The notes under the pieces: model-generated | Told to the model about the DNA's origin: nothing | The model's input: the letters and a program-made list of their open reading frames with translations, nothing else | The model's database searches: none | In this document: one piece after another, positions 1 to 45,413 of the stretch | Numbering within the stretch: position 1 is the first letter of the stretch | Layout: each line of letters begins with the position of its first letter | Position numbers and translations under genes: made by a program | From: Clostridiales bacterium | Lineage (GTDB): Bacteria > Bacillota > Dethiobacteria > Dethiobacterales > Dethiobacteraceae | DNA length: 45,413 bases | Direction of reading: 5' to 3' | Assembly (NCBI GenBank): GCA_018335855.1 | Contig: JAGXRM010000028.1 | Span: 1-45,413 of the forward strand

Positions 1-974
1 CCGTACGTTTCTGTTAAGCCATAGACATGGGTAATATCAATACCGATGGCTTCCACGTTTTTAATGACTGTGGGTGAGGGCGGCGCACCGGCGGTGGCAA
101 TCCGCAACTTGCGCTTCAGCCTCAGGCTTTTGGCCGCGGGATCGCTGGCCATGGAGATTAAAACCGTGGGAGCAGCGCAGAAATGGGAGATATCTTCCTC
201 CTCAATTAAACGGTAGATATCTTTGTTCACCACTGCCCGCAGGCAGACATGGGTGCCGCCCACAGCTGTCACACCCCAGGTGAAACACCAGCCGTTACAG
301 TGGAACATGGGCAGTGTCCACAGATAATTGGTATACATATTCATCTGTAATTCCAGTCCTTCGCCTAATGCGTTCAGATATGCACCGCGGTGGGTGTACA
401 TTACGCCTTTTGGCATACCGGTGGTACCGCTGGTGTAGTTAACAGTGATCGCATCCAGTTCATCTTCGATAGGGAAAGGAATATTCTTCGGACTGCCGCC
501 AGCCAGGAAATCCTCATAGAGTAGGCCATCCAGTTCCTTCCCATCGTTACAGTCACGAATGTTAACAATGGTTGCAACGGTTTCTAACTGGTCCAAAATC
601 GGTTCAACGACATTGGTAAGGGCTGTATCAACAAATAGCATTTTTGCACCGGAATGGTTTAAAATATAGGCCACTTCCCGGGATGATAAGCGGGTGTTAA
701 TGGCAACCAGGATTGCCCCTGCCAGCGGAACACCGTAATGAGCTTCCAGCAGTGGCGGGATATTAGGCGCCAGGAAGGCAACCCGGTCACCTTTTTCGAT
801 ACCGGCTTCTGACAGAGCTGTCGCCAACCTGTTCACCCGCTCGTTAAATTCTGTGTACGTGAAGCGCTGCTTCCCGTTAATAATTGCTGTTTTATCAGGA
901 TAAACAAAAGCGTTTCGGCGCAGAAAGCTCAATGGTGTTAACGGAGTCTTTGATACACTTGCAACATCAACCAC
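1..974 (-). CDS. Acyl-CoA synthetase (AMP-forming), 3' end outside window
   Basis: An open frame runs on the minus strand from a GTG near 974 through base 1 without a stop, giving about 324 residues of a protein normally about 530 long. It is the adenylation enzyme family that converts a carboxylic acid, ATP and CoA to acyl-CoA. Visible signatures are the P-loop-like YTSGTTGMPKG (bases about 410-445) and YGLTETYG near the cut end (bases about 1-30). The closest remembered relatives are medium/long-chain or DMSP-type acyl-CoA ligases, so the substrate is open. The GTG at 974 is preferred because AGAGGGGG sits 8 nt upstream; the GTG at 980 is too close to it. It follows the mmdA terminator, so it probably has its own promoter. 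A GCAGGAATT motif lies about 65 nt upstream. A fatty-acid or propionate role alongside the methylmalonyl operon is inference. Confidence 0.88.
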   Translation of the reverse strand, partial: MVDVASVSKTPLTPLSFLRRNAFVYPDKTAIINGKQRFTYTEFNERVNRLATALSEAGIEKGDRVAFLAPNIPPLLEAHYGVPLAGAILVAINTRLSSREVAYILNHSGAKMLFVDTALTNVVEPILDQLETVATIVNIRDCNDGKELDGLLYEDFLAGGSPKNIPFPIEDELDAITVNYTSGTTGMPKGVMYTHRGAYLNALGEGLELQMNMYTNYLWTLPMFHCNGWCFTWGVTAVGGTHVCLRAVVNKDIYRLIEEEDISHFCAAPTVLISMASDPAAKSLRLKRKLRIATAGAPPSPTVIKNVEAIGIDITHVYGLTETY

Positions 975-1037
975 ATCCACTACCCCCTCTTTTAAAATCC
1001 AAAGCTTCTTACCATTTTTATTCTGGATTTTTAATAT

Positions 1038-1046
1038 AATTCCTGC
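1038..1046 (-). promoter_or_regulatory. GCAGGAATT motif, copy 1
   Basis: GCAGGAATT read on the minus strand, about 65 nt upstream of the acyl-CoA synthetase start, followed by an AT-rich stretch. One of six intergenic copies that all point toward the downstream gene. The function is unknown. Confidence 0.4.
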
Positions 1047-1096
1047 TTATTGTGTAAATATTAAGAATCTTTTATCTATTCAAAATGAGCCTTGGT

Positions 1097-1126
1097 AAAA
1101 AAAAGAGCTCCGCTGAAACGGAGCTC
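1097..1126 (-). terminator. Rho-independent terminator after mmdA
   Basis: On the minus strand a perfect 8-bp stem, GAGCTCCG / CGGAGCTC, with a 6-nt loop is followed directly by eight T residues. It begins 8 nt past the mmdA stop and ends the methylmalonyl-CoA operon. Confidence 0.93.
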
Positions 1127-1133
1127 GAGCCTT

Positions 1134-2675
1134 TTATAGGGGGATATTTCCATGTTTTTTGCGCGGCCGGTCTTCTTGTTTGTTGGCTAGCATTGCTAAA
1201 CCGTTTAACAAGTGTTTCCGTGTCTCGCTGGGGTCAATCACATCATCAACCCAACCGCGGGCTGCAGCGATGTAAGGGTTAGAGTACTTGTCGCGGTACT
1301 GCTGAACACGGCTGGCCCGTTCAGCAGCGGAATCTTCCGCCCCTTCAATTTCTTTGCGGTAGACGATATTGGCTGCTCCTTCCGGACCCATAACGGCAAT
1401 TTCAGCCGTAGGCCAGGCTAATGCCAGGTCGCCGCGCAGGCAGCGGGCGCTCATGGCGATATAGGAACCACCGTATGCCTTGCGGAGAATCACGGAGATT
1501 TTGGGAACAGTAGCTTCGGAGTATGCATAAAGAAGTTTTGCACCGTGGCGGATAATGCCCCCGTACTCTTGGGTGACACCGGGCAGATATCCAGGCACAT
1601 CCACAAAGGTAATCATAGGAATATTGAAGCAATCGCAGAAACGAACAAAACGGGAAATTTTATCCGATGAATCGATATCAAGGCAACCGGCCATCACTTT
1701 GGCCTGGTTGGCAATAATGCCCACAGAGCGACCGCCAAGGCGGGCAAAGCCAACAACTGCGTTTTGGGCAAAGAGTTCGTGTACCTCAAAGAAGCGACTG
1801 CCGTCGACGATCCGTTTAATAATATCGCGAACATCGTAGGGTTTGTTGGCGTTGTCGGGCACTAATGTTGCCAGTTCCGACGCATCCAGAGTCGGTTCTT
1901 CTGATGCCACCAATGGCGCGTCTACCAGGTTGTTGGATGGCAGGTAAGAAAGGAGCTCCTTTAACTTATCCATGCAATCCGCCTCATCAGCAGCTTTAAA
2001 GTGAGCCACACCACTGGTTTGGTTGTGGGTTTGGGCTCCACCCAGCGCTTCAGCTGACACTTCCTCGCCAGTTACTGCCTTAATTACCTGGGGACCGGTA
2101 ATAAACATCTGGCTCGTCTTCTCTACCATAAAGATAAAGTCGGTAATGGCGGGAGAGTAGACAGCACCGCCGGCACATGGCCCCATGATGACGGAGATTT
2201 GCGGGATAACGCCGGAGGCAATGGTATTACGATAAAAGATTTCCCCATAACCGTTAAGGGCTCCTACCCCTTCCTGAATCCTGGCACCGCCGGAATCATT
2301 CAAACCAATACAGGGAGCTCCGGTTTTCATCGCCAGGTCCATTACTTTGCAGATTTTTGCAGCGTGCATTTCCCCCAGGGAGCCGCCAGCTACAGTGAAA
2401 TCCTGAGCATACATATAAACCGGACGCCCGGCGATGGTGCCATAACCAGTCACCACCCCTTCACCGGGGTTATTAACGCCTACTTCATCAGCGTCCTCCA
2501 AGCCTGTTTGGACAAAAACATCCAGCTCTGTAAAGCTGCCTGGGTCAAGCAAAGACTGGATGCGTTCTCTGGCCGTTTGTTTACCTTTGCTATGCTGGTC
2601 GGAGATTCTCTTTTCCCCGCCGCCCTTTTCCACAAGTGCTCTGCGGTCATGCAGTAATTTCAATTTGTCTTCCAT
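1134..2675 (-). CDS. mmdA: Methylmalonyl-CoA decarboxylase / propionyl-CoA carboxylase carboxyltransferase subunit
   Basis: A 513-aa crotonase-fold carboxyltransferase, the usual length for MmdA/PccB (about 510-520). This subunit moves CO2 between (S)-methylmalonyl-CoA and a biotin carrier. Acyl-CoA site signatures are visible: GGARIQEGV (residues about 128-137), GPCAGGAVYSPA in the N-terminal half, and FVDVPGYLPG and AYGGSYIAM in the C-terminal half. The ATG has GGAGG 8 nt upstream. It is the last gene of the operon after mce and mcmA, which favours methylmalonyl-CoA over acetyl-CoA as substrate. The biotin carrier and membrane subunits (MmdB, C, D) are not adjacent, so it may be a sodium-pump decarboxylase, a transcarboxylase or a propionyl-CoA carboxylase subunit. 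Sequence alone does not decide among these. Confidence 0.92.
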   Translation of the reverse strand: MEDKLKLLHDRRALVEKGGGEKRISDQHSKGKQTARERIQSLLDPGSFTELDVFVQTGLEDADEVGVNNPGEGVVTGYGTIAGRPVYMYAQDFTVAGGSLGEMHAAKICKVMDLAMKTGAPCIGLNDSGGARIQEGVGALNGYGEIFYRNTIASGVIPQISVIMGPCAGGAVYSPAITDFIFMVEKTSQMFITGPQVIKAVTGEEVSAEALGGAQTHNQTSGVAHFKAADEADCMDKLKELLSYLPSNNLVDAPLVASEEPTLDASELATLVPDNANKPYDVRDIIKRIVDGSRFFEVHELFAQNAVVGFARLGGRSVGIIANQAKVMAGCLDIDSSDKISRFVRFCDCFNIPMITFVDVPGYLPGVTQEYGGIIRHGAKLLYAYSEATVPKISVILRKAYGGSYIAMSARCLRGDLALAWPTAEIAVMGPEGAANIVYRKEIEGAEDSAAERASRVQQYRDKYSNPYIAAARGWVDDVIDPSETRKHLLNGLAMLANKQEDRPRKKHGNIPL

Positions 2676-2686
2676 GTTTAGACCTC

Positions 2687-3091
2687 CTAATCTTCACGTT
2701 CACAAAGTTCAATCAGTGTTCCGTGGGTTTCCTTGGGATGAAGAAAGGCGATTTTGGCACCGCCTGCACCTTTGCGTGGTTTCTCATCGATCAGGCGAAC
2801 ACCAGCCGCTTTTAATGCTGCCAGTGATTCCTCAATATTATCGACGCGAAATGCAATATGCTGTATTCCCTCACCCTTGGCGGCAATAAACTTGGCCACC
2901 GGGCCTTCCGGGTCAGTGGATTCCAATAATTCAACTTCACTGTCCCCGATGGGCAGAAAAGCAACTTTTACCTTTTGCTCCTCCACCACTTCTGTTTCGG
3001 CAATCTTCAGGCCTAAAAGGGATTCATAGAGCTTTCTTGCTTCATCAATACTGCGGACCGCAATGCCAATATGATCAATTTTTTTGACCAA
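2687..3091 (-). CDS. mce: Methylmalonyl-CoA epimerase
   Basis: A 134-aa VOC-fold protein that interconverts (R)- and (S)-methylmalonyl-CoA, joining the mutase to the decarboxylase. Metal-ligand positions typical of the family are visible: His7 in DHIGIAV, His78 in IQHIAF and Glu128 in LIELCE. Length and the double beta-alpha-beta repeat match known epimerases. The start is TTG, with GAGGAG about 6 nt upstream. The gene lies 19 nt after mcmA2 and 11 nt before mmdA, so co-transcription is likely. Confidence 0.95.
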   Translation of the reverse strand: MVKKIDHIGIAVRSIDEARKLYESLLGLKIAETEVVEEQKVKVAFLPIGDSEVELLESTDPEGPVAKFIAAKGEGIQHIAFRVDNIEESLAALKAAGVRLIDEKPRKGAGGAKIAFLHPKETHGTLIELCERED

Positions 3092-3110
3092 CCGTAACTC
3101 CTCCTCTGAA

Positions 3111-3503
3111 TTATACTCTCTCTTTAATATATTTTACAATATCAGCAGTGGTTGTTCCCGGTGTAAAAATTTCGGCAATGCCTTCCTCTTTCAGGTAGGG
3201 TATATCCTCCACAGGAATCACTCCGCCGCCGATAACCATTACGTCAGATGCGCCCTGTTCACGAAGGAGCTGTACAACCGGTGGAAAAAGTTGCATATGG
3301 GCGCCGCTTAAACTGCTTAAGCCCACAACCTGTACGTCTTCCTGAATTGCAGTCTCGACAACTTGTTCCGGTGTCTGCCGCAACCCGGTGTAGATTACTT
3401 CCATGCCAGCATCACGCAGGGCTTGGGCAATTACCTTGGCGCCGCGGTCATGTCCGTCCAAACCGGCTTTGCCGATTAAAACTCTGATGCGTTTGTCGCT
3501 CAT
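3111..3503 (-). CDS. mcmA2: Methylmalonyl-CoA mutase, cobalamin-binding small subunit
   Basis: A 130-aa stand-alone B12-binding domain of methylmalonyl-CoA mutase. The base-off/His-on signature DxHxxG is present as Asp16-Gly-His18-Asp-Arg-Gly21; His18 should coordinate cobalt. SxL and GG motifs of the Rossmann-like B12 domain follow (GLSSL near 82-86, IGGGVIP near 110-116). In many bacteria this domain is fused to the C terminus of the large subunit. Here, as in archaea and several Clostridia, it is a separate gene just downstream of the catalytic subunit (24 nt gap). ATG start with AGGAGG upstream. Confidence 0.95.
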
Positions 3504-3527
3504 CTTCTCTGCCTCCTAATTCCAATA

Positions 3528-5204
3528 TTATAAGATTACCTGTTGCTGATATTCCCCGAAGACTTCGCGCAGAATACCGCAGATTTCGCCCAAAGTGGCA
3601 TACGCTTTTACCGCCTCAATGATAGACGGCATAATATTTTCGCTGCTCAGAGCCACACTGCGCAGATTCCGTAGCGTTTCCGCCACCAGTCGGTGATCAC
3701 GGGTTTCCTGCAGTTTTTTAAGTTTATCGACCTGTTGATTGGCAACGGCAGGGTTAACTTTAAGCAAATCTTTGGGCATTTCCGTATCAGTGATAAACTT
3801 GTTTACACCAATAACTACCCGTTCACCAGTTTCAATTTCAAGCTGGTATGTGTACGCACTATGATGAATCTCGCGCTGCATGAACCCTTCTTCAATAGCC
3901 TTTACAGCACCGCCCATGTCGTCAATCTTATTGATATAGGTCATAACATCTTCTTCAATTTTGTCGGTAAGCGCTTCAATAAAATAGGAACCGCCTAATG
4001 GGTCTACGGTGTCAGTGACACCGATTTCATAGCCGATGAGTTGCTGGGTACGCAGTGCAATCAGCACCGAAGGCTGACTGGGCAATGCCAGTGCCTCGTC
4101 ACGGGAATTTGTATGCAATGACTGGGTTCCCCCCAAAACTGCAGACAAGGCCTGGTAGGCAACGCGCATGATATTAGTATCCGGCTGCTGAGCTGTCAGC
4201 GTGCAGCCTGCTGTCTGTGTATGGAAGCGAAGCATTAATGACTTAGGATTTTTCGCGCCAAAACGTTCTTTCATGATTTTGGCCCAAATGCGTCTTGCTG
4301 CCCTAAATTTTGCCACCTCTTCAAAGAAATTCAGGTGGGCGTTAAAGAAAAAGGACAACCGCGGCGCAAAATCATCCACATCCAACCCGACTTTTATCGC
4401 AGCATCAACATAAGCGATACCGTCGGCCAGGGTGAAGGCAATTTCCTGTACAGCAGTAGAACCCGCCTCACGGATATGGTATCCGGAGATAGAGATGGTA
4501 TTCCAGTTGGGGACATTCTCTGCACAATAGGCAAAAATATCAGTGATAAGCCGCATAGACGGCTTGGGCGGGAAAATATATGTGCCCCGGGCCACATATT
4601 CCTTTAAGATATCATTTTGAATCGTACCATTTAACTGAGCCGGTGTGACGCCTTGCTTTTCCGCCATGGCAATATACATGGCCAGGATAACTGCAGCCGG
4701 CGAATTAATTGTCATTGAAGTGCTTACTTTATCCAGGGGGATACCATCAAATAATGCTTCGATATCCTCCAGAGAATCTATTGCCACACCTACTTTGCCG
4801 ATTTCACCGCGGGCCAGGGAATGATCGGAATCATAGCCTATTTGGGTGGGCAAATCAAAGGCTACCGACAGCCCTGTTTGTCCCTGGTCAAGTAAATATT
4901 TAAACCGCTCGTTTGTTTCTGCAGCAGAGCCGAAACCAGCGTACTGGCGCATTGTCCAGAGGCGACCGCGATACATATTCGGCTGGACGCCACGTGTATA
5001 CGGATAGTCACCGGGAAAACCCAGGTGTTCCTCATAGGATAAACCGTCGGTTTCCACCGGCGTGTATATACGTTCTACAGGGATATTTGAGTCCGTTTTA
5101 AATGCTTTCTTCCGTTCGGGGAAACGTTCGCATGTTTTGTTTATTTTCTTATCCCAATCTTCTTTTTTGATACGCAGCGTTCTGATTTTATCGTTGTCGT
5201 ACAA
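3528..5204 (-). CDS. mcmA1: Methylmalonyl-CoA mutase, large (catalytic) subunit
   Basis: A 558-aa TIM-barrel subunit of the adenosylcobalamin-dependent mutase that interconverts succinyl-CoA and (R)-methylmalonyl-CoA. Family stretches seen include [21 protein letters not shown] (given here as 72-92 region), [18 protein letters not shown], and [16 protein letters not shown] near the middle. It lacks the C-terminal B12 domain, which mcmA2 supplies. The start is TTG with AGGAGAGGA upstream. It sits 21 nt after sucD, so substrate supply and isomerisation are in one operon. No MeaB/ArgK-type chaperone gene is seen nearby, although one is often adjacent in other genomes. Confidence 0.95.
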
Positions 5205-5225
5205 GATTTCCTCTCCTCCTCAATG

Positions 5226-6098
5226 TTATTTCTTTAACGTTTTAGCAATCATTTCAGGGACCTGGAAAGGAAGCTCGGCCACGGGCACACCAGCAGCATT
5301 TAATGCTTTTACCTTACCGTCAAAAGTCCCTTTTCCCCGTTCAATAATGGCTCCGGCATGACCCATCCTTTTTCCGGGAGGGGCGCTCTTGCCTGCCAGA
5401 TAAGCGATTACAGGCTTTTTAATATTTTGTTTGATAAACTCTGCTGCTTCTTCCTCTGCGCTGCCACCGATTTCCCCAACCATAACGATAGCTTCAGTTT
5501 CAGGGTCTTTTTCCATCTCTTTTAAAACATCAATAAAATTCAAGCCTACAACTCTGTCACCGCCCAGGCCGACAACTGTGGATGTGCCGTACCCTGCCGC
5601 AGTCAGATTACCAACAATCTCATAGCAGAGTGTCCCGCTGCGGGAGACCACTCCGATATTGCCCGGCACAAAAAACTGATTGGGCATAATACCGATCTTA
5701 CACTTGCCGGAAGAAACGAGGCCGAACGTGTTCGGACCTACAACTATCGTCCCTCTGGATTTAGCCAGCGCCATGATAGCCATGGCATCCTGGACAGGAA
5801 TATGCTCAGGAAGCATAACCAGCACTTTCACGCCGGCTTCAATGGCTTCAAACGCAGCGTCCTTGGCAAAAGGCGCCGGGATAAAAAGGATGCTCGCATC
5901 TATGCGGTGCTTTTCTGTTGCTGCGGCCACAGTATCATACACGGGAATACCGTCCAGTTCCTGACCGCCTTTCCCGGGAGAAACACCGGCCACTATTTTA
6001 GTTCCATATTTAACCATCTGCCGGGTGTGAAATGAGCCTTGATTGCCGGTCATTCCCTGCACCAATACCTGTGTATCGTCAAATAAATATATTGCCAT
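5226..6098 (-). CDS. sucD: Succinate-CoA ligase, alpha subunit
   Basis: A 290-aa alpha subunit of succinyl-CoA synthetase, the normal family length. The N-terminal CoA-binding Rossmann domain shows VQGMTGNQGSFHT (residues 13-25). The phosphorylated histidine lies in GHAGAI at His247. It pairs with sucC directly upstream (12-nt gap) to interconvert succinate, CoA and ATP with succinyl-CoA. ATG start with TAGGAGGG upstream. In this operon the product feeds methylmalonyl-CoA mutase, or drains it in the oxidative direction. The direction cannot be read from sequence. Confidence 0.96.
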   Translation of the reverse strand: MAIYLFDDTQVLVQGMTGNQGSFHTRQMVKYGTKIVAGVSPGKGGQELDGIPVYDTVAAATEKHRIDASILFIPAPFAKDAAFEAIEAGVKVLVMLPEHIPVQDAMAIMALAKSRGTIVVGPNTFGLVSSGKCKIGIMPNQFFVPGNIGVVSRSGTLCYEIVGNLTAAGYGTSTVVGLGGDRVVGLNFIDVLKEMEKDPETEAIVMVGEIGGSAEEEAAEFIKQNIKKPVIAYLAGKSAPPGKRMGHAGAIIERGKGTFDGKVKALNAAGVPVAELPFQVPEMIAKTLKK

Positions 6099-6110
6099 TA
6101 TTATACCCTC

Positions 6111-7220
6111 CTAATTCCCGCGAGCGATTTCTACAGCTTTTGCTGCGGCTTCGTGCATAAACTCATACGTTTCAATCCCGGTATCGCGCAGGATTTGACG
6201 CCCTTTTTCTTCGTTGGTGCCGACAAGTCGGATTACCACAGGAACAGGAATACCCATATTTTTCTTGACTGAAGCAAAAGCGTTAGCTACATCATCGCAG
6301 CGAGTAATCCCGCCAAAAATGTTAATTAAAATAGCTTTTGGATTTTTTGAAAGTAGCAGTTCCAGCGCTTTGGCTGTCTGCTCCTCGCCCGCACCGCCGC
6401 CAGCATCAAGGAAATTGGCAGCTGCTCCACCGTAATATTGGATGAGGTCAAGTGTTGCCATAGTAATTCCGGCGCCGTTGGCCATCACGGCAATATTACC
6501 ATCCAGTTCCACATAAGACAGACCCAGATCGTGCGCTTTCTTTTCCGCATCAGTCCGCTCTTCTACCACAGGCAAATCTTTATGCCGGAAAAGAGCGTCA
6601 TCATCAATGGTAACTTTCGCATCAGCAGCAATTACGTCTTCTCCGCTGATGACCAGCGGGTTTATTTCCACCAGTTCAGCATCCAGTTCACTAAACATCT
6701 TATATAGATTTAGTAAAATAGCAGCAATCTGTTTTCCTACGGGACCGGTAACGCCAAGTCTTCTTACAGCCTCTCTCGTCATAAACGGCTGCATGCCAAT
6801 CGTAACATCAATGGGCATTTTTACGATATGTTCTTCCGGCACATCTTCAATATCCATACCGCCCTGAGCGGACGCCAATATCACCGGCTTTTTAGCAGCG
6901 CCGTCCACAGTAATCGCCAGATAAAACTCTTTATCAATTTGCAGCTTTTTTTCCACCAACACTTTTTCTACTATGAGACCACAAAGTTCACTGCCAAGAA
7001 GCTTGCCGGCAAATTCCCGGGCCTCGGAAGGATTGTCAGTAAAACCAATGCCCCCGGCTTTACCTCTCTTTCCGCTAAGTATCTGAGATTTCACAACCAC
7101 CGAACCAATCTTTTCTGTTAATGCGGCAGCTTCTTCAGAAGTGGTTGCAACCCCGCCTTCAGGCACGGGGATTCCATACTTAGCAAAAAGCTCCTTCCCC
7201 ATATACTCATACAATTTCAT
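6111..7220 (-). CDS. sucC: Succinate-CoA ligase, beta subunit
   Basis: A 369-aa beta subunit with an N-terminal ATP-grasp domain and a C-terminal ligase-CoA domain. Visible features are the N-terminal YMGKELFAKYGIPVP, the nucleotide-site VVKSQILSGKRGKAGG region, LVEINPLV, and the C-terminal LDAGGGAGEE and NIFGGITRCD that meet the alpha subunit. It is slightly shorter than the usual 380-400 residues. ATG start with GGGAGG 8 nt upstream. Whether the nucleotide is ATP or GTP cannot be told from this reading. It follows the sigma-54 regulator by 50 nt without a terminator, so either the regulator heads the operon or a promoter lies at its 3' end. Confidence 0.95.
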   Translation of the reverse strand: MKLYEYMGKELFAKYGIPVPEGGVATTSEEAAALTEKIGSVVVKSQILSGKRGKAGGIGFTDNPSEAREFAGKLLGSELCGLIVEKVLVEKKLQIDKEFYLAITVDGAAKKPVILASAQGGMDIEDVPEEHIVKMPIDVTIGMQPFMTREAVRRLGVTGPVGKQIAAILLNLYKMFSELDAELVEINPLVISGEDVIAADAKVTIDDDALFRHKDLPVVEERTDAEKKAHDLGLSYVELDGNIAVMANGAGITMATLDLIQYYGGAAANFLDAGGGAGEEQTAKALELLLSKNPKAILINIFGGITRCDDVANAFASVKKNMGIPVPVVIRLVGTNEEKGRQILRDTGIETYEFMHEAAAKAVEIARGN

Positions 7221-7270
7221 TCATTCTACCTCCCTATTTTATTGTTGTCTAAAAGAAAACGCCCGACTTC

Positions 7271-8971
7271 TTACATACTGGCCTTATATTTTTTCAACTT
7301 ATTATATAAGGTAGCCAGTGAGATATTAAGCGCCTGGGATGCCTTTTTCTTTCCTTCCAGCGTCTCGCCAAAGCGGTTCAGAGCAGCCTTGAGCATCATT
7401 TGCTCCATCTTATCCAAGGGGACAATTTCAGTATAGACGTTGGTTGCACCGGCATTAAACTGGCCGATATATGGTGAAAGATGCTGCCGGCCAAATATGT
7501 CGCTGTCTACCGTAACCATGGCGCGTTCAATAACATTTTCCAGTTCCCGGATATTACCGGGCCAATCGTAGCTTGCCAAAAGTTGTAACGCATCCGGATC
7601 CACATTCTTTACCTTTTTCCCCAGCTTGCGGTTCAACTTGCCGATAAAATGTTCAACGAGAACAGGTATATCCTCCCGGCGATGCCTCAGCGGCGGCATA
7701 TTCAATTCAATCACATTCAGTAAAAAGTAAAGCTCCTCACGAAAACGACCCTTGCGCACCAGTGACTTCAGCTCCACATTGGTCGCCGTTATAATTCTTA
7801 CATCCGCTTTTATTGTTTCACTTCCGCCCACTCTTTCAAACTGACGGTCTTGCAACAAACGTAAAAATTTTCCCTGCAAATACGGGTTCATTTCGCCAAT
7901 CTCATCAAGGAAGAGAGTTCCGCCTTTTGCCAACTCGACTTTGCCTAGCTTCGTCCTTACCGCCCCGGTGAACGAGCCTTTTTCATGGCCAAACAATTCG
8001 CTTTCCAACAATTCCTCAGGCACTGACGCACAGCTCACCTTAATAAAGGGTTTGCCCCGCCTGTTGCTGGCCTGATGAATAGCATGGGCGAAAAGTTCCT
8101 TGCCTGTCCCGCTCTCGCCTACCAGAAGCACCGGAGATTCGCTTTTAGCTGCTTTTTTTGCCATCTCCACCGTGCCCAAGAAAACTTTACAGTTACCGGT
8201 CAGGTCGTCAAAGGTGAACTTACTCCCGGTAATCTGGTCAATTTTCGCATATAGATTCTCAATGATGGTGGTGCTTTTCTGCAATTCATCCATCAGCTTA
8301 AGAATATCAGTAATCGGCTGAAAAACGACGACGGCACCTTCTACCTGTCCTTCAACCAGGATTGGGGCGGCATTGGAAATCACTTCAACGCCGGAACCAC
8401 CTACTTTAGAGCGGTATCCCACCACAGGCTTTTGTTTTATAAGCGCCTGAGCCAACGCGCCATGGGGAGAAGCCTCGAAAATATTTTTCCCTACACGTAC
8501 TGCTTCCGGAATACCGGTAACTCTGGTAAAAGCCGGATTAATGTACTTAATGAGGCCTGTGTTATCTGCCACCTCAATTGCCTCTTGCACAGAGTTAAGG
8601 ATAGCCCCAAGCTCACCTTTTAGCTTCTTGACCTCAAGCAGTTCCTCTTTTGCCTGCAAGATCGTCATAAAAAAATTGCCAGCCATAGCTTCCATAACGG
8701 CTGCATCAGATGATTTTATCTCATAGATTTTTCTTTGTACTTCAGAAATTCCCGTAGCCTCTACAATCACATGAATTTTTGGATTCACAACAAGTTCCGT
8801 AAAATCATCTGTTGTGAATATTTTATCTCTGCGAGCCAAAATCATGCCCGGTGAAGCCGGGTTAATGTCGGCAAGACCGATAATTTGCACATTATCGACC
8901 TCCCGTAATACCCTGTACACTGAGCTTCCACGGTGACCTCCGCCAACAATTGCCACTTTTATTTTGGACAA
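7271..8971 (-). CDS. Sigma-54-dependent regulator with N-terminal Rossmann-like domain, PAS, AAA+ and Fis-type HTH
   Basis: An enhancer-binding regulator of about 566 aa. Four parts are visible in order. First, residues about 1-105 resemble an NAD(P)-binding oxidoreductase domain (KVAIVGGGHRG, VEATGISE). Second, a PAS domain follows (about 115-225, ILNSVQEAIEVADNTGLI). Third is the AAA+ domain with Walker A GESGTGKE, the sigma-54 contact loop GSFTGA and FLDEIGEM. Fourth is a C-terminal Fis-type helix-turn-helix (ALNISLATLYNKLKKY). The ATG at 8980 abuts GAGGGG with no spacing, so the TTG at 8971 (9 nt gap) is preferred. It sits at the head of the methylmalonyl-CoA operon, as I recall for the PAS regulator of the mmc cluster in propionate-oxidising Pelotomaculum. 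The natural inference is control of this operon, possibly sensing NAD(H). No -24/-12 promoter was found by eye. Confidence 0.9.
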   Translation of the reverse strand: MSKIKVAIVGGGHRGSSVYRVLREVDNVQIIGLADINPASPGMILARRDKIFTTDDFTELVVNPKIHVIVEATGISEVQRKIYEIKSSDAAVMEAMAGNFFMTILQAKEELLEVKKLKGELGAILNSVQEAIEVADNTGLIKYINPAFTRVTGIPEAVRVGKNIFEASPHGALAQALIKQKPVVGYRSKVGGSGVEVISNAAPILVEGQVEGAVVVFQPITDILKLMDELQKSTTIIENLYAKIDQITGSKFTFDDLTGNCKVFLGTVEMAKKAAKSESPVLLVGESGTGKELFAHAIHQASNRRGKPFIKVSCASVPEELLESELFGHEKGSFTGAVRTKLGKVELAKGGTLFLDEIGEMNPYLQGKFLRLLQDRQFERVGGSETIKADVRIITATNVELKSLVRKGRFREELYFLLNVIELNMPPLRHRREDIPVLVEHFIGKLNRKLGKKVKNVDPDALQLLASYDWPGNIRELENVIERAMVTVDSDIFGRQHLSPYIGQFNAGATNVYTEIVPLDKMEQMMLKAALNRFGETLEGKKKASQALNISLATLYNKLKKYKASM

Positions 8972-9023
8972 GCATATCATCCCCTCGATGTTCTCTTTTA
9001 GAATATTCGTTAAAATTTAGAAG

Positions 9024-9032
9024 AATTCCTGC
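9024..9032 (-). promoter_or_regulatory. GCAGGAATT motif, copy 2
   Basis: GCAGGAATT on the minus strand, about 53 nt upstream of the sigma-54 regulator start and oriented with it. Part of the six-copy set described in the findings. Confidence 0.4.
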
Positions 9033-9064
9033 AACGTTCAAAGATTTTCCGCTTTTTCTTGTTC

Positions 9065-9093
9065 TTGGTATAACATAAATCCTGTGATATAAT
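9065..9093 (+). promoter_or_regulatory. Sigma-A-type promoter for the P-loop/Gls24 gene
   Basis: TTGGTA (9065-9070), a 17-nt spacer and a perfect TATAAT (9088-9093). The ATG at 9092 overlaps this -10 box and so cannot be the start, which supports the ATG at 9128. Confidence 0.6.
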
Positions 9094-9127
9094 GATTCTC
9101 AGTAGCACTGTTGCCGGAGGGGAATCC

Positions 9128-9961
9128 ATGCAGGTATACGCTTTGGTCGGGTCAAGCGGCACCGGAAAATCTCACCGCGCCTCCTACCTGGCTTTTAAAC
9201 ATCACATTACCCTGATTATAGATGATGGACTGCTTATCCAAGGCAGTTCTGTTTTGGCCGGCAAATCGGCCAAAAGGGAAGCGACCAGAATTGGCGCCAT
9301 AAAACGTGCCATCTTCTACGATGACAATCATGCGGCTGAAGTTAAAGCAAAGATTGCCGCATCAGGTGCGGAGAGAGTATTAATTCTGGGGACTTCGGAC
9401 AAAATGATTTATCGTATTGCCCATCGTCTGGAGCTTCCATCTCCGGAAAATATCATTAAAATAGAAGAAATTGCTTCGTCCCGTGCTATCAGCAAAGCCT
9501 TAGAGATGCGCCAAAAAGAAAACAGACACGTCATCCCCATTCCAACGTTCGCCATTAAGAAAGATTTCCCCGGGTATCTCGTTGACCCGCTTCGCTCCTT
9601 TTGGGGGAAAAGCAACCGTGAGGATGAACGAAAAGTAGTGATTGAACGGTCTATTGTTCGTCCCATCTTCAACTCTTTAGGTAACTTCTTTATCGCTGAG
9701 GCTGCCATCGTTCAAATGGTCTCTTATCTTGCTGCCAAAACACCAGGCGTTTCCCGTGTTGGCAAGGTCGAGGTCATCTCCAAAACAGACGGCGCATCCT
9801 TGCTAATAGATGTGAATATCTTCTATGGGGAGAACATCCCCCGTGTCCTCCAGGACGTACAGCGTACCGTTAAAGACGCCCTGGAATACATCACCGGCTT
9901 CACTATCCATACCATTCAGGTCACTGCCCGCCGCATCGAACTACCTGGGGGGCAGGTTTGA
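9128..9961 (+). CDS. P-loop ATPase domain fused to Asp23/Gls24-type domain
   Basis: A 277-aa protein with two parts. The N terminus carries a Walker A motif, GSSGTGKS (residues 8-15), and reads as a small nucleotide-binding domain up to about residue 140. Residues about 170-275 resemble the Asp23/Gls24 (DUF322) envelope-stress domain: an alternating beta/alpha segment with GVSRVGKVEV and DVNIFYGENIPRV. The start at 9128 follows CCGGAGG with a 7-nt gap. It is a single gene with its own promoter and terminator, divergent from the methylmalonyl-CoA operon. Similar fusions occur in Clostridia but their role is unknown to me. ATP-dependent envelope or stress function is inference from the domains. 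Confidence 0.8.
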   Translation: MQVYALVGSSGTGKSHRASYLAFKHHITLIIDDGLLIQGSSVLAGKSAKREATRIGAIKRAIFYDDNHAAEVKAKIAASGAERVLILGTSDKMIYRIAHRLELPSPENIIKIEEIASSRAISKALEMRQKENRHVIPIPTFAIKKDFPGYLVDPLRSFWGKSNREDERKVVIERSIVRPIFNSLGNFFIAEAAIVQMVSYLAAKTPGVSRVGKVEVISKTDGASLLIDVNIFYGENIPRVLQDVQRTVKDALEYITGFTIHTIQVTARRIELPGGQV

Positions 9962-9970
9962 CAACTTTTT

Positions 9971-10020
9971 AAGAGCCCAGCAAGAGTTTTATTCACCCTC
10001 GCTGGACTCTTTTATATTTT
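9971..10020 (+). terminator. Terminator after the P-loop/Gls24 gene
   Basis: AAGAGCCCAGC (9971-9981) pairs with GCTGGACTCTT (10001-10011) with one mismatch, followed by a T-rich tail. It lies between two convergent genes. In the minus direction the T tail is poor, so it mainly serves the plus-strand gene. Confidence 0.7.
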
Positions 10021-10028
10021 CCTCGCAC

Positions 10029-11054
10029 TTAAAATATGTTTTCCAGCCTCTCTAACACTACCTTTATATCTCCCGCGTTTACATCCCGATGTGTCACAAA
10101 ACGAACCGTATCCCGACCCATAGGACCGGCCAGCACACCTGCCGTTGCTGCCTTCTGTAAAAATTCCCCAACGGGATACGGGGAATCTTCTAACCGGGCC
10201 ATCACCATATTTGTTTGCACCTTAGCCATGTTAACGTTTACACCAGGAAAGCTTGCCAACCCCTCTGCCAGTGCTTTCGCGTTGGCATGGTCATCAGCCA
10301 GGTGGGACGTGTTTTGCAACGCGATTAAACCGGCAGCTGCCAGTACGCCGACCTGCCTCATACCACCCCCGAGCAATTTCCGATAGCGACGTGCGCACTC
10401 AATAAACTCTTTGCTCCCCGCTAATAATGAACCTATAGGAGCACCCAGCCCCTTGGATAGGCAAAACATAACAGAATCAGTATAACAAGCCAGGTCGGCC
10501 ACTTCACACTGGAGCGCCAACGCAGCATTAAAAACTCTGGCCCCGTCCAAGTGAACTTGTAAACGATATTCCTTTGCCAGGCGGTAGGCGACAGCCATTT
10601 GCTCCGCACTCATTACAGATCCTCCACCACGGTTCAATGTATTTTCCAGACAAAGCAATCTGGTTTTAGGCAGATACGACAAAGGCTCACGAATATGGTC
10701 TGATATAGCAGAGAGGCCTTCATCTGTATGGAGCCCCCTGACAGTATGAAGCTGCACACCGGACAAAACGCCTGCTGCCGCCATCTCGTAGTGAAACACA
10801 TGGGCATCGACATCGCAAATAACTTCTTCCCCGCGTCCACAGTGGGTCATTAATGCAAGCTGATTACCCATGCTGCCACTGGGCACAAAAAGAGCTGCCT
10901 CTTTACCAACTGTTTCCGCTGCCAGTTTCTCCAGCCGGTTGACAGTTGGATCTTCCCCGTAAACGTCATCACCGACTTCAGCTTCTGCCATTGCCTGTCT
11001 CATTGCCGGTGTCGGTTTTGTAACCGTATCACTGCGTAAATCGATAATCTTCAC
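10029..11054 (-). CDS. ltaE: Low-specificity L-threonine aldolase
   Basis: A 341-aa fold-type I PLP enzyme that cleaves L-threonine/allo-threonine to glycine and acetaldehyde. Family marks are DLRSDTVTKPT at the N terminus, YGEDPTVNRLE, the substrate-stacking His85 in DAHVFHYE, LDGARVFNAA, and the Schiff-base lysine Lys201 in SVMFCLSKGLGAP. Length matches the family. The start is GTG, with GGGGGAG 5 nt upstream. It lies 37 nt after fdhD. Glycine from this step could feed one-carbon metabolism, but that link is inference. Confidence 0.94.
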   Translation of the reverse strand: MKIIDLRSDTVTKPTPAMRQAMAEAEVGDDVYGEDPTVNRLEKLAAETVGKEAALFVPSGSMGNQLALMTHCGRGEEVICDVDAHVFHYEMAAAGVLSGVQLHTVRGLHTDEGLSAISDHIREPLSYLPKTRLLCLENTLNRGGGSVMSAEQMAVAYRLAKEYRLQVHLDGARVFNAALALQCEVADLACYTDSVMFCLSKGLGAPIGSLLAGSKEFIECARRYRKLLGGGMRQVGVLAAAGLIALQNTSHLADDHANAKALAEGLASFPGVNVNMAKVQTNMVMARLEDSPYPVGEFLQKAATAGVLAGPMGRDTVRFVTHRDVNAGDIKVVLERLENIF

Positions 11055-11091
11055 TTCTGCTCCCCCGTTTCATCTCTGCATCGAATATTTA

Positions 11092-11913
11092 TCAGTTATC
11101 ATTTGTAGATACTCTGTCTGTATGGCTATAAACATTAAAGCGGCGGCCGCGTACAAATCCTATCAGTGTGATGCCCAGCTTTTCTGCCAGTTCAATACTT
11201 AATGTAGTCGGCGCTGAGCGGGAAATCAGAACAGGAATGCCGAGCTTAGCTGTCTTCACTAGAATTTCGGAAGAAATCCTGCCACTGCTAACCAGAATCT
11301 TATCCTCGATTGTAATACCGTTTTTCATACATAACCCAATAATTTTATCTACCGCATTATGCCTCCCTATGTCTTCACAGAAATATACTACTTCATCAGG
11401 TGTACAAAGTGCCGCGCTGTGAATTCCCCCCGTGGCCTTAAATAGTACTGCTTTTTCCTGAAGCAAGCCAAAAAGTCTTAGCACCTGCAGATAGCTGATG
11501 CACTGTGCAGAAGCCACAGGTTTTGTTTTTAGGGAATCCAGCACACTGAAAAACACTGTCCCTTTGCCACATCCAGAGGTAATGGTACGCTTACCGTATA
11601 GCTTCTCCGCCAGTCCGCCACCCTTTATTTCCACATAAACAAAACCTTTTACCTTGTCCACACGAAGCGAAGAAATATCGTCCATGCTGCCGATCAACCC
11701 CTCGGAACGCAAAAAACCCACCGCCAGCATGTCATCATGCTCCGGTGTACATAACAAGGTAACGAACTCATCCCCGTTCACATATATCGTCAACGGTGTC
11801 TCAACAATCACCTGATCATCAATATCTCTTCTCCCATCCCCATCCACACGCAAAACCTTCTCCAACCGCATCCTCTCGGGGTCAGGTTTAACAATTGATC
11901 TAACTTTTTCCAC
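11092..11913 (-). CDS. fdhD: Formate dehydrogenase accessory sulfurtransferase FdhD
   Basis: About 273 aa, the FdhD family that passes sulfur from a cysteine desulfurase to the bis-MGD cofactor and is needed for active formate dehydrogenase. Seen: VETPLTIYVNG near 38-47, the conserved Cys115 in TSGCGKG, GGIHSAALC, FCEDIGRHNAVDK and SSGRISSEILVK. E. coli FdhD has a CxxC at the loop; here only one cysteine is present. The GTG at 11913 abuts AGGGG, so the true start is uncertain and may be a few codons downstream. It lies downstream of the fdhA operon but is separated from it by terminators. A TTTTGTCGAAA box lies about 55 nt upstream. Confidence 0.93.
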   Translation of the reverse strand: MEKVRSIVKPDPERMRLEKVLRVDGDGRRDIDDQVIVETPLTIYVNGDEFVTLLCTPEHDDMLAVGFLRSEGLIGSMDDISSLRVDKVKGFVYVEIKGGGLAEKLYGKRTITSGCGKGTVFFSVLDSLKTKPVASAQCISYLQVLRLFGLLQEKAVLFKATGGIHSAALCTPDEVVYFCEDIGRHNAVDKIIGLCMKNGITIEDKILVSSGRISSEILVKTAKLGIPVLISRSAPTTLSIELAEKLGITLIGFVRGRRFNVYSHTDRVSTNDN

Positions 11914-11967
11914 CCCCTAAACAATTACTCTGAAGTTTTATTTATCATGGTAAAATATTTTATATTA

Positions 11968-11978
11968 TTTCGACAAAA
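11968..11978 (-). promoter_or_regulatory. Spo0A-like box upstream of fdhD
   Basis: TTTTGTCGAAA on the minus strand, an exact match to the 0A-box core TGTCGAA with its usual flanks, followed by AT-rich sequence. The surrounding 35-40 nt resemble the region upstream of the HD-GYP gene (shared AAGGGAAAA before the box). The rest of 11914-12150 shows no gene. Confidence 0.55.
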
Positions 11979-12149
11979 ATGAACTTTTTCCCTTTAGAAC
12001 CCGGCAAAGAATTACACTCATCCGTTAAACTCTGGAAGAATGTTTTCTACTTATAGTATACAAGAAAATAAGCCTGATAAATCAATCCGCATAATAGATT
12101 TCACCCCCACAGGTGCAAAATTATATATGATTATATCGACGTAGGCATA

Positions 12150-12185
12150 GAAAAAGCCTGCCGACATTGACTTTGTCGACAGGCT
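12150..12185 (-). terminator. Terminator after fdhA
   Basis: In the minus direction AGCCTGTCGAC pairs with GTCGGCAGGCT around a 9-nt loop, followed by TTTTTC. It lies about 40 nt past the fdhA stop. Confidence 0.75.
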
Positions 12186-12187
12186 GA

Positions 12188-12215
12188 AGCGAGCGGCAAA
12201 ACCGCTCGCTTTTTT
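12188..12215 (+). terminator. Second GC-rich hairpin with T-run on the plus strand
   Basis: AGCGAGCGG (12188-12196) and CCGCTCGCT (12202-12210) with a 5-nt loop, followed by six Ts on the plus strand. It would stop transcripts entering the fdh operon antisense. In the minus direction it is the first of two tandem hairpins after fdhA. Confidence 0.6.
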
Positions 12216-12224
12216 GTTTTTGTT

Positions 12225-14888
12225 TTATGCCTTTTCCACACGGACAGCACAGACTTTTAACTCCGGTGTTTTCGCAATGTGGCAAACCTCAGAGTTCGTC
12301 AGCAGGTTTGCGGCTGTTTCAGCAAAGTGGAATGTCATAAAGACAACACCGGGCTGAATCCTGTCGGTCACATGCACTTTTGACCGGACTGTGCCGCGGC
12401 GGGAAGTGACGGTTACAATATCGTCTTCGCCGATACCCAGTGCCTTGGCGTCTTCAGGGTTCAGTTCCATCAGTTCTTCCTTATGGAATTGGTTTAACCC
12501 TTCCGTTTTCCGCGTCATGGTGCCGGTGTGGTAATGGTACAGGCTGCGCCCTGTAGTGAGCAGGATGGGAAATTCCTCATCAGCCTGCTCCGCGGAAAGC
12601 CTGTAATCAACCGCACTGAACTTGCCGAGGCCGCGGCTGAATTTGCCCACATGCAGAATTGGCGTGCCGGGATGCTCCGGATTGGGGCAGGGCCACTGTA
12701 TGCCGCCGTCTTCCAGGCGCTTGTAGCTGAGGCCGGCATAGCTGGGTGTCAGCTCGGCAATTTCGTCAAAAATTTGCTCCGCAGACTCATAGTTCCAGTC
12801 ATAGCCCAGTTTTTGCGCCAGCAATTGGATAATTTCCCAGTCGGGCTTGCTTTGCCCGCGCGGCTTTAGGGCACGGCACACACGCTGCACACGGCGTTCG
12901 GTGTTAACAAATACACCGTCCTTTTCCGCAAATGTTGCGGCAGGCAGCACTACGTCAGCCAGCTTTGCGGTCTCCGTAAGGAAGATGTCCTGGACGACCA
13001 TGAAGTCCATTTTCTCCAGGCAGTCACAGATATGGCCGCCGTCGGGGTCACTGAGAAGCGGATTCTCCCCCATGATATACATGGCACGGATACGGTCTTC
13101 GACCGCGGCATGGAACATTTCCGTCATTGTCATGCCCGGCTTGCCGGGTAGGGTTACACACCATGCTTTTTCAAACTTTGCACGCGCATTATCATCCGCT
13201 ACAGGCTGATAACCGGTATAGACCCCAGGCAGAGCTCCCATATCGCAGGCACCCTGTACGTTATTCTGGCCGCGCAGCGGATTCAGGCCGGCACCGGGCT
13301 TGCCAAAGTTACCTGTGGCCAGCACCAAGTTGGCCAGGGACAGTACATTTTCGGTACCGCTGGTGTGCTGCGTCACACCCATGGTGTATAGGATGGTCGC
13401 GCTGTCGGCGCCAGCATAGAGCCGTGCCGCTCTTACAATATCCTCCGCCGGCACCCCGCTGATTTCTGAAGCGTATTCAGGCGTGTATTTTTCCACCGCC
13501 GCCTTCATGTCTTCAAAGCCTTCTGTGCGGCTGGCAATAAACTCGCTGTCAACCAGACCCTCTTTCAGAATGACATGAAGCATGCCGTTAATCAGCGCCA
13601 CATCGGTGCCCGGCTTGAGGGGCAGGTAAACATCTGCCACATCCGCAAGGCGAATCTCACGGGGGTCGGCCACAATCAGCCTGGCGCCCTTTTTAACTGC
13701 CTTACGGATTCTATACCCGATGATCGGGTGGTTTTCTGTGGTATTGGAGCCGATTACAAAAATTGCTTTTGCATCTTCCACTTCACCGATGGTGTTTGTC
13801 ATTGCACCGCTACCCAGAACAGTGGCCAGACCGGCCACAGTAGGAGCGTGTCACAATCGGGCGCAGTGGTCTAAATTGTTTGTCCCCAGCGAGCGGATCA
13901 ATCTGGTGAACACATAGTTATCTTCTGTGGTGCAGCGGGCGGAACTAATGCCGCCCAATGCATTGGGGCCGGACTCGTCAATAATTTCCTTAAACCTGGA
14001 AGCCACAAGGTCAAGCGCCTCGTCCCAGGATGCTTCCACAAGTTCGCCGTCACGCTTAATCAGCGGTGTGGTCAGGCGGTCGGGGTGGTTAACAAAGTTA
14101 TAGCCAAACCGTCCTTTGACGCAAAGCTGGCCTTTGTTAACGGGATTATCCTTGTCGCCACGGACAGACACCACACGGTCTCCGCGCACGCCCAGGTGAA
14201 TGCCGCAGCCTACGCCGCAATACCCGCAGACCGATTTAACTTCCCGGTTCGGCCGCTCGTAATTCTTGCGGGCTAGGGCACCGGTCGGGCAGCGCTCCAT
14301 ACATTCGCCGCAGGATTCACAGGTTGATTCGGCAAGCTTTTTGTTCCCCATGGTAACCACGGCTGTATGCTCCCCACGGAAACCAAAGTCAAGGGCTGTA
14401 ACGCCGTTTATTTCCTCACAGGTGCGGATACAAATTCCGCACAAAATGCAACGGGTGCGGTCAATATTGAAAAACGGGTTGCTTTCGTCAATTTCAACTT
14501 CGGTAACTGAGCGGCGTAGCATCGCCATCCGCTCCGGGGTAATCCCCACGTAGTTGGCAACTTCCTGCAATTTGCAGTTGCTGTCTTTTACACAGGTCTG
14601 GCAGTCTTCATTGTGCTTTGTCAGCAATAATTCCACAACCATACGCTGCACCTTACGGGCGCCTTCGGCGTCGATCCGAACCACCATACCATCTGTTACG
14701 GGAGCACGGCAGGCTGTCACCAGTTTACCGTTGGCTTCCACCATACATACCCGGCAGCCCCCAAACGTATGAAGTTCAGGATGGTGGCAAAGGGTGGGGA
14801 TATATACGCCAACTTTCTGTGCGGCGTCAAAGATCGTAGACCCTTTTTCCACGCTAACCTGGATGTCATCAATATAGAGTGTTACCAT
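12225..14888 (-). CDS. fdhA: Selenocysteine-containing formate dehydrogenase, catalytic subunit
   Basis: One gene of 887 residues with an in-frame TGA at 13851-13853 read as Sec346. Around the TGA the frame reads DHCARL-U-HAPTVAG, matching the Sec site of E. coli FdhF. The N-terminal electron-transfer module has a [2Fe-2S] site (Cys34, 45, 48, 60), a His92/Cys96/99/105 cluster and two [4Fe-4S] ferredoxin motifs (147-157 and 190-200). The Mo/W bis-MGD domain starts with a [4Fe-4S] motif (Cys221, 224, 228, 256). It oxidises formate or reduces CO2, using electrons from the NuoE/F-like partners encoded directly upstream (12-nt gap). ATG start with AAGGGGGG upstream. A standard gene caller would split it at the TGA into 13851-14888 and 12225-13838. 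Its layout is compatible with NAD-dependent or electron-bifurcating formate dehydrogenases. Confidence 0.97.
13822..13838 (-). promoter_or_regulatory. Bacterial SECIS stem-loop in fdhA
   Basis: Directly after the TGA codon, GTGGCC and GGCCAC form a perfect 6-bp stem around the loop GGTCT. The loop begins 18 nt after the TGA. Both the loop sequence and the spacing equal those I recall for the E. coli fdhF SECIS bound by SelB. The selA, selB and selC genes are not in this window. Confidence 0.92.
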
Positions 14889-14900
14889 GTCCTACCCCCC

Positions 14901-16757
14901 TTAATTTGAACTTTCGGTGCCGCCGGTTGTAATCAGTACCGCTGCAAAGCGGTCGGGACACTCGGAAAAACAGATGCCACATTTATCACACTTGTCAGAA
15001 TCAATTGTATGCGGTGTTTTCTTCGCTCCGGTTATGGCCTGTGTCGGACAGGCTTTCAGACAGCGCCCGCAAGCCTGGCACTTCTCCGCATCAATGGTAT
15101 AAGTGATTAGAGCTTTACATGCTTTGGCAGGACACTCTTTGTCGCGAATATGCGCCTCATATTCATCCCTGAAATAACGAATTGTGCTGAGAACAGGGTT
15201 GGGAGCGCTCTGGCCAAGACCGCAGATGGAGCCGTCGATAATGGCTTTACCCATCTCCACCAACAAATCGATATCCCCTTCACGGCCTTTACCCTGGGTG
15301 ATATCTTTTAAAATCGTCAGCATCTGTTCTGTCCCCACACGGCAAGGCGCACACTGGCCGCATGATTCTTCCAGGCTGAATTCAAGGAAGTATCTTGCCA
15401 CATCCACCATACAGGTGCTGTCGTCCATAACAACCATTCCGCCGGAGCCCATCATTGAGCCGGCTGCAGTCAGAGAGTCAATGTCAACAGGCAGGTTCAG
15501 CATATCCGCGGGCAGGCAGCCGCCGGAGGGCCCACCGGTCTGTACCGCTTTAAAAGCACGGCCACCAGCTACGCCACCGCCTATTTCGTTTATGATTTTA
15601 TCCAGTTCTATTCCCATGGGTACTTCAATCAGGCCGCATTTATTAACTTTCCCTGTCAGGGCAAACACGGCAGTCCCGGGACATTTCTCAGTCCCGATGC
15701 TCTTAAACCAGTCGGGGCCGCGATGAATGATTTGTGCCACACAGGCAAAGGTTTTTACATTATTCAGCAGGGTGGGTTTACCCCAAAGCCCTTCTTCTGA
15801 TGTCCTGGGACGGGGCAACGGTTTGGGCATGCCGCGCTTACCTTCAATTGAAAGAACAAGGGCAGTTGACTCACCGCAAACAAAGGCACCGGCGCCCTGG
15901 AAGATATCCAAATCAAAGCTAAAGCCGCTTCCCAGAATATTTTCGCCAAGGAGATTACGCTCCTTAGCCTGTTCGATTGCAATTTTTAACTGGCGGATTG
16001 CCAGCGGATACTCGGCCCGGACATATAAAATCCCCTTCGATGCGCCAATCGCATAGCCGGCAATAGCCATCCCTTCAATTACAGAGTGGGGATCACCTTC
16101 CAGAACAGACCTGTCCATGAATGCGCCGGGGTCACCTTCGTCCGCATTACAGATCACATACTTCTGGTCACTTTCAACCTGCAGGCAGGATTCCCACTTA
16201 CGGCCTGCCGGGAAACCGCCACCTCCCCGGCCACGCAGGCCGGATACTTTAACTTCATCGATGATTTCCTGCGGCATCATCTCCAGTGCTTTGGCCAGTC
16301 CCATATACCCGTCCTGTGCCAGGTAATCGGTAATGCTGTTGGGATCAATATGGCCACAGTTACGCATGACAACACGAACCTGCAGGTCCTCATCGGGTGT
16401 CTCGCCCTGAACACAGATGGCCAGATCCTCTCTGGCGTTATCGTGGACAAGGTAGTCTTCCACCAATTCCTTCGCCAGCTCAGGTGTAATCTTGGCATAC
16501 GTAATACGCGGCCGGCCCGGTTTAATAATATCTACCAGCACCTCTGAGTGGCACATGCCCACACAGCCGGTCTGGCGGACAATGGCATCAATTTCCAGTT
16601 CCTTCATTTTCTCGCCGATGGCAGCCATAACGTCCAAAGCGCCACTGGCCCGTCCGCAGGTAGCGGCACCAACCAGAATAATCGGTTGGCCAAAGCTTTG
16701 TAACTCCTGCCAGTTCTTAACTGCCTCCTGGCGAAGCGGCTCAAGTTTTATCCGCAT
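14901..16757 (-). CDS. NADH dehydrogenase-like flavoprotein subunit (NuoF/HymB type)
   Basis: A 618-aa subunit that binds FMN and NAD(H). Three parts are visible. The N-terminal thioredoxin-like [2Fe-2S] domain has Cys34, Cys65 and Cys69, with only three obvious cysteines. The NuoF core has SGLRGRGGGGFPAGRKWE for FMN/NAD and the N3-type [4Fe-4S] site ESCGQCAPCRVG. The C-terminal 2x[4Fe-4S] ferredoxin has CQACGRCLKACP and CDKCGICFSECP. This layout is typical of soluble hydrogenase and formate dehydrogenase partners. The gene overlaps the NuoE-like gene by 17 nt and precedes fdhA, indicating a three-subunit soluble complex. Electron bifurcation with ferredoxin is possible but cannot be shown from sequence. 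Confidence 0.94.
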   Translation of the reverse strand: MRIKLEPLRQEAVKNWQELQSFGQPIILVGAATCGRASGALDVMAAIGEKMKELEIDAIVRQTGCVGMCHSEVLVDIIKPGRPRITYAKITPELAKELVEDYLVHDNAREDLAICVQGETPDEDLQVRVVMRNCGHIDPNSITDYLAQDGYMGLAKALEMMPQEIIDEVKVSGLRGRGGGGFPAGRKWESCLQVESDQKYVICNADEGDPGAFMDRSVLEGDPHSVIEGMAIAGYAIGASKGILYVRAEYPLAIRQLKIAIEQAKERNLLGENILGSGFSFDLDIFQGAGAFVCGESTALVLSIEGKRGMPKPLPRPRTSEEGLWGKPTLLNNVKTFACVAQIIHRGPDWFKSIGTEKCPGTAVFALTGKVNKCGLIEVPMGIELDKIINEIGGGVAGGRAFKAVQTGGPSGGCLPADMLNLPVDIDSLTAAGSMMGSGGMVVMDDSTCMVDVARYFLEFSLEESCGQCAPCRVGTEQMLTILKDITQGKGREGDIDLLVEMGKAIIDGSICGLGQSAPNPVLSTIRYFRDEYEAHIRDKECPAKACKALITYTIDAEKCQACGRCLKACPTQAITGAKKTPHTIDSDKCDKCGICFSECPDRFAAVLITTGGTESSN

Positions 16758-17208
16758 AGGTTTCCAAAACCTCCTTTACACGCTTACTTTCAACGTGCCC
16801 GTAAACGTCTTCGCCCACCATCACTACAGGCGCAATGGCGCAGGCACCAACACAGTTCACTCTTTCAAGACTGAAGGAATAGTCATCGGTAATACAGCCG
16901 CAGCCAATGCCCATTTCCCTCTCAAACGCTTCCATTAAGCGCCCGGCACCTTTTACGTGACAAGCTGTTCCAAGACACACTTTAATAGCATGCTTGCCGC
17001 GACGGGTAAAGTAAAACTGCGCAAAAAATGTTGACACACCATAGACCTGGCTTTGCGGCACACGCAAAAAACGCGCGATAGCGCACATTGCCGGGTCCGT
17101 CAGGTAGCCATAAATGGCTTGGGTGTCCTGGAGAATTGGAATAAGTTCCTCCCTGTCACCTTTGTACCGTGAAAAAATCTCCTGAAACTTCACGTCTTCT
17201 TTTTTCAT
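16741..17208 (-). CDS. NADH dehydrogenase-like [2Fe-2S] subunit (NuoE/HymA type)
   Basis: A 155-aa 24-kDa-type subunit. The thioredoxin-fold [2Fe-2S] ligands are clear: Cys78 and Cys83 (CLGTAC) and Cys119 and Cys123 (CVGAC). Helical N-terminal residues resemble NuoE. The start at 17208 (MKKEDV) follows GGGGAGGAG; an upstream ATG at 17253 has no such site. It is first in the formate dehydrogenase operon and probably relays electrons between FMN in the NuoF-like subunit and other clusters. No convincing promoter was picked out in the AT-rich 17209-17380 stretch. Confidence 0.94.
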   Translation of the reverse strand: MKKEDVKFQEIFSRYKGDREELIPILQDTQAIYGYLTDPAMCAIARFLRVPQSQVYGVSTFFAQFYFTRRGKHAIKVCLGTACHVKGAGRLMEAFEREMGIGCGCITDDYSFSLERVNCVGACAIAPVVMVGEDVYGHVESKRVKEVLETYADKT

Positions 17209-17382
17209 ACCCACAGCTCCTCCCCTGACAGTATTTCCTGGCCGATTTATCACAATGTTTTGAAATATTTAAAATAAACATTATCCCGTACTACTATTCG
17301 ACCCGGTACTCTTTTTTCCTTTTTTAAAATTACAAAAAATCAACTGCTCTTTATTTTGCAAAAAATTCCCGCGAAAATGGCA

Positions 17383-17423
17383 CAAAAAATCCCCGGAAAA
17401 ACACAGGTGTTTCCCGGGGATTT
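17383..17423 (-). terminator. Terminator after the MTHFS gene
   Basis: In the minus direction ATCCCCGG pairs with CCGGGGAT, with an inner AAACAC/GTGTTT extension, followed by TTTTTT. It separates the MTHFS/DUF362 unit from the formate dehydrogenase operon. Confidence 0.85.
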
Positions 17424-17426
17424 ATA

Positions 17427-18008
17427 TTACCGCTTCCGGCAGTCGATCAGGCGTTTTTCCGTGATTACCATATCCACCCGGCGGTCCCACGGCGCCACCG
17501 GCACGGCAGGCAAAAGCTGCACTTCAAACGTTACAGCCACCAGAGGCACCCCGTCGCGCAGCTCGGAAAAAAAGCGGTCGTAATACCCGCCGCCGTATCC
17601 CAGCCTGTTGCCCTGTTCATCAAAGGCAATCCCGGGAACCACAACAAAATCAAGATCAGATGGGTCCACCGGCCTGATCTTCTCCGGCTTCGGCTCCGGT
17701 ATCCCCCAGAGCCCCGGAGCGAGGTCAGCTTCCATATCAACAATCAGTGAAAGAATCATTCTTCTTTCCTTGTGGACAGTTTTAGGCGCCACCACCCTTT
17801 TGCCATGAGCCAACGTTATGGGGACCATATCCAGCGTTTGCACTTCCTTACCAAAGTTCAGAAAGTACATCACCGTATCTGCTTTGATATACTCGGGTAA
17901 AGCAAAAAGGAAATCGGCAATCTTTTCACTCTTAGACTTAATCTCGTCCCAACTCAGCTGATCCCGCTTAGCCAACACTTCTTTGCGCAACACTTTTTTT
18001 TCCTGCAT
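17427..18008 (-). CDS. 5-formyltetrahydrofolate cyclo-ligase (MTHFS)
   Basis: A 193-aa enzyme that uses ATP to turn 5-formyl-THF into 5,10-methenyl-THF, rescuing folate for C1 metabolism. Family signatures are the N-terminal KKVLRKEVLAKRDQLS, DLVPI-type middle strands and the C-terminal GNRLGYGGGYYDRF nucleotide/folate motif, followed by VPVAPWDRRVDMVITE. The start at 18008 (MQEKK) has AGGCGG 6 nt upstream; an ATG at 18038 falls inside the upstream gene. It lies 10 nt after the DUF362 gene, so the two are probably co-transcribed. Confidence 0.93.
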   Translation of the reverse strand: MQEKKVLRKEVLAKRDQLSWDEIKSKSEKIADFLFALPEYIKADTVMYFLNFGKEVQTLDMVPITLAHGKRVVAPKTVHKERRMILSLIVDMEADLAPGLWGIPEPKPEKIRPVDPSDLDFVVVPGIAFDEQGNRLGYGGGYYDRFFSELRDGVPLVAVTFEVQLLPAVPVAPWDRRVDMVITEKRLIDCRKR

Positions 18009-18018
18009 ATCATACCGC

Positions 18019-19128
18019 CTAAAGCCGAACCAGTTCATAGCGGCGACTGCCCATGCCTAACTGTTCTGCATGGGCTAATTGCGCTTCATGATCTGTATTC
18101 GGATAAACACCTTTAAACTTATCCTCACCCGGTGCGAAGTTAGCCTGTAGCCTGGTATTGGCTAACCCGGCCTGCCCGTTAATCAGGTCCAGTGCCGCCT
18201 GATCAATGGCTACAGGGTCGGTGGACGCAAGAATCCCCACGTCGTTAACGATGTATGTATCGCTCCAACTGTTACAATCGCAGTCCGGCGTCACGTTCAT
18301 AACAAAATTGAAAAAGCCGACTTTGCCTAGCTTATCTTTAATTGCACCCCACGCGTATTCCGCCATCCGTTCCTGCACATCCACGGTTTCACTCTTCCAC
18401 TGTATCTTAATGGCCCGGCTCGGGCAGACAACGGTACATTCTCCACAGCCCAGGCACTTATCATGATCAATCACAGCAGATTTTTCAACAATCAAAATAG
18501 AATCTGCCGGACACCATTTCAGGCAGGTGGAACAGGCCGTACAATCATCGGCAGCTACCTTAGGCTTGAGAGCGGAGTGCATCATCTGTTTACCGCCCCG
18601 ATTGCCGCAGCCCATGCCAAGATTCTTAAGCGTACCGCCGTAGCCTGTTATAATATGGCCTTTTGTATGAGACAAAACAATCATCCCGTCAGCATTGGCA
18701 ATCTCACTGCCAATCTTCACCGCTTCAAAGTGCTTCCCGTTTATGGGCACATCCACATAATTCTTGCCAAACAAACCGTCGGCAATAATCACCGGTGCAT
18801 TTACTGTGGTATAAGAAAACCCGTTTTCCAGCGCTGTTTGAATATGATCCACACTGTTAGCCCGGGCACCGACATAAAGAGTATTTGTATCCGTAAGAAA
18901 CGGCTTCCCTCCCGCTTCCTTAATCCGGTCCACAACCTGCCGAACCAGTACGGGGTTGATAAATGCCGTACCACCCTTCTCACCAAAATGGAGTTTGACA
19001 GCAATGAGCTTATCCTCTTCAACCAGTTCGTCAAACCCGGCCGCCTTGAACAATTTGCTCACCTTTTTTGGCAGACTTTCATGTTTGGAATTCGCACGCA
19101 TGTCTGTAAAGTAGACTTTGCTCGTCAT
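18019..19128 (-). CDS. DUF362 domain protein with 2x[4Fe-4S] ferredoxin module
   Basis: A 369-aa protein. The N-terminal two thirds match the DUF362 family (KVYFTDMRA, LIAVKLHFGEKGGTAFI, HTKGHIITGYGGTLKNLGMGC). A ferredoxin insert carries CTACSTCLKWCP and CLGCGECTVVCP, enough for two [4Fe-4S] clusters. The C-terminal part includes DPVAIDQAALDL. It is presumably cytoplasmic because no signal peptide is seen. The start at 19128 follows GAGGGGGAG with a 4-nt gap. The biochemical role of DUF362 ferredoxins is unsettled to my knowledge; electron transfer is the safe inference. Confidence 0.9.
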   Translation of the reverse strand: MTSKVYFTDMRANSKHESLPKKVSKLFKAAGFDELVEEDKLIAVKLHFGEKGGTAFINPVLVRQVVDRIKEAGGKPFLTDTNTLYVGARANSVDHIQTALENGFSYTTVNAPVIIADGLFGKNYVDVPINGKHFEAVKIGSEIANADGMIVLSHTKGHIITGYGGTLKNLGMGCGNRGGKQMMHSALKPKVAADDCTACSTCLKWCPADSILIVEKSAVIDHDKCLGCGECTVVCPSRAIKIQWKSETVDVQERMAEYAWGAIKDKLGKVGFFNFVMNVTPDCDCNSWSDTYIVNDVGILASTDPVAIDQAALDLINGQAGLANTRLQANFAPGEDKFKGVYPNTDHEAQLAHAEQLGMGSRRYELVRL

Positions 19129-19166
19129 CGCTCTCCCCCTCATTAAAATTCGCCGTCAGGCTCAAA

Positions 19167-19220
19167 TGCAACTCCGGGACCCTCTACGAGTGCAACTCCG
19201 GGACGGTTCTCAAGTTGCAA
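19167..19220. repeat. REP-like palindromic element with a partial tandem copy
   Basis: TGCAACTCCGGGAC occurs at 19167-19180 and again at 19191-19204. The second copy continues through GGTTCT to AGTTGCAA at 19220. The 30-bp unit has inverted ends (TGCAACT / AGTTGCA). It is an inverted relative of the element at 20901-20931, with 26 of 30 bases matching. Confidence 0.65.
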
Positions 19221-19284
19221 ATGTATCGCGCATAATAGAAAATGCATGGTCCAATGCTATGCTGCATTTCAAGCAAACCGGACG

Positions 19285-20736
19285 CTAGTAAGCGCGGGCG
19301 AAGTAGGCGAGGCGATCGGATGTGCCACCGCAGCGGAGGCATGGCCCCGGTTTTTCTTCCTGATTGAAAGGAATGCAGCGGATGGTCGCCTTCGTCTCTT
19401 CTTTAATGGCCTGTTCACATTCACTGTTACCGCACCAGCGGGATATAACAAAGCCACGCTTTTCTTCAATTATCTTCTTAAATTCTTCGTAATCGTCAGT
19501 CCTGTGTGTATTTTCTTCTCGGAAGGCCACCGCTTTGGCAAACATATTAGACTGAATCTCAGCCAATAAAGTGTTAATCCGCTCTTTTAGATCTACCAGG
19601 CTTACCGTTTCCTTTTCACCATTATCTCTGCGGGCAAGAATGGCCTGCCCGTTCTCCAGGTCGCGGGGTCCGATTTCAATACGTAACGGCACCCCTTTCA
19701 TTTCCCATTCGTTAAACTTCCAACCTGGCGAATACTCTTCTCTGTCATCCATTTCAATACGAACGCCCGTTGCTTTCAGATCTTCGTAGATTGCCGCCAC
19801 TTTTGGCAGCACTTCTTCCCTGACCTTTTTTGGTGCAATCGGCACTAAAATCACCTGGGTCGGAGCTACCTTAGGCGGCATAACCAAGCCCCGGTCATCA
19901 CCGTGAACCATAATAATCGCGCCCACCAGACGGGTTGAAACACCCCAGGATGTCTGCCAGACATATTTAAGCTCTCCGTCGCTGTCCAGATATGTAATAT
20001 CAAATACCTTGGCAAAATGCTCACCCAGGTTATGGGATGTACCAGCCTGTAGCGCTTTCCCGTCACTCATCAATGCTTCTATGGAGTAGGTACGCAGTGC
20101 TCCCGCAAATTTTTCATTGTCCGTCTTTTGACCGGTAACAACCGGGACTGCCAGGTCATTTTCCACAAAATCACGGTACACTTCAAGCATTTTGAGAGTT
20201 TCTTCCTGGGCGTCCTCTTCGTTACGGTGGGCTGTATGCCCTTCCTGCCAAAGGAATTCCGAGGTACGTAAGAACGGCCGGGTTACTTTCTCCCAGCGAA
20301 CAACGTTACACCATTGATTAATTAGAACAGGAAGGTCGCGGTAGGATTGTATCCAACGGCTGTACATTTCACAGATAATCGTCTCCGAGGTAGGACGAAC
20401 AACTAAACGTTCCGCCAGTTTCTCGTTGCCACCATGGGTGACCCAAGCCACCTCCGGTGCAAACCCTTCTACATGGTCTGCTTCCTTCTGCAATAAACTT
20501 TCAGGAATAAAAAGCGGGAAATAAGCATTCCTATGGCCTGTTTCCTTAATACGCCTGTCCAACCCCTGCTGCATGTTTTCCCAGAGTGTAAAGCCATAGG
20601 GACGAATCACCATACACCCTTTGACCGGGGAATAATCCATCATCTGCGCTTTCAAAATAACATCCAGATACCACTGAGAGTAATCCTCAGACTGCGGCGT
20701 TATTTCTTTAACAAATTCTTTATCCTTCTTAGCCAT
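19285..20736 (-). CDS. proS: Prolyl-tRNA synthetase, short archaeal/eukaryotic-type form
   Basis: A 483-aa class II synthetase charging tRNA-Pro. Motif 2 and 3 regions are visible (VVRPTSETIICEMYSRWI, PFLRTSEFLWQEGHTAH, GLVMPPKVAPTQV). The C terminus ends in the zinc-binding-like domain and the aromatic AY expected of the ProS type 3 family. It lacks the large insertion (INS) editing domain of the E. coli-type enzyme, whose usual length is about 570. The ATG has GAGGAGG 8 nt upstream. It is a single gene with its own promoter at 20790-20819 and REP-like elements on both sides. Confidence 0.96.
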   Translation of the reverse strand: MAKKDKEFVKEITPQSEDYSQWYLDVILKAQMMDYSPVKGCMVIRPYGFTLWENMQQGLDRRIKETGHRNAYFPLFIPESLLQKEADHVEGFAPEVAWVTHGGNEKLAERLVVRPTSETIICEMYSRWIQSYRDLPVLINQWCNVVRWEKVTRPFLRTSEFLWQEGHTAHRNEEDAQEETLKMLEVYRDFVENDLAVPVVTGQKTDNEKFAGALRTYSIEALMSDGKALQAGTSHNLGEHFAKVFDITYLDSDGELKYVWQTSWGVSTRLVGAIIMVHGDDRGLVMPPKVAPTQVILVPIAPKKVREEVLPKVAAIYEDLKATGVRIEMDDREEYSPGWKFNEWEMKGVPLRIEIGPRDLENGQAILARRDNGEKETVSLVDLKERINTLLAEIQSNMFAKAVAFREENTHRTDDYEEFKKIIEEKRGFVISRWCGNSECEQAIKEETKATIRCIPFNQEEKPGPCLRCGGTSDRLAYFARAY

Positions 20737-20789
20737 TCAATATCCTCCTCGCAACCGGTAAAAGCTGGTTATCGCCTAATTCTTTAAGG

Positions 20790-20819
20790 ATTATACCATA
20801 TAGCCCCAATAAGGGTCAA
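20790..20819 (-). promoter_or_regulatory. Sigma-A promoter for proS
   Basis: On the minus strand TTGACC (20819-20814), an 18-nt spacer and TATAAT (20795-20790). This predicts a leader of about 45 nt, too short for a T-box. Confidence 0.82.
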
Positions 20820-20844
20820 TTTTAAAGGAGCGGTCCCCCGCTCC
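20818..20844 (-). terminator. Probable terminator of the cysK transcription unit
   Basis: In the minus direction GGAGCGG and CCGCTCC form a 7-bp stem with a 4-nt loop, followed by TTTAAAATT. It sits just upstream of the proS promoter. The T tail is short, so its strength is uncertain. Confidence 0.5.
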
Positions 20845-20900
20845 CAATGAGTACTTTTGCAAAATTTTCGTAAAATGTTTAGATTCTTTATCCTGCCAAA

Positions 20901-20931
20901 TTGCAACTCAAGAACCGTCCCCGGGTTGCAA
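20901..20931. repeat. REP-like palindromic element, inverted copy
   Basis: A 31-bp unit with ends TTGCAAC and GTTGCAA and core GAACCGTCCCC. Its reverse complement matches the element at 19191-19220 at 26 of 30 positions. Confidence 0.65.
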
Positions 20932-20954
20932 AACACATGCAGAATATCATGCAA

Positions 20955-21079
20955 GCGGGCTGTTCAAAAGTAGTGCAGTACTAGGCGCGAAGGGTTCCGA
21001 CACCGCAGGCGTATATCTATACGCTGAGGATGTCGGGTTCCTGAGCAACGACGTAATGCGCTGCTTTTCAACAGCCCGC
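20955..21079. repeat. 125-bp long-hairpin element (MITE/REP-like)
   Basis: The outer arms GCGGGCTGTT and AACAGCCCGC are perfect. The pairing continues inward imperfectly (AAAAGTAGTGCAGTACT against GCGCTGCTTTT) to an apical GGCGTAT / ATACGCTG region near 21008-21022. It begins 8 nt past the cysK stop. It could act as an mRNA 3' hairpin, but it has no T-run. No transposase gene is inside. The whole 20737-21086 gap holds only this, a REP-like copy, a small hairpin and the proS promoter. Confidence 0.7.
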
Positions 21080-21086
21080 CCAGTTT

Positions 21087-22010
21087 TTATTCGGATCTGA
21101 ATAGCTCCGTCGACAAATACCTCTCGCCTGTGTCGGGAGCAATAACGACGACCCTTTTGCCTTTTCCCAGTTCAGCGGCGACCTTCAAGGCGGCAAAGAC
21201 AGCTGCGCCGCTGGAAATGCCAACAAGCAACCCTTCTTTGGTGGCCATTCGTCTGGCTGTTTCCATGGCTTCTTCGTTGCTGACGGTAATTACGCGGTTA
21301 AACGCTGCGCGATTCAGCACCGAAGGGATAAATCCGGCGCCGATTCCCTGAATCTTATGCGGTCCCGGCTGGCCGCCGGACAGTATCGGCGAACCGGCAG
21401 GCTCTACGGCAATTACTTTAACCGCCGGCATCTCTTTTTTAATAATTTCACCGACACCGGTGATGGTGCCGCCGGTGCCGACTCCAGCCACAAACGCATC
21501 AAATTGTCCGTCGGTCTGTTCCATAATTTCCATAGCTGTAGTTGTGCGGTGAATGTCGGGGTTTGCCGGGTTAGCAAACTGCTGCGGCACAAAATACTCG
21601 GGATGTTCCCGTAAAATTTCTTCTACGTGCTCCAATGTCCCCTTCATCCCTTTAGCACCGGGCGTGAGGACCAGTTCAGCACCGTATGCTTTCGCCAGGT
21701 TACGCCGTTCCACCGACATAGTGTCCGGCATAACAAGAATCAGCCTATAGCCCCGGGCCGCAGCCAACATGGCAAGGCCGATGCCTGTGTTGCCGCTGGT
21801 AGGCTCCAGAATAGTGTCGCCGGACTTTAGTTTGCCATCCTTTTCCGCACGCAAAATCATGCTCAGGGCTATTCTGTCTTTGACGCTGCCGCCGGGGTTG
21901 GCAGACTCCATTTTCACCACGACTTCCGCAGCACCCGCGACGGGCAATTTATTGAGCCTGACCATCGGTGTGCTGCCTATCAATTCCAAAACATCACCGG
22001 CTATTTTCAT
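21087..22010 (-). CDS. cysK: Cysteine synthase A (O-acetylserine sulfhydrylase)
   Basis: A 307-aa fold-type II PLP enzyme that makes L-cysteine from O-acetylserine and sulfide. Lys44 in GGSVKDR is the Schiff-base lysine; [10 protein letters not shown] is the substrate loop and [10 protein letters not shown] binds the PLP phosphate. Length and order match CysK. ATG start with GGAGGA upstream. It starts 1 nt past the stop of the MtnX-like gene, so the two are translationally close. No S-box or T-box leader is present because the gene lies inside an operon. Confidence 0.95.
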
Positions 22011-22011
22011 T

Positions 22012-22692
22012 TTATTCCTCCACGCTGTTTAGTTTTTGCAACAGTCCGTTGCGCCATGTTTTTAGAATATCGTTAAAATTCTCAAAGGGGTGAAAGGGCG
22101 TTCCCTGCTGCTGACAGTATTTCGCTAAGATGCCTTTGGCAAAAACGACGTCGGCCACGCCGCTGACACAGCGGTCTGAATAGCCGTCGCCGATATAAAT
22201 AATTTGCGCCCCGTTTTTCTTAACCTGTTTGGCATAGTCCAGTTTACAAGTGCCACAGGAGCCGCATTGTGAACTGGCATGGGGGAAGTTCGCGTGCAGA
22301 CTGCAGTCAACTACTTTAAGGCGGTTAGCGTAATATGGCACGTCCACTTTAAATTTATTAAATATTAAGTCTATGTAAAAATCAAAACCGTCGCTTAGCA
22401 CGGTAACAGCTATCTTTTCCCGGCGGCACAGTGTTAGAAACGCCGGGAAGGATGGGTCCACAAAAAAATTCTCTTCAATAAAGCGACGCAATGTTTCTTC
22501 AGAAACGGTGGTTAATGCAAATATTTCTGCCAATGCTTCCCTGGAGCCTTTTTCTCCCCGCTGGTAAGCATCCTCAATTTCATGCCATCCTTGCCCGGCA
22601 AACGTTTTAATGATATTAAAGCCTATATCATCATTGGTAATAGTGCCGTCAAAATCACAAAGCACCTCGACATTAGATAAACGCATCGTCAC
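22012..22692 (-). CDS. MtnX-like HAD-superfamily phosphatase
   Basis: A 226-aa HAD-IB phosphatase. Motif I is CDFDGTIT, motif [11 protein letters not shown] and motif [11 protein letters not shown], the set for an active phosphatase. Its closest remembered relatives are MtnX (2-hydroxy-3-keto-5-methylthiopentenyl-1-phosphate phosphatase) and related phosphoserine-phosphatase-like enzymes. A CGSCGTC cysteine cluster (about residues 142-148) may bind metal. The GTG start overlaps the stop of the 43-aa membrane protein as GTGA. No other methionine-salvage gene is nearby, so the substrate is uncertain. Confidence 0.8.
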
Positions 22693-22820
22693 TTTTCTTC
22701 CTTCTCCTCTTCCCGGTCCATCACTTTGTTAGAAACACTCTGGGAAAGCAAGACCCGGACAATCCAGGAGATTCCAATAAAGACGACAAGAATTACAACA
22801 TATCTCCATCTGAAATTCAT
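22689..22820 (-). CDS. Small single-span membrane protein, 43 aa
   Basis: ATG at 22820 with GGAGGAG 7 nt upstream. The stop TGA overlaps the GTG start of the next gene. The 43-residue product begins MNFRWRY, has one hydrophobic segment (about residues 8-26, VVILVVFIGISWIVRVLL) and ends in a highly charged DREEEKEEK tail. Orientation with the charged tail in the cytoplasm or outside cannot be settled. It sits 4 nt after the DUF2007 gene. The spacing, strong ribosome site and coupling make it a convincing gene. I do not recognise a family. Confidence 0.75.
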   Translation of the reverse strand: MNFRWRYVVILVVFIGISWIVRVLLSQSVSNKVMDREEEKEEK

Positions 22821-22824
22821 ATCT

Positions 22825-23076
22825 CTACTCCTCCGGTACAACACCAAATGGTGCAGATTGTAGCAATTGTGACGCCAACGACGCCAGCTCTTTGGGCACT
22901 TTAACTACAACTTCACTTAACGGCCCTACAGTAAGGCCGTAAATTGAGCCAGCAGCTTCCCGTTCCAAGTGAACCGGAATATCAGATGCTTGCAGCAAAC
23001 CTTTGACAATATTGGCCTCATCAATGTTAGCCGCTTCAAACACAGACACCCATGTGTCCAACCCTTCATATTTCAT
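22825..23076 (-). CDS. DUF2007 domain protein
   Basis: An 83-aa protein resembling the DUF2007 (putative signal-transducing) family. It has WVSVFEAANIDEANIVKGLL, with the typical small ferredoxin-like fold pattern, and a second strand-helix unit VVVKVPKELASLASQLL. The function is unknown. It lies in tandem with the 43-aa membrane protein and the phosphatase. ATG start; GGAGACGG lies upstream. Confidence 0.8.
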   Translation of the reverse strand: MKYEGLDTWVSVFEAANIDEANIVKGLLQASDIPVHLEREAAGSIYGLTVGPLSEVVVKVPKELASLASQLLQSAPFGVVPEE

Positions 23077-23146
23077 TCGGCCGTCTCCTTTCGGGGTATA
23101 GTGTTTCCACTATTATACCCCATTCTTTCCAGCGGCACAAATAGGC

Positions 23147-24238
23147 TCAACTTAATATCTGTTTAATAAATATTGTCGGCTCGCTAATCATATCTACAAT
23201 CCCGGCCATATGACCGCCTTCGACTGTATCATCCTCTAGTATTTCCAAAACCGGGCGCAAAGGAAAGTCAGCATGAACCTTGATAACCTGTGCAAGCCGG
23301 CCGTCGCTAAGAATGACCCTGGTGCCCAGGGGATAAAGTATAATATATTTTAAGAATGCTTTTACGAGTTCGGTATCCAGCCGATTCAGTGTGCAGTCAG
23401 CCATTAGGATTTCGGCGCTTTCATGGGGCAGAACCCGTCCCCTGTAACAACGGTCGGAAGTGAGTGCATCATAAACGTCGGCAATGGCAATTAACCGGGA
23501 AAACAGTGTGATTTCCTGGTGGTGAAGGCCATAAGGATAGCCGCTGCCGTCTCCCCGTTCATGGTGCTGCAGTGCAACTTGCCTGACTCGATCGTTAACA
23601 AGTTCTTCCTGGCACAAAATCTGATAACCCTGTTCAGCATGTTTTTTTGTAATTGAAAATTCCTCAGGTGTTAACGAATCCGGTTTACGGAGAATCTCCT
23701 TGGGGATTTTTGCTTTGCCCACATCATGGAGAAGGCCGGAAAAACATATGTCCTTAATGTCTTGAATGGAATAATTGAGACATTTGGCTAAAGCTCCTGA
23801 GTAAAGCGCAACGTTTATCATGTGGGACAGGGTGTAGTCGTCTACTAGATGGACGGCGGCCAACTGTAAAACTATATTGCTACTGTCCATAATTTGTTCC
23901 ACAACTACGTCTACTGTTTCCTTGGCCAGTTCAATATTAATCGGGTTCCCTTTTTCCAGGTTTTCAAAAATACTTTTGCTGATAACAAACATGTCAAGAT
24001 ACGCCCGCTTTATTTTGTCGTTTCCCAACTGATTAAGCAAATCCAGCCGGACCCCGGCAACATCCCTTTCCTCCGCAACAAGGCATAAACCGTAATAATT
24101 ATATTTTTTCAGTTTGTTTAAGTGTTCGGCTGTTATGACAGTTCCCTTGTTTAGTAGCAGTTTATATGAATGGTCACAGCAAATAGACCCGGCTAAGATG
24201 TCACCTACTTTAAGATGATTTACTTTGATTTCCTTCAA
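23147..24238 (-). CDS. HD-GYP domain protein (probable cyclic-di-GMP phosphodiesterase)
   Basis: A 363-aa protein. Residues about 125-320 form an HD-GYP domain: HD at 171-172 in LLHDVGKAKIP, HHERGDGSGYP at 225-235 with the GYP triad at 233-235, and IADVYDALTSDR. The N terminus (1-60) resembles the DUF3391-like cap of this class. Known members hydrolyse cyclic-di-GMP or cGAMP. A TTG start is preceded by CAGGAGGG. A Spo0A-like box lies 35-45 nt upstream, suggesting control at the onset of sporulation. It is probably first in the operon running to cysK. Confidence 0.9.
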   Translation of the reverse strand: MKEIKVNHLKVGDILAGSICCDHSYKLLLNKGTVITAEHLNKLKKYNYYGLCLVAEERDVAGVRLDLLNQLGNDKIKRAYLDMFVISKSIFENLEKGNPINIELAKETVDVVVEQIMDSSNIVLQLAAVHLVDDYTLSHMINVALYSGALAKCLNYSIQDIKDICFSGLLHDVGKAKIPKEILRKPDSLTPEEFSITKKHAEQGYQILCQEELVNDRVRQVALQHHERGDGSGYPYGLHHQEITLFSRLIAIADVYDALTSDRCYRGRVLPHESAEILMADCTLNRLDTELVKAFLKYIILYPLGTRVILSDGRLAQVIKVHADFPLRPVLEILEDDTVEGGHMAGIVDMISEPTIFIKQILS

Positions 24239-24272
24239 AGTAATCCCTCCTGTAAAAACATGTTATATCATG

Positions 24273-24283
24273 TTTCGACAAAA
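24273..24283 (-). promoter_or_regulatory. Spo0A-like box upstream of the HD-GYP gene
   Basis: TTTTGTCGAAA in the minus direction, identical in its core to the 0A box, within a segment shared with the fdhD upstream region. TATAAC follows 5 nt later. A second, weaker site (TGTCGGAA) lies near 24315-24325. Confidence 0.6.
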
Positions 24284-24336
24284 GGGACATTTTCCCTTCC
24301 CTGTCAGGATTACTGATTTCCGACATATTTCAACAA

Positions 24337-25728
24337 TTATTTCTTTTTGCCAAAAACGGAAGAGAATAACGTTTTGCCCGATGCCAGGCCAAACCCTATG
24401 AGAGACGTGTTTTTTTCAAATGTGTCGTTTAGCGCGTTTAATACTTCGTCAATCTGTTCCCTGGTGACAATCAGCGGCGGCTCAAGCCGAACCACGTTTG
24501 GATTGTTTAGAGTATACGCTGTGATAATCTGGTGATTGTTTAAAAGGACTCCGGCAACCATGGCTCCCAGGTACTCCGCAGAGAGCTTGTTTACGGCACC
24601 GGCTACTTTGGCAAGCATACCTTTGGTAGCTGGCTCAAACTCGATGCCTACCAATAAGCCCCGGCCGCGAACTTCCCTGATGATGGGGTAGGTTTGTTGC
24701 AAGGTACGCAGCCCTTCCATTAAATACTCTCCCAGTTGTGCAGCACGTGCCGGTAAGTCTTCCTCAATCAGTACTTCCAGTGTGGCAATGCCGGCTGCGG
24801 TGGCCCAAGTGTTACCACCGAACGTAGACGTATGGAGTAAGCACTTTTCAATGCCGCCGTATGCTTTGTTCCATAGTTCCTGGGTGGTGATCATAGCACC
24901 GATGGGCATAATACCACCTCCCAGTGATTTTGCCAGGCAAAGAATATCCGGTTCAATTCCCTCATGTTCAGAGGCAAACATAGTCCCCGTCCTGCCCAGT
25001 CCTGTCTGAATTTCATCTGCGACCAACAGCGTACCGTATTTGCGGCATAAATTCTGAACTTCTTTTAAATATCCTTCGTGGGGGATGATAATTCCGCCTT
25101 CACCCTGAATGGGCTCCACAATAAACGCAGCAACATCCTTCGTGCGCAATTGTTCTTCCAGTTCTTCCAACTGGCAGAAATCAACAGTACTGCAGGCAGG
25201 TAGCATTGGTTCAAACCCTTTCTGGTACTTGGCTCTGCCGGTAATAGATAATGAACCCATTGTTTTGCCGTGAAAACCGCTGCCGCAGGAAACAATCCGC
25301 GGCCGGCCTGTGGTAATCCGGGCCAGCTTAATGGCCCCTTCCACCGCCTCAGCACCGCTGTTGCAGAAGAAGGTGTTATTTAACTTTCCCGGCGTAATCT
25401 GTGCCAGATTATGCGCCAGGGCGGCGGCGGTAGCGTTCATAGAAGCTTGGAGAAGGTTGGGCATTGTGTTGACCTGACGGATCGCTTCAATCACCCGGGG
25501 ATGGTTATGCCCGAGATTTAATGAACCGTATCCACCTAAAAAGTCCATATAACGCTTATTTTCACTATCCCAGGTATAAACGCCCTCCGCTCGCACATAA
25601 AGCTTGTCAAAATCAAGGAGTCCCAAATAAACACTTAAGCCCGGGTTCATATACGTCTTAAAATTCTCTTTAACCTGAGCCCGGTTTAAATGCGGTAAAT
25701 CAGTAATCTTAATTAATTCTTTAGTCAA
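24337..25728 (-). CDS. Class III aminotransferase (putrescine/ornithine-type)
   Basis: A 463-aa PLP-dependent aminotransferase of class III. Visible are CNSGAEAVEGAIKLAR, GFHGKTMGSLS, LLVADEIQTGLGRTG and the Schiff-base Lys267 in CLAKSLGGG. The N terminus (about 45 residues before the core) and the closing GFGLASGKTLF extension resemble putrescine-2-oxoglutarate aminotransferase (PatA) forms. The substrate may be putrescine, ornithine or another omega-amine. The TTG start has GAGGAGGG upstream. The gene is monocistronic; a GCAGGAATT motif lies about 50 nt upstream. Confidence 0.87.
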   Translation of the reverse strand: MTKELIKITDLPHLNRAQVKENFKTYMNPGLSVYLGLLDFDKLYVRAEGVYTWDSENKRYMDFLGGYGSLNLGHNHPRVIEAIRQVNTMPNLLQASMNATAAALAHNLAQITPGKLNNTFFCNSGAEAVEGAIKLARITTGRPRIVSCGSGFHGKTMGSLSITGRAKYQKGFEPMLPACSTVDFCQLEELEEQLRTKDVAAFIVEPIQGEGGIIIPHEGYLKEVQNLCRKYGTLLVADEIQTGLGRTGTMFASEHEGIEPDILCLAKSLGGGIMPIGAMITTQELWNKAYGGIEKCLLHTSTFGGNTWATAAGIATLEVLIEEDLPARAAQLGEYLMEGLRTLQQTYPIIREVRGRGLLVGIEFEPATKGMLAKVAGAVNKLSAEYLGAMVAGVLLNNHQIITAYTLNNPNVVRLEPPLIVTREQIDEVLNALNDTFEKNTSLIGFGLASGKTLFSSVFGKKK

Positions 25729-25776
25729 TGTAATCCCTCCTCAGAAACATACTTCTCAATTCAACGGTAATTAATA

Positions 25777-25785
25777 AATTCCTGC
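25777..25785 (-). promoter_or_regulatory. GCAGGAATT motif, copy 3
   Basis: GCAGGAATT in the minus direction, about 50 nt upstream of the class III aminotransferase start. Confidence 0.4.
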
Positions 25786-25802
25786 AAACCAACGCTTTAT
25801 GG

Positions 25803-25833
25803 AAAAACCCGGACAGCGTATGAACTGTCCGGG
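25803..25833 (-). terminator. Terminator after yfmH
   Basis: In the minus direction CCCGGACAG and CTGTCCGGG form a perfect 9-bp stem with an 8-nt loop, followed by TTTTT. It ends the yfmF-yfmH unit. Confidence 0.93.
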
Positions 25834-25854
25834 AATCTTTATTAAGTCAAGGCG

Positions 25855-27147
25855 TTAAGCTTGTTTCGGTTTAATGATGGAACGGGCACGGTTTTCTTCA
25901 CCAAAATGTTCCTGCAAGCGCCGGTTGACGTCTTCAAGGGTCAACTTCTGCAACACATCCAGGTAGTTAAAAAAGTTAATCCCCCTGAAGTGGTAAGCAA
26001 GAAAGTTGTTGGCAATAAACTCTAATGAGTTGAAACTCTTTAAAAAATCACCCATCATTTTCCGGCGGTGGTGCTCAAATTGCTCAGCGCTGATTCCGTC
26101 CTGCTGTGCCTGCTTTATTCCCGCTGTCAGTCGCGCAAACAACTTCTCGGGATTTGCCGTTTCTCCGCCGATAATGGTGTGGCCGTATTCTTTTTCAGCC
26201 ACATAACCGGCATCGAATTCGTCATCAATTAAACCCTCTTCGTAGAGCTCATTGTAAAGCTTTGAACTGGAACCGAAAACAACATCAAGTACCAGCGCCG
26301 TAGCCAGTTCCCGCTGAAATAAACGTTCACCGTCATAGCCCACATCCAAATCCTTAAAGCCAATGTTCATGATAGTCTGAGATACCACCAGTTCCTGGAC
26401 GACTTGCTCCTTTTCCAGTTCCCGCGGCTCTTCCGGATATATCCGCTTAATTTCCCCCAGAGGGCTGTAATTGCGCTTGCCAATATTTGAGGCCACCTGG
26501 TCAAGCACCTTGTCCGCGTCTACATCGCCCACAACAAACACAGCCATGTTACTGGGGTGATAAAATGTCCTGTAGCATTTATAGAGCACATCTTTATCAA
26601 TATGGCTGATACTTTCCACGGTTCCTGCAATATCTTTCTGCACCGGATGCTTACGGTAAAGAGCTATCAGCAAGTTAAAGAAGATGCGCCAACCGGGGTT
26701 GTCTTCGTACATTCTGATTTCCTGCTCAATAATTCCTTTTTCCTTTTCCACACTTTCCTCAGTAAAATACGGATTTTGGACAAAATCGAGCAGGATTTCA
26801 AGGCATTCTTCAAAGTGATCAGTGCTGGAGAACAGATATGTGGTGTTTGTGAAATTGGTAAACGCATTGCTCGACGCTCCGAGTTTTGCAAAGCGGTCAA
26901 AGACGTTGCCTTCCTCATCTTCAAATAGCTTATGCTCAAGGAAGTGGGCAACGCCGTCCGGCACGATCAGTTCCTTGCCTTCCCCTTCTACGATGAAATG
27001 GGAGTCGATAGAGCCGAAGTTAGTAGAATAGGTGGCATACTTTTTCTTGTACCCTTTTTTGGGGAGGACGAAAACTTCCAAACCCGGCTCAATGCGCCGC
27101 CAGATAATCTTTTCTTTCAGCAGGGTGTTCTCAACAATTTTGTTCAT
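25855..27147 (-). CDS. yfmH: M16 peptidase-like protein YfmH (EF-P modification-associated family)
   Basis: A 430-aa protein of the M16 (inverzincin) fold. The zinc-binding HxxEH is intact (His68, Glu71, His72 in AHFLEHKLFE). This family and its partner YfmF are annotated as associated with EF-P 5-aminopentanol modification, but the chemistry they perform is not clear to me. The gene starts 17 nt inside the 3' end of yfmF, and the pair likely forms a heterodimer with one active subunit. ATG start with GGGGGTGAACAGG upstream. Confidence 0.9.
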   Translation of the reverse strand: MNKIVENTLLKEKIIWRRIEPGLEVFVLPKKGYKKKYATYSTNFGSIDSHFIVEGEGKELIVPDGVAHFLEHKLFEDEEGNVFDRFAKLGASSNAFTNFTNTTYLFSSTDHFEECLEILLDFVQNPYFTEESVEKEKGIIEQEIRMYEDNPGWRIFFNLLIALYRKHPVQKDIAGTVESISHIDKDVLYKCYRTFYHPSNMAVFVVGDVDADKVLDQVASNIGKRNYSPLGEIKRIYPEEPRELEKEQVVQELVVSQTIMNIGFKDLDVGYDGERLFQRELATALVLDVVFGSSSKLYNELYEEGLIDDEFDAGYVAEKEYGHTIIGGETANPEKLFARLTAGIKQAQQDGISAEQFEHHRRKMMGDFLKSFNSLEFIANNFLAYHFRGINFFNYLDVLQKLTLEDVNRRLQEHFGEENRARSIIKPKQA

Positions 27148-28426
27148 GCCTGTTCACCCCCTTGTTGGAAAGAAAGAATACTGTATCCAGTTTTATGTTG
27201 TCGGCGACCCGTGCCACATCTTCCCGGGTTACGGCAGCCAACCGTTCCAGTAACTGGCCGGTATCTTCAACCCGACCGGAGAGCATGCCGTCCAGAGCGC
27301 GGTTAATCACCAACGCCGGATTATCTTCTTCCACCATAAATTGGTTGCGCAGACCGCTTTGGGTATTTTCATACTCTTCAGGTCCAAAATCGCCTTTGCG
27401 CATATCTTCAATCTGCTTCTCAATAATCTCCAGAGTCTGTTGATAATTTTTGTCTTCAATTCCCGCCGACACAATCATCAAGCCTTTATGTTTTTCCAAG
27501 CGCGAGTAGGCGTAATACGCCAGGCTGGCTTTTTCCCTGACATTCTGGAACAGCTTTGAATGGGGAAAACTGCCGAGAATTCCGTTATACATGAGGAGCG
27601 GAAAGTAATCGTCATCCGCATATGTCAGACCTGTCCGGTACCCTAAAACCAGCTTCCCCTGGCTTACATCCAGCTTTTCCGAGACATATTTTACTTCACC
27701 GTTATCGCCCTTTATCACAGTTGCTGGAATAGTCATTTCCGTTCCCCGGTCAAACTGCAGCACTTCATCAACGAGTGCAGCGACCCTTTCCGGGTCCACA
27801 TCTCCGATAATATGGAGGTCAACAGGGCTCTCCGTCAAAAAATCCCTGTAAAAGCGGTAAAGTGACTTATTATCAATTTGCCGCAGTTTTTCCACGTCGC
27901 CATATTTGAATACACCAAAAGGCTCATCCTTACACATTTCCCGCAGACATCTCTCTACAGAATACGCAATTTTATCGTTAATCAAACCTTTTATTACTTT
28001 TTCATGTTGTTCTTTTTCCTGGGTGACATAGTCAGACTTAAAACCGTTACCTTCCAATACAGGGTCGCTGATCAAATCCTTTAAAATGGCCAGCCCTTTG
28101 CGTAACAGTTCATTTTCACCAGGAAGATATTGATCATGTACCAGATCCATAGTAAACGTAACAAACAGCCGCTCGCCCTTTTTTGACACATCGGCCATTA
28201 ATTCACTGCCGTACAGTTCTTCCAGCTTATATGCCAACTGCTGTCTGGTCGGATACATGTTACTACCCCTCTGCAGCACGGATGGCAACAAGGAGCAGTC
28301 AGTTACATCCTCTGCCCGCAGGTGCCGATGGAAAATCAGCTGCACCAAAACAGTTTTAAACTTGCCGGTTGGGTGAATAAAGAGATTAATCCCGTTGTTT
28401 AAGCGTGTACGCTTAAATATTGTCAA
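27131..28426 (-). CDS. yfmF: M16 peptidase-like protein YfmF, non-catalytic partner
   Basis: A 431-aa M16-fold protein. The HxxEH motif is absent where yfmH has it, as expected for the inactive partner. M16 features such as LELYGSEL-like and GILGSFPHSKLFQNVREKASLAYYAYSR are retained. The TTG start has AGGAGGAG 7 nt upstream. It precedes and overlaps yfmH. A GCAGGAAAT motif lies about 80 nt upstream of the start. Nothing else gene-like was seen in 28427-28632. Confidence 0.88.
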   Translation of the reverse strand: MTIFKRTRLNNGINLFIHPTGKFKTVLVQLIFHRHLRAEDVTDCSLLPSVLQRGSNMYPTRQQLAYKLEELYGSELMADVSKKGERLFVTFTMDLVHDQYLPGENELLRKGLAILKDLISDPVLEGNGFKSDYVTQEKEQHEKVIKGLINDKIAYSVERCLREMCKDEPFGVFKYGDVEKLRQIDNKSLYRFYRDFLTESPVDLHIIGDVDPERVAALVDEVLQFDRGTEMTIPATVIKGDNGEVKYVSEKLDVSQGKLVLGYRTGLTYADDDYFPLLMYNGILGSFPHSKLFQNVREKASLAYYAYSRLEKHKGLMIVSAGIEDKNYQQTLEIIEKQIEDMRKGDFGPEEYENTQSGLRNQFMVEEDNPALVINRALDGMLSGRVEDTGQLLERLAAVTREDVARVADNIKLDTVFFLSNKGVNRHEQNC

Positions 28427-28502
28427 AAGCCGCTCCTCCTTCAGTAATTTTCACACACATTCCATAAAACGGACAAAATACTATATTCCATTCATACCGC
28501 TG

Positions 28503-28511
28503 ATTTCCTGC
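28503..28511 (-). promoter_or_regulatory. GCAGGAAAT motif, copy 4
   Basis: GCAGGAAAT in the minus direction, about 80 nt upstream of yfmF. Confidence 0.4.
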
Positions 28512-28632
28512 CTTCGCCAATATTTTACCCAGAAAAACTCCATACTTTCGGCAAATATCTCTCTTTTTTTACAATATCCTATTTTTGCTGGGAAGTGATA
28601 TGTATTGTCTGTAAGTATTCCCTATCAACAGA

Positions 28633-30777
28633 TTATGTTGCTTCTACAATCCTTCCGGAAAAAAGAATAATGGGCACCCCGGCATAAAGCAGCGTGGTTG
28701 CCGCCGCCACCACCCCGGAATCGTTAACCAGGAACGCTGTCACGCTACCTGCAATAATGCCGAGAAACCCTGCGGTCAGTTGTGGGTAACTACGGTGGAT
28801 CTCCCGAAGTATGCCGTGGGGTCTGTAAAAGAGTACGGCCAGCACTGTAAGAAAAGCGAGAAAAGCACGGCTCCACTGTGAATATCTAAAAAGCCTTACA
28901 TTCATTGCCGCTTTACGGGATACCACATCACGTAATGCCTGCCAGCCATCCCGTTCTACCATGGCCAATGTCCTGCCCAAATGGGATTGGTCACCTTGGG
29001 CTACAAAAACATTAAGTAATACAGCGATTCCCGCTATCAGAGTGGCTACAAGCAATGCCGCTGCAGCACTTCTCCACCCCGGACGAAACTGTCCCAGAAT
29101 CGTCACCGTTACAATAAATGCAGTAAACGCTGTTACAGTCCCGCCAAAGTTGGCTCCCCCCCCAGGTGAAACGATAAGGATTACAAGAGCCAGAAGATAT
29201 ATCACAGATATCGGCAACAGCCACCGGCGCCAATGAGGGAAAAGTGTAAGCAATGCTGTCACGGCCAAAACGGAAGAACCAACCAAAACCCCCATATATT
29301 CATTCCCCAACCCGTAGAAGCGGGCACCGGAAACCGGGTCATAGCCGAGAACAGAAACTTTCATCAACGGAGCATTACGCAGCAGATCAATGGTTAACGA
29401 TAAAGTTGTTACCACACCAACGACAGCCAGCTTTGCTACGATACTTGTAAAAAGTTTTTGCAAGAGAAAAGCAACTGCCACTGTAGCAAGTACACTTAAC
29501 GTAAAGCCAACTGGAACAGAAACGGTGTGCAAAGGGAGATATAGTAGAACGGCAGGGAAAGCAATCAGTGCAAATAGCAGCGATTCAAATCTTCGAATCG
29601 GCAGAATGCGTATGAAAAGATTCAGCAGAGCGCCAAGTACGAAGACAATCTGAAAAAAAACATACGTCTTCATTAATGGCGGACGCAGCCGGAAAACTCG
29701 ATCAATTTCTCTTTGCATACCCAGCAATTCCGCTGTGCCCCCCGGTGCGGCCAAACCCACAGGACGGCCAACCATGTTCCCCGGCACGCTAAGCCCCAGA
29801 TTATCAAGAATCAGGGGCGCCACGTCTACCGCAGCGATAATACCAGGACGGCGGGTCGTCGCCGATGTCAGCAAACTTCCCGGAGGAAACCGGCCGCCCA
29901 ATATCGCTATATAGCTGAGCAGCCCGCCGCCGGTTTCTCCCGTAGGCGGCGCTGGCGCCAGTATAATTAATGTATCTTCCAGAGAAAGAAGAGAAAACAC
30001 GCGGGTAAGAAACCAGGACAAATCTGAAAATATTTCCTCCTGTAAATCATCCGCCACTTGCGCTCGCAACAGTGGCCGGTATTCATCAAGGCGGACTGTA
30101 TTACCCCAGTCAACCAGAATTACATCGGCAGAGGGCCACAGCCTGTTAAACTCCAGCCATACCTTATCACGGTTTGTCCGCAATCCGAACGGAAACCGCG
30201 TGTCTTTCTCCAAAATAGCCCGACTGACGTCCCCCAGGCCAACCCTGCCAGAACTGTCGGCAAGAAACGCGGTAGATTCCCGGGAGACCGACGGCCCGTC
30301 CGCATTACCGATAACTGCCGTTACCAAGCCGGCACTACGCAACATGTCTCCGAGCAATCCCGGAGTAACCGGATGCTGAAACGTAAAATTTAGTTTAGCT
30401 ATTTCAGCAAACGCCAAATGGAGAACGCCAGCATCCGTTTCAGTCCCCTGATGGCGGTGGTAGATCTCCCGCGCTATTAAGCCCGTCCATTCTTCGTCAG
30501 CATTAAACGCCAACCTGGTGTTATCCGTTCCTGCAGCCCGGGATCCGGCCCCCAGGGTAACGTAAACATGCTCTGTGGTAGGCCGTGCTGCCGTGGAAAT
30601 ATTAACAAGGGATACCGCGCCCCGCGCCAGCCAGGGAGCAAGGGACTGATCAGCCGCCACAGTACGTAAATTGGTCCGGTTGACGGAAACAATGACAACT
30701 TTTCCCGCGGCAACCGATTCAGCCGGCCACAACAAAAAAAACAATAAAATCAATAGAGCACGGGACGCCATTTTCAA
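28633..30777 (-). CDS. Polytopic membrane protein with N-terminal phosphatase-like ectodomain
   Basis: A 714-aa protein. Residues about 1-25 are a signal peptide (RALLILLFFLLW...AAG). Residues about 26-365 read like an extracytoplasmic alkaline-phosphatase/sulfatase-fold domain, with VNRTNL near the start, TTEHVYVTLGAG, and LIILAPAPPTGETGGG. The catalytic residues are not all recognisable. Residues about 375-710 hold many hydrophobic segments (about ten) with a charged loop near 595-635. The TTG start overlaps the GT4 gene stop (TTGA); an ATG two codons later is an alternative. The fold plus the neighbouring glycosyltransferase suggests a role in envelope polymer synthesis or modification, which is inference. 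I do not know a named family. Confidence 0.75.
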   Translation of the reverse strand: MKMASRALLILLFFLLWPAESVAAGKVVIVSVNRTNLRTVAADQSLAPWLARGAVSLVNISTAARPTTEHVYVTLGAGSRAAGTDNTRLAFNADEEWTGLIAREIYHRHQGTETDAGVLHLAFAEIAKLNFTFQHPVTPGLLGDMLRSAGLVTAVIGNADGPSVSRESTAFLADSSGRVGLGDVSRAILEKDTRFPFGLRTNRDKVWLEFNRLWPSADVILVDWGNTVRLDEYRPLLRAQVADDLQEEIFSDLSWFLTRVFSLLSLEDTLIILAPAPPTGETGGGLLSYIAILGGRFPPGSLLTSATTRRPGIIAAVDVAPLILDNLGLSVPGNMVGRPVGLAAPGGTAELLGMQREIDRVFRLRPPLMKTYVFFQIVFVLGALLNLFIRILPIRRFESLLFALIAFPAVLLYLPLHTVSVPVGFTLSVLATVAVAFLLQKLFTSIVAKLAVVGVVTTLSLTIDLLRNAPLMKVSVLGYDPVSGARFYGLGNEYMGVLVGSSVLAVTALLTLFPHWRRWLLPISVIYLLALVILIVSPGGGANFGGTVTAFTAFIVTVTILGQFRPGWRSAAAALLVATLIAGIAVLLNVFVAQGDQSHLGRTLAMVERDGWQALRDVVSRKAAMNVRLFRYSQWSRAFLAFLTVLAVLFYRPHGILREIHRSYPQLTAGFLGIIAGSVTAFLVNDSGVVAAATTLLYAGVPIILFSGRIVEAT

Positions 30778-31889
30778 ACGAGCGTCCCCCCTTTCATCAC
30801 ACGATAGTAAGTGTTTCGTGTACTCTCCAACATATTACGGATATCATACCTTTCTGCAACTGTTGCAGCCTGCTTCGCCAGGCTTTCCGCAAGTTTATCA
30901 TCTTCCAGTAATAATCTGACAGCATCCGTCAATTGCTCTATATCACCCGGTTCGACCAACAACCCGTTTTCTCCGTGGCGAATCAGTTCCTTTAAGCCTC
31001 CTGTTGCACTGGCAACCACCGGACAGCCCGCCGACATTGCCTCCAAAACTGTGATTCCCTGCCCTTCACTTAAAGAAGGTTGGACAAAAATCTTTATGCG
31101 AGCCAGAATTGCCGGCACATCCTGCCGATAGCCGGCAAAGTAAATCCGCCCGTCCAACCCCAACTGCCGGGCAAGGGATTCCAGTTCCCCGCGTAACGGG
31201 CCGTCCCCGACAATAATAAAACCCGTATGAGTGTATTGCAGTTGCAGTTTTGCCACAGCACGGATAAAGTATTCCACGCCCTTTTGCGGCGCCAGCCTCG
31301 CTACTGTTCCCACTAACGGCATATTGTCGGGGAAAGGCAGTTCCTCCTCCAATGGCATGTTCCCTGCCGGTCTGGCAATACCATTGGGAATAATGACAAT
31401 CCGATCAGGGCTAACACCGTAAGCACCCTGCAGTTCTTCGGCAAGCCAGGCCGAAACTGCGATATAGCCTGTGGTCCACCGGGATAAATATCTTTCTGCT
31501 GCCAGATAAACCATGCGTAATTGCGACACGTTGGCGTGGGCAAAATCATTATGTACAGTAATCAGGCAGGGGACACGGCACGCCCTGGCCGCCATTCGTG
31601 CAACCATCCCCGCTTTGAATCCATGGGCATGGACAAGATCGAACGTTTCCCTGCGGAGTTTGCCTGTCATGCTACAAACTGCGGCCAGATCCTGGGCAGG
31701 ATTTAGCGTTTTCCCCATGGGAACAGGAAATATTTCCGTTGCCAACTCAGTAAAATCATCTGCTAATTCAGACGGACAAGCCACGCAAAAGTTAAATTCA
31801 TTAGATAGGTTTTCCAATAAATGCTTAACATGGACACGGATTCCCCCTGCCACCGGCCGCACCACAGTGAGAATTCTGGGTCTTACCAT
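30774..31889 (-). CDS. Family 4 glycosyltransferase
   Basis: A 371-aa GT-B glycosyltransferase of the GT4 family. The N-terminal acceptor half has GGIRVHVKHLLENL and HAHGFKAGMVARMA. The C-terminal donor half has GTVARLAPQKGVEYFIRA, FIIVGDGPLRGELE, and EGQGITVLEAMSAGCPVVA containing the E-x7-E motif. The start at 31889 (MVRPRIL) has GGGAGG 6 nt upstream; an ATG at 31994 would collide with the tRNA promoter. The sugar and acceptor are not predictable. It overlaps the downstream membrane protein gene by 4 nt, so they function together or are translated together. Confidence 0.9.
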   Translation of the reverse strand: MVRPRILTVVRPVAGGIRVHVKHLLENLSNEFNFCVACPSELADDFTELATEIFPVPMGKTLNPAQDLAAVCSMTGKLRRETFDLVHAHGFKAGMVARMAARACRVPCLITVHNDFAHANVSQLRMVYLAAERYLSRWTTGYIAVSAWLAEELQGAYGVSPDRIVIIPNGIARPAGNMPLEEELPFPDNMPLVGTVARLAPQKGVEYFIRAVAKLQLQYTHTGFIIVGDGPLRGELESLARQLGLDGRIYFAGYRQDVPAILARIKIFVQPSLSEGQGITVLEAMSAGCPVVASATGGLKELIRHGENGLLVEPGDIEQLTDAVRLLLEDDKLAESLAKQAATVAERYDIRNMLESTRNTYYRVMKGGTLV

Positions 31890-31955
31890 AAGCGCCTCCC
31901 CAACGTTTTCAGATAGTATGTCCAAACACTCCCTATTTTTACCTAAGCCGTCTGT

Positions 31956-31984
31956 TTGACTTTTGCCGCTAAAGATGTTATCAT
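31956..31984 (+). promoter_or_regulatory. Sigma-A promoter for tRNA-Arg
   Basis: TTGACT (31956-31961), a 17-nt spacer and TATCAT (31979-31984). The predicted transcript starts near 31991, 5 nt before the mature tRNA. It is divergent from the GT4 gene. Confidence 0.75.
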
Positions 31985-31995
31985 ATTCTAGCATT

Positions 31996-32070
31996 GCGCC
32001 CGTAGTGAAAAGGATATCACGTAGGCCTCCGGAGCCTGAAGTCGGGGTTCGAATCCCTGCGGGCGCACCA
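31996..32070 (+). tRNA. tRNA-Arg, anticodon CCG
   Basis: A 75-nt cloverleaf. The acceptor arms GCGCCCG and CGGGCGC pair perfectly and the 3' end is encoded as ACCA. The D stem is GTGA/TCAC, the anticodon loop is CTCCGGA with anticodon CCG reading CGG codons, and the T arm contains GGTTCGAATC. The anticodon stem has a T-G closing pair. It is a lone tRNA gene with its own promoter and terminator. Confidence 0.95.
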
Positions 32071-32083
32071 TATAGAATACATC

Positions 32084-32117
32084 AAAAAGCGATTGCAAAG
32101 TGCAATCGCTTTTTTTT
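32084..32117 (+). terminator. Terminator of tRNA-Arg
   Basis: A strong hairpin, AAAAAGCGATTGCA with TGCAATCGCTTTTT, around a 3-nt loop, followed by a run of eight Ts. It starts 14 nt after the tRNA. Confidence 0.93.
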
Positions 32118-32128
32118 GTACCTATGAA

Positions 32129-32326
32129 TTATTGAAGCCTACGGCAAACCTCAGAAACTACGGGATGATAAATTTTGGGGAACGCCAATGTTTTCATTTC
32201 CCCGGCACTCACCCAGCGCCATCCGTCTCCGTCAGGCAATGTTAAACTGCTTGTTTTACCACCTGCATCAACATCCACTGCCGGAAATTCCCACAGACCT
32301 GCCAGCAAGCCCTGCTGATTCCGTTT
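32129..32326 (-). pseudogene. mutY C-terminal remnant
   Basis: The minus-strand frame immediately after the LysM hydrolase stop reads QQGLLAGLWEFP, then after about 22 residues WRWVSAGEMKTLAFPKI, ending CRRLQ and a stop at 32129. This resembles the 8-oxoG-recognition Nudix-like C terminus of MutY (GLLA.LWEFP, later A.P). It has no start codon or ribosome site, no N-terminal glycosylase, and about 50-60 residues of the usual C-terminal domain appear missing between the two blocks. It is in frame with the hydrolase but separated by its TAA. A relic of a lost mutY is the simplest reading; another Nudix protein is possible. Confidence 0.6.
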
Positions 32327-32332
32327 TATTTC

Positions 32333-33172
32333 TTATTTAAAAAATACATGATCAGCGATAACTGTAGTTACCTGTTGCTGACGAACCCAGACATTTGATG
32401 TTTTTTTCGGATTGTAAAATCCTGTAGCACCCAAAGATGGATCTTGTCCATCAATAGCGTCTCGCACAGCCCTTCTTGCGCTTTCATTAGCCGGCAGATT
32501 AATCCGTCCGTCAAGAACGGGGCTATACTGATAAAACCCGCTGTCTATCTGATAAACGACGCCGGACATGGTGTTGGGATAACGGGAGCTGTCAATTCTG
32601 TTTAAAATGGTGGCCGCCACAGCTACCTGACCGATATAAGGCTCTCCTGCAGACTCGGCATGAACGATTCGGGCAAACAGATCCAGTTCACTTGCCGAAA
32701 AAACACGGCCGCTGCGGGAGGCAATGGGTGTTGGTGCTGCTGTAGGTGTTACTACTGTAGGTGTTGGTGCTACTGGAAGTGTTTGTACTACAGGAATGAC
32801 TCCGCCGTTTGGAATAACCAACGGGGTTCCCACCAGTAGTAAATTGGCATTACCAATATTATTCTGTCTGGTCAAAGCATCCAACGTTACATTGTATTGG
32901 CGTGAAATCAGCCATAATGTATCCCCGGGGCGAACAATATGTATTCGCAAATCGGAACCGGGCAAAACCAGTGTCTGGCCTACCTCAATCACATTGGGGT
33001 TACTTAAACGGTTCTCCAATGTTAACGCGTTCACTGTGGTGTTATGACGCTGGGCTATCAGCCACAATGTATCCCCCCGTTGCACTACATAACTTCCCGA
33101 AGCATTTGCCACCTGTCCTAACAAGACAAGAATCAAGACAACGATAACTGCTTGCAATCTCTTCTTCAACAT
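32333..33172 (-). CDS. LysM peptidoglycan-binding protein with SleB-type cell wall hydrolase domain
   Basis: A 279-aa secreted hydrolase. A signal peptide spans about 1-25. Two LysM repeats follow (about 28-71 and 78-121, each with RGDTLWLI or PGDTLWLI and a VGQTLVLP-type end). A Pro/Thr-rich linker (122-156) leads to a hydrolase_2 domain (159-279) with Glu173 in IVHAESAGEP and GATGFYNP. Related proteins (SleB, CwlJ) act on spore cortex or cell wall. The start at 33172 (MLKKR) follows GGGG; the ATG at 33199 lacks a ribosome site. The gene's own promoter is proposed at 33223-33252. Confidence 0.9.
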   Translation of the reverse strand: MLKKRLQAVIVVLILVLLGQVANASGSYVVQRGDTLWLIAQRHNTTVNALTLENRLSNPNVIEVGQTLVLPGSDLRIHIVRPGDTLWLISRQYNVTLDALTRQNNIGNANLLLVGTPLVIPNGGVIPVVQTLPVAPTPTVVTPTAAPTPIASRSGRVFSASELDLFARIVHAESAGEPYIGQVAVAATILNRIDSSRYPNTMSGVVYQIDSGFYQYSPVLDGRINLPANESARRAVRDAIDGQDPSLGATGFYNPKKTSNVWVRQQQVTTVIADHVFFK

Positions 33173-33222
33173 ATATTCCCCTTTCTTTTTTACCCTCATT
33201 TGCCATTATGTTAACTAGGCTC

Positions 33223-33252
33223 ATTATAGAGTAAAAAAGAACCAGCAGGCAA
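33223..33252 (-). promoter_or_regulatory. Possible sigma-A promoter of the LysM hydrolase gene
   Basis: On the minus strand TTGCCT (33252-33247), an 18-nt spacer and TATAAT (33228-33223). The -35 box is weak. The 33173-33484 gap otherwise holds AT-rich sequence and one GCAGGAAAT motif, and no gene. Confidence 0.45.
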
Positions 33253-33345
33253 CCGCGATAATATCTACCCACAGGGTGAAATGTTAAAGAATCTTAATAT
33301 TATGTAAAGTTCGTTCCAGTATCCTTAATAATTTAATATTATGGG

Positions 33346-33354
33346 ATTTCCTGC
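33346..33354 (-). promoter_or_regulatory. GCAGGAAAT motif, copy 5
   Basis: GCAGGAAAT in the minus direction, about 175 nt upstream of the LysM hydrolase and about 95 nt before its putative promoter. This is the farthest of the six copies from its gene. Confidence 0.35.
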
Positions 33355-33484
33355 ATGTGTTATCTATTTCATTTTTGAGGGTTCGCCGTCGGCATAAAAA
33401 ATCCTAAAATGTTTACTAAACCTTTTCACACAGGGCAACGTAATAGTACATAACAACCGTTGAAGCATTACAAGGGGGATGGTA

Positions 33485-34882
33485 ATGAAAAATCAAAAAC
33501 TAAGAAAGGCGCTGGCCATGGGCGCTGCAACAATGGCCGGCACTTACGCCATCAAGCTTATGGGTCGTAAAGTCATTGATAAAGTCCATGATAATTCCGT
33601 AAAACTAATCTTGGAAGATCTGTATGACGAAAATATCTGGGAGCTGGTTACATCCACAAATCGCATTGGCCTCCAGACTGTCATTGAAACCAATATGCGG
33701 GCAACTGAGGGGAAAACCATCGCCCGCCCTATGGGATCCCCGAAAAAGTTTCCCGGACTGAATGATCTAATGCTGTCTATTGAGCAGCTTCACATCATGC
33801 CCACAGCTTTTGACCTAGAGGTGGACACCCATGTTACAATCGGCAAGAAAGCCAAAAAACCCTTTACCATAGACTTCCCCGTAATTATTTCACCCATGGC
33901 CTACGGAGTCGCGCTGTCTGAGAAAACCAAGATTGCTTTAGCACAAGGCGCAACAAAGGCTGGTACGGCTACAAATACCGGCGAAGGCCCTTTCCTCCCC
34001 AGTGAGCGTAAAGCCGCTAAATATCTAATCTATCAGTATCACCGGGGAGATTGGGACAAAACACAAGAAATCATCCGACAGTGCGACGGCGTTGAGATTC
34101 AAATCGGACAAGGTGCTTTGGCAGGCTTGGGGCACGTCATGAAAGCAAACAAGCTGGATAAAGAGCTGAGAGACGCGTATAAATATCCTAAGGGAAAAGA
34201 CGTGGTGGCCCACTCCCGCCAGCCTGAAGTCCCGGATCCCAAATACTTGAAAAAACTAGTGGAGAAACTAAAAAAAATCGGAGAAGGTGTCCCCGTTGGC
34301 ATAAAAATGGCAGCGGGGAAACATCTTGAGGCCGATTTAGAATGGGTCTGCAACGCAGGTGTAGATTTTATCGCTATGGAAGGAGCGGAAGCAGCTACAA
34401 AATCCTCTGCTCCCATCCTTCAGGATGATTTCGGTATCCCCTTGCTTTTCGCCATCAGCCGTACCGCGGACTGGCTGGAGAAGAACAACTTTAAAGACCA
34501 AGTCAGCCTGATTGCCGCAGGGAAAATCAGGACACCAGGCGATATGTTAAAAGTATGCGCACTGGGCGCCGACGCCAGTTATATCGGCGCTATTGCCTTG
34601 TTTGCTCTGACCCACACCCAGGCCCTAAAAGCGCTACCGTTTGAGCCGCCAACACAGGTTGTCTGGTATGACGGTCAATTCAGTAAAAAGCTCAATGTGA
34701 AAGACGCCACCGACGCTTTGTACAAGTTTCTGGAAGCCTGTAGACAGGAGATTGGCGACGGCATAAAAGCACTGGGAAAAACCAGCCTACAGGAAGTAAA
34801 CCGCAGCGACCTGATGTCACTAAACGAAATGATTAGCAAAGGCACCGGCATCCCCATGGTTTACGAACCATTTAAATATTAA
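33485..34882 (+). CDS. FMN-binding glutamate-synthase-family protein
   Basis: A 465-aa protein of the GltS alpha/beta-barrel (FMN-binding) family without the glutaminase or Fe-S reductase domains. Visible are PVIISPMAYGVALS, TNTGEGPFLPSER, DGVEIQIGQGA, VGIKMAAGKH and IAAGKIRTPGDMLKVCALGADASYIG, which fit the flavin barrel. The stand-alone form occurs in many anaerobes and its substrate is unknown. A short hydrophobic stretch near residues 10-25 could be a membrane anchor. The ATG at 33485 has AAGGGGG 6 nt upstream and is preferred over the ATG at 33479. Its 3' end overlaps the convergent PilZ gene by 11 nt. Confidence 0.88.
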   Translation: MKNQKLRKALAMGAATMAGTYAIKLMGRKVIDKVHDNSVKLILEDLYDENIWELVTSTNRIGLQTVIETNMRATEGKTIARPMGSPKKFPGLNDLMLSIEQLHIMPTAFDLEVDTHVTIGKKAKKPFTIDFPVIISPMAYGVALSEKTKIALAQGATKAGTATNTGEGPFLPSERKAAKYLIYQYHRGDWDKTQEIIRQCDGVEIQIGQGALAGLGHVMKANKLDKELRDAYKYPKGKDVVAHSRQPEVPDPKYLKKLVEKLKKIGEGVPVGIKMAAGKHLEADLEWVCNAGVDFIAMEGAEAATKSSAPILQDDFGIPLLFAISRTADWLEKNNFKDQVSLIAAGKIRTPGDMLKVCALGADASYIGAIALFALTHTQALKALPFEPPTQVVWYDGQFSKKLNVKDATDALYKFLEACRQEIGDGIKALGKTSLQEVNRSDLMSLNEMISKGTGIPMVYEPFKY

Positions 34883-35567
34883 CCTGTTTACTCTCAGTCC
34901 GTTCGTTATGACTCCCGGACCAAACTTTCAATATATAGTCCAGAATCCGTTCCTGTCCTAATAGGGTTAAGTCCTGAAACGTTAGGCCTAAGATGATCTG
35001 GCCTTCATCTCCTTTTTTTTCACGGACAACCTGTGCTTGTGTTTCCAGAACATAGTCCACTTCAGTAAGCGGAATAAGCACCTTAACAATATATTTGGCA
35101 GGAACTGATACAGGAGACAAAACGCTGGCCCCTCCCCGGGAGATATCCAGTAAACCTGCTTGTTGCCACGATGCGCCCGCCAGCCCGTTCCCATTATCTT
35201 CTTCCAGGGAAAGATACATGAGTTTGGCAGTTTTAAGCCGATAGTTCTGCCGTTGCTCCGTTCTCTTCAACGGAGTAACCTGCTCAAGAAGCAAAATCTG
35301 CGCTCCATCGTTATAGCTGACCACGTAACCGTCAAAGGAATAGATTGCATCCTCGGGGACCACAAAGCTAACTGTCATTTTCTTCTGGCTATGTAGCTTT
35401 TCATGGGGATATACAGCCGAAGCAAATAACTCCAGCATTAATGTATCCGCGTCGCATTGTACCACTTTAGCTGTGGTCTCCAAATCAGCATCTTTCCCTT
35501 GAATTTGTACTTTTTTCCCGATGAACAGCTTCTTTTGACGGATTGCTCCGATTACAGTAACTGCCAC
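34872..35567 (-). CDS. PilZ domain protein (YcgR-like)
   Basis: A 231-aa protein. The N-terminal half resembles the YcgR N-domain, and the PilZ domain begins at about residue 102. The cyclic-di-GMP-binding residues are visible: RQNYR (106-110, RxxxR) and DISRGG (141-146, D/NxSxxG). This agrees with the HD-GYP gene in the same window. YcgR-type proteins slow the flagellar motor, but no flagellar genes are here. The GTG start has AGGAGG upstream. It ends 11 nt inside the convergent FMN protein gene. Confidence 0.9.
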   Translation of the reverse strand: MAVTVIGAIRQKKLFIGKKVQIQGKDADLETTAKVVQCDADTLMLELFASAVYPHEKLHSQKKMTVSFVVPEDAIYSFDGYVVSYNDGAQILLLEQVTPLKRTEQRQNYRLKTAKLMYLSLEEDNGNGLAGASWQQAGLLDISRGGASVLSPVSVPAKYIVKVLIPLTEVDYVLETQAQVVREKKGDEGQIILGLTFQDLTLLGQERILDYILKVWSGSHNERTESKQVNI

Positions 35568-35570
35568 AAT

Positions 35571-36575
35571 TTAACCTCCTCGGTTAATTACGTCTTTGTC
35601 TACCCGCCACAACAACATAGCTGAAGTAGCACCTTTTATTTCCGTAAAAATCCCGTCTTTAGCCTGTTTTGCTACGTAATCCTCAATAGCTGCTTCCACC
35701 GCGTCATTCATATCCAGCCGCAATGCCAGCACATTACGGATTTCATCTACCGCATCTGCAACCGGCTGACTGTGTTCCCGCTCCCAGCGAACATAATGGG
35801 CCGCCGGGCGGTACCCTGTGGCGTAGAGCCAATTTTGAGGGAAGAGAATATCCAGTGACTGGCTATAATAGACGCTGCCGTGCAAGCGCTGCCAAATCGC
35901 TTCCACCGAGGGCTGACTCCGCGGTCCTGCGAAGCGGCTAAGATAAACATAACCCTTGGAAGCATTTATGGCTTTCTGCAATGTGGGCACATTGTTTATC
36001 CCAGGCGTCATTGAGGCAAAAATTAAATCAAAATGCTTTTCCCAACCGTAATCTTCAAGTTCCAGAGGAATCCAATCTGCGACAACAGGGGTTACCCGTG
36101 CTTCGAGTTCCGGCTTTGTTTCCAGCTTCATGCGAAGCTGCTCCAACATCTTTTCAGCCGGATCCAGCGCCCAGACGCTGTGGCCCCGTTCCGCAAAAGC
36201 CAGGGAGAAATTTCCCGGCCCGCAGCCAAGGTCCATTATTTTTAGCTTCCTGTTCAGGATACCATAACTTTCCAGAAAGGCCAATGACGCATCCACTCTC
36301 TTTTGTCCTGAGTCACTGCCTACATTGCGTTCATAATTAGCGGCCCGGCGGTTCCAAACATCCACCGCTTTTTTTTCTCGTCTTTCCTTGTCTTTTATAT
36401 TGGCCTCCTCCCAGGCTTTTTCCCAAAACCCCGAGGAAAACAATAGCGATGTGTCCAACCGTTTCACCTCCAACAAAAAAACTGCCCGGCGTAAGCAGTT
36501 TCTATACTCGCTTTGCAACCGGCTGTCTTGCTTTTCCTCAGCGAAGACCCATGGCTTTGCGTCCCTATTTTTCAA
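35571..36575 (-). CDS. Class I SAM-dependent methyltransferase
   Basis: A protein of about 334 aa. Motif I is DLGCGPG (115-121) followed by an acidic ALDPAE, which fits a Rossmann-fold SAM methyltransferase. The N-terminal 100 residues are Arg/Lys/Glu-rich and helical, longer than in simple family members. The start is a TTG with AGGTAGG about 8 nt upstream; it is not certain. The substrate is unknown. It ends 3 nt before the PilZ gene on the same strand, so the two may be co-transcribed. Confidence 0.82.
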   Translation of the reverse strand: MKNRDAKPWVFAEEKQDSRLQSEYRNCLRRAVFLLEVKRLDTSLLFSSGFWEKAWEEANIKDKERREKKAVDVWNRRAANYERNVGSDSGQKRVDASLAFLESYGILNRKLKIMDLGCGPGNFSLAFAERGHSVWALDPAEKMLEQLRMKLETKPELEARVTPVVADWIPLELEDYGWEKHFDLIFASMTPGINNVPTLQKAINASKGYVYLSRFAGPRSQPSVEAIWQRLHGSVYYSQSLDILFPQNWLYATGYRPAAHYVRWEREHSQPVADAVDEIRNVLALRLDMNDAVEAAIEDYVAKQAKDGIFTEIKGATSAMLLWRVDKDVINRGG

Positions 36576-36717
36576 CAGGTTTGCCTACCTATTCTATTGC
36601 TAAATAATTAACTAAGACAATACTTCCACAAAATTGTTTATTTTCCTTTCCCATTTTCTTAAATAATTTTAATAACCTGACACTTCTCATACGGCATCTC
36701 ATATGATACACTAAAAA

Positions 36718-36731
36718 CAAACATATGTTCG
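36718..36731 (+). promoter_or_regulatory. LexA (SOS) box-like palindrome
   Basis: CAAACATATGTTCG differs by one base from the Gram-positive LexA consensus form CGAACATATGTTCG. It lies just downstream of a TATGAT -10-like box (36702-36707) and upstream of AGGAGG. The -35 box is weak (CTGACA with 19 nt spacing). Confidence 0.6.
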
Positions 36732-36748
36732 TATCAGGAGGCAGTTAT

Positions 36749-36799
36749 ATGAATCGATTACAAACATCTTACCCCAGCGGCGGTCATGATATTATTTAA
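36749..36799 (+). CDS. Putative 16-aa peptide behind a LexA-like box
   Basis: ATG AAT ... TAA encodes MNRLQTSYPSGGHDII. The ribosome site AGGAGG is 7 nt upstream. The product is hydrophilic, so it is not a TisB-like membrane toxin. It lies alone in the 277-nt gap between the methyltransferase and the S1C protease, neither of which reads in this direction. It may be a real small peptide, a leader, or what is left of a longer SOS gene. I recognise no family. Confidence 0.4.
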   Translation: MNRLQTSYPSGGHDII

Positions 36800-36823
36800 G
36801 TTACTGCTAATCTAAGGGAATGT

Positions 36824-36850
36824 AAAAACGCCGCACTTCTTGCGGCGTTT
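36824..36850 (-). terminator. Terminator after the S1C protease gene
   Basis: AAACGCCGCA and TGCGGCGTTT form a perfect 10-bp stem with a 5-nt loop, followed in the minus direction by a short T-run. In the plus direction it could also end the small SOS transcript, with a poorer tail. Confidence 0.8.
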
Positions 36851-36852
36851 AC

Positions 36853-37653
36853 TTATTTATTGTTTTCTCTAAAAAGATTATTGATGGGCACTGCCAACCC
36901 TATTATTTCTTCCTGTTCCGTTTGTACCGTGGCAAAAATTACAGCTGCCACTCTTCCTTCGCTGTTAATAACAGGACTACCGCTGCTCCCTTTATGAATA
37001 GGAGCTCTGATCATTAAAACCGTTTCATCCCACCCTTTTAAAACTGCACTGCCAACAACCTCTCCCTCGGTCACTATAAATGAAAGCCATAGCGGGTTGC
37101 CGATAATCAAAACTTCATCTCCTGCAACCAACTCCGTTTCCGTTTCTATTTCGATAACAGGAAGATTTTCTCCCTCAATACGTATCACCGCCAGATCAAT
37201 CTCAGGAAAATTTGCCCATATCTTACCTGTATACAGCGGCCCCCGTGTAAAGCTTACATTAACAATACCGGCATTTTTAATTACATGATTGTTCGTGATA
37301 ATCAGTCCATTTTTATCGATATTAAAACCCGTCCCTCGGGAATCTGCTGAACTGACTATCACAACTGCTTCCCTCAGCTTATGTATTTCAGGATCCTGCA
37401 CCAGTTGCCTGGACCTTTGCACAAAACCCAAAGGAGGTATGTTAAAAACCATAAACAGATTGTTGAAAGCTAAAACAATCAGCGCCAGAGCCGTTATCAG
37501 GCCCACAACCCTAATTCCCTTTGATCTGCCAACGGTTGTTTCAACCGTATCGTGACCATCATATTTCTCATTTAACTGATTGATTAAATCTTCATCTAAG
37601 TTCTCCATATCTTCAATGCTTACCGGAGTATTCCAGTTATCATCTTTTTTCAT
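36853..37653 (-). CDS. Membrane-anchored S1C (trypsin-like) serine protease without PDZ
   Basis: A 266-aa protein. A cytoplasmic segment (1-46) is followed by one transmembrane span (about 47-70, VVGLITALALIVLAFNNLFMVF) and a trypsin-fold domain. The triad is visible: His123 in TNNHVI, Asp153 in EIDLAVI and Ser224 in GSSGSP. It lacks the PDZ domain of HtrA/DegP, so regulation may differ. The protease domain is likely extracytoplasmic. ATG start with GAGGGAA upstream. It is a single gene with a terminator after it. Confidence 0.88.
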   Translation of the reverse strand: MKKDDNWNTPVSIEDMENLDEDLINQLNEKYDGHDTVETTVGRSKGIRVVGLITALALIVLAFNNLFMVFNIPPLGFVQRSRQLVQDPEIHKLREAVVIVSSADSRGTGFNIDKNGLIITNNHVIKNAGIVNVSFTRGPLYTGKIWANFPEIDLAVIRIEGENLPVIEIETETELVAGDEVLIIGNPLWLSFIVTEGEVVGSAVLKGWDETVLMIRAPIHKGSSGSPVINSEGRVAAVIFATVQTEQEEIIGLAVPINNLFRENNK

Positions 37654-37773
37654 CTGTTTCCCTCACAGATAACGTATTTGCATAAACAACCTTACTGATA
37701 TATTTATCAGCGAACCCATTTTCCCTCTAATTTTTTCTGAATGATTTCAATTTCTGCCATTGCTGGCGAAAAC

Positions 37774-37804
37774 AAAGAAGACCGGTACTTTACCGGCCTT
37801 CTTT
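37774..37804 (-). terminator. Terminator after the MtaA-like gene
   Basis: AAAGAAGACCGGTA pairs with TACCGGCCTTCTTT around a 3-nt loop, with one mismatch, followed by TTTG and T-rich sequence in the minus direction. It could work both ways. Confidence 0.75.
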
Positions 37805-37823
37805 GTTTAATGCGTGCTATAGA

Positions 37824-38846
37824 TTATTTAACATTAGTACCGTACTTAACTGCAGCGTCCATGAAGTAGTCTACGCTTTCCGGAGTCGCCGTTGGAGGGA
37901 CTTCACAGGCTGAGGCCAGAATAAACGCCCCCGAAGAAGCGGCATCAGCGATACAGCGACGGGTTTCAGATTCAATTTGCTCTCTGGAGCCGCTCTCGAA
38001 AGCATTGGTATCCACATTGCCGATTACTACCGTTCTTTTATCTGCAACACGAATCATTTTTTCCAGCGAAGATATGGAATCAATGCTGATGGCGGGAGCC
38101 CCGGTTTCAACAAGGTCTTCCATAATCGGATTGACATTGCCGCAAATGTGGAAGGTCACCGCTGCACGTTTTTCTCTGAAATACTCAACCAATTCGATGT
38201 GATGCGCTTTTATAAACTTCCTATAGATGGAAGGTGAAATTACACTACAGGAACCGGTGGGCTCGGAGTAACTCAGGCCGGTACCTGTCGAAAGCAGGGC
38301 ATCTCCAACTCGTTTGGCCACCATGGTGCAAAAATGAAGTAGCTCATGTACAAAAACCGGGTCTTTGAATGTATCAAAAATAATGTTCTCCACACCCCGC
38401 AGACTGGCCGCAATCGACCACGGTCCTGTCAAAACACCCCCGACAGGGGCATCCTTGATTTGGTTACTGATGATGCGACAAGCGTCAAGATAAAGCGGCA
38501 GGCGGCCATCTTGTAACGGATCGGGAATTTGCATCCGAGAAAGCGCACTTTTCTCCTCCAACACATGGTCTTTCATGTAACAGACGGCGTTGTCCGGGAA
38601 AGTCAGCTTGCCGCCTAATGCCTCCACTTCCATCAGCAAATCGGCCATGATTACTACAATATCAGGGCTATATCGTTGGTTGGCGGCCAGTTGGGCTGCC
38701 ACCAGTGTCTCCGTATCCGTCAGATAATCTTTTACTGTTTTGTTGACAAGTTGGGCAGCAAAACCGCCTACAATGGGATACGCTGGTACACGGTCGGCAA
38801 ACGTACGTTTAAATGCTGACTTAACTCTTTCCTTTCGGGTCATCAT
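37824..38846 (-). CDS. Uroporphyrinogen-decarboxylase-family protein (MtaA-like corrinoid methyltransferase)
   Basis: A 340-aa TIM-barrel protein of the UroD/MtaA/CmuA family. The zinc-binding set of the corrinoid methyltransferase branch is visible: His233 and Cys235 in FHICGN, and Cys314 in SACEVPP. The N-terminal Arg residues typical of true UroD heme enzymes are not evident, so methyl transfer from a methylated corrinoid to coenzyme M or THF is more likely than heme synthesis. No corrinoid-protein partner gene is in the window. ATG start with GAGGAGG 11 nt upstream, a long spacing. Nothing else was seen in 38847-39128 beyond one motif copy. Confidence 0.85.
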   Translation of the reverse strand: MMTRKERVKSAFKRTFADRVPAYPIVGGFAAQLVNKTVKDYLTDTETLVAAQLAANQRYSPDIVVIMADLLMEVEALGGKLTFPDNAVCYMKDHVLEEKSALSRMQIPDPLQDGRLPLYLDACRIISNQIKDAPVGGVLTGPWSIAASLRGVENIIFDTFKDPVFVHELLHFCTMVAKRVGDALLSTGTGLSYSEPTGSCSVISPSIYRKFIKAHHIELVEYFREKRAAVTFHICGNVNPIMEDLVETGAPAISIDSISSLEKMIRVADKRTVVIGNVDTNAFESGSREQIESETRRCIADAASSGAFILASACEVPPTATPESVDYFMDAAVKYGTNVK

Positions 38847-39043
38847 AAAACACGAATCCTCCTCTTTTCGCCAGATCTGTTAATGTGACAGGCGGTTCCC
38901 GCTGACACGTTTTTCTGCTTTAGATTATATAACTGTTGCTATCGTAACACAGACATACCTTCCTGGTAAACATCTACTGGTATCGCGTGGCATCTTTAAC
39001 CTGTATTTCTGGAGGCCTAGCGCTGTTTTTCTGGCGGCCGCAA

Positions 39044-39052
39044 GCAGGAAAT
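39044..39052 (+). promoter_or_regulatory. GCAGGAAAT motif, copy 6
   Basis: GCAGGAAAT on the plus strand about 77 nt upstream of the B3/B4 domain gene. It is the only plus-strand copy, and its gene is also on the plus strand. Confidence 0.4.
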
Positions 39053-39128
39053 TCTATGTGAAGCGGCAAAGCTATTAATTATTAGGTATGACCATCGACA
39101 TCCAACAAACGTACGAGGGAGGAAAAAG

Positions 39129-39632
39129 ATGAAGTTTTCAGTGTCAGAGAGTGTTTATAAATTCCAAAGCTCGATAGAAGCAATGGTTTCCAGGGTTGCG
39201 AAAAAAAAAGGCCTGCCCAACATAAACGCTGTTGTTGACTTGTCCAACGCCGTGTCATTAAAATATCTGGTCCCGCTGGGCGCCCATGATCTGGATCAGG
39301 CTGATGACGACATCACAGTACGTTTTTCTGTTGGCGGCGAACAGTTTCGCCCCTTTGGCCAGACGGATACGGAAATACTGGATGCGGGCGAGCTCATTTA
39401 CACAGTCGGTCCGCATGTCAGAACACGGCGCTGGATCTGGCGTCAGAGTGAACTGGGGAAAATAACAACACAGAGTAAAAACATCTTCTTCCCCATTGAT
39501 GGCTTTACAGGAAAAAATGACACTCAGGTCATGGCAGCCCGTAACACACTTGCAGCACTGCTACAGAAGTCGTTTTCCTGTGACGTCACGGTAGGCTGTG
39601 TTGATCATAACAACCGGGAATTCATTTTATAA
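39129..39632 (+). CDS. Short B3/B4 (tRNA-binding/editing) domain protein
   Basis: A 167-aa protein matching the B3/B4 domain of phenylalanyl-tRNA synthetase beta. It has GLPNINAVVDLSNAVSLKYLVPLGAHDLDQ, RFSVGGEQFRPFG and RRWIWRQSELGKITTQSKN. Free-standing members are usually 220-230 residues. Here the first strand (MKFSVSESVYKF) joins almost directly to the NINAVVD block, so about 60 residues are absent. The ATG has GAGGGAGG 6 nt upstream. A 14-codon ORF ending at the start (ATGA overlap) is probably chance. The function of stand-alone B3/B4 proteins is not established; deacylase activity on mischarged tRNA is a guess. Confidence 0.85.
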   Translation: MKFSVSESVYKFQSSIEAMVSRVAKKKGLPNINAVVDLSNAVSLKYLVPLGAHDLDQADDDITVRFSVGGEQFRPFGQTDTEILDAGELIYTVGPHVRTRRWIWRQSELGKITTQSKNIFFPIDGFTGKNDTQVMAARNTLAALLQKSFSCDVTVGCVDHNNREFIL

Positions 39633-39766
39633 AAGTTCGTGCACTTCAGCCCTTTTTTAGTGCTGGGATATTTTTATTATCGATTGAAGTGTTAAATATT
39701 TTACTGCGTACTTCCCCCTAAAGGTATATGATAAAACTATAATCTTACATTACAGGGGGTATCGAC

Positions 39767-40399
39767 ATGAAAATTCTTGCAATTAGTGGCAGTTCGGTCA
39801 AGGGCGGCAACGTGGATAAGACAGTAAAAGCGGTAATGGACGCCACCGGCCTCGACGGAGAATTTATCCGCTTAGCTAGTTATAAAGTTAATCCCTGCAT
39901 CGCATGTCTTAAATGTGTTGATGACAACCATTGCAAGCAAAAAGACGATTACAGTCAAATACTTGAGGGGAAAATTCGCGAAGCTGATGCAATAATTATC
40001 GGTGCTTACCCCACATTTGCTACCACCGATGCCCGGACAAAAACATTCTGCGAGCGGACCTACTCCTTGCGCCACTGCAACATGCAGCTTAAAGGCAAGC
40101 GGGCCGTCGTAATCGCCGGCGGCTATAAGAGCAATCAAGCCGTAGAAGACTGGCTCAAGCTCTTCTGTAAAGCGCAGGGTATGGAAGTGGTAGGCAGTAT
40201 GCAGACCTGCGGTCATCCCACCTGCCTCTTTTGTGGGCACGGAGAAGAATGCCAGGTATCAAACGTCAAGGCACTCTACGGTGAAGGAACAAAAGTGGAG
40301 TCCCACATGTTTAAGGATTTTGACAAACTGCCGGAGTTGCAGGAAAAAGCGAAGCAACTTGGCATAATCTTGCGCGATAAGCTTAAAAATTCAGACTAA
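39767..40399 (+). CDS. Iron-sulfur flavoprotein / flavodoxin-family NAD(P)H reductase
   Basis: A 210-aa flavodoxin-fold protein with the FMN-phosphate loop ISGSSVKGGN at the N terminus. The CIACLKC-VDDNHC cluster (Cys44, 47, 50, 56) fits a [4Fe-4S] site of the iron-sulfur flavoprotein family, and GAYPTFATTDARTK follows the usual flavin loop. A second cysteine group (CGHPTCLFCGHGEEC) near 157-171 is unusual and may hold another metal. The ATG has CAGGGGGT upstream. It is a single gene with a terminator after it. The substrate is unknown. Confidence 0.85.
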   Translation: MKILAISGSSVKGGNVDKTVKAVMDATGLDGEFIRLASYKVNPCIACLKCVDDNHCKQKDDYSQILEGKIREADAIIIGAYPTFATTDARTKTFCERTYSLRHCNMQLKGKRAVVIAGGYKSNQAVEDWLKLFCKAQGMEVVGSMQTCGHPTCLFCGHGEECQVSNVKALYGEGTKVESHMFKDFDKLPELQEKAKQLGIILRDKLKNSD

Positions 40400-40409
40400 A
40401 ACTAAACTG

Positions 40410-40460
40410 AAACCCTCTAAATGGACGCTAAAAAGTCCGTCCGGAGGGTTTCTGTGTTTT
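40410..40460 (+). terminator. Terminator after the iron-sulfur flavoprotein gene
   Basis: AAACCCTC (40410-40417) pairs with GAGGGTTT (40444-40451). An inner GGAC/GTCC stem surrounds a GCTAAAAA loop, and the 3' side is T-rich. Confidence 0.75.
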
Positions 40461-40518
40461 CTATATCAGGTTGACAGAGAACCCCTGTTGCTTTAGGCTA
40501 AGTTTCAGGAGGGATTAT

Positions 40519-41394
40519 ATGCGTTATGAAGGCATGGTTTATCGGCCACCCAGTGAAGCAAACAGTCTGATTATCCAGGCCACAGTAGGTTGTCCGCACA
40601 ACCGGTGCTCCTTTTGTTCCATGTATCGGGAGAGCCGGTTTAAGATCCGTCCGGTTAAAGATATCAAAGAAGATCTGGATATGGCACGAGATTATTACGG
40701 AAATCAGGTCCGTTCCGTCTTTTTTGCCGATGGCAATACAATTGTGATGAAAACTAAAGAACTGGTGGAGATCTTTACGTATGCTCAGGAAGTGTTCCCC
40801 GGACTGGAGCGAATCACTGTGTATGGCTCAGCCCGGTTTATACTGAAAAAGTCGGTAGCTGAACTGCGGCTGCTCAGAGATGCAGGTCTACAGCGAATCC
40901 ATTCCGGCATGGAATCAGGGGATAATGAAGTATTATCCCTGATTAACAAAGGGACCGACCGGGAAGGAATTATCCGGGCCGGCCTGATGATCAAAGAGGC
41001 CGCAATTGAACTTAGTGAGTACATTATTGTGGGAGTTGGCGGTAAGTCACTTACCCGGCAGCATGCCATAAACAGCGCTACAGCACTAAATGAGATAAAC
41101 CCCGACTTTATCCGGCTACGTACGTTTATGCCATCAAAGGGCACACAAATGCATGCCATGTACAAAAACGGAGAGTTCTCTATCCTCTCGCCCCATGAGG
41201 CGTTGTTGGAAACAAAACTGTTTGTGGACAATTTGCAGAAGATTGACAGCCTGCTATATAGCGACCATGTGTCTAACTATTGCGATGTACACGGCAGATT
41301 GCCCCATGACAAGGAAAAGATGCTGCAGCAGATTGATTATGCTCTGACGTTGCCAGAAGCAAGTTTTCGAAACCCGGAGCGGGTTCAACTGTAA
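40519..41394 (+). CDS. Radical SAM protein, Elp3/HemN-like subtype
   Basis: A 291-aa radical SAM enzyme. The [4Fe-4S]-SAM cysteines are Cys25, Cys30 and Cys33 (CPHNRCSFC), a CX4CX2C spacing instead of CX3CX2C. VFFADGNT and SGMESGDNEVLSLINKG follow the usual barrel pattern, with GVGGKSL and LRTFMPSKGT at the end. The ATG at 40519 has AGGAGGG 6 nt upstream; the ATG at 40471 has none. The substrate is unknown. It is a lone gene, convergent with the DUF166 gene 4 nt away. Confidence 0.88.
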   Translation: MRYEGMVYRPPSEANSLIIQATVGCPHNRCSFCSMYRESRFKIRPVKDIKEDLDMARDYYGNQVRSVFFADGNTIVMKTKELVEIFTYAQEVFPGLERITVYGSARFILKKSVAELRLLRDAGLQRIHSGMESGDNEVLSLINKGTDREGIIRAGLMIKEAAIELSEYIIVGVGGKSLTRQHAINSATALNEINPDFIRLRTFMPSKGTQMHAMYKNGEFSILSPHEALLETKLFVDNLQKIDSLLYSDHVSNYCDVHGRLPHDKEKMLQQIDYALTLPEASFRNPERVQL

Positions 41395-41398
41395 GGAA

Positions 41399-42151
41399 TT
41401 ATCCTCTTCCTTCCCGTGCAGAAGTTTGTTTTTTATTCTTTAAAGCATTTTCCATGCCTTCATTAAAAATTCTGCCTGAATTGTGCATGATGGTGTCCAC
41501 ACCGGCATCGGTCTGTTCAAATCTCATGGATGCAAGGCAGGGATAATGCAGGCACATCAGTCCCGCTGTAGGTACGGCTTTCTCCGCATCCATTCCCCGG
41601 ACCCTTCCTACTGTATATTCGGTGGAACCGCAGGGAGAACCCCTTTTTACCTTTACGTCCGTAATTTTACCGGCTTCGTCAATTTCAGCCTCAAGTATTG
41701 GCTTGCCGAAGCAGCGGGCAAAGCTGCTGATGATATCATTAGTATATGGCTGCAAAGTTTCCCCGTAGCCAACGCTGGATTCATCAAGGGAGCAAAGCGG
41801 CTCCGGGAAAACAATGGTTATACCTTTTTTAGACAGTTCCCGTCGCAACTGGTTACGTAGCCCAACGGGTATCCACACTGAGCTGTCAATCGAGGCAATG
41901 ACGGCTTTAGCGCCGCTTGCCTGGGCCACCGCCGGGATCAACTGCGCAGCCTGCTGAGATTCGGCAAGATGGAGAATCAGGTCAGCCGGCAGAATCTTCT
42001 CCGGCAAATAAAGCTCCGGCTCATCAATAACCTGCTCACTGATTGCCGGCACCTCAAAGATCCGCACTTCCCAGTCAGCAGGCCCTTTATCGCGTATATT
42101 GTCAGCAATTCTATGTCCGTAAATCCCCTGTACAAGGACCAGTATCTGCAC
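41399..42151 (-). CDS. DUF166 domain protein
   Basis: A 250-aa protein that reads as the DUF166 family, common in archaea and some anaerobic bacteria. Recognisable are LVLVQGIYGHRIADNIRDKGP, FEVPAISEQVIDEPELYLP, AVIASIDSSVWIPVGLRNQL and VKVKRGSPCGSTEYTV. A conserved Cys lies in GSPCGST and there are others in MCLHYPC. The function is not known to me. The GTG start has AAGGGTGG upstream. A TTTGTCGAAAA box lies 43-53 nt upstream, suggesting Spo0A control. Confidence 0.78.
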   Translation of the reverse strand: MQILVLVQGIYGHRIADNIRDKGPADWEVRIFEVPAISEQVIDEPELYLPEKILPADLILHLAESQQAAQLIPAVAQASGAKAVIASIDSSVWIPVGLRNQLRRELSKKGITIVFPEPLCSLDESSVGYGETLQPYTNDIISSFARCFGKPILEAEIDEAGKITDVKVKRGSPCGSTEYTVGRVRGMDAEKAVPTAGLMCLHYPCLASMRFEQTDAGVDTIMHNSGRIFNEGMENALKNKKQTSAREGRG

Positions 42152-42193
42152 TTTACCACCCTTCCAGTATCGTCATTAATTATTTATTTCCTA

Positions 42194-42204
42194 TTTTCGA
42201 CAAA
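42194..42204 (-). promoter_or_regulatory. Spo0A-like box upstream of the DUF166 gene
   Basis: TTTGTCGAAAA in the minus direction, containing TGTCGAA exactly. The flanks differ from the fdhD and HD-GYP copies. Confidence 0.5.
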
Positions 42205-42277
42205 CCACGCAAAAAACCTTGTTTGCCCCTAGGTGAGAACGTGCTGATTTTTTATTAACAGAGAGCGAGATAATACC

Positions 42278-42824
42278 ATGAATGCAAGCACACTTGTTAA
42301 ACAACAATTAGCCCTACATGTGGATTCAGACAAGGCTCAATTCTTGCCCCGTTTTTTCAAGACCGGGCCCGGTGATTACAGAGCAGGAAAAAACTGATAT
42401 CGTGGATTTGTATCTTTCGCAGACAGCCAACGTGAATAACTGGGATCTCGTAGACTCATCCGCTGATAAAATCCTGGGCGCATACCTGCTCGATAAAGAC
42501 AAAAGCATCCTATACCGGTTGGTAGAGTCGTCGAACCTGTGGGAACAGCGTATTGCTGTTATCGCCACGTTCGCTTTTATCAGGAAGAACCAGTTTGACG
42601 ACACAATAAACCTTGCGGAACATCTGCTTGACCACAAACACGACCTAATCCATAAAGCAGTTGGTTGGATGCTACGGGAAGTGGGTAAACGGGATTTCGC
42701 TGTGGAATATAATTTCCTGGCTCAGCATTACTCTAAAATGCCACGGACCATGTTGCGATATGCCATTGAAAAATTTGAACCGGAACTGCGGGCACAGTTT
42801 TTACAGGGCACAGTTGGAGTCTGA
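42278..42824 (+). pseudogene. alkD-like DNA alkylation repair gene with internal deletion and frameshift
   Basis: The first frame (ATG 42278) gives FLPRFFKTGPGDY, the conserved AlkD N terminus, then stops at a TGA (42395-42397). The next frame carries the rest: EKTDIVDLYLSQTANVNNWDLVDSSADKILGAYLLDKDKSILYRL..., WEQRIAVIATFAFIRK, HDLIHKAVGWMLREVGKRD and MPRTMLRYAIE, the helical HEAT-like repeats of AlkD. About 65-75 residues normally between FFKTGPGEYGEGD and the DLYL block are missing, so this is not a programmed frameshift. The deletion junction is near 42370-42380. The gene is probably inactive. It may be an assembly error, but the missing block argues for true decay. Confidence 0.8.
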
Positions 42825-42982
42825 TTAAGAGTTTCAAACCAACCCGCCGGGCATTTTCATGTACTTGAAAAGTAAAAGGTTTTGGTTCACTTCATGGTAA
42901 AAGTTTTATTATTTCAACTGTCTACCACAAAGGAGCATAATCAAAGATTCCAATATCTCGGTCGTTCATTCACTAAACTACA

Positions 42983-43011
42983 TTGACACTTGTAGTCACA
43001 GTGGTTACAAT
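42983..43011 (+). promoter_or_regulatory. Promoter with internal palindrome for the toxin-antitoxin operon
   Basis: TTGACA (42983-42988), a 17-nt spacer and TACAAT (43006-43011). Between and over these lies a near-palindrome, TTGTAGTCAC (42990-42999) and GTGGTTACAA (43001-43010), with two mismatches. It is a likely antitoxin operator. Confidence 0.75.
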
Positions 43012-43045
43012 ATAATTACCGTAATTTTTTTAGGGGGTAAAATTT

Positions 43046-43321
43046 GTGTATGTAGGTATAAGGGAAGCAAAAGCAAACTTAAGTAACCTCGTAAAAAAAG
43101 TTCGCCAAGGCGCTGACATTATTATCACAGACCACGGTAACCCCGTTTGCAAATTAACCCGTCTTACGAACGAAGAACTACCGCTATATCAGCGGGTAGC
43201 CGCTCTGGAGCAGACCGGAATGATTATACCACGGGTCCAAGAAACGAGAAAGCTACCTCCTCCATTGCCTGTAGAAACAGATGTACAGTCAATTTTACAG
43301 GAGGACCGAAACCGTGGATAA
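43046..43321 (+). CDS. Phd/YefM-type antitoxin
   Basis: A 91-aa protein starting at GTG 43046, with AGGGGG 8 nt upstream. The N terminus reads VGIREAKANLSNLVKKVRQGADIIITDHGNPVCKL, the Phd/YefM DNA-binding domain. The C-terminal 30 residues, rich in Pro/Glu/Arg, should bind the toxin. Its stop overlaps the start of the PIN-domain gene by 8 nt. The pair is compact and complete, and the preceding palindrome fits autorepression. Confidence 0.9.
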   Translation: MYVGIREAKANLSNLVKKVRQGADIIITDHGNPVCKLTRLTNEELPLYQRVAALEQTGMIIPRVQETRKLPPPLPVETDVQSILQEDRNRG

Positions 43322-43727
43322 CGTTGCCATCTACTGGGATGCTTCTGCTGTTTTATCAGCACTATTCAAAGACAGGCACAGTAACGATGCGTATGCGAAA
43401 GCAAACTGCGATGGGTTCCACGTTCTAACTTCCTTGGCATACAGTGAAGTTTGTGCTGTTATTGCTCGCATGCACAGAGAACAAACGATTCCTGAGGTTT
43501 TTGTGTCGGCTGCCTTCGAAGCACTGGAAAACGGCCCCTGGCGATTTTTAACTCTCTCACCCGATATGGCTATTATGAGATCTATGTCTAAAAAATGGCC
43601 GCTTCGTGGTGCCGACCTTTGGCACCTCTGTACAGCGGTTACTTTAAAAAAGCAAATCCCCGAACTTAGCATCTTGAGCTATGATAATCGACTGCTGGTT
43701 GCCGCCGCAGGCGAAGGGTTGAATTGA
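43314..43727 (+). CDS. PIN-domain toxin (VapC family)
   Basis: A 137-aa PIN-domain ribonuclease, probably cutting RNA when free of its antitoxin. The four acidic active-site residues can be placed: Asp9 in YWDASA, Glu45 in YSEVC, Asp101 in GADLWHL and Asp124 in SYDNRL. The GTG start at 43314 overlaps the antitoxin stop (43319-43321) with AGGAGG upstream. A start at 43281 would overlap the antitoxin by 41 nt and has no ribosome site. The RNA target is not predictable. Confidence 0.92.
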   Translation: MDNVAIYWDASAVLSALFKDRHSNDAYAKANCDGFHVLTSLAYSEVCAVIARMHREQTIPEVFVSAAFEALENGPWRFLTLSPDMAIMRSMSKKWPLRGADLWHLCTAVTLKKQIPELSILSYDNRLLVAAAGEGLN

Positions 43728-43780
43728 ACCTCCCCCACTTTCACTTCGTTTAGAAGAGGGGGGATTCCTGTTTCATCGAG
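43728..43780 (+). terminator. Possible hairpin after vapC
   Basis: CCTCCCCC (43730-43737) is followed by TTC/GAA inner pairing and by GAGGGGGG near 43755-43763, then a T-rich tail. It resembles the ends of some IS605-type elements, but there is no transposase. The rest of 43781-44038 holds only a minus-strand stretch with coding-like blocks broken by stops. Confidence 0.35.
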
Positions 43781-43799
43781 GACCATTATGTCCGACTAA

Positions 43800-44035
43800 G
43801 CTATAAGATTTTTGATTGCTTTCGCAATTTCTGCGCCAAGGCGGGCATTTTCGTTAAGCAGCACAAGAGTGAAATTTTTAGTCAATAATCAGGATTTTCA
43901 TCAAAGCAAACGTTGCCCTGGATGTAAGGAAACCCGCTCATTGCACTACATGAAGAAGGATGAGTAGCCTAGCTCTGCGGCAGCTACCAGTTCTGAAGCG
44001 AATTGTGATGGTTCCCATTGCCAATGCCGAAGACT
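43800..44035 (-). pseudogene. Decayed coding-like remnant, family unknown
   Basis: Read on the minus strand from about 44035, one frame gives WQWEPSQFASELVAAAELGY, then a stop, then after several stops KNFTLVLLNENARLGAEIA, ending at about 43800. These blocks have protein-like composition but no start or ribosome site. They could be relics of a gene or chance. The family was not recognised. Confidence 0.3.
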
Positions 44036-44038
44036 ACT

Positions 44039-45211
44039 TTATCGTAATATGTTTTTTACTATGACAACCGGGGTTCCCGCATCAGCGGAGCCGCTAACTA
44101 GGTCAGCCAGGCTGGCAATGACATCTTCAACACGTCTCGGGGTTGTCCCTTCTGTCATAATATGGTTGTGTTCAAACTGTTCATGGCATTTTTCTGCCAG
44201 ATGAGCTTCAATTTCGGCCACACTCTTACCCTCGTCATAGCAAACGTCGGCCACATACTTGTATTTAATCCCTTCACGGAAGCGACCATGGAAACCGTCC
44301 GTCATGCCAAAAACGGGCATGGGATCTGCCAGTTCATAAATTCCGGTGCTGGGATCTTTGTAGGCGCCATCTCCGTACACCAGGACTTCCACGCTACAAC
44401 CGGTGGCAGCTAAAATGCTATCGCGGAGGTTACGGGCAAACTCAGAAGCTTCACGCGGCGCTAACTTCAGCTTATTGCCTGATGACATATTGCTGCCCAA
44501 CAGGCCCCATTCACTCCAACTGTCTCCTTGGTTGCAAAGATCCTGCAGGGTAATGCAGTTCTTTGTTTCTTCCAATAGTTTTTTACGTGTATTGTGCCGA
44601 CTGTGGATATCGGCGGCTATCACACCGTCTGGAGAAAATTTCATGATCATCTTGGGGTCGTTGCTGAGAAAGATTGTGGCTTTAGCTCCCTGGCTCTCAA
44701 TAACGTCCCGATACATGGCCAAATAATTGACTTTTGTAACGGGGTGCAGGCAATCTTCATACTTTAAATCCTCAAAGCGGATCAAGCCATCGCATAGGTT
44801 AAGGGTTTCGGCCACTTCCTGCAAGACAATTTGGTTTCCTACCTCATCTGCCGGGAAAGGCAATTGGACAATCACTTCGCCCTGGGGAACTGCACGGGCG
44901 ATGCCTTGGAGAATCATAGAAAAGCGGTTACGGCTTGTAATGGGAAATACCACGCCAACCTTTCCGTTTTCTTTGAGTCCCAGTTTATTGCGTAGCTCTT
45001 TTGCCACGTCATCCACGGAAACGAAATTATTTTGCGCACGGGCTACAACCGATTCCGTTACACAAATAACGTCTGTGTTGCCCAAAAAATCATCTTCAGC
45101 TACTTTACGCAGTGCAGAAACCACCATACCATTCAAGTCGGTTCCTGGTACCACCACACCCATTTTTAAACCAAATGCCGCTGGTCCAAAATAATCTGGT
45201 AATTTAGGCAT
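44039..45211 (-). CDS. Coenzyme F420-0:L-glutamate ligase-like protein (CofE domain)
   Basis: A 390-aa protein of the CofE/FbiB ligase family. Characteristic stretches are KMGVVVPGTDLN near the N terminus, GNTDVICVTESVVARAQ, NRFSMILQGIARAV, GLLGSNMSSGNKLKLAPRE, VLVYGDGAYKDPSTG and ELADPMPVFGMTDGF. In F420 makers it adds glutamate to F420-0 using GTP. No other F420 gene (cofC, cofD, cofGH) is in the window, and bacterial Firmicutes homologs may act on another cofactor. The start at 45211 (MPKLPDY) has GGAGGAG 7 nt upstream; the ATG at 45232 has none. Confidence 0.85.
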   Translation of the reverse strand: MPKLPDYFGPAAFGLKMGVVVPGTDLNGMVVSALRKVAEDDFLGNTDVICVTESVVARAQNNFVSVDDVAKELRNKLGLKENGKVGVVFPITSRNRFSMILQGIARAVPQGEVIVQLPFPADEVGNQIVLQEVAETLNLCDGLIRFEDLKYEDCLHPVTKVNYLAMYRDVIESQGAKATIFLSNDPKMIMKFSPDGVIAADIHSRHNTRKKLLEETKNCITLQDLCNQGDSWSEWGLLGSNMSSGNKLKLAPREASEFARNLRDSILAATGCSVEVLVYGDGAYKDPSTGIYELADPMPVFGMTDGFHGRFREGIKYKYVADVCYDEGKSVAEIEAHLAEKCHEQFEHNHIMTEGTTPRRVEDVIASLADLVSGSADAGTPVVIVKNILR

Positions 45212-45303
45212 AAACAAGCTCCTCCATTTCATGATGCAACATAAATAGATTCGCTAAATCGCCACATTTTCCTGCTGCACTGCTTTTTCTAGTTTCCTAG
45301 AGT

Positions 45304-45413
45304 TCAATATTTTCCCAATACAAACAGAAGCTGCCCTTCTTTAACAATTTCATTGACCTGAATACAAATCTCTGTAACAATCGCGTCAAAAGGGGCCGAA
45401 ACAGCCGTTTCCA
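45304..45413 (-). CDS. Biotinyl/lipoyl-attachment domain protein, 5' end outside window
   Basis: The last 36 codons, ending at a TGA at 45304-45306. The sequence ETAVSAPFDAIVTEICIQVNEIVKEGQLLFVLGKY is the second half of a biotinyl domain, following the M-K-M biotin hairpin that would lie beyond the window edge. The whole protein is a biotin carrier or the end of a biotin-dependent decarboxylase subunit. It is about 43 kb from mmdA, so a link with that carboxyltransferase is possible but unproven. Confidence 0.82.
   Translation of the reverse strand, partial: ETAVSAPFDAIVTEICIQVNEIVKEGQLLFVLGKY

Follow-up and report, generated by a model that had tools for sequence, protein, structure and literature searches.

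What do a family GT4 glycosyltransferase and a 714-aa membrane protein with a phosphatase fold do together, when their genes overlap by a few nucleotides on a bacterial chromosome? The window, by which we mean the whole analysed stretch of 45,413 nucleotides from a Clostridiales bacterium, contains both ORFs, 30774-31994(-) and 28633-30777(-). The TTGA overlap by which the initial annotation joined the two genes is present at 30777-30774. The membrane protein is called MEM hereafter, and the pair is laid out as follows.

30774..31889 (-): gene of the 371-aa GT4 glycosyltransferase, beginning with ATG and preceded by a Shine-Dalgarno sequence at 31895-31901
28633..30777 (-): MEM, consisting of a signal anchor, a pseudo-phosphatase ectodomain and an 11-helix membrane domain
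30774..30777 (-): TTGA stop/start overlap of GT4 and MEM, with an alternative ATG start at 30771
30786..30791 (-): GGGGGG, a Shine-Dalgarno-like run 8 nt upstream of the MEM TTG

The longer GT4 ORF starts at 31994, where it nearly abuts a tRNA-Arg gene (31996-32070), while the ATG at 31889, chosen in the initial annotation, has GGGGAGG ahead of it and is the likely start of a 371-aa protein. The third codon of MEM is ATG, so that translation may alternatively begin at 30771, without overlapping the GT4 gene, at a worse spacing (14 nt) from the Shine-Dalgarno-like run.

That the gene adjoining MEM encodes a GT4 enzyme agrees with its matches to PF00534 (1.5e-44, 152 bits) and PF13439 (2e-27, 96.8 bits). 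Among 50 aligned partners, G15, G16, R198, K203, E275 and E283 are invariant, and the last two form an E-x7-E motif, which we take to be that of GT4; GT-B domains and this motif place the protein in the family. MEM, on the other side, is nameless. Neither Pfam nor NCBIfam gave the 714-aa protein a match at E<=1, 31 scanned members of its family fell into no Pfam or NCBIfam family, and its full profile found no convincing relative among PDB sequences (best E 0.23). MEM is nevertheless a real gene and no chance ORF: the best relative shares 73% identity with it, and of 59 relatives' genomes 42 contain a homologue. In a sample of 398 genomes from the phylum, 240 had a member of the family. A genome-wide scan with patterns drawn from MEM yielded 93 relatives, and the best 80 of them, which were kept, carry clostridia-like, halanaerobial or unclassified record names, except that one MAG bears the name Actinobacteria and another record the name Aneurinibacillus.

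Is the pairing conserved, as the initial annotation had it? In many anaerobic, clostridia-like bacteria it is: GT4 is the same-strand neighbour of MEM in 49/74 and 33/54 assessable loci of two sets that overlap each other. Neighbouring GT4 genes always lie on the same strand, and both gene orders occur; over the two overlapping sets, 82 loci show this adjacency, and in 51 of these the genes overlap when called from the earliest start codon. No GT4 stands beside MEM in the remaining assessable loci (25/74 and 21/54), and at several MEM loci the gene is found among housekeeping genes with no GT4. Only 5 of 20 genomes lacking a GT4 beside MEM have a high-scoring one elsewhere, and these five match by construction because their rows sit in the GT4 profile (A3). 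The cut-off of 320 bits above which a gene counted as "the same GT4" was set after the scores were seen, and second GT4 copies in genomes G062 (346) and G229 (334) exceed it as well. Polymer genes near the pair, for which the initial annotation suggested looking, did not appear: the scan of window genes revealed none for a polymer, a flippase or an initiator next to GT4 and MEM. The genome encodes two LCP transferases and two proteins of PF00953, to which MraY/TagO-type initiators of lipid-linked sugars belong.

The model of MEM shows an N-terminal helix (residues 2-16), an alpha/beta ectodomain up to about residue 345 and then membrane helices, of which the secondary structure of the model gives 11; the many spans announced at the outset are thus there, and their number is 11 instead of about ten. 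The parts that matter here are the following.

29743..30705 (-): ectodomain (25-345) with the fold of the alkaline phosphatase superfamily, its metal ligands lost
28636..29712 (-): membrane domain (356-714), for which model and fold search point to a SEDS/WaaL-like fold
29290..29328 (-): GARFYGLGNEYMG motif (484-496) with R486 and E493, in an outer loop and at the top of helix 5
29140..29163 (-): GGGANFGG motif (539-546), outer loop ahead of helix 7, with N543
28879..29004 (-): long loop on the outer side (592-633), carrying S598, H599, R621, K622, N626 and L629
28714..28725 (-): NDSG motif (685-688), where helices 10/11 end on the outer side

The AlphaFold model of the ectodomain (pLDDT 92) has the predicted fold in common with PafA (5tj3, Z 21.6, 271 aligned, 3.1 A), phosphoglycerate mutase (1o98, Z 21.2) and YejM (6vat, E 7.2e-4), which bears out the alkaline-phosphatase-like domain first proposed. 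It also shares with iPGM a C-terminal stretch of the DIAPTIL..LG..P..M.G type. The active site did not follow the fold. Compared with phosphoglycerate mutase, the DH motif has become PxP (P275 in 64/74 and P277 in 68/74 MEM members), the Asp...His pair has become GDxxR, and the region of the third His has no counterpart. T or S occupies the nucleophile position in only 20/74 members, the window protein (T68) among them. Metal ligands and the Ser/Thr nucleophile of active superfamily enzymes are therefore not kept as a set, and of these positions just one, an Asp corresponding to D12 of iPGM, survives; it is kept in 51/74 aligned members and is Asn in the window protein, which carries N33 and N226. 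The initial annotation had named an ectodomain lacking all such metal ligands as fatal to its idea, and the loss is nearly, not wholly, that complete. Conserved polar residues left in the ectodomain are D160, R166, D174, D226, R229 and T308. The alignments with iPGM, SEDS and Wzy_C contained only ORFs inside length limits, and some fetched loci were dropped, such as the 465-aa ORF of L120 (iPGM) and ORFs of over 600 aa (Wzy_C). With its metal ligands and nucleophile not conserved, the ectodomain is probably no phosphatase, and removal of phosphate from a surface polymer or lipid, once suggested for it, is not supported.

What, then, has been conserved in MEM? It is above all the membrane domain, probably the catalytic part: 18 of the 21 columns invariant in 74 members cluster in its motifs, and they look like an active site. 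Among membrane-domain positions conserved in at least 90% of the 74 members, 35 of 36 face outward, compared with 205 of 349 for all positions of the domain, where outward means in outer loops or outer helix halves and the orientation is inferred from the N-terminal anchor. Modelled alone, the domain reached pLDDT 91.1. Its first Foldseek match was RodA (6pl6), at probability 0.99 but E 0.059. When 1000 Foldseek-ranked PDB chains were re-aligned to it, the top eight were all FtsW, WaaL or RodA (Z 12.3-10.3 over 228-269 residues, values to be read with caution as helical proteins with Z below about 13 may match by chance), and the ninth was a GPCR (Z 8.1). The substrates of FtsW, RodA and WaaL are lipid-diphosphate sugars. 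With hhalign, the membrane-domain profile had no similarity to SEDS (Prob 0.3) or Wzy_C (Prob 1.3), while SEDS against Wzy_C, the positive control, gave 66; MEM is therefore not filed in GT119 or GT121. A search of the viral models in BFVD with the membrane domain gave nothing at E<=0.001. For GT-C_B families, PMC10920833 describes an extended outer loop close to the C-terminus and conserved Arg/Lys together with acid/His, and the outer loop, Arg/Lys and acid/His of MEM agree with that description. The initial annotation overlooked this domain, SEDS/WaaL-like in the model, as the conserved part of the protein.

Several known systems resemble MEM in part. FtsW/RodA of the SEDS family (CAZy GT119, GT-C_B) are matched by the modelled fold of the membrane domain (8p1u, Z 12.3, 255 aligned, 5.0 A) and likewise have conserved outer-face residues and, close to the C-terminus, a long outer loop, but there is no detectable sequence similarity and the conserved motifs are others. 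The extracytoplasmic partner of SEDS is a class B PBP with a transpeptidase domain, whereas in MEM the partner is fused and has a phosphatase fold. The O-antigen ligase WaaL (CAZy GT121, GT-C_B) is also matched by the modelled fold (7tpg, Z 11.3, 269 aligned, 5.8 A) and, like MEM, has basic residues and His/acid on the outer side; in contrast, MEM has a large N-terminal ectodomain and clostridia-like hosts. In GPI ethanolamine phosphate transferases (PIG-N, PIG-O, Mcd4), an N-terminal phosphatase-fold ectodomain precedes many TM helices and the catalytic site is kept; compared by domain order and metal site, MEM has the same order and has lost the metal site. YejM/PbgA/LapC, again a membrane protein, has an outer domain of atypical alkaline-phosphatase fold, but its five TM helices are N-terminal and the outer domain C-terminal, the reverse of the order in MEM with its 11 helices. 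No description of a fusion between a phosphatase fold and such a membrane domain was found among the openly available journal papers searched.

From models and linkage, we give an even chance to the reading that GT4 and MEM form a surface-glycan pathway in which MEM is a SEDS/WaaL-like extracytoplasmic glycosyltransferase; that MEM builds or attaches a surface glycan is probable. The fold evidence for this is moderate. The shortened subfamily described below, with its membrane core kept, and the PF00953 and LCP proteins of the genome also speak for it; the loci without GT4, the polymer genes not found near the pair, the missing profile similarity to SEDS and Wzy_C and the Tyr at H599 in that subfamily speak against it. 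The initial guess of a sugar added to a surface polymer or lipid is supported. The two proteins would catalyze consecutive steps. In the cytoplasm, GT4 would make or extend a lipid-linked sugar by glycosylating a lipid carrier in the membrane, most likely an undecaprenyl-diphosphate-linked sugar, and after flipping of this intermediate MEM would work at the outer face. There its membrane domain, as a GT-C-type glycosyltransferase of SEDS/O-antigen-ligase (GT-C_B) fold, may use the lipid-diphosphate sugar as donor and polymerize the glycan or ligate it to an acceptor. The diphosphate might be held by the basic R486 and R621/K622 and the acceptor activated by E493, D686 or H599, while the ectodomain without its metal site could be an accessory for binding, positioning or regulation. 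A bolder form, which we hold only tentatively and rather doubt, makes MEM a new GT-C family, with a SEDS/WaaL-type polymerase or ligase domain that follows a pseudo-phosphatase, a possible binding domain for the lipid-diphosphate or acceptor, and makes MEM and its dedicated GT4 a minimal two-gene surface-glycan pathway; if it is true, their product is a surface glycan so far undescribed. A widespread, unnamed family with active-site-like motifs suggests an unrecognised step of envelope-glycan assembly, common in clostridia-like bacteria. If MEM is SEDS/WaaL-like, a small class with antibiotic-relevant polymerases among its members gains a family, and one can then test what the fused pseudo-phosphatase domain does.

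Other explanations have to be weighed against this. It is unlikely, but conceivable from the degenerate phosphatase fold and from the loci among housekeeping genes without GT4, that MEM regulates or scaffolds envelope synthesis without being a catalyst itself, its pseudo-phosphatase sensing a lipid or polymer and its membrane domain passing the signal on. YejM/PbgA would be the precedent, a protein of the envelope whose outer domain is related to that of MEM and whose enzymatic role is disputed (PMC7018646 and PMC7576196), but its five-helix membrane domain differs from that of MEM, where the invariant columns gather in active-site-like motifs. Distinctly unlikely is a flippase or exporter of a glycolipid made by GT4, with the ectodomain taking the cargo: the polytopic MEM is paired with a cytoplasmic GT4, and its conserved basic residues could bind lipid diphosphate, but a transporter is expected to need both faces of the membrane, the conserved residues are almost all on one, and the best fold matches are SEDS and WaaL. 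That GT4 and MEM are adjacent housekeeping genes with unrelated functions fits the loci where GT4 is missing, but same-strand adjacency in both gene orders, so often with overlap, makes this the least likely of all the readings.

Phosphatase catalysis by the ectodomain was rejected as a candidate for the loss of the metal ligands. Yet YejM, once judged site-less, is reported to be a Mg-dependent phosphatase in PMC7576196, and the clear fold and the remaining polar residues of the ectodomain could be taken in the same sense. MEM would then be an active metal-dependent phosphatase or phosphotransferase in the style of LtaS, EptA or the GPI ethanolamine-phosphate transferases, moving phosphate groups on the glycolipid from GT4. 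We consider this very unlikely in view of the replaced ligands, the rarely kept nucleophile and N33 and N226 of the window protein. A shortened subfamily of MEM in six genomes also argues against it, having lost the phosphatase core and retained the membrane core with R486, Y488, N492, E493, N543, R621, K622, N626, N685 and D686; H599 is Tyr in this subfamily.

The pair that the initial annotation had described, a GT4 glycosyltransferase gene (GT4) followed by the gene of a 714-aa membrane protein (MEM), is confirmed.

30774-31889 (-): GT4 glycosyltransferase gene, start ATG at 31889, 371 aa, strong PF00534 and PF13439 matches
28633-30777 (-): MEM gene, 714 aa, downstream of the GT4 gene, TTG start within the GT4 stop
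30777-30774 (-): TTGA start/stop overlap of MEM and GT4

A GGGGGG run lies 8 nt upstream of the TTG, and codon 3 of MEM is ATG; therefore, the exact overlap is likely, not certain. MEM had no match at E<=1 in Pfam and NCBIfam, and 31 family members scanned singly gave stray weak matches only, partly to models of phosphoglycerate mutase or of sulfatase-like proteins.

How widely is MEM spread, and does GT4 accompany it? Homologues are found in 42 of 59 genomes of relatives, and a profile of the membrane domain matches 240 of 398 genomes of the phylum (217 of 356 good assemblies). Scanning genome contigs yielded 93 relatives, of which the best 80, at 79 loci, were kept; these include Dethiobacter, Desulforudis, Desulfotruncus, Thermosediminibacter, Fervidicola, Syntrophomonas and Halanaerobacter. 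The pairing is widely conserved: among the 74 assessable loci (the other five being at a contig edge), GT4 is a same-strand neighbour in 49 (42 upstream, 7 downstream) and absent from 25. The second set, 58 regions mostly taken one per family among the best membrane-domain profile matches listed, four of them at an edge, has GT4 in 33 of 54 (30 upstream, 3 downstream) and lacks it in 21; as the two sets share some genomes, their counts are not additive. Linkage in both gene orders favours a functional tie. A high-scoring GT4 gene occurs elsewhere in 5 of 20 MEM-positive genomes without the neighbour; 0 of 10 MEM-negative genomes have one and 5 of 5 linked genomes do, but the last supplied rows of the profile. 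The tie is thus common, not universal.

In some lineages without the neighbour, MEM stands alone amid other genes. Syntrophomonas-like genomes (loci L100, L103, L106, L107, L108 and L109) carry a tandem MEM pair without a GT4 neighbour. Halanaerobiales-like loci (L084, L095, L098, L101, L246 and L249) represent a different fixed context without GT4, in which MEM follows a gene that looks like alaS and a gene of 83-88 aa, and is often followed by an FtsA-like ATPase (Pfam check on locus L097 only). In Thermosediminibacter-like loci (L051, L065, L066 and L093), MEM is preceded by a polyprenyl synthetase-like cluster gene and an opposite-strand DUF2600 gene, a hint that the setting may involve polyprenyl compounds.

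Conservation within MEM is concentrated in its membrane part, modelled with 11 helices. Among 74 aligned members, 21 columns are invariant, and the last 350 residues hold 18 of these: P408, D464, G541, G546, H599 and K622, nine in GxRxYGxGNxYMG (484-496), and those in NDxG (685-688). If the N-terminal anchor places the ectodomain outside, as the orientation was inferred, 35 of 36 positions at least 90% conserved lie in outer loops or outer helix halves, against 205 of 349 overall (binomial 1.3e-7). A shortened form of about 505 aa, lacking the phosphatase core in its N-terminal part, occurs in six genomes of one genus (L268-L273); the genes beside it resemble those of an RNA methyltransferase and of an aldo/keto reductase-ferredoxin protein. 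The membrane domain of this form retains R486, Y488, N492, E493, N543, R621, K622, N626, N685 and D686, and has Tyr in place of H599. The shortened form points to the membrane domain as the working part, with the phosphatase fold accessory, and indicates that H599 may be dispensable in some members.

Modelled by itself (pLDDT 91.1), the membrane domain was compared with 1000 re-aligned PDB chains.

Leading structural matches of the membrane domain (for helical proteins, Z below about 13 may reflect a common arrangement, as the alignment tool cautions)
8p1u, FtsW: Z 12.3
7tpg, WaaL: Z 11.3
8bh1, FtsW: Z 11.2
6bas, RodA: Z 11.0
6bar: Z 10.9
6pl6: Z 10.9
6pl5: Z 10.8
8tj3: Z 10.3

These eight rows are all FtsW, WaaL or RodA, and the ninth is a GPCR (Z 8.1); the first Foldseek match is RodA (probability 0.99, E 0.059). 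Because all eight belong to one structural class, GT-C_B, we consider the predicted fold to be probably GT-C_B-like. Against this speaks that SEDS and Wzy_C recognise each other by profile (66), whereas in the same test the membrane domain showed no sequence relation to either (Prob 0.3 and 1.3, respectively).

The alkaline-phosphatase-like domain proposed before stands as a fold, and its catalytic site is probably lost. In the AlphaFold model of whole MEM (mean pLDDT 92.4, 74 aligned sequences), residues about 20-345 match PafA 5tj3 (Z 21.6, 271 aligned, 3.1 A) and phosphoglycerate mutase 1o98 (Z 21.2). The site was compared by profile alignment with phosphoglycerate mutases of related genomes (hhalign Prob 96 for residues 135-343); the N-terminal part aligns weakly (Prob 4.8), so that the placement of the first Asp and of the nucleophile is less sure. 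P-x-P stands where the Asp-His pair is expected (P275 in 64/74, P277 in 68/74), GDxxR where the Asp...His motif is expected (D226 in 70/74, R229 in 73/74; N226 in the window), and in this alignment the last His has no counterpart. T or S occupies the nucleophile position in 20/74, and the sole surviving residue is the first Asp, in 51/74, which is Asn in the window protein. The domain shows conservation and no decay: invariance extends to G157, G177 and T308, and N158, D160, R166, D226 and R229 come close to it. As active-site positions are not kept in a conserved domain, it is a probable pseudo-phosphatase. It is to be noted that, according to PMC7576196, the site of YejM was once judged inactive and later reported to hydrolyse phosphate, a precedent that calls for caution here.

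What may the pair do? According to PMC10920833, enzymes using lipid diphosphates have their conserved residues all on the outer face, with Arg binding the diphosphate and Asp, Glu or His activating the acceptor, and the clan of SEDS and O-antigen ligase has a long outer loop near the C-terminus. MEM agrees in outline with each of these features as described there (PMC10920833). We regard MEM as a new family without a name that would work like the SEDS/WaaL class, and assign it to none of the named families; its novelty lies in a fused pseudo-phosphatase, a coupled GT4 and a broad distribution among clostridia-like bacteria. In the cytoplasm, GT4 would build or extend a lipid-linked sugar, which MEM would polymerise or ligate to an acceptor outside. 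The genome also encodes two PF00953 proteins, of the family of initiators of lipid-linked sugars, and two LCP glycopolymer transferases, which could serve before and after these steps, respectively; among the window genes scanned, no polymer genes adjoin the pair. The initial idea that the pair adds sugar to, or removes phosphate from, a surface polymer or lipid thus seems half right, in its sugar part.

Other genes of the window deserve mention. The minus-strand GT4 gene has a tRNA-Arg (CCG) immediately upstream, at 31996-32070 (+). Between this tRNA and a LysM hydrolase, an open stretch lacking a start of its own (about 32130-32330, -) reads NQQGLLAGLWEFPAVD...YHPVVSEVCRRLQ, which we take to be similar to the C-terminal end of MutY, and is perhaps a gene remnant. 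Downstream of the pair (25855-28426, -) are two M16 peptidase-like genes that NCBIfam names as EF-P 5-aminopentanol modification-associated, YfmF with 465 bits and YfmH with 561 bits; related M16 genes are present in 18 of the 79 contig-scan loci. Formate dehydrogenase alpha (12225-14888, -), flanked by NuoF-like and FdhD genes, consists of two same-frame ORFs with just one TGA, codon 346, between them (CARL*HAPTVAGLAT), and is therefore probably a selenocysteine enzyme.
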